Assembly (NCBI RefSeq): GCF_029815055.1 | Contig: NZ_JAPPWA010000002.1 | Coordinates: 1,674,001 to 1,738,000 of the forward strand | Source: Ignatzschineria sp. RMDPL8A | Lineage (GTDB): Bacteria; Pseudomonadota; Gammaproteobacteria; Cardiobacteriales; Wohlfahrtiimonadaceae | DNA: 64,000 nucleotides | Direction of reading: 5' to 3' | Shown here: in pieces, positions 1 through 64,000 of the stretch | Layout: each line of letters begins with the position of its first letter | Numbering within the stretch: position 1 is the stretch's first letter | The notes under the pieces: generated by a model | What the model was told of the DNA's origin: nothing | Databases searched by the model: none | The model's input: the letters and a program-made list of their open reading frames with translations, nothing else | Made by a program: the position numbers and the translations under genes

Positions 1-62
1 GTTTAAGGTGTTTTTTATGGCTCAGCGTAGATAACACTCCGAAATATGACAAAGTTGTCATA

Positions 63-96
63 CTGTCACATTCCCGTCATAATCGATTTCTACAAT
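63..96 (+). promoter_or_regulatory. Pho box and -10 of the pstB-phoU promoter
   Basis: The 18-nt Pho box at 63-80 reads CTGTCACATTCCCGTCAT, with its two GTCA half-sites 11 bp apart. A further half-site TTGTCAT lies just upstream at 55-61. A -10 hexamer TACAAT follows at 91-96, exactly 10 nt after the box, so the box takes the place of the -35 element as in classical PhoB-activated promoters. PhoB is encoded at 11374-12072 in this window. No complete gene is visible in 1-150, so pstB appears to have its own promoter. Confidence 0.8.
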
Positions 97-150
97 ACCT
101 TAAGAATAAATTAAATCGATTCATTTTGTTGCAAGGATAGATTCCAACAC

Positions 151-909
151 ATGAGTAACTCGAAAATTTCGATCCGAAATCTCAATTTTTATTACGGTGA
201 ATATCAGGCGCTCCATAACATTTCGCTCGATATCCCCGCCAATGAAGTGACCGCGTTTATCGGCCCCTCAGGGTGCGGTAAATCGACGCTATTGCGCACG
301 CTCAATAAGATGTATGCGCTCTATCCTGAGCAGCGCGCCGAGGGTGAAATCTTAATTGGCGATGAAAATATCTTAACGAGCAAAGAGGATGTCGCGCTCC
401 TTCGGGCGAAAGTGGGCATGGTGTTTCAAAAGCCGACCCCCTTCCCGATGTCGATCTACGATAATATCGCCTTTGGCATTAAACTCTTTGAAAAGCTCCC
501 GAGAATTGAGCTCGAAGAGCGGATTGAATGGGCCCTTTCGAAAGCGGCGCTCTGGGATGAAACAAAAGATAAGCTCCATGAAAGTGGCTACAATCTCTCT
601 GGTGGGCAGCAGCAACGTCTCTCCATTGCCCGCGCGATTGCGATTAAACCTGAGATTTTATTGATGGACGAGCCCTGCTCCGCCCTTGACCCGATTTCAA
701 CCGGGCGAATCGAGGAATTGATTAACGAGCTTAAAGCCGATTACACCATCGTGATGGTGACGCACAACATGCAGCAAGCGGCGCGTACCTCCGATAAAAC
801 GGCGTTTATGTACCTTGGCGAACTGATCGAATATAACGACACCGACACCATGTTCACCACCCCAACACACAAGCAGACGGAAGATTATATCACCGGGCGT
901 TATGGTTAA
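151..909 (+). CDS. pstB: Phosphate ABC transporter ATP-binding protein PstB
   Basis: This is the ATPase subunit of the high-affinity PstSCAB phosphate importer, acting on the cytoplasmic face of the inner membrane. The 252-residue protein has a Walker A motif GPSGCGKST (38-46), a Q-loop (about Q93), the signature LSGGQ (149-153), Walker B LLMDEP (about 170-175) and an H-loop histidine near 205. The length and the NLNFYYG start region are typical of PstB. The start codon has an AAGGAT ribosome site about 12 nt upstream, a rather long spacing. phoU follows after 18 nt, so the two form a Pho-regulated unit. pstSCA would lie outside the window or elsewhere, because the Pho promoter sits directly before pstB. 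Confidence 0.96.
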
Positions 910-927
910 TTAAAAGGAATTATATTG

Positions 928-1656
928 ATGAAACCTGTCAAACTGAATAATCATATCTCAGCGCAATTTAATGCTGAACTTGAAGATTCGATGAATCAAG
1001 TGCTCACCATGGGCGGACTGACGGAAAAACAGCTTGAAAGAGCGGTCCAAGCGATGATGACCAACGATGAAACGCTCGCAAAATCGGTGATTGAAGGAGA
1101 TAAAGTGATCAACCAGATGGAGGTTGATATTAATGAGCAGTGCATCACTATTATCGCCAAACGTCAGCCAACCGCGAGCGACCTGCGTCTTTTAATTGTG
1201 ATCATAAAAACCATTACCGAACTTGAGCGAATTGCCGATGCCGCGCGCAACATTGCCCGTATGGCGTTTAACCCGCTTCCAGAACACTTAAAACCGGTGC
1301 TTGCGAGTTTAGAATCGCTCTCAAAACGCAGCCTGACATTTTTCCACGATGTGCTCGATGCTTTTGCGCGCATGGATCTTGAAACGGTGCTCAACATCTA
1401 TCCCGATGACGATAAAATCGACGATGAATACGACAATATTGTCAGACAACTGATGACCTATATGATGGAAGATAGCCGCACCATTCCACCAGTATTAACC
1501 GCGATGCGCTGTGCCCGTTCGCTTGAACGCATTGGCGATCGTAGCCAAAATATTTGTGAATTTATCATCTATTTTGTTAAAGGCGTCGATATTCGCGTAC
1601 AAAAAGATGAAAAACTTCAAGTCTTGCTGAAAAACAAAGATCACAAAGCGCTCTAA
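928..1656 (+). CDS. phoU: Phosphate signalling complex protein PhoU
   Basis: PhoU is a cytoplasmic regulator that couples the Pst transporter to the PhoR kinase and keeps the Pho regulon off when phosphate is plentiful. The 242-residue protein shows the duplicated three-helix PhoU domain, with the repeat seen as [20 protein letters not shown] in the first half and an [14 protein letters not shown] segment in the second. The ATG at 928 is preferred over the in-frame TTG at 925, because an AAAGGAA ribosome site lies at a good distance from the ATG. It follows pstB closely and ends before a strong terminator. PhoB and PhoR are encoded 9 kb away. Confidence 0.95.
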
Positions 1657-1693
1657 GCCAGTAGTGATAGAGAACCGTAACGATCAATCCGAG

Positions 1694-1779
1694 AGCCTGT
1701 TTCGACTGGCAGGCTTATAATGAAAAAATGCTGTCCCTCACGTCTTACAAAACTCCGTGATTGGCAGCATTTTCTTTTC
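1694..1779. terminator. Terminator region between phoU and pdxY
   Basis: A small hairpin AGCCTG/CAGGCT (1694-1715) is followed by a longer interrupted stem pairing AAAATGCTG with CAGCATTTT (about 1725-1771). The long stem has a T-rich tail on the + strand and an A-run on its 5' side, so it can act in both directions. It separates the convergent genes phoU (+) and pdxY (-). Confidence 0.75.
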
Positions 1780-1829
1780 TCGTTAATTTTTCTAACGGAT
1801 CAAAACTCTTCTAAACCAAACTTGTTAGG

Positions 1830-2717
1830 CTAAATCTCAAGCTCCGTTGCGGTAAAGAGCACTTTTGGACTAATAATCTGCGCTTGCTCACGAATCATCG
1901 AAAGATCGCGCTGCCCATCATCGCTATCATTTACAAAGGCGTAGAGCGTTGAAGTGGTATAGGAGAGCGCATATTCTGGCGTTTTTCCTTGTAAAATATG
2001 CCCGAGATAGAGCGCCGAAAAGGTATCCCCCATCCCGCTCGGCATGGGGAAACGTTCAAGACGCGGGGTTTCTACTCGTAATTTTTGTCCATCGCGAGAG
2101 AAAAGCAGCGTTACAAAGGCATCGCTTTCCGTGCTATTAAAGCTTGTAATCACAATGGTTGAGAGCGTTTCATGGGCGTTAAAAAGGGCTTTTGAGGCCT
2201 GATACGCTTCTGCAATCGTGGTGACTTTTTGATTGCACACAAGCTCAAATTCAAAATGATTGGGGGTAATAATATTGGCAATCGAAAGCATTGAATCCCG
2301 CATTAAGGGTGGAATCGATTCATGGACAAACAGCCCGCAATCATCTTCTTTATCGCCCATCACAGGATCGCACAGATAGAGTAACTCAGGGTTTTTTGCG
2401 CGGATTTTCGCCACAATTTCGGCGACCACATCGCCGGTTTCAGTGCTGCCTAAATAGCCGGTTAAAACCGCATCGATGCGCTCTAAAATATGGTTTTGCT
2501 CAAGGCCAGAAACCACCGAACGAAGATGCTCGGCGCTAAAGATATCGCCGGTAAAAAGCTCATAGCCCGTATGATTGGAAAATTGCACCGTATGGAGCGG
2601 CATTGCCTCAATCCCTAAGCGTTGCAGAGAAAAAACCGCCGCAGAATTGCCGACATAGCCGTAGGTGACGTGCGACTGAATGGTGAGCACCCGTTTTAAT
2701 GAATTGCGATTTCCCAT
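1830..2717 (-). CDS. pdxY: Pyridoxal kinase PdxY
   Basis: This enzyme phosphorylates pyridoxal to pyridoxal 5'-phosphate in the vitamin B6 salvage pathway. The 295-residue protein is a ribokinase-fold kinase. It carries the N-terminal SHVTYGYVGNSAA segment, the CDPVMGD motif near residue 117, the ITPNHFE segment and the C-terminal GMGDTFSALYLG motif with the catalytic aspartate. The length matches PdxY (about 287). It starts 3 nt after the ribF stop on the same strand and has no clear ribosome site, so translational coupling to ribF is likely. PdxK is the alternative family member, but the CDPVMGD and GMGDTFSALYLG forms favour PdxY. Confidence 0.9.
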   Translation of the reverse strand: MGNRNSLKRVLTIQSHVTYGYVGNSAAVFSLQRLGIEAMPLHTVQFSNHTGYELFTGDIFSAEHLRSVVSGLEQNHILERIDAVLTGYLGSTETGDVVAEIVAKIRAKNPELLYLCDPVMGDKEDDCGLFVHESIPPLMRDSMLSIANIITPNHFEFELVCNQKVTTIAEAYQASKALFNAHETLSTIVITSFNSTESDAFVTLLFSRDGQKLRVETPRLERFPMPSGMGDTFSALYLGHILQGKTPEYALSYTTSTLYAFVNDSDDGQRDLSMIREQAQIISPKVLFTATELEI

Positions 2718-2720
2718 AGA

Positions 2721-3713
2721 TTAAATCGTCATACCGCGGCGCGCCATCGGGCTTGTTAGATAGGCCGGCTCTTGGTAATGATTAAAATATTCACGGGTAT
2801 CGGCGCGGTCTTGCTCAAGCTGGGCAATGAGACCATCAATCCCATCAAATTTAATCTCATCACGAAGATAAGAATACCACTGCACATCCACCTGCTCGCC
2901 ATAAATATCTTGATCAAAATCGAGAATATTGACCTCAATGGTGAGATCGCGATCTTGCTCAAAACTGATGTTATAACCGATCTGCGCCATGCCTAAAAAC
3001 CACTTATCGGCGACGCGAATTTTAACGGCGTAAACCCCTTTACGTGGCAAACGCGACATGTAAGAGACTTTAATATTCGCCGTAGGAAAGCCAAGCAGAC
3101 GCCCGCGTTTATCGCCATGAACCACAATGCCCGAAAGCTCGTAGACATAGCCTAAATAACGCGCCGCATTTTCCATATCGCCTAGCGCCATAAATTGACG
3201 AATTTCCGTAGAGCCAATTTTAAGCTCGCTCTCCATCTGCTTTTCAACGGCGATAATCTCAAAGCGATCTTGACAATATTCAGGGAGCGCCGCCATCGTC
3301 GCTAAATCTTTCGGACCATAGGTATAATCAAAGCCCGCGACCACCACCTCAGCATTGAGTCCCACCATATATTGATCAACAAAGGCTTGCGGTTTGAGGC
3401 TTGCAAAATGGGAGGTAAATTCGACGACGTAAAGATAATCTACGCCAAGCGCTTCCATATGCTCAATTTTCTGCTCGAGCGTGGTTAAATAGCGCATTTC
3501 ATGCGGATTAATTTTTTGAAAAACGATCGAAGGATGGTGATTAAAGGTCATCGCCGCGAGTTTTAGACCGCGTTTATTGGCCTCTTCCCGCCCGCGATTG
3601 ATCACCTTTTGATGGGCCCGATGCACGCCGTCAAAAAAGCCAAGCGCAAGCACAACATGATCGCTCGGAATCTCGTCCGGCGCATAGGGGTGATGAATCT
3701 CTATAATTTCCAT
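2721..3713 (-). CDS. ribF: Bifunctional riboflavin kinase / FMN adenylyltransferase RibF
   Basis: RibF converts riboflavin to FMN and then FAD in the cytoplasm. The N-terminal nucleotidyltransferase domain is shown by GFFDGVHRAHQ near residue 26. The C-terminal riboflavin kinase domain is shown by GDKRGRLLGFPTANI near residue 200. At 330 residues it is slightly longer than the usual 310. It is the first gene of a ribF-pdxY pair, which groups two cofactor kinases. In many gammaproteobacteria ribF sits with ileS and lspA, and that arrangement is not seen here. Confidence 0.95.
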   Translation of the reverse strand: MEIIEIHHPYAPDEIPSDHVVLALGFFDGVHRAHQKVINRGREEANKRGLKLAAMTFNHHPSIVFQKINPHEMRYLTTLEQKIEHMEALGVDYLYVVEFTSHFASLKPQAFVDQYMVGLNAEVVVAGFDYTYGPKDLATMAALPEYCQDRFEIIAVEKQMESELKIGSTEIRQFMALGDMENAARYLGYVYELSGIVVHGDKRGRLLGFPTANIKVSYMSRLPRKGVYAVKIRVADKWFLGMAQIGYNISFEQDRDLTIEVNILDFDQDIYGEQVDVQWYSYLRDEIKFDGIDGLIAQLEQDRADTREYFNHYQEPAYLTSPMARRGMTI

Positions 3714-3788
3714 CGAGCTAATCCTTTTCGTTCTATACCTCTTTTATCGAATGAGTATCTTATCATTTAGCTCGATATTCAACAATAA

Positions 3789-3801
3789 AAAGCCCCGCTT
3801 T
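3789..3801 (-). terminator. Weak terminator-like hairpin before ribF
   Basis: On the minus strand a 5-bp AAAGC/GCTTT stem with a GGG loop is followed by a T-run. It lies between the small gene at 3811-4011 and ribF. The stem is short, so this is a weak candidate only. Confidence 0.3.
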
Positions 3802-3810
3802 CACTCAAGG

Positions 3811-4011
3811 TTACGCGCTGTGGGATCGGTTTAACGGTTGCGCAATTTCACCGCTCGTTTCACTGTGAGATTCACTTAAAATCACGCGATTTCGATCCGC
3901 CATCTCTTGCATAATCGGCACCATAATCGCTAACGATTCCACCGGATAGAGCATCTGCTCAACCCAGCTCAATCGATCATGCTCGCGGAGTTCATCTCCC
4001 TTCTTACTCAT
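3811..4011 (-). CDS. Small hypothetical protein (66 aa)
   Basis: I do not recognise this protein. It is 66 residues long, soluble by appearance, rich in charged residues, and contains an amphipathic stretch around VESLAIMVPIMQEMADRN. Support for translation comes from a GAAGGT ribosome site 5-6 nt upstream of the ATG and from its position divergent to a TetR regulator, with a palindrome in the shared promoter region. It could be a target of that regulator. No homologue is asserted. Confidence 0.5.
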   Translation of the reverse strand: MSKKGDELREHDRLSWVEQMLYPVESLAIMVPIMQEMADRNRVILSESHSETSGEIAQPLNRSHSA

Positions 4012-4039
4012 TGCTACCTTCTTCTGTTATTTGATCTAA

Positions 4040-4057
4040 TTTAAATTTGAATTTAAA
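4040..4057. promoter_or_regulatory. Palindrome in the divergent tetR promoter region
   Basis: TTTAAATT and AATTTAAA form perfect 8-bp arms around a TG centre, midway between the small minus-strand gene (start 4011) and the TetR-family gene (start 4160). TetR regulators commonly bind such dyads to control themselves and a divergent neighbour, so this is a candidate operator. The extreme A+T content means chance is also possible. Confidence 0.4.
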
Positions 4058-4159
4058 CTAAGGCGACCTATTTTAAGCAAAATCGATCCGCTGTCAAGCA
4101 GGAAAGATAAAAGCTGATAAAATACAGGCACTCATATCATCACACTTGGAGAGACGATC

Positions 4160-4858
4160 ATGGTTGAATGCACCGCGCCCGCTACGCGCGCTGATGGCGA
4201 TGCCACAAAAGAACATATCTTAGATGTGGCGAGCTTAATTTTTGCCGAAAAAGGCTTTGATCGCACCACCAGTAAAGAAATTTGCGAAGCCGCCGGCGTC
4301 AATACTGCCTCGATTAATTACCATTTTGGCGGAAAATCGGGGCTCTATAAAGCGCTTCTCTATCGCTCCCATGAGCTTTTGATCGAAACGAAAGTCTTAA
4401 TCAAGATCGATGAAAGTGCCATGAGCCCTTTTGAAAAACTCTCTGCCATTATTGAAAGTTTTGTCGAACGTGCGCTCTGTAACCCGCGATTTTTTAGAAT
4501 TTTTATACGAGAATCGATTCTCCCCTCGTCTGAATTTTACGAGGTGATGCACGATGTGATGGCCAATCGCGTCAGCCCTAAAATTGAGATTACCCGCCGC
4601 ATTGTCGCCGATTATAGCGGGCTTCCCGAGGATCATCGCAGTATCGATCGAATCATTTTTAATCTCAGCGCCCCCAATATTCTGTATCTAATTATGGATC
4701 ATTCCGTCGCCGGCGAAATCTATCCGACGCTCTATAACGCTCGTGCCGAGCAAACAGAGATTGTCCGCCATATGAAGCTCACCACCTTTGGGGCAATTGA
4801 TGCGATTTTACGAGATTTAAACCGGCCACTGCCGAGTTGGTCGTTGACAGAAGATTAA
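4160..4858 (+). CDS. TetR/AcrR-family regulator, CerR/CecR-like
   Basis: This is a predicted DNA-binding repressor. The N-terminal TetR helix-turn-helix spans about residues 15-62, with the hallmark segments IFAEKGFDRTTSKEI and ASINYHFGGKSGLYKAL. The long C-terminal ligand-binding part (residues 80-232), with FFRIFIRESILPS, resembles the CerR/CecR subgroup that often controls drug-efflux or membrane genes. It lies 137 bp upstream of the histone-deacetylase-like gene on the same strand and is divergent from a small hypothetical gene. Either neighbour could be its target. The effector is unknown. Confidence 0.85.
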   Translation: MVECTAPATRADGDATKEHILDVASLIFAEKGFDRTTSKEICEAAGVNTASINYHFGGKSGLYKALLYRSHELLIETKVLIKIDESAMSPFEKLSAIIESFVERALCNPRFFRIFIRESILPSSEFYEVMHDVMANRVSPKIEITRRIVADYSGLPEDHRSIDRIIFNLSAPNILYLIMDHSVAGEIYPTLYNARAEQTEIVRHMKLTTFGAIDAILRDLNRPLPSWSLTED

Positions 4859-4995
4859 CCGATTATTTCATCAAATTAATGCCCGCAAAACACCAAAATC
4901 TGATACAGTGCAAGCCATTAAGCGCGCGCCTAGAATGCGCCTTCACCATATGGCCACAGCGACGATTATCGGCCATGAAATTGTAGGAGTTATGG

Positions 4996-6153
4996 ATGAA
5001 TCATCACACCCCAAAAACCGCCTTTTACACCGATGAGCACACCTTTTGGCACTCAGCCGGTCAATACATTTTAGAATTTCCCGTGGGAGGTTGGGTAGAA
5101 CCGCCTGCAGGTTCAGCCCATGCGGAATCCCCGGAGAGTAAACGCCGTCTGCGCAACCTGTTAGATCGCTCCGGATTACTGCGTCAATTAGCGGTCCATT
5201 CGGCACGCCCCATCACTTTTGAGGATGCGGCACTTGTTCACGATGCCGATTATTTAACTCATCTTAAAGCGGTAAGCGATCGCGGTGGTGGCACGCTTGA
5301 TGCGCCGTATGATGTCGATACTCCGGTCGGAGTGCAAACGTACGATATCGCGCTCGTCTCCGCGGGGCTCGCTAAACGCGCGGTGGAAGATGTCTATCTC
5401 GGGCGCTATCAAAATGCCTATTCGCTCTCCCGTCCGCCTGGGCATCACGCCACGAAAAACCAAGCGATGGGCTTTTGCTATCTCAATAACATTGCGATCG
5501 CCATTGAATATGTGAAAAAACATCACGGCTTATCTCGCGTGGCCATTATCGATTGGGATGTGCACCATGGAAATGGTCAGCAAGATATTTTCTACGATCG
5601 AGATGATGTGCTCACCATTTCGCTCCATCAGGAAAACAATTTCCCCAATGATGCGCTGCTTCCGAACTCTGAAGCGATGAGTTCGATTAATGCCCGCGGT
5701 GAAGGGAAAGGCCTTGGCTATAACATCAATCTCTCGCTCCTTCCCGGCAGTGGCCATGAGATCTATCTCCATGCGTTAAAAACCATCGCCCTACCCGCCA
5801 TTGAAGCCTTTAACCCTGAGATGATTATTATCGCCTCCGGCTTTGATGCGAACACGTTAGATCCGCTTGGGCGCATGATGCTCCACTCAGATAGCTATCG
5901 CGCGATGACGGCACTTGTTAAAGAGACAGCGGAAAAAATCTGTAACGGGAAACTCGTCATGACCCACGAAGGCGGTTACTCTGAAAGCTACGTTCCCTTT
6001 TGCGGACTCGCGGCAATTGAAGCGCTCTCCGGCCTTAACACCGAAGTAGAAACCCCCGATCTTGATTTTGCTCTCGCTCAGCAACCGGGCGACACCTTTA
6101 ATCAATTTCATAAAGCGATCATCGATCGTTGGATTCCCCATTTTTTAAAGTAA
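4996..6153 (+). CDS. Histone-deacetylase-family amidohydrolase
   Basis: The 385-residue protein belongs to the zinc-dependent arginase/deacetylase superfamily, class II HDAC-like. Catalytic features are RPPGHHA (His150-His151), the metal-binding DWDVHHGNG (Asp186/Asp188/His190), the SGFDAN segment with the next metal aspartate, and the late HEGGYSE motif with the catalytic tyrosine. Bacterial members deacetylate acetylpolyamines or small acetylated amides, and the substrate here is not evident. The ATG at 4996 has TAGGAG six nt upstream. An ATG at 4992 lies in another frame. The gene follows the TetR gene and ends at a terminator. Confidence 0.9.
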   Translation: MNHHTPKTAFYTDEHTFWHSAGQYILEFPVGGWVEPPAGSAHAESPESKRRLRNLLDRSGLLRQLAVHSARPITFEDAALVHDADYLTHLKAVSDRGGGTLDAPYDVDTPVGVQTYDIALVSAGLAKRAVEDVYLGRYQNAYSLSRPPGHHATKNQAMGFCYLNNIAIAIEYVKKHHGLSRVAIIDWDVHHGNGQQDIFYDRDDVLTISLHQENNFPNDALLPNSEAMSSINARGEGKGLGYNINLSLLPGSGHEIYLHALKTIALPAIEAFNPEMIIIASGFDANTLDPLGRMMLHSDSYRAMTALVKETAEKICNGKLVMTHEGGYSESYVPFCGLAAIEALSGLNTEVETPDLDFALAQQPGDTFNQFHKAIIDRWIPHFLK

Positions 6154-6174
6154 CCACCAAGATATAACCGACCA

Positions 6175-6200
6175 TAAAAAAGCCCCTTAGAGGGGCTTTC
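6175..6200. terminator. Bidirectional terminator
   Basis: AGCCCCT and AGGGGCT form a tight 7-bp stem with a 3-nt loop, flanked by an A-run and a T-rich stretch. It lies between the convergent HDAC-like gene and the TRAP permease gene and can serve both. Confidence 0.85.
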
Positions 6201-6258
6201 TATTTATATGTAAATTTATATATAAATATTCGTTTTTAGGTATTAAATCACCGTGTAA

Positions 6259-8268
6259 TTAAAGCGTTGTCACCTTATTAAGAAGTTTAAACGGCACGCG
6301 TTTCATATTGATAACGAGCACGGTTCCTACGATCACAAGGCCGATAATGTCGGTCATTGTTTCAGGGACAATCAGCATTAATGCACCACCTGCTAAAATA
6401 ATGCGTCCGACACCGCTCAATCCCGCTTTAAAGTACCCTTCTACCGCTGCACTTAGTGCGATAATCCCGATAATCGAAGTTACCGTAATGCTAAGCATAT
6501 CGAGGAGTGGTGGCGCGGGGAATTCCGTTGCGTTCATCGGTAAGCCGGTCACATCGATAAAGAGCATCGCCGGATTATAGACAAACATAAAGGGAACGAT
6601 AAACCCTGCCATCGACAGTTTAAGTGACTGCCAACCGGTACGCATTGGATGTCCGCCTGCAATGCCTGCCCCTGCAAAGGAGGCGAGTGCCACAGGAGGC
6701 GTAATATTAGCAAACAGCCCAAAATAAAATACAAAGAGATGCGCCACTAAGGTTGGAATGCCGATATTTGCGAGCGCGGGCGCTGCAATCGTTGCGGTAA
6801 TGATATACGCCGGAATTGATGGAAGACCCATCCCTAAAATCATCGATGCAATCATGGTTAAAAAGAGCGTTAAGAAGAGCATGCCCTCGCCCGTTCCGGT
6901 AATCGATCCGATCAATTCCGTTGCCGCTGAGGTTAAGCTAAGCGACCCGATCACAACCCCAATCACCGCACACGCCGCCATCACAGAGAGCGATTGACGC
7001 GCCCCATCTTCAAGGGCATCAAAGATATCTTTAAAGGTCATGCGCGTTGATTTACGGAATTGGCTCACCACAATGGCGATCCCGATGGTATAAAATGCCG
7101 CATAACTAATAGGCAGATTATTGGCTAAGAAATAGACCAGCGCAAAGATTGGAATCATCAAGTGACCACGCTCTTTTAGCACCTCTTTCACTCGAGGAAG
7201 ATCCGCTTTTGGAATCCCTTTAAGATTATCTTTTCCAGCACGGAAATGCACTTGTGCAATCACGCCTAAATAGTATAAAAGCGCAGGGAAAAGTGCCGCT
7301 AAAGCGATCGTTCCATAGGAAATCCCCGTCGTTTCCGCCATGATAAAGGCACTTGCTCCCATAATCGGTGGCAAAATTTGGCCGCCCACCGAGGCACTTG
7401 CTTCCACAGCGCCGGCAAAGTTGGGACTATAACCCACACGTTTCATCATTGGAATGGTGAAAACACCCGTTCCCACAACGTTTCCAACCGCTGATCCATT
7501 AATACTTCCCATAAAGCCACTCGCCACAACCGCCACTTTCGCAGGACCGCCCTGTTTATGGCCGGCAAGCGCAAGGGCTAAATCGTTAAAGAGTTGCCCC
7601 ATACCCGATTTATTTAAAAACGCGCCAAAGAGAATAAAGAGGAAGATAAACGAGACCGATGCCCCAACTGCTGACGAGTAGAGCCCTTCAGTTGTGATAA
7701 ACATATGGCCGAAAATATCGTTTAGATCAAACGGACGCGTCGCAAGGACCCGTGGCATAAAATTAAGGTGGCTGATAAATGGAAAGATCAGAAAAATTGC
7801 CGCAAGCGTCGGTAAAATCAGACCCATCACTCGGCGCGCCGCTTCCATCACGAGCGCAATGGTAATAATCGACATCACAATATCGGCATTATTCGCGATT
7901 CCACCGCGTACCGTTGCGAGCGCATTATATTCTTTAAATAGATACCCAAGCGACACAAATGAGAGCGCAACTAACACCCAATCATACCAAGCCACCCCAT
8001 CACGGCGCTGCTTTTTATGGGTTGGGTAGATTAGGAAAACAAGGGCAATCCCCACTGCAACGTGCGTTGCGCGGTACAAAAGCTCCGGCATCGGCTTATA
8101 GGTCGTGTAGAGATGAAATAATGAATAAAAGACGGCAAACAGCGTAATAAAATGGCGTAAATAGGCATTTTGCGGCTGTCTTACCACCGATTCTCGATCG
8201 AATTTTTCTAAAATTTTATCCGCATCGAGCATCGATTCATCGTGCTGTTTAGTCTGAGTGTGACTCAT
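6259..8268 (-). CDS. TRAP transporter fused permease (DctQ-DctM type)
   Basis: The 669-residue integral membrane protein fuses the small and large TRAP permease subunits, the usual arrangement in TAXI-type systems. Repeated hydrophobic segments span the length. The DctM-like half shows GSINGSAVGNVVGTGVFTIP, GQILPPIMGASAFIMAE, GMGLPSIPAYI and NITPPVALASFAGAG. It would import an organic acid or similar solute using an ion gradient. An AGAGGAA ribosome site precedes the ATG. It overlaps the upstream DUF1850 gene by 20 nt, so the operon order is TAXI lipoprotein, DUF1850, permease. The substrate cannot be read from sequence. Confidence 0.93.
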   Translation of the reverse strand: MSHTQTKQHDESMLDADKILEKFDRESVVRQPQNAYLRHFITLFAVFYSLFHLYTTYKPMPELLYRATHVAVGIALVFLIYPTHKKQRRDGVAWYDWVLVALSFVSLGYLFKEYNALATVRGGIANNADIVMSIITIALVMEAARRVMGLILPTLAAIFLIFPFISHLNFMPRVLATRPFDLNDIFGHMFITTEGLYSSAVGASVSFIFLFILFGAFLNKSGMGQLFNDLALALAGHKQGGPAKVAVVASGFMGSINGSAVGNVVGTGVFTIPMMKRVGYSPNFAGAVEASASVGGQILPPIMGASAFIMAETTGISYGTIALAALFPALLYYLGVIAQVHFRAGKDNLKGIPKADLPRVKEVLKERGHLMIPIFALVYFLANNLPISYAAFYTIGIAIVVSQFRKSTRMTFKDIFDALEDGARQSLSVMAACAVIGVVIGSLSLTSAATELIGSITGTGEGMLFLTLFLTMIASMILGMGLPSIPAYIITATIAAPALANIGIPTLVAHLFVFYFGLFANITPPVALASFAGAGIAGGHPMRTGWQSLKLSMAGFIVPFMFVYNPAMLFIDVTGLPMNATEFPAPPLLDMLSITVTSIIGIIALSAAVEGYFKAGLSGVGRIILAGGALMLIVPETMTDIIGLVIVGTVLVINMKRVPFKLLNKVTTL

Positions 8269-8791
8269 AACAATTCCTCTTTAAAAATCGTTGCCAGCCA
8301 TTCAAAGTGGTTGCGCGAAGGGTAATTAGCGTGAAAGGTTCGATCTCTTTGTAGAGCTGCCAGCGCGTTCCATCGGCAAACAGAAGGCTTGACTTGACGG
8401 CGCGATCGGCCACCCAATTAATTTCAGGCACGCGTTGATCGAGCCGATAGGTAATCATGCCATCGGTACTTTGAATCACTGTTCCGTAATGTGGGACCCC
8501 TGCGCCAAAATTTTTAAACTTCGTTTCCGTTAAGATGAAGTGATCATCGTGGCGCGTGTAATATTCAATCCATGGAGTCCCATCGACGGAATGAATCCAA
8601 TAAAGGGCAAAATCAGGCGATGCAATGATGCACGATTTCCCGCCATATTCAGCGAGTGTCACCTGTTTTGGAAAAAAATGTTGGCTAAAAAAGGTAAGAC
8701 CTATCAAGCCAATCAAGCTAACAAGGGCAGCGTTGAGCACTACCCCGAGAGTTAAGGAAAGTTTCCTTCCTTTATTTTGCAGCCTGCTCAT
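8249..8791 (-). CDS. DUF1850 domain protein of the TAXI-TRAP operon
   Basis: The 180-residue protein has an N-terminal membrane anchor or signal segment (about residues 14-36) followed by an extracytoplasmic domain of the DUF1850 type, with a WIHSVDGTPWIEYY core. Genes of this family are known for sitting between TAXI binding proteins and TRAP permeases, as here. It overlaps the preceding gene by 20 nt and the following gene by 20 nt, which argues for tightly coupled translation. Its molecular role is not established. An accessory periplasmic role in transport is inference. Confidence 0.8.
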   Translation of the reverse strand: MSRLQNKGRKLSLTLGVVLNAALVSLIGLIGLTFFSQHFFPKQVTLAEYGGKSCIIASPDFALYWIHSVDGTPWIEYYTRHDDHFILTETKFKNFGAGVPHYGTVIQSTDGMITYRLDQRVPEINWVADRAVKSSLLFADGTRWQLYKEIEPFTLITLRATTLNGWQRFLKRNCYESHSD

Positions 8792-9764
8792 CGTAGTACT
8801 TCTTCGCGCCCGGATGGAGCGGTGCGACTAAGCCTTTTTGCGCATTCTCAAATGAGATCGCTTTGGCCGCTTGGTGCGCGTTCGCTAACGATTCCAAATT
8901 CTCAAAGAAGGTTTTAGTGAGCTTATAGACATCCGCCTCGCTTAGATCCGAACGAACCACAAGTGCGTTCACAATCGCTGCCGTTGGGATATCTTCTGGG
9001 TTACCGTAGGTGCCTTTTGGAATGGTCGCCGAGATAAAATAGAACTGATCTTTGGCGATCTCGTCCACTTTATCGGTGCTGATTTCAACCAATTGAAGAT
9101 CATAGCCTTGTTGCAATTCCATGATCGATGCATTCGGCATCCCGCTTGTTAGGATCGCCGCATCAATTTTACCGCCGCGAAGCGCATCAACTGCTTCCGC
9201 AAAGCCAAGGTAATCAACTTTCATATCGTCATAGGTAATGCCATGCCCTTTTAAAAGTGCACGCGCATTCATCTCAGTACCTGAATTTAAGTCACCGACT
9301 GCAACGCGTTTTCCGCGAAGGTCCGCCATTGTCTTAATGCCCGATGATTTTGAAGTAACGATCTGAACGTAATTTGAATAGAGCGCTGCCATCTGCTCAA
9401 CGTTTTCAATCTTATTGGGGAATGGTCCGGTACCTTCCATCGCTTGGCTCAGAGCATCACTCATCACAAGTGCCATCTCAGCTTTACCTTGATGGACTAA
9501 GTTGATGTTTTGGATCGATGCGCCGGTGGTTTGCGATTTGGAGTTCGCGCCATAGGTTTTTGAATAGATCTGGCTTAAAGTGGTGCCGATAATATTATAG
9601 GGGCCTGATGATCCGCCCGTTGCAATGGTGACAAAGCGCGTTTCAAGTTTATCGTCTGCCACAGGGCCTGCGCTTGCGCTTGTTTGGTCATCCTGTGAAC
9701 ACGCAGCCAATACGCCTGCCATTACCAATGACATAAGCCCGCGTTTAATTAAAGATACGTTCAT
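8772..9764 (-). CDS. TAXI-family TRAP solute-binding lipoprotein
   Basis: The 330-residue protein is the substrate receptor of the TRAP system. The N-terminus is a lipoprotein signal with lipobox LAAC, so Cys22 would be lipidated and the protein tethered in the periplasm. The mature part shows the TAXI hallmark FVTIATGGSSGPYNIIGTTL, then KRVAVGDLNSGTEMNAR and ALRGGKIDAAILTSGMPNAS. A GGGAGG ribosome site precedes the ATG. It heads the transporter operon, and its promoter lies in 9765-10059. Related proteins bind glutamate or other small acids, but the ligand here is unknown. Confidence 0.92.
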   Translation of the reverse strand: MNVSLIKRGLMSLVMAGVLAACSQDDQTSASAGPVADDKLETRFVTIATGGSSGPYNIIGTTLSQIYSKTYGANSKSQTTGASIQNINLVHQGKAEMALVMSDALSQAMEGTGPFPNKIENVEQMAALYSNYVQIVTSKSSGIKTMADLRGKRVAVGDLNSGTEMNARALLKGHGITYDDMKVDYLGFAEAVDALRGGKIDAAILTSGMPNASIMELQQGYDLQLVEISTDKVDEIAKDQFYFISATIPKGTYGNPEDIPTAAIVNALVVRSDLSEADVYKLTKTFFENLESLANAHQAAKAISFENAQKGLVAPLHPGAKKYYDEQAAK

Positions 9765-9858
9765 AACATCCTCCCACGTTAATTGTTCTTATAATTTTGT
9801 CTAAATCGGTTATTTTTACGTTATTTAAATCGTTTTTATTTTTAGTTGCATGCTACAT

Positions 9859-9870
9859 GCTATATATAGC
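9859..9870. promoter_or_regulatory. Palindrome upstream of the TAXI-TRAP operon
   Basis: GCTATATATAGC is a perfect 12-bp palindrome about 95 bp upstream of the binding-protein start, next to an imperfect repeat GCATGC-TACATGC. It could be part of a promoter or operator. The rest of the 295-bp spacer 9765-10059 is A+T rich with no gene. Confidence 0.3.
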
Positions 9871-10059
9871 GTACTTAATTTAAAAAACCAAATGTTTTTC
9901 GCTTTTTAACAGGATTTTTCTAAGGTTTTCCTGCAAAAAATGCGGTCCATTTAGGCAAAGCGAATGATTCTAGCGGAAGTTTGACTAAAAAGATAGTCTT
10001 TTTTGATTCCGATCATCTCGCTGATTTTAAAGATCGATTATGGAAGATGTTGAAAATGA

Positions 10060-11370
10060 TTAATTCGTTTTTTTGCTCGTTGCTGGGGGTTCAATCGATT
10101 TCATCACAAAACTAAAGGTCGAGCCTTTCCCAAGCGTACTCTCAACGGTAAGTTCTGAGCCGTGATTTTGGAGCGCATGTTTCACGATCGCAAGCCCAAG
10201 CCCGCTCCCGCCATCATTTTTCGCGTCTCGTTTCCGCGATTCTGACACGCGATAGAATCGCTCGGTAAGATGGGCAAGATGCGCCTCATCAATCCCGCGG
10301 CCTTTGTCAGTCACGCTAAAACGCACCTCATATTCCCCCACCGGCTCAACCGCAAGATGAATCGGCGTTCCCACCTCATTGTGCAAAATCGCATTATAAA
10401 AGAGATTGGTGGTCACCTGTTTAATCTCCTCAAGATCGCCCTCGATCCAAAGATTCGGAACAATGTGGCTCGTAATGGGATACTCTTCATGGTGCGGGCA
10501 TTCGTGAATAAGCGTTTCACCCATCTGGCTAAGATTAATGGCGGTTTTATCCCGCTCTGTCGCCGATTCAATCTTCGAGAGCTTCATCAATTGTTGCACT
10601 AGCGCATAGAGGCGATCGGCTTGGCTACTCATATGCGAAATCGCTTTCTCTTCAAAACTGCTGTGTCCGCCCATATCATCGAGCATTTCAAGATAGCCCT
10701 TAATCACCGTTAACGGGACGCGGAGCTCGTGATTCACATTAGCAAAGAAGTTTTGCCGCATCTGTTCAAGCTTCGCCGTTTCAGTAATATTTCGCGCGAT
10801 GATTAAGAGATTATATTCTATATAGGGATAGACAAAACGAAACTCGATATGAAGATGCCCATCGACGGTAAGTTTCAGCGGTGTCTCAAATTGACGCAGT
10901 TTGAGATAGTTGGAAAATTCAGGGTAACGAATCAGATTGGTAAGCAGCTGCTCCTGATCTTGTGGCCAGCGTAGGCCAAGAAGCGTCTCTGCCTGATGAT
11001 TACACCATTCAAGCCGCCCCTTCGCATCGCAGAGCATCACCGCATCGGGAATCGCTTCCGCGCCGCGGCGAAGATAACTGACCCGTTCGGCAAGGCGATT
11101 ACGCTCTTCCCGCTGTTTTTTACGCATGCGATGTAGCCCATGAAAGATCGGAAGCCAGGTTCCGCGACCATCCGGCGGAAAGAGGCGATTTTCTTCCCAG
11201 AGCCAGTGCGACAATTTACGCAATTGCAGATAGTGCCAGAGCGCAAGCCCGAGCATGCCCAAAAAGAGCGCGAAAAAAAAGGCACCGCTCACCCAGCCAA
11301 TCAAGGCTGACACAAGCAATACCCCACCTATTTCTAATAAAATTCGTTTTAATGTCAGCGATCTAAGCAT
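10060..11370 (-). CDS. phoR: Phosphate regulon sensor histidine kinase PhoR
   Basis: PhoR phosphorylates PhoB when phosphate is scarce. The 436-residue protein has two N-terminal membrane helices (about 7-45) with no large periplasmic loop. A PAS domain follows (about 95-195; AIPDAVMLCDAKGRLEWCN), then a HisKA H-box NVNHELRVPLT (histidine near 215) and a HATPase domain with DKGRGID and GGSGLGLAIV. This is the standard PhoR layout and length. It starts 3 nt after phoB ends, so phoBR is one operon. Its signal should come through PhoU and PstB, encoded at the left end of the window. Confidence 0.96.
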   Translation of the reverse strand: MLRSLTLKRILLEIGGVLLVSALIGWVSGAFFFALFLGMLGLALWHYLQLRKLSHWLWEENRLFPPDGRGTWLPIFHGLHRMRKKQREERNRLAERVSYLRRGAEAIPDAVMLCDAKGRLEWCNHQAETLLGLRWPQDQEQLLTNLIRYPEFSNYLKLRQFETPLKLTVDGHLHIEFRFVYPYIEYNLLIIARNITETAKLEQMRQNFFANVNHELRVPLTVIKGYLEMLDDMGGHSSFEEKAISHMSSQADRLYALVQQLMKLSKIESATERDKTAINLSQMGETLIHECPHHEEYPITSHIVPNLWIEGDLEEIKQVTTNLFYNAILHNEVGTPIHLAVEPVGEYEVRFSVTDKGRGIDEAHLAHLTERFYRVSESRKRDAKNDGGSGLGLAIVKHALQNHGSELTVESTLGKGSTFSFVMKSIEPPATSKKTN

Positions 11371-11373
11371 CCG

Positions 11374-12072
11374 CTAGCCTTCCTCCGAGAACCGGTAACC
11401 TGCGCCGCGCACCGTCTGAATTAATTTGCCGGCCCCGCTCTTATCAAGCGCTTTACGTAGCCTTCCAATCGCTACATCCACCGTGCGCTCATCGACATAA
11501 TTATCATCGCCCCAAACATGGTCAAGGAGCTGACTGCGACTATAGACCCGATCCGGGTTTTGCGCTAAAAAGGCGAGCAATTTAAATTCCATCCGCCCCA
11601 TCTCAAGCTCTTCTTCATGATAAAGAACGCGGTGAGCGGCAAGATCAATCACGAGCGCGCCAAAGGTGAGAATCTCACGATCGGTATCCACTTCCTGATA
11701 CTCTTCCACTCGGCGAAGCAGCGCTTTTACCCGTGATAACAGTTCTTTTAAGACAAAAGGTTTGGTGAGGTAATCATCGGCGCCCACATCAAGCCCTTCG
11801 ACCCGATCATCGACTTCCGCTTTAGCACTCACCATAATTACCGGAATCTGCTTATGCGTCGGGTGACTTTTGAGCTCTTTTAAGAGGGTCAAACCGGACT
11901 TTTTCGGCAACATCCAATCTAAGAGCACAAGATCGATCGATTCGTTTTCAATCCGCGCCTCTGCATCAAGCCCATCGTACGCCGAAATAATGCGATAGCC
12001 GTGGGACTCAAGATACGTGGTAAGCATCTCTTGAATAGTAAACTCATCTTCAACGATTAATATGGTATTCAT
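11374..12072 (-). CDS. phoB: Phosphate regulon response regulator PhoB
   Basis: PhoB activates Pho-box promoters. The 232-residue protein has a receiver domain (MNTILIVEDEF start, phospho-acceptor in LVLLDWMLP near Asp53, conserved Lys in LTKPF) and a C-terminal OmpR-type winged helix ending in TVRGAGYRF. The start at 12072 is chosen because it opens at the canonical MNTILIVEDE. An upstream ATG at 12120 would add 16 atypical residues and would begin inside the promoter. The operon is preceded by a Pho box and -10, so it is autoregulated. Confidence 0.96.
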   Translation of the reverse strand: MNTILIVEDEFTIQEMLTTYLESHGYRIISAYDGLDAEARIENESIDLVLLDWMLPKKSGLTLLKELKSHPTHKQIPVIMVSAKAEVDDRVEGLDVGADDYLTKPFVLKELLSRVKALLRRVEEYQEVDTDREILTFGALVIDLAAHRVLYHEEELEMGRMEFKLLAFLAQNPDRVYSRSQLLDHVWGDDNYVDERTVDVAIGRLRKALDKSGAGKLIQTVRGAGYRFSEEG

Positions 12073-12105
12073 TGTCTCTCTTACAAGTTTATGGAACGTG
12101 AGGCA

Positions 12106-12139
12106 AGTATATAAATGCATTGTGACCGGAATGTGACAA
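12106..12139 (-). promoter_or_regulatory. Pho box and -10 of the phoBR promoter
   Basis: On the minus strand TTGTCACATTCCGGTCAC (12139-12122) has GTCAC half-sites 11 bp apart. A -10 hexamer TATACT lies at 12111-12106, 10 nt after the box. The core TGTCACATTCC is identical to the box before pstB. This supports PhoB autoregulation. Confidence 0.8.
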
Positions 12140-12196
12140 ATGTTACCCCGCCGTCATAGAAGGGCGCTATAGCATGATTAAATGACCTGTTTCAGC

Positions 12197-12248
12197 ATTT
12201 GCATTTCAATACAAATGAATACAAAGAGATACAAAAAGATGCAAATCA
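12197..12248. repeat. Four 10-bp direct repeats bounded by an inverted octamer
   Basis: ATACAAATGA, ATACAAAGAG, ATACAAAAAG and ATGCAAATCA lie head to tail at 12209-12248 with exactly 10-bp spacing. ATTTGCAT at 12197-12204 is the reverse complement of ATGCAAAT at 12239-12246, so the array is bracketed by an 8-bp inverted repeat. It lies 60-110 bp upstream of the phoB Pho box and downstream of ttrR. Helical phasing suggests a protein-binding array, though slippage could also produce it. Confidence 0.6.
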
Positions 12249-12360
12249 TTACTCGCTATTCGTTCAGTATAGAGGGAATCGAAACGCTCTGCCGAATCTT
12301 TTAAGGCAAGTCCGTTATAATCGCATTGCAATCTCGTTGTAATCGGGCGTTAATCGCCGG

Positions 12361-13011
12361 TTAATCAATCTCAAGATCGAGCGCTTCGAGAAAATCACTC
12401 GCTTTAAGTGCCTCAACGTAGGCAAGTTTGGCAATAAAATCAGCGATATTCTCCACATCCATCTTCTTCATCGCATTCGCGCGCTGAACCTCCACCGTGC
12501 GCACCGCCACATGTAAAGTATCGGCAATTTTTCGATTGGTGAGCCCCGCAAAAACTAGCGCACTCACGGCCTTTTCCCGCTCTGACAGGGTGGCAAAACG
12601 CGCATCAAGCTCATATTGCTCAAACCGTTCTGTGGCGAGCTTTTCCGCAATGGAGAGCGCGTTGACGAGCTTCGCCATCGAGACCGGCTTTTCTAAAAAG
12701 TCCGCCGCGCCCTCTTTGAGCATCGCAACCGCCTGCGCGACATCTCCATGCCCGGTTAAAATAATCGGCACCACCGCGCTTTTATGGGCTTTAAGATAAC
12801 TCACCACCTCTTGCCCACTCATCTTTGGCATCCGCAGATCGACAATGGCGATCGCAGGCTCCTTGAGATTCGCTTCCTCAATGAAAACAGCGCCATTTTC
12901 CCAGAGCGATACCGCTTCATACTCGAGCTGACGTACCAAAAATTCACACGACTCGCGCACCTCACGCTCATCATCAATAATATGGACTTTCATGGTTGGA
13001 TTATGGGTCAT
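12361..13011 (-). CDS. ttrR: TtrR-like response regulator (FixJ/NarL type)
   Basis: The 216-residue protein is the predicted activator of the adjacent tetrathionate reductase operon. The receiver domain starts at MKVHIIDDEREV, has the phospho-acceptor in AIVDLRMPKMSG and the GHGDVAQAV segment, and ends with the conserved FLEKPV lysine. A LuxR-type helix-turn-helix follows (LSEREKAVSALVFAGLTNRKIA, then VRTVEVQRANAMKKM). The start at 13011 is preferred because AGGAAAAGAGA lies just upstream and it overlaps the kinase stop by 11 nt. An earlier start at 13062 would add 17 residues. The kinase gene precedes it, so the operon is ttrSR. Confidence 0.88.
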   Translation of the reverse strand: MTHNPTMKVHIIDDEREVRESCEFLVRQLEYEAVSLWENGAVFIEEANLKEPAIAIVDLRMPKMSGQEVVSYLKAHKSAVVPIILTGHGDVAQAVAMLKEGAADFLEKPVSMAKLVNALSIAEKLATERFEQYELDARFATLSEREKAVSALVFAGLTNRKIADTLHVAVRTVEVQRANAMKKMDVENIADFIAKLAYVEALKASDFLEALDLEID

Positions 13012-14866
13012 CGTTCTCTTTTCCTGCAAGTTCTTCGCGCTGATAGGGGCATTTATGGCCACTTGGTAAAATGATTCGAATCGCGGCGCCGTTCGCCTCT
13101 TTACGATTCGCTAGACGGAATTTTCCGCCGATTGAGGCAATTAAGCGTTCGCAAATCACGAGTCCAAGCCCTAGCCCCTCTTGTTTAGTGGTTCTAAAGG
13201 GGACAAATGGCGCGTCGAGAATCTCTTCACTAAAGCCACTGCCGTTATCGGTAATGAGAATTTTGTAATAATCCCGCTCACATTTTGCCTCAATAATAAT
13301 ATGATTCGCCCCCGCCTGCACTGCGTTGAGGAGCGTATTGGTAATCACCTGTTCCAAGATTGAAATTACGGTGAAAATTGTCTGATGGCAATCGATATTA
13401 ACATCGATCTGCACCCGGTTTTTATTTTGCAGCCGTGTCATCTCAATAATGCGCAGGATAAAGGGCTGAAGATCGACCCACTCCATCTGATGGCCCTGCT
13501 TTGGTTTTGCCCACGCTTGAAGATTTTTAATAATGGCGTTGCAATGCTCAACTTGCTGGGCAATTCGCTCCATCGGCCCAATGAATTCCGTCGGATCACC
13601 GCCTTTTTTAAGCCCATAGGCACTCCCTTCCGCGTAGTTACGAATTGCCATTAACGGCTGATTGAGTTCGTGGCCAATTCCGCTCGCGATCTCGCCCAAA
13701 ATATAGAGCCGATCCGCCCGTGAGAGCATCTCTTCATATTCATGCAGCGTATGATAGACCGTTTCAAGCTGAATGCGCTGACGCCGTGCCGTCCACGTAA
13801 GCCAAAGGTGATTCACCATGAGTAAAAACATCCCTAATAAAATCCCCATCAGCCAGATTTTATAGGTCTGCGCGAGCCGAATCACCGTCTGCCACAAGGT
13901 TTCATCCACTTTGATGAGGCCAGAGAGTTTTTGTAATTCAAACACCTCCCCAAGCCCGACCGGAAGCCCCCAAGTTGGCTGACGCTCATCTTGTTCACTA
14001 AAGAGAAATTGACGAATCCGTTGTGCGTCGTGTTCATCTAGCGAGGGGAGCGCGGCGAGCGACCAATTATGCAGAAGCGGCGTACTGCTTAAACAACCCC
14101 CGAGCGCAGGATAAGGCGATAACAGCCTAAATTTAGACCCCACCAATTCCCCATTTTGCACCATGTGCTCAAACATACAGGTCGGCGCAATGGTCGCATC
14201 CACTTCCCCCTTTTCAAGCAGCAAAATCCCCTGCTCGATCGGATATCCGGTAAAGATCACCTCATAATCCCGCGGCGCTTCTAACCCTTCATCATAAAGA
14301 TGTTTATAGGCGAGCAAAAAGCCCCCAAACGCATTCGGGCCCACCGCCGAGACCCGTTTTCCTTTAAGGTCACTCGGCGATTCAATGCCACTTGCTTTGG
14401 TGACCCAGATGGCGCTCCCGATCTCACTATATTGATTAAAGGTGTTGAGATTGCGCTTTAAACTCGCCATCCAACGAATCGACACATTGGGCTGAATCGA
14501 CAAAAAACTCGCCTGATGCCCAAGGATTAGATCTACCTCGCCGCTATTGGCCACCGCATCAAATTCATTAAGATTGATCGCCTGCATCGTAAAATCATAT
14601 TGCGGAAGATGCTCATTTAAATGAGCAATCCAAGGACTCCAACTATTAAATGCTGTTGCTTTCCCTTTCGGTGCCAAGATGCCGATCTTAATTGGACGTT
14701 TTTCGATCAACGGCTCATTTTGTGCAATATTTAGACGATTTTGAGGCTCCAAATTATCAGCATAAATCACGCCATGGCCAATCAAGCAGATAGAGAGAAC
14801 AATCAAGCGCCATAACTGTGGCCAATTGTCGAAGTTTCTTGCCTTTTTGCTCATATGCGCACTCAT
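13001..14866 (-). CDS. ttrS: TtrS-like sensor kinase with periplasmic binding domain
   Basis: The roughly 621-residue kinase has a signal/anchor segment (WRLIVLSICLIGHGVIYA). It is followed by a PhnD-like periplasmic binding domain with KIGILAPKGKA, LILGHQASFLS and LKGKRVSAVGPNAFGGFLLAYKHL. A membrane helix then leads to HisKA (ASGIGHELNQPLMAIRNYAEG) and HATPase (DNGSGFSEE, GLGLGLVI) domains. This layout is that of TtrS, which senses tetrathionate in the periplasm. The longest frame begins with TTG at 14884. ATGs at 14866 or 14854 are more likely, and the exact start is uncertain. ttrBCA is divergent. Confidence 0.88.
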   Translation of the reverse strand: MSAHMSKKARNFDNWPQLWRLIVLSICLIGHGVIYADNLEPQNRLNIAQNEPLIEKRPIKIGILAPKGKATAFNSWSPWIAHLNEHLPQYDFTMQAINLNEFDAVANSGEVDLILGHQASFLSIQPNVSIRWMASLKRNLNTFNQYSEIGSAIWVTKASGIESPSDLKGKRVSAVGPNAFGGFLLAYKHLYDEGLEAPRDYEVIFTGYPIEQGILLLEKGEVDATIAPTCMFEHMVQNGELVGSKFRLLSPYPALGGCLSSTPLLHNWSLAALPSLDEHDAQRIRQFLFSEQDERQPTWGLPVGLGEVFELQKLSGLIKVDETLWQTVIRLAQTYKIWLMGILLGMFLLMVNHLWLTWTARRQRIQLETVYHTLHEYEEMLSRADRLYILGEIASGIGHELNQPLMAIRNYAEGSAYGLKKGGDPTEFIGPMERIAQQVEHCNAIIKNLQAWAKPKQGHQMEWVDLQPFILRIIEMTRLQNKNRVQIDVNIDCHQTIFTVISILEQVITNTLLNAVQAGANHIIIEAKCERDYYKILITDNGSGFSEEILDAPFVPFRTTKQEGLGLGLVICERLIASIGGKFRLANRKEANGAAIRIILPSGHKCPYQREELAGKENDDP

Positions 14867-14898
14867 TTTATTGCTGTAGGTCAATTATTTTCGCCCTA

Positions 14899-14960
14899 TG
14901 TGGTTTACCACAATAGAGCGCTTTATTTAAATCACCGATTATAGGCTCACACTTTAGTGA
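14899..14960. promoter_or_regulatory. Dyads in the ttrSR / ttrBCA divergent promoter region
   Basis: The 142-bp spacer between ttrS and ttrB contains TGTGGTTTACCACA (14899-14912), two perfect 6-bp arms around TT. It also contains TCACACTTTAGTGA (14947-14960), TCAC/GTGA arms with a 6-bp centre. Either could be a TtrR or global-regulator site. No clear FNR consensus (TTGAT-N4-ATCAA) was found. Confidence 0.4.
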
Positions 14961-15008
14961 TTTTCAGATTTTTTCACAACTGAATCACCATTTTTTTAGG
15001 GAGGCACT

Positions 15009-15743
15009 ATGAGCATTAGTCGTCGAAATCTTTTAAAACAGCTGACTGCAATCACCGCAGGCGCCACCGTGATGAGCCTTGCGGAAGCAAAACCGCTCTT
15101 TTCACCAAAGCGTCGTGAAGGGGATGAAACCAAGCGTTATGGCATGCTAATCGATCTACGTCGTTGCATTGGATGCCAAGCCTGTACCGTGAGCTGCTCG
15201 GTAGAAAACCAGATGCCTCCCGGACAATTTCGTACTACCGTACGTCAATATCAAGTGATCAATAATTTAACCGAAGAAGCGACTAACGTGATGCTTCCTC
15301 GTCTTTGCAATCATTGTGACAATCCTCCATGTGTGCCGGTTTGCCCTGTACAAGCGACCTTCCAGCGAAAAGATGGCATTGTCGTTGTGGATAATAAAAA
15401 ATGCGTTGGCTGTGCTTATTGTGTGCAGGCTTGCCCCTATGAAGCGCGGTTTATCAACCATGAAACGGGCACCGCGGATAAATGCACCTTTTGCGTTCAC
15501 CGCTTAGAAGCCGGACTTTTACCAGGATGCGTTGAATCCTGTGTTGGCGGCGCGCGAATTATTGGCGATCTTAAAGACCCCAATAGCGCCATTAGCCAGA
15601 TGCTCGATGAGTACAAAGCGGACATTAAAGTCTTAAAACCGGAACAAGGCACGATTCCTCAAGTTTTCTATTTAGGACTTGATGAGGCGTTTACCAGCAA
15701 CGTTCAAGGACAAGCAATGCTTTGGCAGGAGGTCAAACTATGA
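15009..15743 (+). CDS. ttrB: Tetrathionate reductase iron-sulfur subunit TtrB
   Basis: The 244-residue electron-transfer subunit carries electrons from TtrC to TtrA on the periplasmic side. The N-terminus has a Tat motif SRRNLLK with a hydrophobic stretch after it. Cysteine groups for four [4Fe-4S] clusters are visible: RCIGCQACTVSC, LCNHCDNPPCVPVCP, KCVGCAYCVQACP, and KCTFC with GCVESCVGGA. A GGGAGG ribosome site precedes the ATG. Its stop overlaps the ttrC start (ATGA), so the order is ttrBCA. Confidence 0.95.
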   Translation: MSISRRNLLKQLTAITAGATVMSLAEAKPLFSPKRREGDETKRYGMLIDLRRCIGCQACTVSCSVENQMPPGQFRTTVRQYQVINNLTEEATNVMLPRLCNHCDNPPCVPVCPVQATFQRKDGIVVVDNKKCVGCAYCVQACPYEARFINHETGTADKCTFCVHRLEAGLLPGCVESCVGGARIIGDLKDPNSAISQMLDEYKADIKVLKPEQGTIPQVFYLGLDEAFTSNVQGQAMLWQEVKL

Positions 15744-16816
15744 TTCGCGAACTGCTCACTCACCCTCAAGAACTCGCCTGGCTTCCATGGGCGGTTCAAT
15801 ACTTTTTCTTTATCGGCATTGCGGCAACGGCGGCATTTGTGGCGATCGGCATACGCTGGTTTGGTAAAGGGAATTACAAAAAAACCGAACTTGTGACCTT
15901 AGCGATTGCTGCGACCTGCGGCATCGTTGGGCCTATCGCGCTCAGTGCCGACCTACATCAACCAGGCCGAATTATGAACTTCTACCTTAGTATCACTCCA
16001 TGGTCTTGGATGTGGGTCGGTGCGATCATTGTGCCGGGCTTTGTGGCGGCGCTCTTACTCCAATTTTTGCTCGTCGTACGGGAAAATAGCGTCAAAGAGA
16101 ACACCTTTAAGTGGCTCCGCTTTATTCACTGGGGTAGTTATAACGAAACGCGCCTTATCCCCTTTGTCTCAATTGTGTTGGGGCTCACTGCATTTGGCAT
16201 CGTGCTCTATACCGGAAAAGAGGTCAATGTGTTAAAAGCGCAAGCGCTCTGGCATTCTCCTTGGCTTCCGTGGGCCCTCTTCTTTACAGCGCTCCAAGCG
16301 GTGCCGATGCTGATTAAAACATGGAAAAATTGGGCAAATATTGATGAAAAAGCGCCCTTTTTAAATCATCTACAACTTTTTGGACTTTTGGGCGTTGCGG
16401 CAACCTTAGCCGGTTGGGCGCTCTCAAATGATCCGGCGGGCGAAGCATTTCGCTCACTCCCCGAACAGGGTTCGGTTTGGTTCACGATTGGTCTTGGTCT
16501 CCTTATCTACTTTGCGTCATTGCTTAGTTTCACACTCTATACTTACCGAGATAATCGCATCAAATCGCGCCTTTTATACCTAGTGCTTGCACTGATGAGT
16601 CTCTCACTTGCCTGGACGGTGCGTTGGGCGATCCTCATGCAGACACAAACTTTGCCAAAGTATAACGTCATCATCAATCCCTACCACTTAAGCTGGGGCT
16701 TTGACGGCGCACTTGGCATCATCTCCACCTTTGGGTTATGGCTCACATTGCTAATTGTCTTCTGGAGTCTACTCCACGATCGCTGGTTTACGTTTAAAGG
16801 AGCTCATCATGGATAA
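15740..16816 (+). CDS. ttrC: Tetrathionate reductase membrane subunit TtrC (NrfD family)
   Basis: The roughly 358-residue NrfD-type protein would anchor the complex and oxidise quinol. It has eight to nine hydrophobic helices, a PQELAWLPWAVQYFFFIG start region and the SADLHQPGRIMNFYL motif typical of NrfD/PsrC proteins. The ATG at 15740 follows AGGAGG and overlaps the ttrB stop by 4 nt. An upstream TTG at 15722 is less likely. Its 3' end overlaps the ttrA start by 8 nt. Confidence 0.93.
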   Translation: MIRELLTHPQELAWLPWAVQYFFFIGIAATAAFVAIGIRWFGKGNYKKTELVTLAIAATCGIVGPIALSADLHQPGRIMNFYLSITPWSWMWVGAIIVPGFVAALLLQFLLVVRENSVKENTFKWLRFIHWGSYNETRLIPFVSIVLGLTAFGIVLYTGKEVNVLKAQALWHSPWLPWALFFTALQAVPMLIKTWKNWANIDEKAPFLNHLQLFGLLGVAATLAGWALSNDPAGEAFRSLPEQGSVWFTIGLGLLIYFASLLSFTLYTYRDNRIKSRLLYLVLALMSLSLAWTVRWAILMQTQTLPKYNVIINPYHLSWGFDGALGIISTFGLWLTLLIVFWSLLHDRWFTFKGAHHG

Positions 16817-19800
16817 GAAACTCGATAAAAAACGTCGGAATATTGTAAAAGGCATTGCCGCTGCCGGAGGCGCCGCCGCATTTGTCGCAGGCTATAGTAA
16901 TACTGCGAAAAACATGGTGACCGGCATGATCGATGGCACCTCAAGCGAGCCAACCGATGATCGCATTGCCGGGAATGCCCTTCCCGTTGAAGGCAGAATC
17001 CAAGATGGAGAATTTATTCAGTCGGCAAAACAGGTGGTCTCCAATACCCAATGTTTTGGTTGCTGGACGGTGTGCGGTGTGCGCGTACGCGTCGATTCTG
17101 AAAAGAACGAAATCATGCGCATTATGGGTAACCCCTATCATCCGCTATCACACGAAGAACACTATCCCTATGAGCTTCCCATTAAAGAGGCGTGGAGCCG
17201 TCTTGGGGGAGAAAATGGGTTAAACGATCGTTCAACGGCTTGCGCGCGCGGAGCGTCAATGGCCGAAGGCGTAACCAGCCCCTATCGCGTTCTGTCGCCT
17301 TTAAAACGAGTGGGAAAACGAGGCGAAGGGAAATGGAAACGCATCAGCTTTGAGGAACTTGTCAAAGAAGTCGTTGAGGGAGGGGATCTTTTTGGTGAAG
17401 GTCATGTCGATGGCTTGCGCGCAATTCGTGATTTAAATACACCAATCGACCCCGCTTATCCTGAATATGGTCCAAAGGCGAATCAGCTACTCATTACCAA
17501 TGCGGGAAATGAAGGACGTGAGGTCTTAGTTAAACGTTTTGCATTTAACTCATTTGGCACCAAAAACTTCGCTCAACACGGCGCTTATTGTGGACTCGCG
17601 TATCGTTTGGGTTCCGGCGCTGTGATGAATGATATGCAGAAAAATGCCCACGCGAAGCCCGATTTTGATCATATTGAATTTGCTATTTTTATGGGGACTT
17701 CACCTGCGCAATCAGGCAATCCCTTTAAACGCCAAGGACGGCAACTCGCAACGGCGCGAACTAAGGATGTAGATGAGTTTTCGTACGCAGTCGTTGCTCC
17801 CAATTTACCGATGACCAACACGCTCGCAACGAAAAATAATACTTGGATTCCGATTTTACCCGGAACCGACTCGGCGCTCGCGATGGCGATCATTCGTACC
17901 ATTGTTGATGAAAAGTGGTACAACGAAACTTACTTAAAAACCCCCGGAAAAGCCGGCATGGCCCATCACAATGAGGTGAGCTGTTCAAACGCGACTCATC
18001 TTGTGATCACCAATACCGATCACCCGCTTTACGGTAAATTCCTCCGTGAGGCCGACATTAAAGCGATCGATACCCCGCGTGGTGATAGCGCGATTTTAGT
18101 GGTGGATGAGGCAAGCGGTGAATTTGGATTAGAAGCATCTGTTTTAACCGGTCAGCTTGAAGTTGAGCGAGCAATTACCCTTCTTGATGGCTCAAACGTT
18201 ACGGTGAAATCAAGCTTTACCCTATTAACCGAATCAGCGCATAAGCACAGCATCAGCGAATATAGCGAGATGTGCGGCGTGCCTGAAAAAACGATCTATG
18301 GTCTATCGCGTAAATTCACCAGTCACGGACGCAAAGCCGCGGTCATTAGCCATGGCGGCATGATGAGCGGCAACGGCTTTTACAATGCGTGGTCAGTGAT
18401 GGCGATGAACGTTTTGATCGGCAATATGAATCATAAAGGCGGTCTGTTGGTCAATGGCGGAAAATACAGAGAGTACGCCGATGGCCCGCGCTACAACATG
18501 AATGCGTTTAAAGGCATGGTTGAACCGAAAGGCATGATGATTGCCCGTGCGAAAAAACCGTACGAGACCTCAACGGATTACAAAAATCGCCTGCAAAATG
18601 GGGAGAATCCCTACCCTGCAAGTCGTCCTTGGTATCCCTTTGCCGGTGGTCAGTCTTCAGAGGCGCTAATTTCAGCGCTTGGGCACGATCCCTATCCGCT
18701 TAAAGCGTGGATCAGCCATATGACCAATCCCGTTTATGGCATCGCTGGGTTTAGACAATTACTCATTGATAAACTCGCCGATCCGAAAGTATTACCACTC
18801 TTTGTGGCCGTTGATGCCTATATTAATGAAACCACGGCGTTTGCCGATTACATCATTCCCGATACGCACAACTTTGAGAGCTGGGGCTTTACCGCTCCGT
18901 GGGCCGGCGTTCCGTTTAAAGCGTCCACCGCTCGTTGGCCGGTGATTGAGCCTCATGTCGATAAGACGAAAAATGGCGATCCGATCTGCGTTGAGAGTTT
19001 CTTTATCGCGGTGGGTAAAGCGATGAATTTACCTGGAATTGGCGATGATGCGATTCAAGATGCAAACGATCCATCGATCCACTACCCCTTCAATCGCCCG
19101 GAAGATTATTATCTCCGTGCGGCGGCAAATATGGCCTTTGATGATTCACCCGTGCCAGATGCAACCCGCGAAGAGATGAATCTCACCGGGGTGAGCCGTC
19201 TTAAAGATAAGCTCGAGGCCGTGTTAAAGCCTGAAGAGCAGATGAAAGTAGCTTATATCTATGCTCGCGGCGGCCGTGTGGCTCACTTTGAAACGGGCTG
19301 GGATGGCGATCATCTGCGTAAAAAATGGCCGATGACGATGCAGCTTTGGAATGAAACGGTGAGCGTTCATAAACATTCAACGAACGGCGAGCGTTATAGC
19401 GGTTGCCCGACCTATTATCCGTCACGCTTTGTCGATGGGTCGAGCATGCGCGATCACTATACGCAACATGAGTGGCCGTTCCTGCTGACCTCGTTTAAGT
19501 CCCATTTAATCAGCAGTACTGCGGGATCAAATCTTCGCATGCGCATGATTAAACCCACCAACCTCGTGGGCTTAAATGCCGGTGATGCGAGCCGTTTAGG
19601 CATTGAAAATGGCGATATTGTCTATATCGAATCGCCTTCCGGTAAAGAGGAAGCGCAAATTATGGTGCTCGATGGGGTAATGCCCGGCGTGATTGCGATC
19701 GAGCATGGGTATGGTCACCGCGATATGGGCGCACGCGCACACTATATCGATGGCGAGCCAATCTATTTTAATAAACATGTGGGAAGCGGGCTTAATCTCA

Positions 19801-19910
19801 ATGATTTAGCGATTCAAGACCCAACCCGAAATATCGCTGCGCCTTGGCTCGACTGGGCAACGGGTGCAGTGGTTCGTCAGGGGATTCCTGCCAAAATTTA
19901 CAAGGCGTAA
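16809..19910 (+). CDS. ttrA: Tetrathionate reductase catalytic molybdopterin subunit TtrA
   Basis: TtrA reduces tetrathionate to thiosulfate in the periplasm using a bis-MGD molybdenum cofactor. The roughly 1033-residue protein has a Tat-like N-terminus (KRRNIVKGIAAAGGAAAF). Cysteines for a [4Fe-4S] cluster are in TQCFGCWTVCG and STACARG. AQHGAYCG carries a plausible Mo-ligand cysteine, and a molydopterin-dinucleotide-binding domain occupies the C-terminus (about 900-1030). The ATG at 16809 has AAAGGAG upstream. An ATG at 16755 inside ttrC would add 18 unlikely residues. The length suits TtrA. Confidence 0.95.
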   Translation: MDKKLDKKRRNIVKGIAAAGGAAAFVAGYSNTAKNMVTGMIDGTSSEPTDDRIAGNALPVEGRIQDGEFIQSAKQVVSNTQCFGCWTVCGVRVRVDSEKNEIMRIMGNPYHPLSHEEHYPYELPIKEAWSRLGGENGLNDRSTACARGASMAEGVTSPYRVLSPLKRVGKRGEGKWKRISFEELVKEVVEGGDLFGEGHVDGLRAIRDLNTPIDPAYPEYGPKANQLLITNAGNEGREVLVKRFAFNSFGTKNFAQHGAYCGLAYRLGSGAVMNDMQKNAHAKPDFDHIEFAIFMGTSPAQSGNPFKRQGRQLATARTKDVDEFSYAVVAPNLPMTNTLATKNNTWIPILPGTDSALAMAIIRTIVDEKWYNETYLKTPGKAGMAHHNEVSCSNATHLVITNTDHPLYGKFLREADIKAIDTPRGDSAILVVDEASGEFGLEASVLTGQLEVERAITLLDGSNVTVKSSFTLLTESAHKHSISEYSEMCGVPEKTIYGLSRKFTSHGRKAAVISHGGMMSGNGFYNAWSVMAMNVLIGNMNHKGGLLVNGGKYREYADGPRYNMNAFKGMVEPKGMMIARAKKPYETSTDYKNRLQNGENPYPASRPWYPFAGGQSSEALISALGHDPYPLKAWISHMTNPVYGIAGFRQLLIDKLADPKVLPLFVAVDAYINETTAFADYIIPDTHNFESWGFTAPWAGVPFKASTARWPVIEPHVDKTKNGDPICVESFFIAVGKAMNLPGIGDDAIQDANDPSIHYPFNRPEDYYLRAAANMAFDDSPVPDATREEMNLTGVSRLKDKLEAVLKPEEQMKVAYIYARGGRVAHFETGWDGDHLRKKWPMTMQLWNETVSVHKHSTNGERYSGCPTYYPSRFVDGSSMRDHYTQHEWPFLLTSFKSHLISSTAGSNLRMRMIKPTNLVGLNAGDASRLGIENGDIVYIESPSGKEEAQIMVLDGVMPGVIAIEHGYGHRDMGARAHYIDGEPIYFNKHVGSGLNLNDLAIQDPTRNIAAPWLDWATGAVVRQGIPAKIYKA

Positions 19911-19946
19911 TAACGCCCAATAAAAAAATATCCAGGAGGATATGAA

Positions 19947-19991
19947 GTGAGGAGAATAAACAACAATAACAAGGAACGCGTTAACACATAG
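19947..19991 (+). other. Possible 14-codon mini-ORF after ttrA
   Basis: A perfect AGGAGG at 19934-19939 is followed 7 nt later by GTG, opening a 14-codon frame (MRRINNNNKERVNT). A competing ATG at 19942 gives only two codons before a stop. The strong ribosome site has no normal gene behind it. Translation is unproven. Confidence 0.25.
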
Positions 19992-20110
19992 TTATTTAAG
20001 CAATATACATTTCCCGAAAAACGCACGATTTAGCATTTATACTTACTTCGCGCCAATCCAAATTTTGTTTAGTTCATCGTACATTGAACCACGTTCGGAA
20101 TTGGCTTTTT

Positions 20111-20142
20111 AAGGCACTGTTTCCCGGCAGTGCCTTCTTTTT
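20111..20142 (+). terminator. Terminator downstream of ttrBCA
   Basis: AAGGCACTG and CAGTGCCTT form a perfect 9-bp stem with an 8-nt loop and a T-rich tail. It lies 200 bp after ttrA and shortly before the convergent MATE gene ends. Confidence 0.85.
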
Positions 20143-20179
20143 GTCCGCGTGATTTATCATTCCAAATTATTGATCTAAA

Positions 20180-21574
20180 CTATTGGTCCGATTTAGCTTT
20201 AAGCTTCACGTCCTGCATCTTCCGAGCCGCACGAAAGGCGCGAATCTGCACAATAAGTAAAATCGCAGTGATGATCGAGGCTGAAAAATCCGCTACCGGA
20301 ATCGATGCCCATACCCCAACGGTTCCGAAATATCGTGGGAGCGTAAAGAGTGCGGGAAGCAGAAATAGGAGCTGACGGCTCACGCTCAACACGATCGATT
20401 GCGCCACTTTACCAATGCTTTGGAAAAAGCTTGTCGCAACAATTTGAAAGCCCACAATCGGCAATAAAATCCCAGAAATCCGCATTGAACGAATCGTTTC
20501 ATCGATAATCGCATGATCAGACGGTTTAAAGAGATTGACCACCACATGAGGGAAAAAGAGGCTGATAATTAAGCCCACAAGCCCCATCGTCATACCGATT
20601 TTAATGGTGTATTTAAGCGCCTCTTCCACCCGCTCATATTTCGCCGCGCCGTAGCTATAACCGACGATCGGTTGCATCCCTTGCGTCAATCCCACCATAA
20701 TCATAATCATCAGCATTAAGAGCGCATTCATAATGGTATACGCACCAACGGCCGCTTCGCCTCCATAGATATCGAGCTGACGAATGATAATAAAGACCAC
20801 CGTACTTGAGACCAGTTGCATCAAAAATGGGGACATCCCAATGCTTAAAATCGCTTTGGCAATCTCTTTATCAATGCGAATATAGCGTAGGCGCAGACGT
20901 AACGTTCTCGATTGCACGGTAAAATGATAGAGCACTAAAATCGTACCCACAATCATTGAGATCACCGTCGCAATTGCAGCCCCCTCAATCCCCCACTCAA
21001 ATTGTCTTAAGAAGAGCGGCGCCAAAATAATATTGACTACCAGCGTAAAGATCATAATATACATCGCTTTTCGCGGATAACCCGACGCACGCATCATATT
21101 ATTAAAGCTAAAACAGAGCGTCGAGAAAATACTGCCGGGAAGGAAGAAGCTTAAAAATGCCTTAGTATAATACGCCATCTCCCCTTTTGCCCCGAGCATT
21201 CGTACCACCGGATCTAAAAATGCAAAGAGCAGGAGCGACACCGTTAGCGTGAGCCCGAGCGTCAACAACAGCGCCGTTCCGAGCACTTTTTCCGCCTTTT
21301 GTGAGGAGCCTTGCCCCAAAAAGATCGAAATTCGGCTCGCAGACCCCGCGCCAACGAGCATGCCAAACGCGGCAATAATAATCATAATCGGGAGCGCAAC
21401 GCCCATCGCCGTCATCGCCGCATCCCCTAAATAGGGGGTATTCCCCACAAAGTAGCGCCCAATAATATTATAGAGCGCATTAACCGAGCTTCCGATAATT
21501 GCCGGAAGCGCATAACGCCACAACAGTCCTTTTATAGGCGCCCGTTCGAGCGCATCAATTCGATTATTACTCAT
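20180..21574 (-). CDS. MATE-family efflux transporter
   Basis: The 464-residue protein has about twelve hydrophobic helices in two similar halves, as in multidrug and toxic compound extrusion pumps driven by Na+ or H+. Family features are the N-terminal LLWRYALPAIIGSSVNALYNIIGRYFVG segment (broken here only for naming), MVGAGSASRISIFLGQG in the first half and GLTQGMQPIVGYSYGAAK in the second. AAAAGGAA precedes the ATG. A Fur-like sequence lies about 90 bp upstream, so iron could influence it. The exported substrate is unknown. Confidence 0.9.
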   Translation of the reverse strand: MSNNRIDALERAPIKGLLWRYALPAIIGSSVNALYNIIGRYFVGNTPYLGDAAMTAMGVALPIMIIIAAFGMLVGAGSASRISIFLGQGSSQKAEKVLGTALLLTLGLTLTVSLLLFAFLDPVVRMLGAKGEMAYYTKAFLSFFLPGSIFSTLCFSFNNMMRASGYPRKAMYIMIFTLVVNIILAPLFLRQFEWGIEGAAIATVISMIVGTILVLYHFTVQSRTLRLRLRYIRIDKEIAKAILSIGMSPFLMQLVSSTVVFIIIRQLDIYGGEAAVGAYTIMNALLMLMIMIMVGLTQGMQPIVGYSYGAAKYERVEEALKYTIKIGMTMGLVGLIISLFFPHVVVNLFKPSDHAIIDETIRSMRISGILLPIVGFQIVATSFFQSIGKVAQSIVLSVSRQLLFLLPALFTLPRYFGTVGVWASIPVADFSASIITAILLIVQIRAFRAARKMQDVKLKAKSDQ

Positions 21575-22239
21575 AGATTCCTTTTTTAGTCTCTGATTGA
21601 GGATTCAATCCCTGCAATCCTGTTTCTCTCTATTTCTCGTCGGTTCCTAGTGGACTTCGTTCTAATAATAATGATTCTTATTTAATCTAAGTAGTCTACC
21701 CTATTTTTAGTCGATGTTTGTCAATCCCGCAAAAAGATTGCCACGAACCTGCCTTAAAACGACTCTTTGTCGACAGTCAATCCCTCTATTTTAGGGAATT
21801 TTTAATGAAAGTGCGAAACTTTTTTACATAAGTTCACTAAACTAATGGGTAAGCCATTCATATTAAAATTATCTTTCTTAACATTTATGTCAGCGCCTCG
21901 GTGCTTGGTCTTGGTTCATGGTTTGGGTACTTGGTCAAAAAGCGAAAACAGTGCTTTCGTTTGAAGTTTTATATGGAATTTTAAAACATGATAAGCAAAA
22001 GTTATCGAGATGAACTCTCTGAAACCCCTTGTATGGTGCAAGATTACGCCATTCTTTAACTTTATTAATCGTTCTCATTAATAAATACCATATGAAAAGC
22101 GCGGTGCGATATGGTTAAATGAAAACCATCAGATTTATCCAAAGTTTTGAAACACCCTTTCAATCTTATTCAATATCATCACTTATAGAGTCCGCACATT
22201 AGCGGAACGACATTAACAACAATTGTAAGGAGATTTGCA
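21575..22239. other. 665-bp non-coding spacer
   Basis: This is the divergent promoter region of the MATE and AhpD-like genes. It holds a Fur-like site (21664-21682), short CTTGGT repeats (21903-21937) and a 39-codon frame at 21845-21964 with no ribosome site. The remainder is A+T rich and shows no recognisable RNA gene. Confidence 0.6.
21664..21682. promoter_or_regulatory. Fur-box-like sequence before the MATE gene
   Basis: AATAATAATGATTCTTATT matches the 19-bp Fur consensus GATAATGATAATCATTATC at 13 positions by hand count. It lies about 90 bp upstream of the MATE start codon. The A+T-rich setting raises the chance of a random match. Confidence 0.35.
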
Positions 22240-22764
22240 ATGCCTATCGATAGAATTAAAAATGAACTTCCAGAATATGCTCGTGATATGCGTCTTAACT
22301 TCTCAACGGTATTATCAGAAGCCGGAGCGCCAGGATTAACGGACAAACAGATCGCGGCGATCGCACTTGCATCGGCAATGAGCACCAAATCACCAAGCTT
22401 AATTGAAGCGATGACTGAATTTGCAGGCGCAACGCTCTCTGAAGAAGAGATGACCGGCGCGAAAATCGCGAACAGCATCATGAGCATGAACAACATCTAC
22501 TACCGCTTTGTTCACTTAGTAAGCGATAGTGAGTATAGCAAACTTCCTGCACGTTTACGCATGAACGCGATGAGCAATCCTGGGATCGATAAAGAGACCT
22601 TCGAGCTTGCATCAATCGCTGTATCAGCCATTAACGGTTGCGGTATGTGTATTGATTCACACGAGAAAAACCTACGCGGCATGGGCGTGAGTACGCAAGG
22701 CATTCAATCAGCCATCCGTATCGCGGCAACCCTTTTCTCTGTAAGCGTTGCACTCGCTGACTAA
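22240..22764 (+). CDS. ahpD: AhpD-like alkylhydroperoxidase (carboxymuconolactone decarboxylase fold)
   Basis: The 174-residue protein has the AhpD core. The active site CGMCIDSHE (Cys about 131 and 134, His 138) is in an all-helical C-terminal region. In mycobacteria AhpD is a thiol adaptor reducing AhpC, and in other bacteria such proteins protect against peroxides. No ahpC lies alongside, so its partner is elsewhere or different. A strong AAGGAG ribosome site precedes the ATG. Codon use is notably biased, which hints at good expression. It stands alone and ends at a strong terminator. Confidence 0.85.
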   Translation: MPIDRIKNELPEYARDMRLNFSTVLSEAGAPGLTDKQIAAIALASAMSTKSPSLIEAMTEFAGATLSEEEMTGAKIANSIMSMNNIYYRFVHLVSDSEYSKLPARLRMNAMSNPGIDKETFELASIAVSAINGCGMCIDSHEKNLRGMGVSTQGIQSAIRIAATLFSVSVALAD

Positions 22765-22824
22765 GCGACAATACACGACGACAGGATAACCCCTCGTTAC
22801 GTTATGATTGCCACGACGGCAACG

Positions 22825-22870
22825 GAAGATTAATCAACACTGTTGTAAGGATATGACAGGATTAATCTTC
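22825..22870 (+). other. Bulged hairpin in the ahpD 3' region
   Basis: GAAGATTAATC (22825-22835) pairs perfectly with GATTAATCTTC (22860-22870), and an inner CTGT/ACAG pair continues the stem after a 4-nt bulge. It lies between the ahpD stop and its terminator and has no T-run of its own, so it may stabilise or regulate the mRNA. Confidence 0.5.
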
Positions 22871-22877
22871 ACCTTTC

Positions 22878-22917
22878 AAAGACCGATTCCTTAGTACCCT
22901 CGAATCGGTCTTTTTTT
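22878..22917 (+). terminator. Terminator of the AhpD-like gene
   Basis: AAAGACCGATTC... and ...GAATCGGTCTTT form a long stem followed by seven T residues. It is a strong intrinsic terminator. Confidence 0.92.
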
Positions 22918-23034
22918 ACCTTTTTAAAAAGGTGAATCGCCTTAAAATTGCCTAAAGAAAAAGCAGCCTTCCCCTCCCCTTTTTTCTCACTCTTTGTGAT
23001 AAGCTAAAGACGTTAAATTTTGTAGGAGAATGGT

Positions 23035-24297
23035 GTGAAAGAGTATTGGAATCAACTGGCAAGTGGCACCAAAAAAGCTGCTTCCCACATTGCCCTAGCC
23101 AATTCTGGGCAGAAAAATCGCTTTTTAGAGCATCTCTATGAAACGATCCTAAATCACAAGGCCGATATCATCGCTGAAAATGAGAAAGATCTCGCTAATG
23201 CTGCTTCACAAAACTTTGATGAGGCTTTTTTAGATCGTCTTCGCTTAAATGATGCGCGCATTACCGATATGGCCAATGGCGTCAAAGAGATGATTCTCCT
23301 CCCCGATCCTGTCGGCGAGATGAGCGATATTAAAATTCGTCCTTCGGGCATCAAAGTGGGAAAAATGCGTGTTCCGCTTGGCGTGATTGCCATTATTTAT
23401 GAATCGCGCCCCAATGTAACGATCGATGCGGCAGCGCTCTGCGTAAAATCCGGAAATGGTGCGATTTTACGCGGCGGCAGTGAAGCCTTTCATACCAATC
23501 AATATTTAGGATCGCTGTTAAAAGAGGCATTAACAGCGGCAGATCTTCCTGAAGAGGCCGTTGGCGTCATTAATACTACCGATCGCTCAATGGTCGATTA
23601 TATGATCGGCTCGCCTGAGTATATTGATGTAGTGATTCCTCGGGGCGGTAAATCCTTAGTTGAGCGCATCAATAATAATGCTACTGTTCCCGTTATTAAG
23701 CATCTCGATGGCATTTGCCATACCTATATTGATGATGCGGCGGATATGGAAAAAGCGGTGGCCGTGGCCGATAATGCCAAAACGCAGCGTTACGCGCCCT
23801 GTAATGCCTTAGAAACCCTGCTCGTGCATGAATCGATTGCCCCTGTATTTTTGCCTAAAATTGGAGCAATCTATGCAGAAAAAGGCGTTGAGATGCGCGC
23901 ATGCGAGAAAACCCTTCCCCTTCTAAAATCCGCAGGGATTAACGCCATTTCAGCGACAGAAGAGGATTGGAGCGCTGAATATTTAGCCCCGATTATCGCG
24001 ATTAAAATCGTCGGCGATATGATGGAAGCGACCGAACACATTAATCATTATGGCTCGCATCACACCGATGTGATCTTAACGGAGAATCATTCGCGCGCTA
24101 TGTACTTTTTGCAAGCGGTTGATTCGGCCTGCGTCATGATCAATGCCTCGTCCCGTTTTTGCGATGGGTTTGAATTTGGCCTTGGCGCTGAGATCGGTAT
24201 CTCAACGGATAAATTGCATGTCCGTGGCCCTGTTGGGTTAGAAGGCCTCACCTCACAAAAATATATTGTTTTTGGAAATGGTGAAGGGCGAAAATAG
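23035..24297 (+). CDS. proA: Gamma-glutamyl phosphate reductase ProA
   Basis: ProA reduces gamma-glutamyl phosphate to glutamate semialdehyde in proline synthesis. The 420-residue aldehyde-dehydrogenase-fold protein shows ESRPNVTIDAAALCVKSGN, VIPRGGKSLVERI, and the catalytic cysteine in QRYAPCNALETLLVH. The C-terminus HVRGPVGLEGLTSQKYI is typical. Translation begins at GTG: AGGAG lies 6 nt upstream and the nearby ATG at 23030 meets a stop at once. proB is not adjacent. Confidence 0.96.
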   Translation: MKEYWNQLASGTKKAASHIALANSGQKNRFLEHLYETILNHKADIIAENEKDLANAASQNFDEAFLDRLRLNDARITDMANGVKEMILLPDPVGEMSDIKIRPSGIKVGKMRVPLGVIAIIYESRPNVTIDAAALCVKSGNGAILRGGSEAFHTNQYLGSLLKEALTAADLPEEAVGVINTTDRSMVDYMIGSPEYIDVVIPRGGKSLVERINNNATVPVIKHLDGICHTYIDDAADMEKAVAVADNAKTQRYAPCNALETLLVHESIAPVFLPKIGAIYAEKGVEMRACEKTLPLLKSAGINAISATEEDWSAEYLAPIIAIKIVGDMMEATEHINHYGSHHTDVILTENHSRAMYFLQAVDSACVMINASSRFCDGFEFGLGAEIGISTDKLHVRGPVGLEGLTSQKYIVFGNGEGRK

Positions 24298-24396
24298 GCC
24301 AATCCAAAGGAGCAACCTTTACTAAAAGGTGCTAGAATAATTGACCAAAGTTTATTTCAGATCAATGATCCACACACTTACTTGGAGTGAATTTCA

Positions 24397-24729
24397 ATGA
24401 CAGAACAAGCAACATTAGCTAAAATCAAAGATCAAGTAACCAACAACGCCGTTGTGATCTATATGAAAGGTAGCCCACAATTCCCCATGTGCGGTTTTTC
24501 AAGCCGTGCAGCGCAAGCACTTGCGGATACCGGTCTTCCTTTTGCGTTTGTAAACGTATTAGATGATCACGAAGTTTTTGAACATCTTCCAAAATATGCC
24601 GAATGGCCCACCTTCCCACAAATTTATATCGGTGGCGAACTCGTTGGAGGCTGCGACATCGTACTCGAACTTGCAGAGCGCAACGAACTCAAAGCAATGA
24701 TGGAAGAAGCCATCAATAACGAAGCGTAA
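24397..24729 (+). CDS. grxD: Monothiol glutaredoxin Grx4 (GrxD)
   Basis: The 110-residue protein is a CGFS-type monothiol glutaredoxin that carries and delivers [2Fe-2S] clusters. The active site MCGFSSRA is near residue 30, the WPTFPQIYIGGELVGGCDI segment carries the glutathione-binding residues, and the length is normal for GrxD. GGAG lies upstream of the ATG. It is a single-gene unit with a terminator after it. Confidence 0.95.
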   Translation: MTEQATLAKIKDQVTNNAVVIYMKGSPQFPMCGFSSRAAQALADTGLPFAFVNVLDDHEVFEHLPKYAEWPTFPQIYIGGELVGGCDIVLELAERNELKAMMEEAINNEA

Positions 24730-24738
24730 ATTGTAAAG

Positions 24739-24763
24739 TCCCACTTCTTTAAGTGGGATTTTT
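24739..24763 (+). terminator. Terminator after grxD
   Basis: TCCCACTT and AAGTGGGA form a perfect 8-bp stem with a 4-nt loop and a T-run. Confidence 0.9.
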
Positions 24764-24802
24764 CCATGACCTTTTTGATTCTCCCTACTAAAGGAAATGA
24801 TT

Positions 24803-25441
24803 ATGTCTGTAATCGAAGTCAAACATCCTCTTATTGCTCACAAACTCGGTAAAATGCGTAAAGAAGGCATCTCTACCCGTGATTTTAGAGCCCTCTCATC
24901 AGAAATTGCCATGCTGTTAACCTACGAAGCAACGAAAGACCTCGAAATGGAAGAGCGCGTTGTTGAAGGTTGGGCAGGCGAAGTGACCGTTGAGCAAATT
25001 AAAGGTCTTAAAGTGACACTCGTTCCCATTTTGCGCGCAGGCGTTGGAATGCTTCAAGGCGTTCTCGATCTGATCCCAAGCGCACGGGTATCAGTCGTTG
25101 GCTTTGAGCGTGATGAAACAACGCACGAACCACGCGCTTATTACCAAAAACTCACCTCACAAATGAGTGAGCGTACCGCGATTATTTTAGACCCAATGCT
25201 CGCAACAGGCGGCACAGCGGTAGCAACCGTTGAACTTCTTAAAAATGCTGGCTGTAAACGCATTAAAGCACTCTTTATGGTGGCCGCCCCTGAAGGGATT
25301 GAAGTGCTTAAATCAGCGCATCCTGATGTTGAGATCTATACTGCATCGGTTGATGAAGGCTTAGATGAAAACTCATACATCCTTCCCGGCCTTGGTGATG
25401 CAGGCGATAAGATTTTTGGAACGCTCCAATCGTCTAAATAA
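24803..25441 (+). CDS. upp: Uracil phosphoribosyltransferase Upp
   Basis: Upp makes UMP from uracil and PRPP in pyrimidine salvage. The 212-residue protein shows [11 protein letters not shown], the PRPP-binding [10 protein letters not shown] motif and the C-terminal [12 protein letters not shown] segment that binds uracil. The ATG at 24803 has AAGGAAA just upstream. The ATG at 24797 overlaps that ribosome site. No uracil permease gene follows, so the gene stands alone. Confidence 0.95.
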
Positions 25442-25515
25442 GCGATATTATTGGCTTATGCCGAATAGTTAAGGCAGTCATCCTATTAGAATAATTAAAA
25501 AGTGAGGCACTCCCT

Positions 25516-27411
25516 ATGATTCGACGTGATCTACGTTTCTTTTCCATCGTATTGACGAGCATTTTTTGGCTCTGCAATCTAAGTTTCGCAAACACGAGTC
25601 ATGAGGAGTGGTACCTCAAAGGTAAAGAGGCCATTCGCGCAAAGAATTGGTCTCTTTATCAATCAGCCGCTCAACAATTGAGTAGCTCAAACCTCAAACC
25701 CTATCTTGAGTTTAATTATCTCCACGCCCGCGTTAATGATCTTCCTGAAGCGGAGATCACCCAATTTTTAACGAATCACCGCGGCGCTGATTTTTACGGG
25801 ATGCTCAGCAATCGTTTTTTTAGCGAACAACTTAAAAAGCGCAATTACAAAGTCATTCTTGACAATAAACCACTGCTAAACACGCTATCGCTACGTTGCA
25901 TTGGCTATGATGCGGCGATTGAAGCGTATAACGAATTTGATAGCGCCAACTTTAAAAAAGAGTGGCTCTCGGTGACCGGCATTCCCGGCACATGCCAAAA
26001 GGCTGAAACTAAGCTCTTAGCGAGCAATCAATTGACGGCTCACGAATTAACGCAAAAGATTATGGAGCGTCTTGAGAAAAACTACATCACTCAAGCAGAA
26101 CGTCTCATCAATCATCTTCCCCAAAAAAACCAAGGTTACTATCGTTACTTTGTGAAATTACTGCGTAATCCGAGCAGTGTAATGGGTGAAAAAACCTTCT
26201 ATTCCGATTCCAGCGCGCTCTACACTCAAGTGATTCACGCTTGGTCAAAAAACAACTCCGTTGCCGCGCAACAAGGACTCGATTTCTTGCACGCGCGTAA
26301 TCTGCTTGAACCCAAAGATTATCGTTATCTGCGAAATCGTCTTGCCACCTTCCAAGCCGGCAGAACGGACGTTGATAACCGCTTAGCTCTCTTTAAAGCG
26401 ATTCCCGCCAATGAAGGAAGTGATGCCGTGTGGGAATGGGGCTTTCGCATTGCGATGCAAGAGGGGGATTATGCCCTTGCCACCACCTTTTTAGATCGTT
26501 TATCCGATAGTGCAAAAGCCGATGAAGTGTGGCGTTTCTGGCGAGGGTATCTCTATGAGATCGTCGGTGATACCGCGCGCGCAAATGCTGAATATCGCGC
26601 CATTAAAGATCGTTTTTCCTTCTACGGATTTTTAGCCTCTGATCGTTTAAATGAGCCCTATACCGCCCTTAATACCCTTGTTAAAGAGCGCATGAGTCGC
26701 CCAAGCACCGATAATCTTCCAAGTGATTTTTATCTTGCACTCTCTCTTCACAATGTCGATGAAGAATTTTTTGGACGTTTACGTTGGCTCGCCGCACTTA
26801 AAAATGCCAATGCCAACACCAAACATGCCGCGAGTCTTCTTGCTGAAAAGGCGGGTTATTACAATTTAAGTCTGATGGCTGGAACCCAAGCAAAAGCTAC
26901 CGGCGGCCTCTCGCTTCGCTATCCATCGCCCTATCAAATCACGATTGAAAGCAATCTCAATCGCGATCCAATTTTAACGACCCCGCTCGTGCTTGGACTC
27001 ATTCGTCAAGAGAGTCTTTTCCATATTAAAGCGAAATCACCAGCAAATGCCTATGGTTTAATGCAACTTCTAATGCCGACGGCGCAAACTGTCTCGCGTG
27101 AATTGAAAGAATCGAAACGGGAATCGCTTTATAATCCGACGGCGAATATCCGATACGGCGTCGCCTACCTTAAAAAAGTGGAGAACGATGTCGGCGCATG
27201 CGTGCCCTATCTATTGGCGAGCTACAACGCGGGCCCTCACAAAGTGAAAGTGTGGAAAAAACACGAGATCGACGATATTGTGCTCTGGATTGAGAGCATC
27301 CCGTATTATGAAACGCGCAATTATGTCAAAAGCGTGCTTGGAAACACCATGATCTATCACGCGCTTCTTGGAAAACCTGCGCGCATTAGTGATTATTTAA
27401 CCTGCCCATAA
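25516..27411 (+). CDS. slt: Soluble lytic murein transglycosylase Slt
   Basis: The 631-residue periplasmic enzyme cleaves the glycan strands of peptidoglycan with 1,6-anhydro ring formation. It has an N-terminal signal peptide (about 1-25). A long superhelical region follows, and then a C-terminal SLT domain (about 480-631) with LIRQESLFHIKAKSP, the catalytic glutamate in RQES, AYGLMQLLMPTA and YLLASYNAGP. The size and domain order match Slt70. It is the first gene of a run continuing into DUF2726 and pilSR. Confidence 0.93.
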   Translation: MIRRDLRFFSIVLTSIFWLCNLSFANTSHEEWYLKGKEAIRAKNWSLYQSAAQQLSSSNLKPYLEFNYLHARVNDLPEAEITQFLTNHRGADFYGMLSNRFFSEQLKKRNYKVILDNKPLLNTLSLRCIGYDAAIEAYNEFDSANFKKEWLSVTGIPGTCQKAETKLLASNQLTAHELTQKIMERLEKNYITQAERLINHLPQKNQGYYRYFVKLLRNPSSVMGEKTFYSDSSALYTQVIHAWSKNNSVAAQQGLDFLHARNLLEPKDYRYLRNRLATFQAGRTDVDNRLALFKAIPANEGSDAVWEWGFRIAMQEGDYALATTFLDRLSDSAKADEVWRFWRGYLYEIVGDTARANAEYRAIKDRFSFYGFLASDRLNEPYTALNTLVKERMSRPSTDNLPSDFYLALSLHNVDEEFFGRLRWLAALKNANANTKHAASLLAEKAGYYNLSLMAGTQAKATGGLSLRYPSPYQITIESNLNRDPILTTPLVLGLIRQESLFHIKAKSPANAYGLMQLLMPTAQTVSRELKESKRESLYNPTANIRYGVAYLKKVENDVGACVPYLLASYNAGPHKVKVWKKHEIDDIVLWIESIPYYETRNYVKSVLGNTMIYHALLGKPARISDYLTCP

Positions 27412-27455
27412 CCTATACGCGCTATGGGCGCAACGTTTGGAGCCTTCGCCCCGCC

Positions 27456-27977
27456 ATGTTTTTAAAGTATTTTGTTCTACTCATCATCATTACGGCGACC
27501 TATCTTTTTTTTAAATATCGCACTCGCCCGAAACCTGTGATCGATCGCCCTACGCCTGCCCGCTGGTATGAGCGTCAAGCAGCCCTTTTTACCCCAGCAG
27601 AGCAACATTTTATGATGAGTCTTGAGATGGCTATTGAAGGGCTTCCAGTCCGTCTTTTTGGAAAAACTCGCATTGCCGATCTTATTCGCGTCACCCGCGG
27701 GCTTGCAAGCGATGATTATTCCGCGGCCTTTAGTAAAATTCGTTCTAAACATGCCGATTTTGTCCTTGTGCACCCGCTCTCATTTGCGCCGCTCCTAGTG
27801 ATTGAGCTCGATGATAGCTCTCATGAGGCCGATGATCGTCAATTTCGCGATGCGTGGGTTGATGAAGCGTACGCGCAGGCGGGATTACCGATTCTACATG
27901 TGCCGTTACGAAAACGTTATTCGGAAGAGCAGCTGCGCCAAACGATTATTGACGTACTCCGCAATCAAGGAATATAG
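27456..27977 (+). CDS. DUF2726 domain protein with N-terminal membrane helix
   Basis: The 173-residue protein has one N-terminal transmembrane segment (about 3-18) and a cytoplasmic DUF2726 domain (about 40-165). That domain includes HADFVLVHPLSFAPLLVIELDDSSH and a late LPILHVPLRKRY strand. The D...ELD arrangement recalls restriction-endonuclease-like folds, but the usual lysine is not evident, so nuclease activity is not claimed. It lies 45 nt after slt and 2 nt before pilS, so it probably shares their transcript. Its role is unknown. Confidence 0.7.
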   Translation: MFLKYFVLLIIITATYLFFKYRTRPKPVIDRPTPARWYERQAALFTPAEQHFMMSLEMAIEGLPVRLFGKTRIADLIRVTRGLASDDYSAAFSKIRSKHADFVLVHPLSFAPLLVIELDDSSHEADDRQFRDAWVDEAYAQAGLPILHVPLRKRYSEEQLRQTIIDVLRNQGI

Positions 27978-27979
27978 CG

Positions 27980-29572
27980 ATGGATCAACGAAAATATAGT
28001 GGCTTTTCCAGCACTACCATGCAAATTCTCGGCATTTTTAGGTTGCTTCTTGCCACCATTTTGGCCGCGCTCTATCTGATTAGCAAACGCTTAATCCCCA
28101 CAGATGAGGGCTTATCGCAGACGTTTTACATCATTTTTACGCTCTATCTTCTCTTTCTGCTGCTCTCCTATCTCTTTTTAAAACGCCCGCGCTTTCAAAC
28201 GATGCAGGCGATCCGCATTTTCGCCATTGTTGATCTTGCCTATTTAAGCGTCCTTTGCTTTATCACCGATGGACTCGATAGTCCACTCATCATTATGATG
28301 CTGATCTCCATTATGGCTCACGGTGCATTCTTACCGATCTGGCAGGCACTTTCGTTAGTGGCGATTGCAATTCTCTTTCAAGGCTATCTCTGGATCGATA
28401 GCAACCGTTATTTTAACTACTACAGTTTTATTGAATATCTTAAAAATCAAGATCTCATTCGGATTTTAACCCAGAGTCTGATTGCTGTTGTTGCGGTTGT
28501 GATCACCAACGTCTGGCTACGTAAATATGAGGCCTCCGAAAAGATCATCACCCAGCAAAACGAGGAGCTTCATAACGCCTCGGTACTCCATGAGATCGTG
28601 ATTCAACAAGCCAATAGCGGTATCATTGTCGTCGATCATCGTGGCAACATTTTGCTCATTAACGAATATATCCGCATCTGGTTTGGGGGTAATATCGTCA
28701 CCAATATGCCCCTTAAGCTCTACTCAAAACCGCTCTATGAGCGCTATCTCCTTTGGAAGGATCTCACCTTTAACAATAAAAAGCCGATGCACCATCAAGA
28801 GGAGGAGTTTTATGTGGACTTCAAACAGATTCGCTCGCACAATCTTGAATATACCCTCATTAATATTGAAGAGACTGATCTTGCCAATCAGCGCGCACAG
28901 CAAAATAAACTCGCCGCGCTTGGGCAGCTAACCGCAGCAATCGCTCACGAGCTTCGTAACCCCATGACCTCCGTCTTCCAAGCGGCGCAACTCTTAAATG
29001 AAAAAGAGGAAAAAACGCCCATGGAGAGCCGTCTTTTTGAGATGATTATCAATAATATCAATCGAGCAAATCGCATTATTAGCGAGGTGTTGATGATCGC
29101 GCGGAAAGACGATCCGACCCTTGAGCGCATTGAGTTAGCGACGTGGTCTGAAGAGCTCATGCATGAGTTTAATCTCACACACGCCGAATTTAAAGAGTGT
29201 TTAACCATCGATATTGATGAGGGCTTTAAATGGGTCTATTTCGACCGCAATCACTTCCATCAAGTGGTCTGCAATCTCATTAATAACGCGATAATTCACT
29301 CAAAAATGTCGCCGGAAAGTCTTAAAATCACCCTCGCCTTTGAGCAGATCGCCGGCAATCCCACCCTCACAATTTACGATAATGGCGTTGGCGTTTCTAA
29401 GAAAAATCAAACCCATCTCTTTGAGCCCTTTTTCACAACCGATGTGAAGGGAACCGGACTTGGACTCTTCTTGGTTAAAGAGATCTGCGAAATTAATCAA
29501 GCGCATATCGATTATGTTTCAAATAGTGCGAAAGGATCAGGCTTTAGACTCATTTTCTCTTCCCCAATGTAG
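27980..29572 (+). CDS. pilS: Type IV pilus sensor kinase PilS
   Basis: PilS controls PilR, and so pilin transcription, in twitching bacteria. The 530-residue protein has six N-terminal transmembrane helices (about 15-175), a PAS-like region (about 200-290) and a HisKA domain with AIAHELRNPMTSVFQAA (His near 322). It ends in a HATPase domain with TIYDNGVGVS and GTGLGLFLV. The layout matches Pseudomonas PilS. pilR follows after 85 nt. Pilus structural genes are not in the window. Confidence 0.92.
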   Translation: MDQRKYSGFSSTTMQILGIFRLLLATILAALYLISKRLIPTDEGLSQTFYIIFTLYLLFLLLSYLFLKRPRFQTMQAIRIFAIVDLAYLSVLCFITDGLDSPLIIMMLISIMAHGAFLPIWQALSLVAIAILFQGYLWIDSNRYFNYYSFIEYLKNQDLIRILTQSLIAVVAVVITNVWLRKYEASEKIITQQNEELHNASVLHEIVIQQANSGIIVVDHRGNILLINEYIRIWFGGNIVTNMPLKLYSKPLYERYLLWKDLTFNNKKPMHHQEEEFYVDFKQIRSHNLEYTLINIEETDLANQRAQQNKLAALGQLTAAIAHELRNPMTSVFQAAQLLNEKEEKTPMESRLFEMIINNINRANRIISEVLMIARKDDPTLERIELATWSEELMHEFNLTHAEFKECLTIDIDEGFKWVYFDRNHFHQVVCNLINNAIIHSKMSPESLKITLAFEQIAGNPTLTIYDNGVGVSKKNQTHLFEPFFTTDVKGTGLGLFLVKEICEINQAHIDYVSNSAKGSGFRLIFSSPM

Positions 29573-29657
29573 ACAAAAAAACGCTATAATAGTTGGCAGA
29601 CTACGAATTGATCTGATTCGCCTTATTTTGTTTCACTTTCCCTAAAAGAGAGAAATC

Positions 29658-31121
29658 ATGGAACCCCGATATACTGCCCTAATCATTGATGATGAAGTGG
29701 ATATATGCGAGCTCATCGAGATGAGTTTTATGTCCATCAATATCGACTGCGTGAAAGCCTATTCCGTTAACGATGCGATTGTTGCCCTGCAAAAACAGGA
29801 TTTTGATGTCTGCTTTACCGACTTAAAACTCCCTGATGGCAACGGCTTTGAGATTATTGAGTATATTCAAGAGCGCAAACCCAATCTTCCCGTTGCAATG
29901 ATGACGGCCCATGGAAATGTGGAAAGTGCCATTGAAGCACTTAAAATGGGGGCATTTGATTTTATCTCCAAACCCTTTGAGCTTGAACATCTGCGCCGCT
30001 TAGCGCTGAGTGCCGTGCAAACGAAAACGGTGCTCTCTGAGCAAGAAGCGACCCAAAAAACCATCACGAAAAAGCCCAATAAATATGGCATGTATGGTGA
30101 ATCGCAAGCAATGGACGAGGTGCGCCGGATTATCTCACGCCTTGCCCGCTCGCAAGCACCTGTCTACATTAATGGAGAATCAGGAACGGGGAAAGAGCTT
30201 GCCGCTCGCGCCATTCACGGGGAAAGTGGTCGCTCGGATGGGCCATTTATTGCGGTCAACTGTGGCGCGATTCCTGAGCAGCTCGTTGAGAGTGAATTCT
30301 TTGGCCACAAAAAGGGAAGCTTTACCGGTGCCGATCGCGACAAAAAAGGGCTGTTTGAAGCGGCGAATAATGGGACAATCTTCTTAGATGAGGTAGCCGA
30401 TCTTCCCCTTCCGATGCAGGTAAAACTTCTTCGCGCCATTCAAGAGCGTGCGGTTCGCCCGGTGGGTGGCACCGAAGAGATCACAATTAATGCGCGCATT
30501 ATCTCCGCCTCGCATAAAAATTTAGAACATTTGGTGCTTGAACAAGAGTTCCGCCAAGACCTTTTTTATCGCCTTAATGTGATTACCCTCAATCTTCCGC
30601 CCCTACGTGAACGGCTCGAAGATCTCCCCATTCTCTGCCATCACCTCCTTGAGCGCATCAATGAAGCCAATGGCAGTGAAACGGTGATTACAGGAGATGC
30701 GATCGATGCACTTAGCCACTATAATTTTCCCGGAAACGTCCGCGAGCTTGAGAATATTTTAGAACGCGCGAGCGCGCTCTGCCTTGATCAAACCATCACG
30801 CCTGAAGATTTGGGCTTAGAACATGGTCTCTTACAAAAACAGGTGGTCAACCGCGATGTCGCCCGCATTGATGCGACGCTTCAAGAGGGAGACACCAAAC
30901 AAGAGACGATTGCCGAATATTACGAGCCCGATGAAAATGATGAGATTATCGTCCCGAAAGAGGTGACCGATATCGATGATTATCTCGCCCGCGTTGAGAA
31001 CAAAATCATCTCACAAGCGCTTGAAAATAATCGCAATAAAACCGAAGCGGCTAAAAGTCTTGGCATCTCCTTTAGGCAGTTTCGTTATCGCCTTAAAAAA
31101 CATAATATTGAAGAGGATTAA
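29658..31121 (+). CDS. pilR: Type IV pilus sigma-54 response regulator PilR
   Basis: PilR activates sigma-54 promoters of pilin genes. The 487-residue protein has a receiver domain (phospho-acceptor in CFTDLKLPDG, about Asp55) and an AAA+ domain with Walker A GESGTGKE (about 171). The GSFTGA loop (about 220) contacts sigma-54. A Fis-type helix-turn-helix (NKTEAAKSLGISFRQFRYRL) closes the protein. The 85-nt gap after pilS contains TATAAT at 29585-29590, so pilR may have an extra promoter. Confidence 0.93.
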   Translation: MEPRYTALIIDDEVDICELIEMSFMSINIDCVKAYSVNDAIVALQKQDFDVCFTDLKLPDGNGFEIIEYIQERKPNLPVAMMTAHGNVESAIEALKMGAFDFISKPFELEHLRRLALSAVQTKTVLSEQEATQKTITKKPNKYGMYGESQAMDEVRRIISRLARSQAPVYINGESGTGKELAARAIHGESGRSDGPFIAVNCGAIPEQLVESEFFGHKKGSFTGADRDKKGLFEAANNGTIFLDEVADLPLPMQVKLLRAIQERAVRPVGGTEEITINARIISASHKNLEHLVLEQEFRQDLFYRLNVITLNLPPLRERLEDLPILCHHLLERINEANGSETVITGDAIDALSHYNFPGNVRELENILERASALCLDQTITPEDLGLEHGLLQKQVVNRDVARIDATLQEGDTKQETIAEYYEPDENDEIIVPKEVTDIDDYLARVENKIISQALENNRNKTEAAKSLGISFRQFRYRLKKHNIEED

Positions 31122-31220
31122 GCGTTCATTAAGGCTTTACAGCGTTTTCCGAGAGGATTACACTAGAACGATTGACTATTGTGCGCACAAAAGCGCACGT
31201 CTAAAAAGGATAGAGAGGAT

Positions 31221-32408
31221 ATGCGCGCGGAAATTATTGTGATTGGCTCTGAATTACTATTAGGGGAATCGATCGATACCAATGGCCCTTGGATTGCGGA
31301 ACACCTCCGCCAAATTGGGATCGATTGCCATTTTAAAGCGGTGGTGGGCGATAATTTAGACAATATTGCCAATACTTTTACCCTCGCTCTATCGCGCGCG
31401 GATATCGTTCTATCGACCGGCGGCCTTGGCCCAACCCAAGATGATATCTCCAAAGATGGCCTTGCAAAAGCCCTTGGAAAACCGCTGGTATTTGATGAAC
31501 GCCTTGCCGAACGCATTGCAGAAAAATTTGCTGAACGCGGACGTAATATGAGCGAAAATAATCTCCGCCAAGCCTATTATCCAGAAGGTGCGAAAGTGCT
31601 CGCAACTCACCCCGGAACTGCGCCCGGAATTCACTATACGATTTCAAACGATGCCGGCGATAAACAGATCTTTTTAATGCCGGGCGTGCCCTCTGAGATG
31701 AAGCTGATGATGAGTGAATCAATCATTCCATTTTTGCTTAATCTTCTTCCTAATCCCGAGCAGGTTTTTACCCGCACAATGAAATGTTGGGGGCTGCCGG
31801 AATCGGACATTGCTGAAAAACTCAAAACGATTAATGATGAGCTCGATCATGCACACAACCCGAAACTTGCCTATCTCGCATCGGGCATTAATGGCATTAA
31901 GGTGAAACTCTCCTCCAAAAACCGAACGCTCGCGGAGGCCGATCAATTGATCGATCCCTATAAAGCCCGCATCGTGGAAATTTTGGGCGATTATATCTTT
32001 GGCTATGATGAGGATTCCATGGAATCGGTGGTGGCAAATCTCCTTGAAACGGCGGGACTCACCCTCGCGCTCTATGAAACCTTTAGCGCAGGCCTAGTCT
32101 CCTCGCGCCTCAATGAACTTACCGATAGCACGCCCTATTTTAAAGGCGCGGTGATTAATCACGATAGCGATGATATTTTCACCAAATTGCAGGATACGGC
32201 CGAGTATTTTGGCGCCGATATCGCGCTCAATGTGAGTGAAGTCACCCGTACCGAACGCAACATTACCCTTGCGCTCAACCTCTATCATGGGGACACACAA
32301 TTAACCAAAGAGATTACCATTCCGAGCTTTAGTCTTGGGCAAACGCGCCGATTTTCGGTGATTAATCTCTTAAATCAACTCCGTCTTTATTTACAAAAAA
32401 GACCTTAA
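31221..32408 (+). CDS. CinA-family protein with degenerate C-terminal deamidase
   Basis: The roughly 395-residue protein begins with the CinA/MoeA-like molybdopterin-binding domain (MRAEIIVIGSELLLGE, STGGLGPTQDD, FLMPGVPSEM). This N-terminal domain is associated with ADP-ribose/NAD-related pyrophosphatase activity. The C-terminal part (about 270-395) aligns with the CinA NMN-deamidase domain, but the conserved AESCTGG motif reads YETFSAG, so deamidase activity is doubtful. The start at 31221 has GAGAGGAT upstream and opens at the family start. A longer frame begins at 31179. Confidence 0.88.
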   Translation: MRAEIIVIGSELLLGESIDTNGPWIAEHLRQIGIDCHFKAVVGDNLDNIANTFTLALSRADIVLSTGGLGPTQDDISKDGLAKALGKPLVFDERLAERIAEKFAERGRNMSENNLRQAYYPEGAKVLATHPGTAPGIHYTISNDAGDKQIFLMPGVPSEMKLMMSESIIPFLLNLLPNPEQVFTRTMKCWGLPESDIAEKLKTINDELDHAHNPKLAYLASGINGIKVKLSSKNRTLAEADQLIDPYKARIVEILGDYIFGYDEDSMESVVANLLETAGLTLALYETFSAGLVSSRLNELTDSTPYFKGAVINHDSDDIFTKLQDTAEYFGADIALNVSEVTRTERNITLALNLYHGDTQLTKEITIPSFSLGQTRRFSVINLLNQLRLYLQKRP

Positions 32409-32433
32409 TTTTTCCTAACTAACCTTACATTAT

Positions 32434-32940
32434 ATGGAAACAAACGATAAAATTTCTGATTTAAAACCTCCTTCCCGTCAGCCCGAAACCTCGACAGATA
32501 GAGCCTTGAACGAAGAGAGCCCAAATGACTTCTCAAAGCGCACGCCAACGCGAGTGGTGGTGGGCATTATTTGGAATGAAACGCTCGATCAAGTGCTTGT
32601 GAGCCAACGTCATATGACGAAAGATTTTGGCGGTCTGTGGGAGTTTCCGGGCGGAAAAGTGGAAGCGCTGGAAGAAGATGGCTTTGCCTTATCGCGGGAA
32701 CTGCGCGAAGAGCTCGATATTGCCATCAATGATTTTGAATTTGCCTTTAGCATTCTCCATCATTATCCCCATAAAAGCGTCGAGCTTTTGATCTATAATG
32801 TCTTCTCATTTTTCGGTAAACCCCGCGGCAATGAGGAGCAACAGATCCAGTGGCGTAATGTAGCCGATCTTATGATCGATGATTTCCCAAAAGCCAATGG
32901 TCAAATTATCGATTATATTCAAGAGCGCGCCGGGTTTTAA
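32434..32940 (+). CDS. MutT-like Nudix hydrolase (8-oxo-dGTP diphosphatase)
   Basis: The 168-residue protein has a Nudix box GKVEALEEDGFALSRELREE (about residues 73-92), fitting GX5EX7REUXEE with Asp in place of the late Gly. DFGGLWEFPGG precedes it as in MutT, which removes 8-oxo-dGTP from the nucleotide pool. The first 35 residues are polar and low in complexity, unlike MutT. The ATG at 32434 lacks a clear ribosome site, so the true start may lie further in, for example at a TTG or GTG codon. MutT itself is the likeliest identity. Confidence 0.8.
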   Translation: METNDKISDLKPPSRQPETSTDRALNEESPNDFSKRTPTRVVVGIIWNETLDQVLVSQRHMTKDFGGLWEFPGGKVEALEEDGFALSRELREELDIAINDFEFAFSILHHYPHKSVELLIYNVFSFFGKPRGNEEQQIQWRNVADLMIDDFPKANGQIIDYIQERAGF

Positions 32941-32983
32941 AGTCTCAAAACTTTTAACGACTCTCGCCTCATCAAGCAGACAC

Positions 32984-33034
32984 AAAAAACCGTATCGGAG
33001 ATCATGATCAATCATCTCATCCGATACGGTTTTA
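32984..33034. terminator. Bidirectional terminator between the mutT-like gene and ruvA
   Basis: AAACCGTATCGGA pairs with TCCGATACGGTTT across a 20-nt loop, with an A-run before and a T-run after. It serves two convergent genes. Confidence 0.9.
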
Positions 33035-33069
33035 TCGGTTCTAATGCATTAAACCTGATTAGATTCGGG

Positions 33070-33690
33070 CTATTTCGAACGCATAATATTTTGTAATGCT
33101 TTACGAACCAGCGTATCAACGCTCGCGCCCGTCTCCTCTTTCGCCACAGCCTTCACCATTTTTTGAGCATTGGTTTGATTATAACCAAGCGCGACAAGGG
33201 CAAGTACCGCATCATCAGAGGCATCTACGGGCGGTGCAAAGAGATCATCTTTACCCGCATTCATGAGGCTCTCGCTTCCGGCCAAGACATCGATCTTATC
33301 GCGAAGTTCTAAAATCAATCGCTCTGCCGTTTTTTTACCAATGCCAGGCACTTTCGTTAGCTGATTGATATCTTCGGCCTGCACCACATGATAGAGCTCG
33401 CTTGCGGTTAATCCTGAGAGAATGACGATCGCACTTTTCGGGCCAATGCCGGTTACTTTGATCAAAATACGAAACGCCTCGCGCTCCTCTTTTGACATAA
33501 AGCCATATAAAATGCTCGCATCTTCTCTTAAAATATGTTGAATGTGGAGCACCACCTCGCCCCCGATCGCCGGGAGAAGACAGAAGCTCGACATTGGTAA
33601 TTCAACATTATAGCCGACGCCATGAACATCAATAATGGCATGATTTGGAGAGCTTTTCTCCGCAACGATGCCCGTTAAACGTCCAATCAT
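33070..33690 (-). CDS. ruvA: Holliday junction branch migration protein RuvA
   Basis: RuvA binds Holliday junctions and loads the RuvB motor. The 206-residue protein has an N-terminal OB domain (MIGRLTGIVAEKSS), two helix-hairpin-helix motifs (VTGIGPKSA and VPGIGKKTAE, about 78-125) and a C-terminal RuvB-binding domain (about 155-206). Its start overlaps the ruvC stop (ATGA). ruvB does not follow, because the next feature is a terminator and an opposing gene. Confidence 0.96.
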   Translation of the reverse strand: MIGRLTGIVAEKSSPNHAIIDVHGVGYNVELPMSSFCLLPAIGGEVVLHIQHILREDASILYGFMSKEEREAFRILIKVTGIGPKSAIVILSGLTASELYHVVQAEDINQLTKVPGIGKKTAERLILELRDKIDVLAGSESLMNAGKDDLFAPPVDASDDAVLALVALGYNQTNAQKMVKAVAKEETGASVDTLVRKALQNIMRSK

Positions 33691-34172
33691 TGGATAATCC
33701 TTTCTACTTTACGGTGAAATGCATGGGTCAGCGCTGCCGCAAGTGCATCGGCTGCATCCGCTTGAGGCGTACTATTGAGGCGAAGGAGGTGTTGAACCAT
33801 CGCTTGAACTTGCGCTTTTTCCGCATGGCCACGCCCGACAATGGTCTGTTTAATGCGGGTAGCGGCATATTCATGAACCTCTAAATTGGCCATCGCCGCA
33901 CAACAGAGCGCAACGCCCCGCGCCTGTCCTAAAATAATCGCCGATTGGGGATTTTTATGCATAAAGACTTCTTCAATGGAAAAAACGCTCGGTTTATAGA
34001 GCCCGATCAGTTGATCAATTCCTTGAAAAATCGTGTGAAGGCGCACCGCCATGGTTGCCTTGGTATCGGTGCGAATACAACCGCTATCGATATAATGATA
34101 GCGATTGCCCTCAACTCTGATCACCCCATATCCCGTAATCCGAGAGCCGGGGTCGATCCCTAAAATAATCAT
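33687..34172 (-). CDS. ruvC: Crossover junction endodeoxyribonuclease RuvC
   Basis: RuvC resolves Holliday junctions by paired nicking. The 161-residue RNase H-fold nuclease shows the acidic residues in ILGIDPGSRITGYGV (Asp7), SIEEVF (about Glu66) and ADAADALAAALTHA (about Asp140-143). It lies 4 nt after yebC and overlaps ruvA by 4 nt, so yebC-ruvC-ruvA is one operon. Confidence 0.96.
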   Translation of the reverse strand: MIILGIDPGSRITGYGVIRVEGNRYHYIDSGCIRTDTKATMAVRLHTIFQGIDQLIGLYKPSVFSIEEVFMHKNPQSAIILGQARGVALCCAAMANLEVHEYAATRIKQTIVGRGHAEKAQVQAMVQHLLRLNSTPQADAADALAAALTHAFHRKVERIIQ

Positions 34173-34176
34173 ATGA

Positions 34177-34926
34177 TTAAATGAGTTCCGCTAAGATCTC
34201 TTCTGAGATATCCGCGTTTGAGTAGACCTGTTGCACGTCGTCTAAATTCTCAAGTGCGTCCACGAGCGCCATCATTTTTTGCGCATCGTCGGCATTGAGC
34301 GATACCGTGTTATCAGCATACATCGTCACTTCTGATTCTTCCGGCTCAAAGCCCGCTTTCACCATCGCTTCGTGCACTTCAACATAAGCTTGAGGCGTGG
34401 TTAATACTTCCATCGAACCATCATTATCGACGATCACATCCTCGGCACCGGCCATAATCGCCGCTTCCGTGAGGCCATCTTCATCGGTCCCTGACGGATA
34501 GGATAAAACGCCGCGCTGGGTGAATTGGAACGCAACGGAACCGCTTGTGCCTAAGTTTCCGCCATGTTTGGTAAATGCGTGACGCACTTCACCAACGGTA
34601 CGATTTCGGTTATTGGAGAGACAGTCGACCATCACAGCAACACCGCCTGCACCATAACCTTCGTAACGAATCTCTTCATCGGGCTCCCCATCGCCTAAAC
34701 CTAAACCACGATTGATTGCACGCTCGATATTATCCTTCGGCATGTTCGCCGCTAAGGCACGGTCCATCGCTAAGCGCAACCTAGGATTAGTATCGGGGTC
34801 ACCATTTTTGCCTTCGCGCACTGCAACGGTAATTTCACGAATGAGGCGAGTGAAGATTTTTCCGCGTTTTTTATCCTGCGCCCCTTTACGATGTTGAATG
34901 TTAGCCCATTTACTATGACCTGCCAT
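34177..34926 (-). CDS. yebC: YebC/PmpR-family transcriptional regulator
   Basis: The 249-residue YebC-family protein starts with the signature [18 protein letters not shown] and contains [11 protein letters not shown] and [22 protein letters not shown]-like segments. Members bind DNA and tune gene expression, and related proteins have been linked to translation of difficult sequences. The usual yebC-ruvC-ruvA order is kept. AAAGGAAA precedes the ATG. Confidence 0.95.
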
Positions 34927-35086
34927 ACTAATTTCCTTTATTTTGATTCCAAAAAACAGAGCCTATTTTAGCATAAACTCACGCAAAAATAGGAATGATA
35001 AATAGTCGTGACTCGTTGATATCCTCGTTTTTTCACAAAGATCAACGACAATGATCGCGGCTCTTTAAATTTGTTTACATAACTTC

Positions 35087-35593
35087 TTATAACGTGACCA
35101 GTCCATGACGCGCCACTAAAATATCGAGCAAGTTTTCACAACCCTCTTCAAGCAGGTTGAGCACATGCTCAAACCCTTCCGCCCCGCCAAAATAGGGGTC
35201 CGGAATTTCATCAATCTCATCGATCGTATAGATAAAATCGATCATAGGAAAGACCTTTTGCTGATCCGCCGGCCCGCGCGTTAAAGTTAAGGTGTTGCGG
35301 TGATTATCCTGATCCATCACGATCAAATAATCAAACTGATCAAAATCCTTCACCATCAATTTTCGTGAGATGGAGTCAAATGCATAATTCCGCGTCTTTC
35401 CCGCAGCTCGCATACGTGCATCAGGCAGATCCCCATCGTGATATCCGGAGGTTCCTGCAGAATCCACCGTAAAAATATCGCTAAAACCGCGCTTCTCCAC
35501 CAATGCCTGAAAAATGCCTTCCGCCGCCGGAGACCTGCAAATATTACCAAGGCAGATAAATAGAACGCCAATCGATTGAGTCGCTTTTGTCAT
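35087..35593 (-). CDS. Low-molecular-weight protein-tyrosine phosphatase
   Basis: The 168-residue protein has the LMW-PTP loop CLGNICRSPAAE (catalytic Cys near 14, Arg near 20) and the late IPDPYFGG with the general-acid aspartate. Such enzymes act on phosphotyrosine proteins, often tyrosine kinases of capsule synthesis. No such kinase is near, so a housekeeping role is possible. Its RBS GAGAGGG lies just upstream. It is followed by yebC on the same strand after a 160-bp gap. Confidence 0.92.
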   Translation of the reverse strand: MTKATQSIGVLFICLGNICRSPAAEGIFQALVEKRGFSDIFTVDSAGTSGYHDGDLPDARMRAAGKTRNYAFDSISRKLMVKDFDQFDYLIVMDQDNHRNTLTLTRGPADQQKVFPMIDFIYTIDEIDEIPDPYFGGAEGFEHVLNLLEEGCENLLDILVARHGLVTL

Positions 35594-35617
35594 GATTCCC
35601 TCTCCTATTGATTTACG

Positions 35618-36385
35618 TTATTTAGCGGATTCGTGCGCGAGCGCAATGTGATAAAGCAAAACTGCCGCCGCGATACCGACATTAAGTGATTCAGCTTGCC
35701 CTAAAATCGGGATTTTTACCGCTTGATCCGCCGCGTTAATAAGCGCTTCTGACACCCCTTGCCCTTCATTGCCCATAATGAGCGCCACTTTTTGAGGCAC
35801 CTCGCACTCGTGGAAATAGGTAGACTCCGTTAGATCGGTGACCCAAGTATGATAGCCTTCTGCTTTAAGCTCCGGAAGTAACGCCGCCAAATCCGCCTTA
35901 TAGATGGGAAGATGATAGAGCGAACCTTGCGTTGCGCGAATGGTTTTATCGTTATAAAGATCGGCGCAGCCTTTGCCAAGGACTACCGCAGAAAATCCGG
36001 CAGCATCGGCCGTACGAATCATCGTGCCTAAATTCCCCGGGTCTTGCACCGCATCGAGTAGTAAAAGATGGCCTTGTTGCGGCGCATAATCGAGCTCACC
36101 AAAGCCCACCACCGCGGCAATCCCTTGAGGCGAGGGCGTTTGCGAGATCGATTTAAACACACTATCGCTCACCACCGTAACGGGAAATTTCGTCCACGCA
36201 AGCTGTAGATCGCTCCCTTCTACCACGATAATCTCTTTAATATCCGCGCCCGATTGAAGCGCCTCTTCTAAAAGATGTGCGCCCTCAATCCAGTAGGCTT
36301 TCTCAGCATCCCGATGCTTTTTTTGGGAGAGTTTACGCCACGCTTTAACGCGATCATTTTGGCTCGATGTGAGAATCTCGTTCAC
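35618..36385 (-). CDS. TrmH/SpoU-family RNA methyltransferase
   Basis: The 255-residue protein has an N-terminal substrate-binding part (WIEGAHLLEEAL) and a knotted SPOUT domain with QDPGNLGTMIRTADAAGF, ALIMGNEGQGVS and QAESLNVGIAAAVLLY. It would 2'-O-methylate rRNA or tRNA, with the target unknown. Translation starts at GTG (36385), with AAGGCGA upstream. The tyrosine phosphatase gene follows after 24 nt on the same strand. Confidence 0.92.
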   Translation of the reverse strand: MNEILTSSQNDRVKAWRKLSQKKHRDAEKAYWIEGAHLLEEALQSGADIKEIIVVEGSDLQLAWTKFPVTVVSDSVFKSISQTPSPQGIAAVVGFGELDYAPQQGHLLLLDAVQDPGNLGTMIRTADAAGFSAVVLGKGCADLYNDKTIRATQGSLYHLPIYKADLAALLPELKAEGYHTWVTDLTESTYFHECEVPQKVALIMGNEGQGVSEALINAADQAVKIPILGQAESLNVGIAAAVLLYHIALAHESAK

Positions 36386-36553
36386 TAAATTCGCCTTCTT
36401 CTAAAGAGTTAAATAGGAGCATTGTAACAAATCCCCTTTTTAAGCGCTGATTATGATTTTTTCAATCGCTGCTCTCGGTCTTTTTAAGGCCCAAAAAGCA
36501 TGATATGATTGCCCTGTAACCCGCTCATCGATCGCTTCTTTAAAGGAACTGAT

Positions 36554-37231
36554 ATGAACCGCTTTCTTCCATCGATATCTGCATCAAACGCTTTCAAACG
36601 CTTAAGCGCTGTGACGCTTTTTATCGCACTCGGTTTAATGAGCCCCGCGATCAGTTTTGCTGAGGAATCTAGCGTCAAAGATGGGGTGAAATCTTTCTTT
36701 TCAAGCACCATTAAAAAGAGTAAAGAAGTGATTTCCGGCACGATTGAAGGCATTCAAGAAGGTGCGACGGGGAGTGAATCCCTGCAAGAAGAGCGGATTA
36801 TTCATGAATACGATGCTTTTAACGAAAGCGTGTGGCTCTCCCTTGAAAAGGTGACCACCTCGAGCTGGCGCAATCATTACTACACCCTCGATTTAAGGCT
36901 CCATAATCATAGTGATACGCCGGTGCGCCTCACGAATCTCGATCGCGCGGATAATTTTATCTTGATCGATACGCAGCGATTTGCCCACAGCGTGACAACC
37001 TTTACCTCAACGAAAGATATTACCCTCCTTCCGCATACTACGGCGGCGCTTGAGCTAAATTTCAGTGGCGTTAAAGCCACTCCGACGCACCTTCGCATCT
37101 ATGGGCAAGAGCTCGCACTCGATGGGCTCATTCAAGACCCGAATAAAAAACTTGAGGATCTTGGTGTTGCCATTCCAACCATTGGCACGCCACTTCGTAT
37201 TCCTGAGATTGAGCCGGAACCAGCGCCCTAA
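36554..37231 (+). CDS. Secreted hypothetical protein (225 aa)
   Basis: I do not recognise a named family. The start at 36554 has AAAGGA upstream and gives a long signal peptide (hydrophobic core about 20-34, ending ISFAEE). The mature protein has a short polar coiled-like segment (about 40-75) and a beta-rich domain (about 90-205) with YTLDLRLHNHSDTPVRL, reminiscent of immunoglobulin-like folds. The last residues are rich in Glu and Pro. It would be periplasmic. It is convergent with a methyltransferase gene after 28 nt. Confidence 0.75.
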   Translation: MNRFLPSISASNAFKRLSAVTLFIALGLMSPAISFAEESSVKDGVKSFFSSTIKKSKEVISGTIEGIQEGATGSESLQEERIIHEYDAFNESVWLSLEKVTTSSWRNHYYTLDLRLHNHSDTPVRLTNLDRADNFILIDTQRFAHSVTTFTSTKDITLLPHTTAALELNFSGVKATPTHLRIYGQELALDGLIQDPNKKLEDLGVAIPTIGTPLRIPEIEPEPAP

Positions 37232-37259
37232 CGTTTTCCGACTCGTTAAAGATTACATA

Positions 37260-37865
37260 TTACTCACAAATGCGGATCACGCCCTGCACCACATGGCAAA
37301 GCCCAGTATGTTTTTCGCCTTCCACCCGCTCCGCTTCGCCGCAGTAAAAATGCAAAATATCGTGATGACCGATCACCTTAAATAAGAGCGCGGGATCGTA
37401 TAAAATCGCCTTGTTGCGTGGCCCGCCGGTTTTATAATCGATCTGCTTTTCAGAATAGACTTCAAAGAGAAAATGCCCACCCGGTTTTACGGCACTAATC
37501 ATATTGTTGAAAAAGGCTTCCTGCTCCGATTCATGCACATGTCCAAAGACATTAATTGCCGTATCAAAGGCTTGATAAGGAATCACATCGTTCACCAGAT
37601 CGCATTGATGAATCGTGATTGAATGACCGTTTTTCTCAGCTAATTTATGGGCTTTTTCTAGACCAACAAGCGATTGATCAAAGGCAGTAACATCCGCACC
37701 CCGCGAGGCAAAAAAGTTCGCGTTTCGCCCTTCACCTTCGGCAAAACAAGCCACAACGCCGCCTAACTCTTTTTTCGTTACCATCTCATAGATAAATTGA
37801 TTCGGCGCTTCGCCATATTGATAGGTTTCACTTGAAAAAATCTCATCCCACATCGCTTTTGACAT
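37260..37865 (-). CDS. Class I SAM-dependent methyltransferase
   Basis: The roughly 201-residue protein has a Rossmann methyltransferase core with CFAEGEGRNANFFASRGADVTAFDQS (motif I, degenerate, broken only for naming), CDLVNDV and FDTAINVFGHV. The region resembles TehB-like or thiopurine-type small methyltransferases. The ATG at 37865 is preceded by AAGGAG, and a GTG at 37871 is less likely. The substrate is unknown. Confidence 0.8.
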   Translation of the reverse strand: MSKAMWDEIFSSETYQYGEAPNQFIYEMVTKKELGGVVACFAEGEGRNANFFASRGADVTAFDQSLVGLEKAHKLAEKNGHSITIHQCDLVNDVIPYQAFDTAINVFGHVHESEQEAFFNNMISAVKPGGHFLFEVYSEKQIDYKTGGPRNKAILYDPALLFKVIGHHDILHFYCGEAERVEGEKHTGLCHVVQGVIRICE

Positions 37866-38203
37866 GCTCACTCCTTGTGTGCTTCTAATTTAAAATGGTT
37901 CTCATTATATTGAATAATTAAGGATAGCTCACCTTATTTTAAAGGTCGATCTACGTCAATAAAGCGCCCTTTTTCTTCACATATCTTTACTAAAAAATCA
38001 CAAAAAGCTCTGCCTAAACGAGAGGTTTTATCAATCTTTCTCTAGGGACTTATTTAGCCTTTAAATCAGTTGGTTTAATGAAGATTATGAGATTTAATCC
38101 CCCTAAAGGAACATTTTTCTAATCAAAATCGATCTATTTCTGATCTGTTTTCGATCATAACTTGATTAATTATTGATCAAAATACCGCATAAACCCACCT
38201 AAT

Positions 38204-38219
38204 GATAACGATCGTTAAC
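38204..38219. promoter_or_regulatory. Palindromic operator candidate, copy 1 (aas)
   Basis: GATAACGATCGTTAAC fits the pattern GWTAWC-N4-GTTAAC. It lies 186 bp upstream of aas, and related copies occur at 38313, 50601 and 50656. Confidence 0.55.
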
Positions 38220-38312
38220 ATTGAGTTTTACTAGCATATCCGCCCCTCTTGCGCCATTATATCCCTCTTAGATGATAAAAAATAAGGTGCATTTTTTAAA
38301 AATTCATCTTAT

Positions 38313-38328
38313 GATAACAATTGTTAAC
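38313..38328. promoter_or_regulatory. Palindromic operator candidate, copy 2 (aas)
   Basis: GATAACAATTGTTAAC differs from the perfect palindrome GTTAACAATTGTTAAC at one base. It lies about 77 bp upstream of the aas start. Confidence 0.6.
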
Positions 38329-38404
38329 TTTAGTGGTAGATTAGATCAAATCGATCACTGCAAAAAAATTACATAACAACATAGTTAAGGTTGAGGTATT
38401 TTCC

Positions 38405-40519
38405 ATGAAATCAATGTTACGAGCGATCTTTCGCTTTTTCTTTAAGGTCGAGCTAAATCTCTCTGAGAAAGCGTCGAACACCGAAGGGATTATCGTATGT
38501 AATCACCAATCGTTTTTGGACGGGCTACTGCTTGGGCTGTTTTTACCGCAAGCGCCGCTCTTTGTCATTGATAAGGCCATTGCAAAACGGTGGTATTTCC
38601 GCATTCCGCTTAAATTTATTGATCATGTCACCATCGACAGTCAACATCCGATGTCGATCAAATATCTCGTTGAAAAGGCGAAAGAAGGCCGCAGCATTGT
38701 GGTCTTTCCTGAAGGGCGCATCACCCTTACCGGAAGCTTTATGAAGTTTTATGAGGGCTCTGCATTTGTGGCTTATCGCGCCAATGTCCCGCTCATTCCG
38801 GTCTATCTTGAAGGGGCTGAATTTACCTTTTTCGGACGTCTTAAAGGATTGGTTAAACGCCGTATCTTCACCCCGATTAAAATCACCATGGCTGACCCTT
38901 TAACCATCACCGTGCCAGAGAATTTAATGGGTCGTGAACGCCGTCAATATCTCTCCGATTATACCCATAAACTCTTTATGGATTTCCGCATTGCCTGCTA
39001 TGAGCCCGATACGCTATTTAATTCTCTCTTAAAAGCGCGCAATGAATTTGGCGGAGACCGAATTTGCGCTGACGATATCTCTCGTAAACCGAAAACCTAT
39101 AACCGATTTATCACCGAATCGATCGCGATTGGCCAGCTTCTCTCTCATCATACATCGCCTAAAGAGCGCGTTGGAGTGCTTTTACCAAACGCCACCATTA
39201 CTGCTGAAACGATTATGGGCCTCTCTGCATTTCAGCGTACGCCAGCAATGCTCAACTATACAGCGGGCGTTAAAGGGATGGGCGCTGCGATCTCGGCGGC
39301 AGAAATTAAAACCATCATCACCTCGCGCCGATTTGTGAGTAAAGCGAATTTAGGATCGATCGTCGAGGCCTTTAGCGACCTCAATTGGGTCTATGCGGAG
39401 GATCTCAAATCCACCATTACCTTAAACGATCGCCTTGAGATTGTGAAAAAACGCCTCTTTCCAAGCAAATATCTCCCGCAACTCTCGCCTGAGTCTGAAG
39501 CGGTAATTCTCTTTACCTCAGGCTCAGAAGGATTGCCGAAAGGGGTTGTGCATACGCATCGCTCGCTCTTAACAAATGTGGAGCAGATTCGTACCGTTGC
39601 GGACTTTACCGCCAAAGACAAATTTATGATTACGTTGCCGCTCTTTCACGCATTTGGGCTGACAGTGGGAACGATTCTCCCCTTTATGGCCGGCTCGCAG
39701 GTCTATTATTATCCATCTCCACTCCATTATCGCGTGATTCCGGAGGTGATTTATGAGATTCAAGCAACGGTACTCTTTGGCACGTCAACCTTCCTATTAA
39801 ATTACGCTAAACGCGGTAATCCTTATGATTTCGCCTCACTTCGCTATGTGGTCGCGGGGGCGGAACGCCTCTCAGAAGAGACGCGCAAAATTTGGAACGA
39901 TAAGATCGGCCAACGTATTTTAGAGGGCTATGGCGTAACCGAATGTGCACCGGTGATCGCCATCAACGTACCGATGAATTATAAACAAGGCACCGTTGGC
40001 AAAATGCTTCCCGGAATCGATGCGAAACTTCTTAAAATCGATGGCATCAAAGAAGGCGGCGAGCTTGTGGTCCGCGCCGGCAACGTCATGGCGGGCTATC
40101 TCTTTGCCGATAACCCCGGCGTAGTGGTAAAACCTGAGTTAAATGGTGAAACGGGCTGGCATAAAACCGGTGATATCGTCACCATGGATGAGCGCGGATT
40201 TGTCTCTATCCAAGGGCGTGCGAAACGCTTTGCGAAAATTGCCGGGGAAATGGTCTCCCTTGAAGTGGTGGAAACGCTCCTACAAGAGGCTTATCCTGAA
40301 ATGGCCCATGCGGCGGTGGTGCGTCACGATTCAAAACGCGGTGAAGCAATTGTAGTCTTTACCACACAAAAATCGCCGAAACGCCAGATGTTACTTGAGA
40401 TTGCGCAGAAACTTGGGATCAATGAATTGGCGATTCCCCGTGATTTCCGTGAGTTGATGGAGATTCCGCTTCTTGGCTCAGGAAAGATCAATTATCCCGC
40501 GTTAAACGCAATGCTCTAA
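38405..40519 (+). CDS. aas: Acyltransferase / acyl-ACP synthetase fusion Aas
   Basis: The 704-residue protein re-acylates lysophospholipids. The N-terminal PlsC-type acyltransferase has the catalytic NHQSFLDG (about residues 33-40) and VVFPEGRITLTG (about 100). The C-terminal AMP-binding acyl-ACP synthetase has TSGSEGLPKG (about 370) and GYGVTECAP near 515. The domain order and length match E. coli Aas (719). lplT follows after 36 nt, giving the known pair for lysophospholipid uptake and repair. Two palindromes lie upstream and may control it. Confidence 0.93.
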   Translation: MKSMLRAIFRFFFKVELNLSEKASNTEGIIVCNHQSFLDGLLLGLFLPQAPLFVIDKAIAKRWYFRIPLKFIDHVTIDSQHPMSIKYLVEKAKEGRSIVVFPEGRITLTGSFMKFYEGSAFVAYRANVPLIPVYLEGAEFTFFGRLKGLVKRRIFTPIKITMADPLTITVPENLMGRERRQYLSDYTHKLFMDFRIACYEPDTLFNSLLKARNEFGGDRICADDISRKPKTYNRFITESIAIGQLLSHHTSPKERVGVLLPNATITAETIMGLSAFQRTPAMLNYTAGVKGMGAAISAAEIKTIITSRRFVSKANLGSIVEAFSDLNWVYAEDLKSTITLNDRLEIVKKRLFPSKYLPQLSPESEAVILFTSGSEGLPKGVVHTHRSLLTNVEQIRTVADFTAKDKFMITLPLFHAFGLTVGTILPFMAGSQVYYYPSPLHYRVIPEVIYEIQATVLFGTSTFLLNYAKRGNPYDFASLRYVVAGAERLSEETRKIWNDKIGQRILEGYGVTECAPVIAINVPMNYKQGTVGKMLPGIDAKLLKIDGIKEGGELVVRAGNVMAGYLFADNPGVVVKPELNGETGWHKTGDIVTMDERGFVSIQGRAKRFAKIAGEMVSLEVVETLLQEAYPEMAHAAVVRHDSKRGEAIVVFTTQKSPKRQMLLEIAQKLGINELAIPRDFRELMEIPLLGSGKINYPALNAML

Positions 40520-40555
40520 GATCACTCTCAATCATCATTAAAAGGCGGCACACAG

Positions 40556-41788
40556 ATGCAAACTTTAACGGATATCGCTCAATTCCCGGAAGCAAAGAAA
40601 GACAGGCGCTCAGCGCGCCTTCTGAATAAGCCACTTTTAATGGTGATTGGGGCACAGTTTTTCTCAGCCCTTGCGGATAATGCGATCTTTTTCGCCCTTC
40701 TTGAGTTTTTGCCCACCAAAGGCTATTCAAATTACAGTACCTATCTCCTGCAGGGATCGTTTGTTTTTTTCTATATTCTCCTCGCCCCGCTCGTCGGTTA
40801 TTTTGCCGATTCTCGCTCAAAAGGCGCTGTCCTTTTTAGGGGAAATGCGCTTAAAATCGCAGGGGTATTACTGCTCTTTTTAAACATTAATCCATTTCTC
40901 TGTTACGCCCTTGTGGGCATGGGCGCGGCGATCTATTCACCGGCAAAATTTGGAATTTTAAGTGAACTGGTAAAGAGCGAGCTATTAGTGAAAGCGAATG
41001 CCTTAATTGAAGGTTCTACCATTTTGGCAATCCTCTTAGGCGCCTATCTTGGTGGCACAATCACCACATCACTTGGCATCAACGTTGCCATTATTGCTAC
41101 CGCTCTTTTTTATGGCGCAGCGCTGATTAGCAACCTCTTTATTCCAAAACTTCCGCCGATGATTACCGAAAAACGCGCCATCGGCTCACTGCTTCCAGAA
41201 TTTATCCATACGCTCAAAGCGCTCTTTGCTTCGCCCTATGCCCGCTTTGCAATTTTAGGCACAAGCCTCTTTTGGGGGGCTGCGACAACGCTTCGATTAT
41301 TGTTAAACGATTGGGTGCGCGATCATTTAGGAAAAGGGATCGATACTGTGGCGCTATTTAATATTATTGTCAGTGTCGGGATTGTGATCGGTGCGTTTCT
41401 TGCCTCCTTTTTAATCACCATTAAAACCCTACGCCGAGCACTTTGGGCGGGCGTTGCCATGGGAATCATTACCGCGATCTTCTCCTTTCAATCCCACCTT
41501 TTTACGATCTATTTACTACTGGTACTTGTCGGCGTCTTTGGTGGGCTCTACGTGATTCCCCTTAATGCCCTTCTGCAAAAAAGTGGCCAAGATTTAAATG
41601 GCGTTGGGCAAGCCGTGGCGGTGCAAAATTTTGCTGAAAATAGCGTAACGCTCTGCATGATGGGGATCTTTGCCTTTTTTAGCTATCTTGATCTCTCGGC
41701 GACACTTTTGATGATCGGATTTGGTGGATTATTTTGTCTTTCGATGGCCGCACTCTCCTGGGAAGCACGGCGCCAAAAACTTTTCTAA
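40556..41788 (+). CDS. lplT: Lysophospholipid transporter LplT
   Basis: The 410-residue major facilitator protein has about twelve helices. It shows FFSALADNAIFFALLEFLP near the start and GAAIYSPAKFGILSELV, both characteristic of LplT. It would flip lysophospholipids across the inner membrane for Aas to acylate. AAAGGCGG lies before the ATG. The order here is aas-lplT. Confidence 0.92.
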   Translation: MQTLTDIAQFPEAKKDRRSARLLNKPLLMVIGAQFFSALADNAIFFALLEFLPTKGYSNYSTYLLQGSFVFFYILLAPLVGYFADSRSKGAVLFRGNALKIAGVLLLFLNINPFLCYALVGMGAAIYSPAKFGILSELVKSELLVKANALIEGSTILAILLGAYLGGTITTSLGINVAIIATALFYGAALISNLFIPKLPPMITEKRAIGSLLPEFIHTLKALFASPYARFAILGTSLFWGAATTLRLLLNDWVRDHLGKGIDTVALFNIIVSVGIVIGAFLASFLITIKTLRRALWAGVAMGIITAIFSFQSHLFTIYLLLVLVGVFGGLYVIPLNALLQKSGQDLNGVGQAVAVQNFAENSVTLCMMGIFAFFSYLDLSATLLMIGFGGLFCLSMAALSWEARRQKLF

Positions 41789-41932
41789 TCCGAGCCAATT
41801 TGTAGTAAAAAGTTGATTTGTGCCTTTCAATTTTTGCGTAATATCCCTACAATGAAGGAGTAAGTTACCCATAATAATAATGATAAACAGCGTGGCTTAC
41901 CCATTTAATTCAACATGATAAGGAGAAGTACT

Positions 41933-42166
41933 ATGTTTCCTGAATACCGCGATTTAATTGCAAAATTACTCAAAACGGACAACTACTTTGCAACTCTCTT
42001 TAACCGTCATAGCCGTCTTAATACGGAAATCACGAAAATTACCAATAGCACCATTTCCACCTTTAACACCCATGAACTATCAGCACTTAAACGCGAAAAG
42101 CTTGAATTAAAAGATCAGATCTATGCACTGCTTCGTAAGGCGGATCCCACGCTAGCACAGGCATAA
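41933..42166 (+). CDS. YdcH/DUF465 small coiled-coil protein
   Basis: The 77-residue protein is mostly helical and charged, with a heptad-like helical pair and the LSALKREKLELKDQIYALLRK segment typical of YdcH/DUF465 proteins. Their function is not established. The ATG at 41933 has a strong AAGGAG, while an upstream ATG at 41915 does not. A terminator follows. Confidence 0.85.
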   Translation: MFPEYRDLIAKLLKTDNYFATLFNRHSRLNTEITKITNSTISTFNTHELSALKREKLELKDQIYALLRKADPTLAQA

Positions 42167-42196
42167 TTTGATCACACTTTAAGAATTTGAAGCAAT

Positions 42197-42224
42197 AAGG
42201 CATCTTTGGCAAGGTGCCTTTTTT
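42197..42224 (+). terminator. Terminator after the YdcH-like gene
   Basis: AAGGCA and TGCCTT form a 6-bp stem with a 12-nt loop and a T-run. Confidence 0.7.
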
Positions 42225-42235
42225 AATGCCCATTA

Positions 42236-42263
42236 ATGTCTTACTAAACATGTCTTATTAAAG
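42236..42263 (+). repeat. Tandem 14-bp repeat upstream of nhaA
   Basis: ATGTCTTACTAAAC is followed directly by ATGTCTTATTAAAG, 12 of 14 bases identical. It lies 360 bp upstream of nhaA, after the terminator of the previous gene. Confidence 0.55.
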
Positions 42264-42623
42264 ACTTCCTCCTCTCCTTTCAAAGATTGATCACTTTTCA
42301 CGCAAAAAAACTTCGCATCTTTTTAATTTTTTACCCCTCTTTACGCTCATTTTCTATCAAAGCAGGAAGACGCACCGCATGAAATTGTGCTCACCCATCA
42401 ACCTATAAAATTGATCTACAAAAAATTTTAAACAAAATCAATGAGATTCATCAACTTCGACTGATTATTGAGCAATCAATTTGGATAAATGTTTGTTTTA
42501 TCCTATATCAAGATGTAAATTAAACTCTCACGGACCACTGAATAAAAACAACTATTCCTTTTTCGGAATTAAACGGTCTATACTGCAAAATTGAATAAAA
42601 TAAAGTTGAAAAGGAGACAAGTC

Positions 42624-43826
42624 ATGGATACGAAAGTGAAGACCATGATTCACAAGGAGAGTTTGCTTTACCGAGTTTTAAATCACGAACTAAGTGGTGG
42701 AATTTTCTTAATTCTGTGTACGATATTTTCACTTGCGATCACCAATAGCCCGGCCGGTGAAGGGTATCTTAAAATTTGGGATACGCCGATGTTTGGCGAG
42801 AACCTCGCACACTGGGTTAATGACGGCTTAATGGCGATCTTCTTCCTCTATGTTGGATTAGAGTTAAAACAAGAGATCTATTACGGCGAATTGCGTAATA
42901 TCAAGACCGCAGCCCTCCCCATTTTTGCAGCAATGGGCGGAATGCTGATCCCAGCTGGATTTTATATCATGCTCAACTTTGGCAATGCAGAGACCATAGG
43001 CGGCGCGGGAATCCCGATGGCGACCGATATCGCATTTGCCCTTGCGGTGATCACTTTAGTGGGTAAAAATGTACCCTTTGCGCTTCGCCTTTTCTTAACC
43101 GCGCTTGCCGTGATTGACGACTTAGGCGCGATCATTGTCATTGCGATCTTCTACACGAGCCAACTGCATTTAGAATATCTCGCAGTTGCACTCTTGATTT
43201 TAGCAGGGCTTTTCATCATGAATACCCGTGGCGTAAAATCACTCCTTCCTTACGTAATTGGCGGGATTGCGGCGTGGTATTGCATGCTTAACTCAGGAAT
43301 TCACGCAACGATCGCTGGGGTACTCCTCGCGTTCACCATTCCTTCAAACCGCATTAAATCAGAATCGCTCTCTTATATGATCGAAGTGGTTCTCGCAAAA
43401 CCGGTGGCTTTTATTATTCTTCCTCTCTTTGCGCTCGCAAGTACTGCAGTGACCATTGATGCAAGCAGTACCGGCGCTCTTGCGAAGAACTACGGTCTTG
43501 GTATTTTACTCGGTCTTGTGGTGGGTAAACCAATCGGTATTACCCTCTTCTCGTTCATTGCGTGCAAACTTAAAGTCTGTTCACTTCCAAGTTCTATCAA
43601 CTGGAAAATGGTCTTTGGCGCAGGGATGCTCGGCGGGATTGGATTTACCATGTCGATCTTCATCACCATGCTTGCGTTTGACGGTTTTGATGAGATTATT
43701 AACAACGCAAAATTCAGTATCCTTGTGAGCTCGATGGTGGCCGCGGTTGCAGGCTTTATCTATCTTAAGATTGTATGCCACAAGCCTCTTGAAGCCTCTG
43801 AAAGTGCTGAAGAAGCGAATGCATAA
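42624..43826 (+). CDS. nhaA: Na+/H+ antiporter NhaA
   Basis: NhaA exports sodium in exchange for protons at alkaline pH or high salt. The roughly 400-residue protein has about twelve helices. The ion-binding aspartate pair is in AVIDDLGAI (about 165), FFLYVGLELK is conserved near residue 65, and GIGFTMSIFI comes late in the protein. The ATG at 42624 follows AAGGAGA. A TTG at 42591 would add 11 residues. The gene ends at a bidirectional terminator. Confidence 0.95.
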   Translation: MDTKVKTMIHKESLLYRVLNHELSGGIFLILCTIFSLAITNSPAGEGYLKIWDTPMFGENLAHWVNDGLMAIFFLYVGLELKQEIYYGELRNIKTAALPIFAAMGGMLIPAGFYIMLNFGNAETIGGAGIPMATDIAFALAVITLVGKNVPFALRLFLTALAVIDDLGAIIVIAIFYTSQLHLEYLAVALLILAGLFIMNTRGVKSLLPYVIGGIAAWYCMLNSGIHATIAGVLLAFTIPSNRIKSESLSYMIEVVLAKPVAFIILPLFALASTAVTIDASSTGALAKNYGLGILLGLVVGKPIGITLFSFIACKLKVCSLPSSINWKMVFGAGMLGGIGFTMSIFITMLAFDGFDEIINNAKFSILVSSMVAAVAGFIYLKIVCHKPLEASESAEEANA

Positions 43827-43886
43827 TCAGACCTAATCAAAAGATCTGATTAAAGATCAACTCCATTATTCAGACTAATGGATCAT

Positions 43887-43925
43887 AAAAAAAGCCCTCC
43901 TGAGTCAACGCTCGGAGGGCTTTTT
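43887..43925. terminator. Bidirectional terminator between nhaA and the SLC13 gene
   Basis: AAAGCCCTCC and GGAGGGCTTT form a strong stem across a 13-nt loop, with an A-run and a T-run on either side. Confidence 0.92.
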
Positions 43926-43939
43926 ATTGCGGCAAATGC

Positions 43940-45781
43940 CTAGGGATGAAATGGAAAAAGTACCGGAAGCACAAAGATGCTCACCATCATCACAATTAAG
44001 GTAAAAGGAACGCCAAGTCTTAAGAAGTCACCAAAGCTATAGCGCCCCGGCCCCACAACGAGCGTATTAACCGGCGATGAGACCGGCGTCATAAAGGCGG
44101 CCGATGCAGCGACCGCCACCGTCATTGCAAAGGGGTACGGCGAGACTTCCATCGCGTTCGCTACCTGAATTGCAATAGGCGCAAGTAAAATCGCAGTAGC
44201 GGTATTGGAGATAAAGAGCCCAATCACCGCCGTTAATAAAAAGAGTGCAAATAAGAGGAAGCGCGGGCCGAAATCACCGACCATCGAAAGGAGAAATTCC
44301 ACTGCAAGGTCCACCCCGCCGGTTTTTTGCAGCGCCACCGCAAAGGGGAACATTCCCACAATCAAAATAATGCTCTGCCAATGGATCGAGCGATACGCAT
44401 TTTCCATATTAATGCAGCTAAACGCCCCCATTAAGAGGCAGCCAAAGAGCGCAACGAGGACATTCGGGAAAATCCCGGTAATCATCAGAGCCACGGTAAT
44501 GAGCAAGCTAATTAGCGCATACGGCGCTTGACTTGAGGAAGGGGCGACCTCTTCAATCTCAGCCGGAATACTCAATACAACGAAGTCTTGTAGATGGGTT
44601 TGGAGCTGTTTAATCGCTTTCCAAGTACCGATCACGAGTAGAATATCTCCACTTTTCAGCTTTTCATTACTGAGCTCATGCTCAAGCGCCTCATCATCGC
44701 GGCGAACTCCCACTACGTTCAGGCGATAATGGGAACGGAATTCACTCTCAAGCAGGCTCTTTCCAATAATGGCTGAATCCGGGTGAACAATCACCTCTGC
44801 CATCCCAATCTCGCGGGATTGATCGGTAAAATAGTCGCCGGCAAAGGGAAGCATCTCAAGATTCCATTCGGTACAAAAATCCTCAAAGAGCTCCGGATAG
44901 AAAAAATCAATGAGTAAAATATCATCTCGGCGAATCTCACGGTCTGGCACCGCATCGAGTACATTATGCCCAAAGCGCCCCTGTTTCCGCTCAATGGCAA
45001 TGATGTTGGCACTATGATTTTCCCGCAAATGCAGTTCGCCAAGCGTACTTCCAATCATCATCGAGCCGATCTTAACGCGCACACGACGGCTTCGCCCGGT
45101 GAGTTTATAGTCGCGAATAAAGTCATAGAGATGACGACGCCCTTGTTTCGCTTTATCGATCGGTTTTTCCGCTTTTTTCGCTAAAATTCGGCGCGCAAAG
45201 AGCATATAGATAATCCCGATCACAAGAATAATGAGCCCGACCGGGGTAAACGAGAAGAAGTTAAACGGCTCTAAACCGGATTGCTCAAGCTGGGAGCTCA
45301 CCACTAAGTTCGGCGGCGTTGCCACGAGCGTCGTCATGCCACTAATTAATCCTGCAAAACTGAGCGGCATCATAAGCCGACGTGGATCGGCTTTCATCTT
45401 TGCAGCAATGCTTAACACAATGGGAATAAAGATCGCCACAATCCCTGTTGAGCTCATCACCGAGCCCAAGATCGCGACCGAAAGCATTAAAAAGACAATC
45501 AGCCGCGTCTCATTATTTTTCGCCTGTTTGACGAGCCAATCGCCCACTTGATAGGCAACGCCCGTGCGCACAAGCCCTTCCCCAATCACGAAAAACGCCG
45601 CCACTAAAATAACGCTGCTGTCGCTAAACCCATTAAGCGCATCATCAAGGGTAATCACGCCCGTAATCGGCAGCACGATAATGGCAATAATCGCCACCAC
45701 ATCCATGCGCGGTTTGTTCATTAAAAAGGCAACAATGGCCGCAAAGAGCAACGCTAAAACCGTGATTAACTCACCATTCAT
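43940..45781 (-). CDS. SLC13/DASS-type transporter with two TrkA_C domains
   Basis: The 613-residue membrane protein has two halves of hydrophobic helices of the ArsB/NhaD-SLC13 type around a soluble centre (about 200-390) with two TrkA_C-like domains. Sodium/anion binding motifs are ATPPNLVV and TPVSSPVNTLV. It probably moves dicarboxylate, sulfate or a similar anion with Na+. AAGGACG precedes the ATG. It stands alone. Confidence 0.9.
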   Translation of the reverse strand: MNGELITVLALLFAAIVAFLMNKPRMDVVAIIAIIVLPITGVITLDDALNGFSDSSVILVAAFFVIGEGLVRTGVAYQVGDWLVKQAKNNETRLIVFLMLSVAILGSVMSSTGIVAIFIPIVLSIAAKMKADPRRLMMPLSFAGLISGMTTLVATPPNLVVSSQLEQSGLEPFNFFSFTPVGLIILVIGIIYMLFARRILAKKAEKPIDKAKQGRRHLYDFIRDYKLTGRSRRVRVKIGSMMIGSTLGELHLRENHSANIIAIERKQGRFGHNVLDAVPDREIRRDDILLIDFFYPELFEDFCTEWNLEMLPFAGDYFTDQSREIGMAEVIVHPDSAIIGKSLLESEFRSHYRLNVVGVRRDDEALEHELSNEKLKSGDILLVIGTWKAIKQLQTHLQDFVVLSIPAEIEEVAPSSSQAPYALISLLITVALMITGIFPNVLVALFGCLLMGAFSCINMENAYRSIHWQSIILIVGMFPFAVALQKTGGVDLAVEFLLSMVGDFGPRFLLFALFLLTAVIGLFISNTATAILLAPIAIQVANAMEVSPYPFAMTVAVAASAAFMTPVSSPVNTLVVGPGRYSFGDFLRLGVPFTLIVMMVSIFVLPVLFPFHP

Positions 45782-45923
45782 GTTACTTTCGTCCTTATCT
45801 GAGTGTTTATAAATTTATCGCTCAATAGTATAGCGAAATCGTGCCCGTTTACCGCTTTATTTTTCTGAAAAGTAAATGTTTTTGAAAATCTTTTTTTCGT
45901 CCCCACAATGTTTTTAGATGGAG

Positions 45924-45947
45924 TTCTCATTTATTATGAGAATAAAT
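45924..45947. repeat. Overlapping inverted repeats upstream of the SLC13 gene
   Basis: TTCTCAT-TTATT-ATGAGAA (45924-45942) and ATTTATT-ATGAG-AATAAAT (45929-45947) are both perfect 7-bp dyads sharing bases. They lie about 145 bp upstream of the transporter start and could form a compound operator. Confidence 0.4.
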
Positions 45948-46232
45948 CTCAATAACTGCATTAACAAGTTGATTATTTCTTAAATCGAAGACAAAAAAAC
46001 ACTACAAATCAAATCAGTAGGTGATAAGTCTAAAATAATTTAAAAAAAGGCTTTACTTTTACTTCGATCGCATTAATAATAGATATCAGTTGATACAAAT
46101 TCTCATTTAAGAATTAACACTAATAAGCCAAGTGATGATTCATTTGTATAGATGTGACCTTTGTAACAACGAGTGCAGAACGATTTGTAAGTGACTCTAT
46201 AAATTATTCGACACGACCTACCTAGAAAAATG

Positions 46233-46271
46233 AGTAACCTTAGTAACACACAGTAATAAGCAGTAACGATA
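46233..46271. repeat. Four AGTAAY direct repeats at helical spacing
   Basis: AGTAACCTT, AGTAACACAC, AGTAATAAGC and AGTAACGATA follow one another at 9-10 bp intervals. They end 18 bp before a promoter-like -35 at 46289, the position expected for an activator array. Confidence 0.5.
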
Positions 46272-46288
46272 AACAATAGTTCAAACCC

Positions 46289-46317
46289 TTAACGTTAATC
46301 AATTAATAAGATAGATA
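46289..46317 (+). promoter_or_regulatory. Promoter-like -35/-10 pair for the candidate RNA
   Basis: TTAACG (46289-46294) and TAGATA (46312-46317) are separated by 17 bp. Transcription would begin near 46324, just downstream of the repeat array and upstream of the hairpins and terminator. Confidence 0.4.
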
Positions 46318-46323
46318 ACAAAA

Positions 46324-46541
46324 CCGATGGCAAACGCGCACACAACTACACACTACACAACCTCGTCGCACTTGCCGATGATGGTGGCAGTTTTTGGTCA
46401 TACCCCTTAGCTGCCCTATCATTTCCCATTTTAAAGAAGATCTTTAGGAATATTGCTTTTCTATTACCTCCAGACCTTTTCAATATTCTCAGCAATAGCT
46501 CTTCTTTTTGACCTCTCTTACTTTAAGAGGGGTCTTTTTTT
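46324..46541 (+). ncRNA. Candidate structured small RNA or leader RNA
   Basis: The segment runs from a promoter-like sequence to a strong terminator with no normal gene between. It contains a 6-bp hairpin TAAAGA/TCTTTA (46432-46446), a perfect GAATATTG/CAATATTC stem (46448-46488) and the terminator stem. A 27-codon frame (46327-46410; MANAHTTTHYTT...) rich in Thr and His opens almost at the predicted start site, without a ribosome site. A roughly 215-nt sRNA, or a peptide-bearing leader of the pirin gene, are both possible. Confidence 0.4.
46510..46541 (+). terminator. Orphan terminator before the pirin gene
   Basis: GACCTCTCTTA pairs with TAAGAGGGGTC (one G-T pair) around a CTTT loop, followed by T residues. 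The gene upstream is on the opposite strand, so the terminator must end some unseen + strand transcript. Confidence 0.85.
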
Positions 46542-46715
46542 GCCGGCCAGAAAAACTCTAACGCTATATCTTTATATAAACTATATTTGAACCATCTATC
46601 GGTAAGCAATTTCGATCACCGCTATTTAATCTATAAACTTATCACTTAAAAAATGATTCGCTATACTGCATGCTGTCATTCTTTGAAGGATATTTACCAA
46701 ACAATAGGAGTTGTC

Positions 46716-47540
46716 ATGAGCCGAGAAGTCGACCACATTTTTACCGCGCAGCCCACGGAAGATGGCGCCGGGGTCAAATTACGGCGGGTATTTAGCAGCA
46801 CACACTATCCATTTACTAATCCATTTATCATGATGGATGAATTTGGATCGGACGACGCAAGCGATTATATTGCAGGATTCCCCGCGCATCCCCATAAAGG
46901 CTTTGACACCATCACCTTTATGTTAAACGGCAAAATGACCCACCAAGATAGCACCGGTGGTAAAGGGACAATTTCCGATATGGAAGTGCAGTGGATGCAG
47001 ACCGGACGCGGCATTATTCACAGCGAAATGCCCGCTCAGACGGAAGGAAAAATGCGCGGCATGCAAATTTGGCTCAATGTGCCGAAAACCAAAAAAGTAG
47101 CAGAACCTGCCTATCACGGCTTTAAAGCGCGGGAAACCGTCACTGAAAATGGCAATACGCTTCATGTAATCGGCGGCGATTATAATGGCACAGAAACTGA
47201 GCTCCGCCCTCCTGCGACCGATCCTCACATCTACTACCTTATCTTTAATGATGCCATGGGCGATCATTTTATTTTTGAGGAGTCGCGCACCGTTTTAATC
47301 TATCTCTTAAAAGGGCAAGCGAAAATCGGCAATATGATTTTAAAAGAGGGACAAGTGGCCGCACTCGACCACACCTCAGATCTGGTGATGATGAACGCCG
47401 AACTTGGCAGTGAAGCGATGATTTTAAGTGCCCTTCCCATCGATGAGCCGATGATTCAATACGGCCCCTTTGTGATGAATGAGCGCCACGAAATTAATGA
47501 TGCGATTACTGCGTATCAAAATGGGACGTTTTTGGACTGA
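46716..47540 (+). CDS. Pirin-family protein
   Basis: The roughly 274-residue bicupin has the pirin metal motif FPAHPHKGFDTIT, a later histidine/glutamate pair in GRGIIHSEMP and MRGMQIWLNVP. Bacterial pirins bind iron, and some act as quercetin dioxygenases or interact with metabolic enzymes. The start at 46716 has ATAGGAG upstream. A frame from 46653 would add 21 atypical residues. Confidence 0.9.
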   Translation: MSREVDHIFTAQPTEDGAGVKLRRVFSSTHYPFTNPFIMMDEFGSDDASDYIAGFPAHPHKGFDTITFMLNGKMTHQDSTGGKGTISDMEVQWMQTGRGIIHSEMPAQTEGKMRGMQIWLNVPKTKKVAEPAYHGFKARETVTENGNTLHVIGGDYNGTETELRPPATDPHIYYLIFNDAMGDHFIFEESRTVLIYLLKGQAKIGNMILKEGQVAALDHTSDLVMMNAELGSEAMILSALPIDEPMIQYGPFVMNERHEINDAITAYQNGTFLD

Positions 47541-47571
47541 TTGTTATTCATTCATCGCTCATAGTGCCCCT

Positions 47572-48243
47572 TTATTTAGTAATGCAACGTTTCAATAAAA
47601 GTTGATAGCGCGATTCAAGCGTCTCTAAATAGATCTTTGAATCGGCTTCAAACGGAAGCGGATGATCGATAATCACATCGCAGTTAAATGGGACAAAGAG
47701 TGCCTCCCCTTTTGGGAGTGCTTTACCTAACCCCCGTAAAATTACCGGAACGACGATCGTCTCCGGATGGCGCTCAATCAGATAATGAATCCCCCGCTTT
47801 AATCGAAACTCACGCTCTTCAGTCTGTGAGCGCGTTCCTTCAGGAAATAAAATAATAATTTGCCCCTGCTCTAACGCTTTATAACACTCGTTAAAAAGTT
47901 CAGCAGGCGCAACGCGATCATAACGGCGCATCGGAATAATATCGAGGCAATGGATCGAAAACCACGCAATCCAGCGATTTCTCAAAAAGTAATCCGCCGC
48001 CGCGACCGGACGCACTCGATGAATTTGCGAGAGCGGATAGAGACTCATCAACACCAGCGTATCAAGATGGCTCGTATGATTGGCCGCTAAAATTGCAGGC
48101 CCCTCTGCCGGAAGCCTCTCGCGATTGACCAAATTAAGCCCGAGCGCAATTAAGACAATCGGTTTAACGAAAAGCCCAAAAAAGAGAATTTTTGCCCATT
48201 TAATAGCACGAATTTTCTGGATGATTTTTTGCCAATATTTCAT
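47572..48243 (-). CDS. 1-acyl-sn-glycerol-3-phosphate acyltransferase (PlsC family)
   Basis: The 223-residue protein has the acyltransferase HX4D motif in LAANHTSHLDTL and LFPEGTRS, with an N-terminal membrane-active segment. It would acylate lysophosphatidate or a related lysolipid. It is the last gene of a four-gene phospholipid operon and overlaps the cdsA-like gene by 4 nt. A second plsC would normally exist elsewhere, so this may be a paralogue. Confidence 0.88.
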   Translation of the reverse strand: MKYWQKIIQKIRAIKWAKILFFGLFVKPIVLIALGLNLVNRERLPAEGPAILAANHTSHLDTLVLMSLYPLSQIHRVRPVAAADYFLRNRWIAWFSIHCLDIIPMRRYDRVAPAELFNECYKALEQGQIIILFPEGTRSQTEEREFRLKRGIHYLIERHPETIVVPVILRGLGKALPKGEALFVPFNCDVIIDHPLPFEADSKIYLETLESRYQLLLKRCITK

Positions 48244-49184
48244 AGCGCATATCCTTTCGTCACATAAAAAAAGTAGTGGAAAAAGAGCGGGATGGCATAC
48301 ATTAAACTATCGACCCGATCGAGCAATCCCCCGTGCCCTGGAATGAGCGATCCACTATCTTTAATGCCTAAATCCCGTTTTACCGAGGAGAGCACTACAT
48401 CGCCAATAAAGCCAGAGGACGCAATAATCACACCAGCCAATAATCCTTGTTGCCACGTTAAAATCGTAAGTGCCGGCGCAAGAAGGCTTGCCAAAATGGT
48501 GGTAATCAATAGTCCGCCTAAAAAGCCCTCCCAGGTCTTATTCGGGCTCACTTTCGGGATAATCTTATGGCGCCCAAACAGTTTCCCCGAGACATATTGA
48601 CTTACATCGTTAAATTGCGTCACAAAAAGCAGATAGAGCACAAGCCCCGTAAAGCCCGCATGAATATGAATTCGGTCAAGGTTTGCAAGATAAGCAATGT
48701 GGCTAAAAGCAAAGACGCAGAGCATAAGGCTCCACTGGATTGTTGCGTTCGCCTTAATAAACCCATCCGTCTCCCCAATTAAGACCGCGCGCATCGGCAA
48801 AAAGAGGAACATATAGACCGGAATAAAGATAATAAACATGCCATACCACTGGATATAGGCGAAATAATATTGGATTGGAATGGCGAGATAAGCCCAAAAC
48901 ACAAGCCTACGATCCACCGCGCGCATCGGCGTAATAGAATAGAACTCTTTGAGCGCAAGAAAACTGACAAAGGCGAAAAAAATCGTCGTCGCTCGTTTCC
49001 CCAAAAAAAGTGCAAGGAGCACAAGCCCGATCATCCACCACCACGATTTTGTGCGTAGAATCAGCTCGGTGTGATCTTTTTCAGGTTCGCGCTGTTGTTT
49101 ACGCCACACAATAAGACTCGACATCCCTAAAATCCCAAGAAGCACCCCCACCATAATAAGCGCATTGAGTGGAAAATTATGCAT
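48240..49184 (-). CDS. Phosphatidate cytidylyltransferase (CdsA/YnbB-like)
   Basis: The roughly 314-residue membrane protein makes CDP-diacylglycerol. It shows the C-terminal CdsA signature region GDVVLSSVKRDLGIKDSG and PGHGGLLDRVDSLM, and VSPNKTWEGFLGG before it. The ATG at 49184 has AAAAGGAT upstream, and 49193 is an alternative. It overlaps the CDP-alcohol phosphatidyltransferase gene, as in the E. coli ynbAB pair, so it may be YnbB-like. Confidence 0.9.
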   Translation of the reverse strand: MHNFPLNALIMVGVLLGILGMSSLIVWRKQQREPEKDHTELILRTKSWWWMIGLVLLALFLGKRATTIFFAFVSFLALKEFYSITPMRAVDRRLVFWAYLAIPIQYYFAYIQWYGMFIIFIPVYMFLFLPMRAVLIGETDGFIKANATIQWSLMLCVFAFSHIAYLANLDRIHIHAGFTGLVLYLLFVTQFNDVSQYVSGKLFGRHKIIPKVSPNKTWEGFLGGLLITTILASLLAPALTILTWQQGLLAGVIIASSGFIGDVVLSSVKRDLGIKDSGSLIPGHGGLLDRVDSLMYAIPLFFHYFFYVTKGYAL

Positions 49185-49938
49185 GATCCGCATCCTTTTC
49201 TAACGAGGGCTTCTCTTTAACCTCTTCAGCCTCTTCAGCCCGCTCCTCACCATCTACATCGTCATCCTCATCGTCGCGATTAAGCACATATTGGCGAATA
49301 AGATGGAGGCGATTAATAATCGTTAATAGCGCGCCGATATTGATCACAATGAGCGCGGTATAGAGAATCTCATCGGTCAGATGATAAAAAAGTCCAATAA
49401 TCGTTGCAACAATTGCAGCGGTTAAAAGTGCCATGCGATGCTGTTTCGCCAGCGGACCTGCAAAAAAAGCGTGCGTACCCATCGATAATCCAAGCATACG
49501 CACATAGGCCGTTAATACCGCTAAAAGCCCTGCGGTTAACCCAAGCTCTAGCCCAAACGGTTTCGATACCCCGAGCCCAAGCCCCACAAAAAAGAGAATG
49601 TCGGTTAAGCGATCCGGCACATCATTATAGAGCTCGCCATCTTTGGTCACTTTCCCCCCTTCCACTGCCACCATTCCATCAATTAAATTACAAAGAAGCC
49701 GTCCTTGAATCCCAATAATCGCTATAACAAGTAGCGTAATTTGGAGAAAGCGATGCTCCATTAGATTCCATGTCCAGAGCCCGATCATACCTAAGATGGC
49801 AAAAGGAATGCTCAAAAGGGAGATTTGATTGGGGGTAATCTTTTTCGTTGCAACAAAGCTTGCAAACCGAATCATAAGCGGATTTGAACGCGTTTTTAAC
49901 ACCCGTCGTTTTTGTTGTTTTTCAGCAGGTTTTTCCAT
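49177..49938 (-). CDS. CDP-alcohol phosphatidyltransferase (YnbA-like)
   Basis: The roughly 253-residue membrane enzyme moves a phosphatidyl group from CDP-diacylglycerol to an alcohol. LIDGMVA and GELYNDVPDR correspond to the DGX2A...D...D active site, although the Arg after Ala is Val. A highly acidic C-terminus (about 225-250) is unusual. The ATG at 49938 follows GAGGAGAC. Its head-group alcohol is unknown. Confidence 0.85.
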   Translation of the reverse strand: MEKPAEKQQKRRVLKTRSNPLMIRFASFVATKKITPNQISLLSIPFAILGMIGLWTWNLMEHRFLQITLLVIAIIGIQGRLLCNLIDGMVAVEGGKVTKDGELYNDVPDRLTDILFFVGLGLGVSKPFGLELGLTAGLLAVLTAYVRMLGLSMGTHAFFAGPLAKQHRMALLTAAIVATIIGLFYHLTDEILYTALIVINIGALLTIINRLHLIRQYVLNRDDEDDDVDGEERAEEAEEVKEKPSLEKDADHA

Positions 49939-49955
49939 AATAAGTCTCCTCATAA

Positions 49956-50543
49956 TTAGACAATCAGTATAAAGTAAATCATATAAATAGCGCTAGCAAT
50001 CAATGCCCATATGACATAAATTTGTTTTAACGTGCAATGCTGTTTAAGGGGCCGTTTTAGCAAATATTCCACCAATAACACTAAAAAAGTGAACCTCAGG
50101 GTGCGCATCAAACCGCTCAATAGGAGAAAACTCACCATATTCATCCCGTGAAGCCCCGCAAATACCGCGTAGATTTTATAAGGAATCCCGATGAATCCAC
50201 TCGTTAATAATGTCATCTCTGGCGAATGACTCATCCCTTCATTAATGGTGTCTAACATTGAGTCTGAAATAAATGGAATATCGAGCAAAAACGCGCTGAG
50301 GTCATCCATCTCAATGAGCGATAATGCCGCAACGCTATAGAGCATCAGCCCGCCACAAAGCGCGCCGAATACGGCAAAGCCAATCGCTCGTAGGCCACGC
50401 TTAAAACTCATGATTCCGATCGCCATTAACAAAAGATCCGGCACTAAAAAGAAAAAGGTCGCCTCACACAATCCCCAAACAAATGCAGCAAACTCAATCC
50501 GTCCTGAGGATTTAGGTGGTATTTCACTTTGAGTATTAATCAT
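49956..50543 (-). CDS. Small membrane protein, possibly VTT/DedA-like
   Basis: The roughly 195-residue protein has five or six hydrophobic helices. GLCEATFFFLVPDLLL and GFIGIPYKIYAVFAG resemble the re-entrant segments of VTT/DedA-like proteins, which move lipids across membranes, but the match is not certain. The ATG at 50543 has GAGAGGG upstream, while a TTG at 50564 is less likely. It begins a phospholipid operon. Confidence 0.6.
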   Translation of the reverse strand: MINTQSEIPPKSSGRIEFAAFVWGLCEATFFFLVPDLLLMAIGIMSFKRGLRAIGFAVFGALCGGLMLYSVAALSLIEMDDLSAFLLDIPFISDSMLDTINEGMSHSPEMTLLTSGFIGIPYKIYAVFAGLHGMNMVSFLLLSGLMRTLRFTFLVLLVEYLLKRPLKQHCTLKQIYVIWALIASAIYMIYFILIV

Positions 50544-50600
50544 CGACCCTCTCGCCTTTATCAAGTCTTATTAAGTTTTGATGTAAATTTTATTGAAAAG

Positions 50601-50616
50601 TAATCAATTGTTAACA
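50601..50616. promoter_or_regulatory. Palindromic operator candidate, copy 3
   Basis: TAATCAATTGTTAACA shares the CAATTGTTAAC half with copy 2 and has a degenerate left arm. It lies 58 bp upstream of the phospholipid operon. Confidence 0.5.
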
Positions 50617-50655
50617 TCGATAATAACTGCGCGTTAAAAGCGTGTCAATTAAAAT

Positions 50656-50671
50656 GTTATCAATTGTTAAC
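50656..50671. promoter_or_regulatory. Palindromic operator candidate, copy 4
   Basis: GTTATCAATTGTTAAC differs from GTTAACAATTGTTAAC at one base. It lies 114 bp upstream of the FAD oxidoreductase, whose -10 TATAAT is at 50743-50748. Confidence 0.6.
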
Positions 50672-50784
50672 AATGAGCTAAGATTGAGCAAAAAAAGTGT
50701 GCTGGTTTGCCTCAGGTTAACGTAAATTTACCTTTATATTGTTATAATTAAACGCATGCTCAAATAAATAAAGGAGACAGATCT

Positions 50785-52704
50785 ATGAGTAAAAAGATTT
50801 CACGTCGTGACTTTTTAGACGGTGTTGCAAAAGGCGTTGGAGCGGCAGCAATCGCCCTTTCCCCCTTAGCACACCTCTCATTTGCCATCACAAAAGAGGG
50901 GGAGATGCCGGAGTTGAACGTTCCTTATAATTACTATCCGCCGGCAGAAATGGGCCTGCGTGGGAATGTCCCAAGCTCAATTAAAACCGCGCACCGCTTA
51001 ATGCGTGGCGATGAACCTTTTGATCTTCCTAAAAAAGAGACGATCAGCGAAACATACGATCTCATTGTGGTGGGCGCTGGGATTAGTGGTCTTGCGGCCG
51101 CCTATTTTTATCGTCAAAAACACCCCGATAATCGCATTTTAATCCTCGATAATAGCGATGATTTTGGCGGTCACTGCGCGCGTAATGAATTTACCACCTC
51201 AAAAGGCATGATGATGACCTATGCCGGAAGTGAGTCGCTTCAATCGCCTCGCTCGATCTTTAGTCCTGTTGCAACGGATTTCATGAAGGAATTAACCGTT
51301 GATATCGATACGCTAGAACAGGCGTTTGACGTCAATCTCTATCCCGATATGGGACTCTCAAAAGCGGTCTATTTTGATAAGAAAAACTGGGGCGAGAATA
51401 AAATTGTGGCCGGCGATCCTGGATTTGAAGTGGCCGATGATATTCCACGCGATAAACTCAATGGCCGCAGTTATGCGGAATTTATTGAGGACTTCCCGAT
51501 GAATGATGCTGATAAAAAGGCGCTCATTGAACTCTTTGAAGAGAAAACCGATTATTTAAGCGATCTTTCTACTGAGGAAAAACTTGAATATCTCGACAGC
51601 ACAAGCTACGAGGCATTCCTTCGCGATAAGGTAAAATTATCCGATACAGCGATTAAATTCTTCACCCAACAAACCACCGAATTCCAAGGCGTTGGGATTG
51701 ATGCAACCCCATGTGTTGATGCCCGCCTCTGCGCACTTCCCGGTTTTGAAGCGATGAAGTTACCGCCCATGGATGAGGAATCGGAAGCCGAACTAAATGA
51801 CCCGTATGTGTTCCACTTTCCTGATGGAAACGCCTCAATTGCCCGATTAGTGGTGCGCAAATTGATTCCAGAGGTAGCTCCCGGCAGTGATATGAATGAT
51901 ATCGTGCTCGCTAAATTTGATTATAGTAAGCTCGATGTGGAAGGCTCGAAAACGCGCCTACGCCTTAATGCTACGGCAATTCATGCGGAAAATAATGATG
52001 ATCAAACTGCCGATCTTGTCTATTCGCTCAATGATTCACTCTATCGTGTTCGCGCCAAAAACATCGTGATGGCGAACTACAATAATATGATTCCTTATAT
52101 GGTTCCTTCCATGCCAAAAGCGCAGCGCGATGCCCTTTCTGAGAATATTCGCGTTCCGTTTGTCTATGCGAAAGTGGCCCTTAAAAACTGGCAGGTCTTT
52201 AAAGAGCTTGGCATTCATAAACTCTACGCACCAACTGCGCCATTTTGTTTAACAAAACTCGATTATCCGGTCTCGATCGGCGGGTATGAGCATTCCGATA
52301 CGCCCGATGAGCCGATTATTTTTCACATGGTGCACGTCCCTGTGCTGCCTGGCAGTGGTAAAACTGCGCGCGAGCAGTCGATTGAAGGGCGTAAAAAAGT
52401 GATTCGCCTCGACTTTATCGACTTTGAAGAGATGATTCGTGAGCAGCTCGATAATATGTTTGGTCAATATGGATTTGATCATGAAGAGATGATTACTGGC
52501 ATCACCGTCAATCGCTGGGGTCATGGGTATTCGTACTGCGTTAATACGCTCTTTGATGATGAAGAGGAAGCGGAGAAAATTATCGAAACCGCGCGTCAAC
52601 CGTTTGGCCGCATTCATATCGCAAACTCTGACTCTGAATGGGACCCGTATATGCACGCTGCTATCGATGCCGCGCACCGCGCCGTCAATGAGATTGATGC
52701 ATAA
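50785..52704 (+). CDS. Tat-exported FAD/NAD(P)-dependent oxidoreductase
   Basis: The 639-residue protein begins with a Tat signal (KISRRDFLDGVAKGVGAAAI) and then an FAD-binding Rossmann fold VVGAGISGLAAAYFYRQ (about 93). Further on it has the conserved DDFGGHCARNEF and YAGSESLQSPRS. This is a conserved bacterial family of periplasmic flavoproteins whose substrate is not known to me. It is divergent from the phospholipid operon, with shared palindromes between them. AAAGGAGA precedes the ATG. Confidence 0.85.
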   Translation: MSKKISRRDFLDGVAKGVGAAAIALSPLAHLSFAITKEGEMPELNVPYNYYPPAEMGLRGNVPSSIKTAHRLMRGDEPFDLPKKETISETYDLIVVGAGISGLAAAYFYRQKHPDNRILILDNSDDFGGHCARNEFTTSKGMMMTYAGSESLQSPRSIFSPVATDFMKELTVDIDTLEQAFDVNLYPDMGLSKAVYFDKKNWGENKIVAGDPGFEVADDIPRDKLNGRSYAEFIEDFPMNDADKKALIELFEEKTDYLSDLSTEEKLEYLDSTSYEAFLRDKVKLSDTAIKFFTQQTTEFQGVGIDATPCVDARLCALPGFEAMKLPPMDEESEAELNDPYVFHFPDGNASIARLVVRKLIPEVAPGSDMNDIVLAKFDYSKLDVEGSKTRLRLNATAIHAENNDDQTADLVYSLNDSLYRVRAKNIVMANYNNMIPYMVPSMPKAQRDALSENIRVPFVYAKVALKNWQVFKELGIHKLYAPTAPFCLTKLDYPVSIGGYEHSDTPDEPIIFHMVHVPVLPGSGKTAREQSIEGRKKVIRLDFIDFEEMIREQLDNMFGQYGFDHEEMITGITVNRWGHGYSYCVNTLFDDEEEAEKIIETARQPFGRIHIANSDSEWDPYMHAAIDAAHRAVNEIDA

Positions 52705-52752
52705 CATTAATTCATCCAACTAATGAAGAAGAGATAAACATCTTTTCCAGAT

Positions 52753-52802
52753 AAAAAAGCCCCTCGTAGGATCGATATTTTTAATCCTCGAGGGGCTTTC
52801 TT
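52753..52802. terminator. Bidirectional terminator
   Basis: AAAGCCCCTCG and CGAGGGGCTTT form an 11-bp stem, with an inner AGGAT/ATCCT pair, between the FAD oxidoreductase and argD. Confidence 0.92.
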
Positions 52803-52842
52803 ATTGTCTTAATAATTATCTGATCAGTTCTTTATAGAAACT

Positions 52843-54006
52843 TTATAGAAAAGCCTTGAGCGTTTTCTCTAATAGAACAATCGATTCGTCGATCTCTTTT
52901 TCCGTTACAATAAGCGCGGGGAAATAGCGCACCACATTACCGCCTGCAGGCACTAATAGAAGCTTCTCTTCGAGCGCTTTTTTAACCACCTCGCCTGCTT
53001 CAACCTTATCGGTCATTTTAAGCCCGAGCAGTAACCCCTCGCCGCGAAGTCCTTCAATTAATGTTGGGTATTTCGCTTGCAGTGCTTCGAGCTTTTTAAT
53101 CGCATATGGAGCAATTTCATTGACATGATCGATAACACCACCGGTTGTCAGCTCTTCTAAAATGGTATTGGCAACGCGACACACAAATGGATTACCGCCA
53201 TAAGTAGATCCGTGATCCCCAGGCTTCATCACCTCGTTTGCTTGTCCGCGCGTCATGCAAGCCCCAATCGGAAGCCCGCCACCGAGCGCTTTAGCCACAG
53301 TAATTACATCCGGTAGCACGCCAATTCGCTCACAGACTAAAAGCGAGCCGGTGCGCCCCATGCCGCACTGAATTTCATCAAAAATAAGCAGCGCATTGTG
53401 CTGATCACAAAGCGCACGAATCTCTTTGAGATACTCAACTGACGCTGAGCTTAAGCCGCCTTCCCCTTGAATCGGTTCCAAAATAACGGCGCACACATTA
53501 TCGTTAAATTTCGCTTTAAGCGCCTCAATATTATTGAAATCACAGGCTTCCGTGCGTGGCATGAGCGGCACAAAATCTTGCTGATATTTCACTTGCCCGG
53601 TGACCGCGAGCGTTCCCGTGGTGCGTCCGTGAAATGAATTGTTCATATAGAGAATGACGTTTTTATCGGCGTTTTGACTGTTGCCAAATTTACGCGCAAT
53701 TTTCAACGCAAGTTCATTCGCTTCTGCGCCACTATTACAGAAAAACACACGCTCAAAGGCGGTTTTATCGGTAATATTTTTCGCAAGCTCAGTTTGCGCA
53801 TCATTGTGATAAAGGTTCGATACATGAAAGAGCGTATCGGCCTGCTTTTTCACCGCTTCCACCATTTTAGGATGAGAATGCCCAAGCCCATTAACGGCAA
53901 TGCCCGAAACAAAGTCGAGATATTTTTGCCCTTGATCGTCGTAAAGGTAGAGCCCTTCGCCCTTAACAAACGTGACGGGATACCGTCCATAAACATTTAA
54001 TAACAT
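52843..54006 (-). CDS. argD: Acetylornithine aminotransferase ArgD
   Basis: ArgD makes N-acetylornithine in arginine synthesis and can serve lysine synthesis. The 387-residue PLP enzyme shows FCNSGAEANELALKIAR, LIFDEIQCGMGRTG, and the PLP lysine in ITVAKALGGGLPIGA. It starts right after argB, with no gap. Confidence 0.95.
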   Translation of the reverse strand: MLLNVYGRYPVTFVKGEGLYLYDDQGQKYLDFVSGIAVNGLGHSHPKMVEAVKKQADTLFHVSNLYHNDAQTELAKNITDKTAFERVFFCNSGAEANELALKIARKFGNSQNADKNVILYMNNSFHGRTTGTLAVTGQVKYQQDFVPLMPRTEACDFNNIEALKAKFNDNVCAVILEPIQGEGGLSSASVEYLKEIRALCDQHNALLIFDEIQCGMGRTGSLLVCERIGVLPDVITVAKALGGGLPIGACMTRGQANEVMKPGDHGSTYGGNPFVCRVANTILEELTTGGVIDHVNEIAPYAIKKLEALQAKYPTLIEGLRGEGLLLGLKMTDKVEAGEVVKKALEEKLLLVPAGGNVVRYFPALIVTEKEIDESIVLLEKTLKAFL

Positions 54007-54900
54007 CTAATCAATTCCTTCTTCGTCACGGTAGATCATCGTACCGCAACCCTCTTCGGTAAACAGTTCTAATAAAATGGAGTGGCGCGTTTTCCCATTG
54101 AGAATAATCACATGGCTCACGCCCTTTTCGATCGCTTTTAGGCAGGTTCCCACTTTCGGCAACATACCCCCATTAATAACGCCGGTTTCAATATGATCGA
54201 GCGCTTCAGTGACGCTCATATCGGCAATCAGGGTGCTCGGGTCATTAAAGTCGCGGAATACTCCATCGACATCCGTTAAGAAAATTAAACGGTGAGCATT
54301 CAGCGCCCCGGCAACTGCGCCGGCAACATAGTCGGCATTAATGTTATAGGTATTGCCCGCTTTATCGGTGCCGATCGAGGAGATGACCGGAATGTAATCG
54401 TTTTCGAGCATCATATCGATAATCTCACGATTAACTTTTGTCACCTCGCCAACAAATCCGATATCGATCTTTTCTCCCTCTTTTTCTATATATTTTTTGC
54501 GCACGTGGAGCAGATTGCCATCTTTCCCGCTAAGGCCGATTGCCATGCCGCCAACGAGCTGTAGATCGGTAACGATGCTCTTATTGACTTTCGCCGAAAG
54601 CACCATCTCCGCAATCTCCACAATCTCCTTGTCGCTGACGCGATTGCCGTCGATAAAATGGCTCTGTTTGCCAATTTTAGTCAGCATAGCGTTAATTTCT
54701 GGCCCACCGCCGTGAACAATGACCGGACGGATTCCGATATATTTCATCAGCACCACATCCTTCATAAATTCCGCACGGATCTCAGGATCGACCATCGCCG
54801 CACCGCCATATTTAATCACCACGGTTTTGCCCGCGTATTTACGAATATAGGGCAGCGCCTCGACGAGAATTTGCGCTTTATCGTGATTGTTATACACCAT
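54007..54900 (-). CDS. argB: Acetylglutamate kinase ArgB
   Basis: The 297-residue amino acid kinase phosphorylates N-acetylglutamate. VVIKYGGAAMVD, PVIVHGGGPEIN and GMLPKVGTCLKAIEKGV are present. It lies 4 nt after argJ and is followed by argD. Confidence 0.96.
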   Translation of the reverse strand: MVYNNHDKAQILVEALPYIRKYAGKTVVIKYGGAAMVDPEIRAEFMKDVVLMKYIGIRPVIVHGGGPEINAMLTKIGKQSHFIDGNRVSDKEIVEIAEMVLSAKVNKSIVTDLQLVGGMAIGLSGKDGNLLHVRKKYIEKEGEKIDIGFVGEVTKVNREIIDMMLENDYIPVISSIGTDKAGNTYNINADYVAGAVAGALNAHRLIFLTDVDGVFRDFNDPSTLIADMSVTEALDHIETGVINGGMLPKVGTCLKAIEKGVSHVIILNGKTRHSILLELFTEEGCGTMIYRDEEGID

Positions 54901-54904
54901 GATT

Positions 54905-56128
54905 TTAGGTCCTATAGTCCGCGTTAATTTTTACGTAATCGTACGAAAGATCGCACCCCCACGCCGTTGCAGATGCCTCTCCTGCGCCTAAATCAACGCG
55001 AATAATGATGATTTTATCTTTTAATAATCCATCAAGCACCGCCTCATCGAACGAAATACCTCGTCCCTTATCGACGATCTGAACTTTACCGCTTTCTGTT
55101 TCAATCCACGCTTTGACATGGATGGGCTCAAAGTCTGCGCCTGAGTTGCCGACCGCCGATAAAATCCGGCCCCAGTTCCCATCTTCACCAAAAATGGCGG
55201 TTTTCACTAAGCTTGAGGTCACAATTGATTTCGCCGCAAGACGCGCACTGCTATCACAGCCGGCGTGATCGATCACCGCTTCAATCAATTTAGTCGCGCC
55301 TTCCCCATCTTTTGCCATCAATTTTGCGAGCGTTTTTGCCACATAATCGAGCGCTTCTTTAAAGAGACGATAATTTTCACTCTCTGTTGAATCGATGAGG
55401 CTATGTTTCGCCGTTTGATTGGCGAGCACAAAGGCCGAATCGTTGGTACTGGTATCCCCATCAACGGAAACCATATTAAAGGAGTTGGTCACCGCATCTG
55501 AAAATGCCGTTTGGAGCGTTACTTTATCAATATTGGCATCGGTGGTGATAATTCCGATCATGGTGGCCATATTGGGATGAATCATTCCTGAGCCTTTGGC
55601 AATTCCACCGATCGTCACCGACACACCTTCAATCTCAACGCGTACCGCTAAGGATTTCTCGAAGGTATCGGTGGTGCGAATCGCGGTTGCTGCGTCCATA
55701 CCGCCGGTGCTTGAAAGTTCAGGAATAATTTTCTCAATCCCTGCATTCATCACATTCATATCGAGCTGATGGCCGATTACACCGGTAGAGGCAACAAAAA
55801 CCTCATCAGCCTCAATTCCAAGGAGCGATGCGGTTACTTCTGTCATTTTTTGGGCATTTTCCATCCCTTCATCACCGGTACAGGCGTTGGCGTTTCCACT
55901 ATTGATAATGAGAGCTCTGTGAAATGGACGTCGTCGGAGATAATCAAAACAGAGGTCTACTGGTGCCGCGCGAAAACGGTTTTGCGTCAATGCTAGCGCC
56001 GCAACGGCAGGCGTTTCACTGACGATTAATGCTAAATCTTTCTTACCACTCTTTTTGATGCCGACCGCAATTCCGGCGGCTTTAAATCCAGGGACCGACG
56101 TCACACTCCCCTGCTCTAAAAGCTCCAT
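54905..56128 (-). CDS. argJ: Bifunctional ornithine acetyltransferase / N-acetylglutamate synthase ArgJ
   Basis: ArgJ recycles the acetyl group from acetylornithine to glutamate and may start the pathway with acetyl-CoA. The 407-residue protein has the self-cleavage region GMIHPNMATMIG (nucleophile Thr near residue 188) and VNSFNMVSVDGDTSTND-type segment. It heads argJBD. No clean ARG box was seen upstream. Confidence 0.95.
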   Translation of the reverse strand: MELLEQGSVTSVPGFKAAGIAVGIKKSGKKDLALIVSETPAVAALALTQNRFRAAPVDLCFDYLRRRPFHRALIINSGNANACTGDEGMENAQKMTEVTASLLGIEADEVFVASTGVIGHQLDMNVMNAGIEKIIPELSSTGGMDAATAIRTTDTFEKSLAVRVEIEGVSVTIGGIAKGSGMIHPNMATMIGIITTDANIDKVTLQTAFSDAVTNSFNMVSVDGDTSTNDSAFVLANQTAKHSLIDSTESENYRLFKEALDYVAKTLAKLMAKDGEGATKLIEAVIDHAGCDSSARLAAKSIVTSSLVKTAIFGEDGNWGRILSAVGNSGADFEPIHVKAWIETESGKVQIVDKGRGISFDEAVLDGLLKDKIIIIRVDLGAGEASATAWGCDLSYDYVKINADYRT

Positions 56129-56521
56129 GGCTTCTCCTTAAATCTATAAAGTTTTTTTGAATTTATTATTAATTAGCGTAGATCAGCTAATCGTTAAGAT
56201 AGATCGATAATTTTTTTACCGATTCTTTCTATATATCACATATTCAAGCGAAGATACACAGCCTGGCATAAATTTCCTGGTTATGCGCTAAATTAACGCA
56301 ATAATTGTGTTAATTCCTGCTATATCGCGCATTTTTAAAGAAAATTAACCGAGCACTGCAATTCTTCATAAAAAACCGCCTCACAACTTGGAGGCAGTTG
56401 GAGGCGGAAAGGGATAAACAGAAAAGGGGCGTTTTAAGAGAATTTTCTACGTGGCAACGCCAAGCCATTTCAGGATTTATCGATATACGTTTATCAATAT
56501 ATATTGATCGGTATGCAAGCC
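56129..56521. other. 393-bp spacer between argJ and metE
   Basis: It holds the argJ promoter region (near 56129-56340) and the metE terminator at 56369-56407. The rest is A+T rich without a gene. Confidence 0.6.
56369..56407 (-). terminator. Terminator of metE
   Basis: On the minus strand CCGCCTC and GAGGCGG pair around an 18-nt loop, followed by six T residues. It lies 115 bp past the metE stop. Confidence 0.85.
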
Positions 56522-58801
56522 TTACGCGACATACTTTTTACGCAAGGATTCTGTCGCAGTGACTAAGTTATTCAGCGCTCGACGCACCTCTTCCCAACCG
56601 CGAGTTTTAAGGCCACAATCGGGATTAATCCAGATACGCTCTTTCGGGAGATATTCGGTGGCGTGTTCGATCAATGTCTCAATCTCAGAAACCGTCGGAA
56701 TCCTTGGTGAATGAATGTCGTAAACGCCCGGGCCAATATCATTGGGATATTTAAAATCGCGGAACACATCAAGAAGCTTCATGTCAGAACGCGAGGTTTC
56801 AATGGTGATTACATCGGCATCGAGATTGGCGATCGAATGGATAATCTCATTGAAATTGGAATAACACATGTGGGTGTGGATCTGCGTCTCATTTTTAACG
56901 CCTGACGCGGTGAGTCTAAAGGCTTTTTCCGCCCAATTAAGATACGCAGTTTGACGATCTTTACGCAGAGGCAATAATTCACGAATTGCCGGCTCATCGA
57001 TCTGAATAATCCCAACGCCGGATGCTTCCAACTCCACCACCTCATCGCGAAGGGCAAGCGCAATCTGATAGGCGCTAATTTCATCACGCTCATCATCCCG
57101 CGGGAACGACCAAGAGAGAATCGTCACCGGGCCCGTTAACATGCCTTTAACGGGTTTATCTGTGAGCGATTGGGCATATTTAATCCAATCAACGGTAATG
57201 CTCGAAGGGCGGGAAATATCGCCATAAATGATTGGCGGTTTCACACAGCGCGAGCCATAACTCTGTACCCAACCATATTGCGTAAAGGCAAAACCATCGA
57301 GGTGCTCACCAAAATATTCAACCATGTCATTGCGTTCCGCTTCCCCGTGAACCAGCACGTCGAGCCCGAGTTTTTCCTGCTCCGAAATGGCATATTTAAT
57401 CTGCGCTAAAATCCCCTCACGATATGCTGATTCATCCACATTCCCCAATCTAAATTGACGGCGAATTTGGCGAATTTCATTCGTTTGTGGGAAGGAACCG
57501 ATCGTCGTTGTGGGGAAAAGCGGGAGATTAAAGCGGTCGGCCTGAATTTGAGCACGGGCTTCAAACGGGGCATTGCGCTGATCATCGCCCTTTTTAATTG
57601 AAGCGACCCGGCGAACCACCGCATCGTTATGAATTTTCGTTGAGGTACGGCGCGCCTCTTCCCGATTGCGGGAACGCTCAAGCTCGGCAGCGATCGCCTC
57701 ACGCCCCTCATTAATGCCCCGATCTAAAGTGACAATTTCAGCAATTTTTTGAATGCCAAAGGCAAGCCAATCTTTCACTTCACGATTAAGTTTCACCTCA
57801 GCATCCAGATCAACGGGCACATGAAGCAGCGAGCACGATGAGCCAATCCAGAGTTTTTCGCCCCATTTTTTAGCAAGAGGTTCTAAGATATCAAGGCTCT
57901 TTTCCAGCGCATTCGCCCAGACGTTGCGCCCATCGACAATCCCAAGAGACAAAATTTTATCCGTCGGCCAATGACCCGCAACATTCTCTAAATCACCGCG
58001 CACGCCATCAAGGTGGAGTCCTGCAACGGGGAGGGTTTTAATCGTCTCAATATTACCGGCTAATTGATCAAAATAGGTGGTCAAAATGAGATTATCACTC
58101 ACTTTACCGAGGCTTTCGTAAACCGTTTTAAGCGCGTTTAACCAGCTAGATTCAAGATCGAGCACTAAGATCGGCTCATCAATCTGAATCCACGACGCGC
58201 CCACTTGATTAAGGCGCACGATAATTTCTTCATATGCGCTGATTAATTTGGGTAAAAGCGTGAGCTTATCAAAGGCCTCACCTTTTTCACGAGCTAGATA
58301 GAGCCATGTGACTGGTCCCAAAAGGACCGCTTTCACCGGTTTATCACTAAAGGATTTTGCCCGCGCTACGGCATCAAAAAGACGCTCATGGGAGAGGGTA
58401 AAGGCTTGTGATTTTTCGATTTCTGGCACGATGTAGTGATAATTCGTATCAAACCATTTGGTCATCTCGGATGCAGGTGCGTCCTCCCCTGTCGGCGCTT
58501 GGCCGCGAGCAATGCGAAAGTAGGTATCAAGCGATACAGTTTCGCCGTGTGGGTGATTAAAACGCGGAGGCACAACGCCCAAAAGTACCGAGGTATCGAG
58601 CACATGATCGTAGAGGGAAAAGTCGCCAACGGTGAGTAGATCGAGATCCGCTTGAGCACGCCAAACACTCTCTTCTTCTGTTTTCGCCACCTCTAAAAGC
58701 GTCTTTTGATCGTGCGTTCCTTTCCAATAGCCCTCAAGAGCAAATTTAAGTTCGCGGTTAGCACCAATGCGGGGAAAGCCTAAAATATGAGCTGTGGACA
58801 T
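56522..58801 (-). CDS. metE: Cobalamin-independent methionine synthase MetE
   Basis: MetE methylates homocysteine with methyl-tetrahydrofolate. The 759-residue protein opens with AHILGFPRIG and has the zinc-binding HMCYSNF and INPDCGLKTRGW. The ATG at 58801 has AAGGAGAC, while a frame from 58855 would begin inside the leader. It is preceded by a SAM-I riboswitch, so high SAM should shut it off. Confidence 0.97.
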   Translation of the reverse strand: MSTAHILGFPRIGANRELKFALEGYWKGTHDQKTLLEVAKTEEESVWRAQADLDLLTVGDFSLYDHVLDTSVLLGVVPPRFNHPHGETVSLDTYFRIARGQAPTGEDAPASEMTKWFDTNYHYIVPEIEKSQAFTLSHERLFDAVARAKSFSDKPVKAVLLGPVTWLYLAREKGEAFDKLTLLPKLISAYEEIIVRLNQVGASWIQIDEPILVLDLESSWLNALKTVYESLGKVSDNLILTTYFDQLAGNIETIKTLPVAGLHLDGVRGDLENVAGHWPTDKILSLGIVDGRNVWANALEKSLDILEPLAKKWGEKLWIGSSCSLLHVPVDLDAEVKLNREVKDWLAFGIQKIAEIVTLDRGINEGREAIAAELERSRNREEARRTSTKIHNDAVVRRVASIKKGDDQRNAPFEARAQIQADRFNLPLFPTTTIGSFPQTNEIRQIRRQFRLGNVDESAYREGILAQIKYAISEQEKLGLDVLVHGEAERNDMVEYFGEHLDGFAFTQYGWVQSYGSRCVKPPIIYGDISRPSSITVDWIKYAQSLTDKPVKGMLTGPVTILSWSFPRDDERDEISAYQIALALRDEVVELEASGVGIIQIDEPAIRELLPLRKDRQTAYLNWAEKAFRLTASGVKNETQIHTHMCYSNFNEIIHSIANLDADVITIETSRSDMKLLDVFRDFKYPNDIGPGVYDIHSPRIPTVSEIETLIEHATEYLPKERIWINPDCGLKTRGWEEVRRALNNLVTATESLRKKYVA

Positions 58802-58868
58802 GATTGTCTCCTTATTCTTTTTATCCAGTAATGTCAAAATGACCGATCCGTTCAAAATGGTGCTGGCA

Positions 58869-58910
58869 CAAAAAAGCCAACACTTTTGCGTCTATCAAGA
58901 AGTGTTGGCT
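58869..58910 (-). terminator. Riboswitch expression-platform terminator of metE
   Basis: On the minus strand AGCCAACACTT and AAGTGTTGGCT form an 11-bp stem with a 14-nt loop and a T-run. The loop and 5' arm (58893-58904) can instead pair with the P1 5' strand of the aptamer. Confidence 0.92.
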
Positions 58911-58925
58911 AAGAATCCAATCTTC

Positions 58926-59036
58926 CTTATCTCTCAGCCGATGAAAAAACGATCATCGCTGTAGGAGTTAGCACCTTAAACATATGTCCAGGTTGCCGGG
59001 TTTCACAGGGCCTATCCCTCCACCACTCTTGATAAG
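58926..59036 (-). promoter_or_regulatory. SAM-I (S-box) riboswitch of metE
   Basis: The minus strand carries the S-box hallmarks in order: P1 CTTATC, AAGAGTGGTGGAGGG, TAGGCCCTGTGAAACCC, GGCAACC, AAGGTGCTAACTCCTACAG and GATAAG closing P1. S-adenosylmethionine should stabilise P1 and allow the downstream terminator to form. Confidence 0.95.
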
Positions 59037-59142
59037 TTGTCGCCTTTTACAAGGCTCTATATATTGATCTCATGCCTTAAAATAAAAAGCAAGTCTTTTT
59101 GCAAACTATTTTTAAATCGTTTCAAAATCAATAATTAATCTT

Positions 59143-59182
59143 CCAAAAAAAGAAAAGCCCGAATGGGTCTACGCATTCGGGC
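59143..59182 (-). terminator. Terminator of phoX
   Basis: GCCCGAATG and CATTCGGGC form a perfect 9-bp stem with an 8-nt loop. On the minus strand a T-rich tail follows. Confidence 0.9.
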
Positions 59183-59271
59183 AAAAGGTCAATGATAAGG
59201 AGTTAAGTATTCAAACTATCATTGATTACAGGGACATCTGTCTCTTCTATTTTTTCGTTTATTTGCAAGCC

Positions 59272-61269
59272 TTAGAGGCCGATAATATCGCCATCTTCAC
59301 GCTCGATCACAACCGTTGCAGAGCGTGGGCGACCGCCTTGACGGTGATCGGGCCAATTCGAATATTGTGAAGGATTTTTCGCATCGGCATTTCCGCTTGG
59401 CGGTTCACCAGGGTGCTGGATATTGATAAACATCGTTTTGTTATCCGGCGTAAAGGCAATGCCCGTTACTTCCGCCCCGCTTGGACCGGTTAAGAAGCGC
59501 TTAAAGTAGCCTTCATTGGGGTCAACGACGAGCATCTGGTTATTTCCCATCCCCTTATAGACTTTTTGGTTTAAGGTGGAGGTTGAAACGTCCGTTTGCA
59601 CCCAAAGGAGTCCGTTGTGGTCAAATTTCAGCCCATCTGGACTTCCGAAAAGATCGCCACGGTGATTGGCTACATGATTGCGATTTTCCGCTTGATCACG
59701 GCCGGCTAACGCTAAAATATTCCAGCTAAATGCCGTGCCGGTGACATCGCCGCCCTGCTCGAGCCAGTGAATAATGTGCCCAAAGAGGTTATTCGCGCGA
59801 GGATTGGCCGCATCAACGCCAGGATAACCCGCTTCACCACGGTCGCTATTGTTGGTTAGCGTACAGTAGATTGAACCCTGTTGATGAGGATTGGCTGAAA
59901 TCCACTCCGGTCTATCCATTTTCGTTGCGCCAAGCACGTCCGCTGCGCCACGAGCATTAATCACCACATCGCCTTGATCGCGGAAACCGTTCGCCGCTGT
60001 TAATCCATTTTGACCATGAATCATCGGCAACCATTCGCCCGAACCATCATCATTAAAGCGCGCTACATAGAGCGTTCCGTCTGATAAAAGTGCGCTATTC
60101 TCTGTGCCTTTCTTCGGATCATAGGTGCCGTTTGAGATAAATTTATAGATATATTCAAACTTCTGGTCATCGCCCATATAGACCGCAACTTGGCCATTTT
60201 CAGCCACTACCATCTCCGCGCCTTCATGCTTAAAGCGACCAAGCGCTGTATGTTTTACCGGCGTTGAGGTAGGGTCAAATGGATCGATCTCAACGACCCA
60301 TCCAAAGCGATTCGGTTCATTGGGCGTTTCATTGGCATCAAAGCGCTTATCAAATTCGTTCCAGCGATAAACCTCATCTTTATCGGAGATGCCGTAGCGT
60401 TTTTCAAGCGCCGTGCGCTCACCTTTTTTCACAAAGATATCGGACCAGTTCTCTTCACAGGTGAGATAGGTGCCCCATGGGGTTTGCCCGTTTGCACAGT
60501 TTTGCATGGTCCCTAAAATCACCTCGCCATTCGGGTCATCTAAAGTACGCATTAAGGTATGCCCTTTCGCGGGTCCTGAGATTTTCATCGGCGTGTGTGG
60601 GGTAATGCGGCGCGCATATTTTGAGGGACGCACCACTTGCCAATCGCCGCCTGATTTTGAGACTTCAACCACGGAAACTCCCATCGCATTTTGCCCTTTA
60701 CGCACCTTTTCGAGCGACCAATTTTGATCACCATCGGTAAAGAGTAGGCCATTATCGATATACTCATGGTTCATCGCCAGCAGCCCATTTTTCGAGCCGG
60801 CTTTATGATCGCCAATCGGGAAGTAAGCCATGCCATCATGATGCATTCCCGCTTGAGCGAGCTGATCATCGGCGCTGTTGCTACCATCAAATTTAAACTC
60901 CGGCATATTGCCATTTAAACCAACCGCATCGCCCCAACTGTAAAATGCACGCGCTTTATACCCTTTCGGAACGATGATGGTATCTTCTGTTGAAAATGGC
61001 ACCGCTTCAAAGCGAAGTAAACGCGCTAAATCAACACGTCCACCCGCAGAGGCTGCACTTGATCCAAATTTCGCGGTGAGCGTTGTCGCTGCGCCCATTC
61101 CCGGGATCATTGCCGCCCCTAGAATCCCGATTCCAACCCCGGCTTTACGTAAAAGATCACGGCGCGATACGCCTTTTTCGAGAACATCTGAAAATACAGT
61201 ATTTTCACTCTCATTGCTGATCAAATCCCCGTGCGCGGCTTTTAGATAGACTGCTTTTGGCTTACCCAT
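59272..61269 (-). CDS. phoX: Alkaline phosphatase PhoX (DUF839 family)
   Basis: PhoX is a Tat-exported Ca2+/Fe-dependent phosphatase that frees phosphate from organic esters. The 665-residue protein has a Tat signal VSRRDLLRKAGVGIG (about 34-48), longer before the motif as usual for this family. YLTCEENWSD, GRFKHEGAE and FMNIQHPGEPP-like segments lie in the domain. A Pho box and -10 lie upstream. It ends at its own terminator. Confidence 0.9.
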   Translation of the reverse strand: MGKPKAVYLKAAHGDLISNESENTVFSDVLEKGVSRRDLLRKAGVGIGILGAAMIPGMGAATTLTAKFGSSAASAGGRVDLARLLRFEAVPFSTEDTIIVPKGYKARAFYSWGDAVGLNGNMPEFKFDGSNSADDQLAQAGMHHDGMAYFPIGDHKAGSKNGLLAMNHEYIDNGLLFTDGDQNWSLEKVRKGQNAMGVSVVEVSKSGGDWQVVRPSKYARRITPHTPMKISGPAKGHTLMRTLDDPNGEVILGTMQNCANGQTPWGTYLTCEENWSDIFVKKGERTALEKRYGISDKDEVYRWNEFDKRFDANETPNEPNRFGWVVEIDPFDPTSTPVKHTALGRFKHEGAEMVVAENGQVAVYMGDDQKFEYIYKFISNGTYDPKKGTENSALLSDGTLYVARFNDDGSGEWLPMIHGQNGLTAANGFRDQGDVVINARGAADVLGATKMDRPEWISANPHQQGSIYCTLTNNSDRGEAGYPGVDAANPRANNLFGHIIHWLEQGGDVTGTAFSWNILALAGRDQAENRNHVANHRGDLFGSPDGLKFDHNGLLWVQTDVSTSTLNQKVYKGMGNNQMLVVDPNEGYFKRFLTGPSGAEVTGIAFTPDNKTMFINIQHPGEPPSGNADAKNPSQYSNWPDHRQGGRPRSATVVIEREDGDIIGL

Positions 61270-61328
61270 GATTGATTCTCCTTTTGATTCGAATGCATCA
61301 TTGTGTGACTCATTAATTGAATGTCTCT

Positions 61329-61362
61329 AGCCTAATCGCTCTCGATGACAAGATGATGACAG
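61329..61362 (-). promoter_or_regulatory. Pho box and -10 of phoX
   Basis: On the minus strand CTGTCATCATCTTGTCAT (61362-61345) has two TGTCAT half-sites 11 bp apart. TAGGCT lies 10 nt further on (61334-61329) at the same spacing as the pstB and phoB promoters. Confidence 0.75.
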
Positions 61363-61521
61363 CCTCGATAAGCCCATGGTTTTTTGTTAAGGTGCGTAAA
61401 AATCAATGCCTAAATATTGGTCATGAAATTTGTAATCAAATAATCCCTATGTAATCCTATAATGTGGATGAGACGCCATCCACGCTTACTTTTTCCGCTC
61501 TCTAACCCAAAGGACTTTTCT

Positions 61522-63300
61522 ATGAAACACCCCTTCACGATACTGAGAGATCAATCGCGTTTATTCCGCACGCTGATCGCATTTTTGGTGCTGATGTGCG
61601 CCTCCTTTGCCACAGCGCAAACCGATACCGCGCAACCGCAAACGGTGCCCAATGAGGTTGAAGAACTCAATCAGATTAAAACCAATCTTGATGATGTCAT
61701 CGCTAAGAAAGAGGCGATTAAAAAAGAACTCGCGAAAGCGGATGATGCGGAGCAAAAAGAGTCGCTCACCTATACGCTCGATCAGCTCACCCTGCAAAAG
61801 AAAAACTTTGAAACGATGTTTGAGAAAAAGGCGCTTGGTGGCCTTGATATCGATCGTTTCGAGAATTTTACCACGCAAGAATCCCAAGATCCTGAGACCT
61901 ACGATTGGCAAAAAGAGCTGATCCAAATTATTCAACCGGTCTTCTCATCGCTCCAAGATCTCACCGAATCACAGCGTAAAAAAGATGGCGTTCGAGCCAA
62001 TAAAAATACGCTTGAAGAGAGCGTTGCGATGATCGATAAAGGGATTAAGCATCTCGATAAGATCGATAAAACCGCCCTATCCCCCGCCTCGCAAGAGAGT
62101 TTAGAGAAAATTCGTGCCTCTTGGGAGATCAAAAAAGCAAACTTCCAAAATCAGCTCGATCTTGTGATGCTTGAATATCAAGAGATTGAGAAAGAAGGCA
62201 CCTTTATTGAACGCATGATTGATGGCACGATCAATTTTCTGACCAATCGCGGGCTCATTTTACTCTTAAGTTTCGGGGCGTTTTTTGGGCTGCTCTACCT
62301 CTTTTCTTGGATTCTCAATCGCCTCACGGTCTATCATGAGAAGAAATATAAACATCGCAAAACCTCCTTTGCATGGCGCTTAACGCTCCTGCTCTATCAG
62401 ATTGCAACCTTTGCTATCTCCTTTACAGCGCTCCTCGTGATTCTGCATTCATCGGGCGATATGGTGCTGTTTGGCTTTGCGATCTTAATCTTATTGGCCT
62501 TCCTAATTAGCTTCCGTAACTCCATTCCGGCGTACTTTAAAAAGATCCGTACCTTTCTTAATATGGGGCTTGCCCGCGAAGGCGAACGCCTCATCTATCA
62601 AGGGATTCCATGGAGAATTGAAAACATTAATCTTTACTCCGTTTATCTAGTCAATCCCGCGCTTGATAACGGCAAACTTCGCCTCAATGTGGATCTATTA
62701 GATGGCATGCTCTCACGGCCTGTAAAAATGGATGAGATCTGGTTTCCGTGCCGCCCGGGCGATACCGTGATCATCGATGGAACCTATGCGAAAGTGGTGC
62801 GTCAAACGCCTGAATCGGTCTATCTTGATTCCTTTGGCAGTACGATCAATTACCCGACGGCAAACTTTATTGCGGCAAAACCGAAAAACCTCACCTACGG
62901 CTATAGCATCACCATCAATTTCACCCTAAGCCACGACCATTTTGATCTTGATATTGAAGAGACAATCGAAAAAATTCGGGAGAGTGTGGAAGCCCATACC
63001 ATCAATGTTGATGAGGGCATGAAAAAGGCGATCAATGCGATTACCGTCGATTTCCGCGAGATCGATAGTGCGTCCGGCCTTGTCTATACCGTGATTGCCT
63101 CGATGGGGGTTAATGCACTCAATTACTACTATTCACTGCCACGATTAATGCAGCGGGCGTGTGTGAAAGCGGCGCAGAAACATCATTGGACCATTCCCTA
63201 TAGTGAGGTGGTTATCTCCGAGCGAGATCAAACGCCAAAACCTCTTGAGCTTGCAAAAGCGGCGCAACATGCGGGAAAAATGGGACCGAAAGAAGATTAA
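61522..63300 (+). CDS. MscS-type mechanosensitive channel protein
   Basis: The roughly 592-residue protein has a signal segment (about 16-33), a long charged coiled-coil periplasmic part (about 45-235), about four membrane helices (about 240-360) and a C-terminal MscS-like soluble domain. The gating-helix region is less typical than in MscS, so function is by family only. The ATG at 61522 has AAAGGAC upstream. A frame from 61462 is less likely. Confidence 0.75.
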   Translation: MKHPFTILRDQSRLFRTLIAFLVLMCASFATAQTDTAQPQTVPNEVEELNQIKTNLDDVIAKKEAIKKELAKADDAEQKESLTYTLDQLTLQKKNFETMFEKKALGGLDIDRFENFTTQESQDPETYDWQKELIQIIQPVFSSLQDLTESQRKKDGVRANKNTLEESVAMIDKGIKHLDKIDKTALSPASQESLEKIRASWEIKKANFQNQLDLVMLEYQEIEKEGTFIERMIDGTINFLTNRGLILLLSFGAFFGLLYLFSWILNRLTVYHEKKYKHRKTSFAWRLTLLLYQIATFAISFTALLVILHSSGDMVLFGFAILILLAFLISFRNSIPAYFKKIRTFLNMGLAREGERLIYQGIPWRIENINLYSVYLVNPALDNGKLRLNVDLLDGMLSRPVKMDEIWFPCRPGDTVIIDGTYAKVVRQTPESVYLDSFGSTINYPTANFIAAKPKNLTYGYSITINFTLSHDHFDLDIEETIEKIRESVEAHTINVDEGMKKAINAITVDFREIDSASGLVYTVIASMGVNALNYYYSLPRLMQRACVKAAQKHHWTIPYSEVVISERDQTPKPLELAKAAQHAGKMGPKED

Positions 63301-63328
63301 TCTCGCTTAATCTCGACCCAAACAAACG

Positions 63329-63354
63329 GCAGATCCTAAGTGATCTGCTTTTTT
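63329..63354 (+). terminator. Terminator of the MscS-type gene
   Basis: GCAGATC and GATCTGC form a 7-bp stem with a 6-nt loop and a T-run. Confidence 0.85.
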
Positions 63355-63520
63355 ATGCCCTAAAAACTTCTGAAAACGTCCGAAAATCGTCTCAATCGTG
63401 AGATCGATTCGCCCTGATCGAAAAAATCGGTCTATAATAGAGAGTCAGATTGTGATTGATTCACCTCTTTATCTTGTTGAGTTTAATCAAGATGCCTTCC
63501 GAATGGGACGCTATTTGCCT

Positions 63521-64000
63521 ATGATTCTATCCGCACGCCTTCGCCACACCCTCTCTCTTTTAGGATTAAGCCTGCTTGCCCTACTCTTGCACGGGCTTAT
63601 TTTATTAGGGCTTGGAAAAATCTTTCTAAGTGAGATCGCCTACCGCGATATTTTCACCCTAAAACCGCCCTATTTAGGCGATTTAACGTTGTGGCTATTA
63701 CTGCTTTTTTTGGCCTTTTATGTCAGCACCATTTTACTGACGGCTATTCGATTTAGCACCAAGGCGCTCTGGGTGATTGCGAGCTTTATCACCGCCCCGC
63801 TACTCATTAGCGCCACATCCACCATCTGGCAAAATCTCAACGCGCCCGAACATCTCACCGTGATGGGCCTTGTGATCAACTATCTCTTTATCTTTTTTAT
63901 TGTGACAACGCTCCACCTACTTATTTTTGCGTGGATCACAAGTGGGCAACATTCCACCTTAAAAGGCCGCCCGCGCCAAGAATCCTCCGATGCGGCCCAC
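63521..64000 (+). CDS. Membrane protein, incomplete at the window end
   Basis: The frame stays open to base 64000, giving at least 160 residues with four hydrophobic helices (about 13-33, 55-75, 81-100 and 117-140) and a polar C-terminal stretch. I do not recognise it. ATG at 63521 is the start used, and ATG 63503 or GTG 63452 in the same frame are possible. A -10-like TATAAT lies at 63433-63438. No clear ribosome site decides the start. Confidence 0.6.
   Translation, partial: MILSARLRHTLSLLGLSLLALLLHGLILLGLGKIFLSEIAYRDIFTLKPPYLGDLTLWLLLLFLAFYVSTILLTAIRFSTKALWVIASFITAPLLISATSTIWQNLNAPEHLTVMGLVINYLFIFFIVTTLHLLIFAWITSGQHSTLKGRPRQESSDAAH

Follow-up and report, generated by a model that had tools for sequence, protein, structure and literature searches.

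The leader of metE in the window, by which we mean the whole 64-kb stretch of Ignatzschineria sp. RMDPL8A DNA analysed here, is very probably a SAM-I OFF switch that controls transcription of metE through a strand-swapped expression platform. The antiterminator appears to use the 5' strand of P1, opposite to the textbook 3' strand, a feature missed by the earlier note on this DNA. The metE leader would hence be an ordinary aptamer joined to an uncommon but conserved platform. The aptamer, the terminator, the target gene, the complementarity with its conservation and the relative fold energies were all computed, and it is from sequence and energy calculations that the strand swap appears. Somewhat less surely, we also favour the wider reading that the strand-swapped SAM-I is fixed in the metE, metF and metH leaders of one bacterial family, with SAM blocking the toehold, and that these genomes also carry a second, mostly conventional S-box type.

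The identity of the leader element as a SAM-I (S-box) aptamer is near certain. The covariance model RF00162 matches the minus strand at 59038-58924, from P1 to P4, with 76.4 bits (E 3.5e-16, gathering threshold 44.4); the match covers the full model (1-108) and is the only one of any Rfam family to reach its gathering threshold in the window. A methionine gene follows; the SAM-I core recognised ahead of metE by the earlier note was well read. SAM is presumably the ligand. The gene, coding for cobalamin-independent methionine synthase, occupies 56522-58801 on the minus strand and exceeds the cut-offs of TIGR01371 (1067 bits, cut-off 930) and NF003556. Its start is the ATG at 58801; a 777-aa frame opening at TTG 58855 was rejected as the metE start, being merely the mechanically longest ORF. 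An AAGGAG motif resembling a ribosome-binding site lies on the same strand between terminator and gene, and a promoter scan returned no minus-strand site for metE. Upstream of the riboswitch, the same strand carries a gene for a PhoX phosphatase (59272-61269), followed by a terminator-like hairpin (59182-59157). A GCCUU/AAGGC hairpin at 59042-59055 adjoins P1 upstream on the minus strand and is terminator-like on the plus strand.

As in S-box attenuators, an intrinsic terminator (58909-58870, minus strand; fold energy -16.3 kcal/mol) sits between aptamer and gene. Its 10-bp stem is made of the 5' arm GCCAACACUU (58909-58900) and the 3' arm AAGUGUUGGC (58885-58876), which enclose a 14-nt loop (58899-58886) and are followed by six U (58875-58870). 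The predicted antiterminator, located from the minimum-energy folds of truncated transcripts and from shuffles, joins the P1 5' strand, J1/2 and P2 5' strand (59035-59020, minus strand) to the terminator 5' arm and loop (CCAACACUUCUUGAUAG, 58908-58892). Nine pairs are formed by 59035-59027 with 58900-58892; after a bulge at 58901, 59026-59024 would pair with 58904-58902 and, past one mismatch, 59022-59020 with 58908-58906. The earlier note had paired 59034-59024 with 58904-58893 around one bulge, correctly, the predicted helix being slightly longer; its statement that P1 is compatible with the terminator, and that the antiterminator excludes both, also holds. On the terminator side, the eight nucleotides of the core (58899-58892) are wholly inside the loop, and their partners, 59028-59035, include G11 (at 59028) and U5 by our own alignment to the yitJ numbering. 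The P1 3' strand (GAUAAGGA, 58924-58931, minus strand), the usual switching strand, is apparently without that role here, and the leader does not conform to the classical yitJ-type arrangement of P1 3' strand with terminator 5' arm.

The duplex of the P1 5' strand with the terminator segment was calculated at -16.3 kcal/mol versus -7.0 +/- 2.3 in shuffles of that segment, a strength matched in 2 of 2000 shuffles, and the expected pairs in the window leader amounted to 13.0 for the 5' strand (N5) versus 0.3 for the 3' strand (N3). When the ligand-free transcript was folded as it grows, P1 with the aptamer was best through the step ending at 58898, and the long-range 5'-strand helix was best for ends between 58894 and 58878. 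Transcription of the terminator loop is thus the point at which the ligand-free optimum turns to the 5'-strand helix. P1 with the terminator was best at 58874-58866 and the antiterminator again at 58862-58858. With the transcript truncated ahead of the terminator 3' arm, the antiterminator is favoured over the P1 form by 6.2 kcal/mol in the metE leader and by 6.2-12.3 kcal/mol in 19/19 family leaders. In full-length family leaders the difference ranges from -4.3 to +8.8 kcal/mol, in two-state fold energies that leave tertiary structure and kinetics outside the calculation. Such differences imply that ligand energy and timing would decide the outcome, and the predicted behaviour resembles that of a kinetically controlled OFF switch.

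From these features we infer termination, its kinetics and a SAM masking step in the metE leader. At low SAM, the terminator loop and 5' arm, as they emerge, would take J1/2, the P1 5' strand and a portion of the P2 5' strand as partners, displacing the P1 3' strand; no terminator would form and metE would be transcribed. With SAM bound, P1 and J1/2 would be locked, the terminator would fold and transcription would stop. Because U5 and G11, placed on this leader by our own mapping from yitJ, are SAM contacts as well as predicted partners of the invading strand, the ligand would mask the landing site directly.

The arrangement was followed in 28 distinct Rfam-defined leaders of the family, 22 with a TATC form of P1 and six with a TATT form, after the duplicates L006 and L027 had been dropped. 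TATC-type leaders stand before metF, metE or metH (the gene behind L001 is an MTHFR by Pfam). Among those with a called terminator, 19 of 20 were of the 5'-strand type; the exception, L029, carries a false terminator call within coding sequence. The two TATC leaders lacking a call are L017, cut by the contig end, and L021, which is without a terminator. A set of 19/19 results when leaders are chosen by CTTGAT in the terminator, and 19/20 when that choice is not made. A further metE leader from genome G007 (L190), outside this count, is of the 5' type too. L021 and L029 both precede metF in genus group g4 and have no convincing terminator; translational control is possible for them.

Within the antiterminator core, six pairs are invariant in the 19/19 leaders, and positions seven and eight hold U-A or U.G. 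The ninth position is C-G in 10 leaders, U-A in two, U.G in two and broken in five, so that the suggestion of covariation is thin, resting on a single position broken in 5/19. These counts are not independent events, since the family leaders are related copies. Because the core lies in the terminator loop, terminator function leaves its conservation unexplained. In L010 and L011 the pairs made by the linker nearly equal those of the 5' strand (6.6 versus 6.7).

Control leaders were collected by a pattern scan that gave at least 120 stretches, many from Bacillota and Chloroflexota by record title. From 124 distinct control leaders, five without an identified P1 3' strand and ten without a terminator were set aside; L096, on the same contig as G009 of the family, was dropped before counting. 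The 109 counted among the matches listed, run through the same script, comprised 84 of the 3' type, 25 unassigned and none of the 5' type; proteobacterial TATC-type leaders from other lineages (n=22) gave 19, three and none, respectively. Six CATC-type proteobacterial rows stand outside the counts; one of them, L162, passes the 5'-type threshold via a long, doubtful hairpin, which L163 of the same family would not. Seven or more uninterrupted pairs between the P1 5' strand or J1/2 and downstream sequence occurred in 32 of 140 leaders, namely 19 family leaders and 13 others. Eight of these 13 were inspected, and several have the complement past a hairpin and ahead of metK rather than within a terminator 5' arm or loop. 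Of the cases outside the family, L074 and L107 come closest. A downstream complement of the P1 5' strand of at least 8 bp was noted in the metK leaders L043, L077, L086, L088 and L107, in most of them just past a strong hairpin, so the P1 5' strand may serve elsewhere in a different topology.

The second S-box type, marked by TATT, shares with the metE-leader type the genomes, the SAM-I aptamer and the terminator, but its antiterminator is mainly of the 3'-strand kind. Four of the six TATT leaders of the family (L003, L025, L026 and L030) were assigned to the 3'-strand type, with 7.4 to 10.7 expected pairs, and the other two were left unassigned. Two more TATT leaders included one clearly of the 3' type (N3 11.3) and one just under the threshold (N3 3.8). 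The second type is hence mostly conventional. Its examples (L003, L024-L028, L030, L188 at 1505 on the plus strand and L189 at 1678 on the minus strand) often diverge from a metF S-box, a few hundred bases apart. In the window's genus it precedes a 68-aa ORF and metH, and in the Ignatzschineria genus group a gene for a putative lipoprotein, whose sole match was to a lipid-attachment motif and stayed below the cut-off.

On a conventional S-box reading, the terminator 5' arm of the metE leader would be bound, as in yitJ, by the P1 3' strand plus linker, leaving the P1 5' complement as incidental. Pairing of the P1 3' strand is indeed available at -9.2 to -9.7 kcal/mol, and this is the arrangement of 84/109 controls among the matches listed; however, a 3'-strand duplex of -9.2 kcal/mol is matched by 171 of 2000 shuffles, it accounts for 0.3 expected pairs against 13.0, and the loop complement is kept in 19/20 family leaders, all of which makes this reading unlikely. 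Less probable still is that the loop motif CUUGAUR was merely inherited from one ancestral leader and has no switching role. Terminator stems (GCCAACA...) are alike across the metE, metF and metH leaders, which are therefore probably copies, as such inheritance would have it. Yet the adjacent loop and linker letters have diverged with CUUGAUR retained, the ninth position alternates between C-G and U-A, and the motif is absent from TATT-type leaders in these genomes. A changed ligand has a precedent in the spermidine variants of SAM-I described in the available text of PMC10853860, but the full RF00162 model is matched at 76.4 bits and leaders of this type stand before metE, metF and metH, so that we give this alternative very little credence. 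The strand-swapped switch is accordingly the reading we retain.

Within its order SAM-I is confined to this family: among the 32 genomes examined, RF00162 was found in 14/18 family genomes versus 0/14 others. The order Cardiobacteriales, to which the earlier note pointed, is plausible, Ignatzschineria being a genus placed there. MetJ (PF01340) was found in 0/32 genomes of the order, an E. coli control being positive, which agrees with the earlier supposition that MetJ is not used here. The companion remark that S-box control is best known from Firmicutes is right only in part: SAM-I occurs in 83/398 sampled Pseudomonadota and 10/369 sampled Gammaproteobacteria. The nine gammaproteobacterial SAM-I leaders of the latter sample that lie outside the family have a P1 that begins CATC, and no terminator was called in them. 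Sporadic SAM-I in gammaproteobacteria, with transfer suggested, is mentioned in the accessible portion of Barrick and Breaker 2007 (PMC2258182). The nearest cores outside the family are those of Clostridia (44 of 52 against the window's core), a weak hint of transfer that is not relied on here; none of the viral contigs scanned had an S-box core with CTTGATRA 85-115 nt further on. A 2014 survey of methionine regulons in Proteobacteria (PMC4239095) treats, in its available sections, SAH, SAM-alpha and SAM-SAH riboswitches, and these contain no word beginning 'cardiobacter'. A literature search for riboswitches and Ignatzschineria found nothing, and one for riboswitches and Wohlfahrtiimonas pointed to a single paper, on histidine genes. 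No 5'-strand SAM-I antiterminator was found in the titles and abstract openings searched, a scope largely outside the subscription literature.

In this lineage, where MetJ is absent, the switch would be a likely means of regulating methionine synthesis by feedback. Moreover, the P1 strand-exchange models examined have the 3' strand changing partners. A natural 5'-strand SAM-I group beside conventional S-boxes, if true, would offer a clean comparison of ligand-blocked strand invasion, and the same comparison would show how expression platforms evolve apart from the aptamer.

With the yitJ switch of B. subtilis the metE leader shares the aptamer, the terminator OFF logic, the methionine gene and the use of P1 as anti-antiterminator. 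In yitJ, as given in the available text of PMC3656099, A4 belongs to the P1 5' strand, U110 to the switching strand and A136 to the antiterminator, and SAM contacts U5, U110 and G11. There the P1 3' strand switches, whereas in the metE leader it would apparently be the P1 5' strand with J1/2. With the purine switches xpt and yxjA the metE leader has in common that ligand binding protects P1 from strand invasion (PMC10907184 and PMC9756952, in the parts available). According to the portions available, it is the P1 3' strand that switches in the guanine switch (PMC9495366) and in yxjA (PMC9756952). As described there, the purine switches exchange their P1 3' strand, while the invaded site predicted in the metE leader would include the J1/2 that contacts the ligand.
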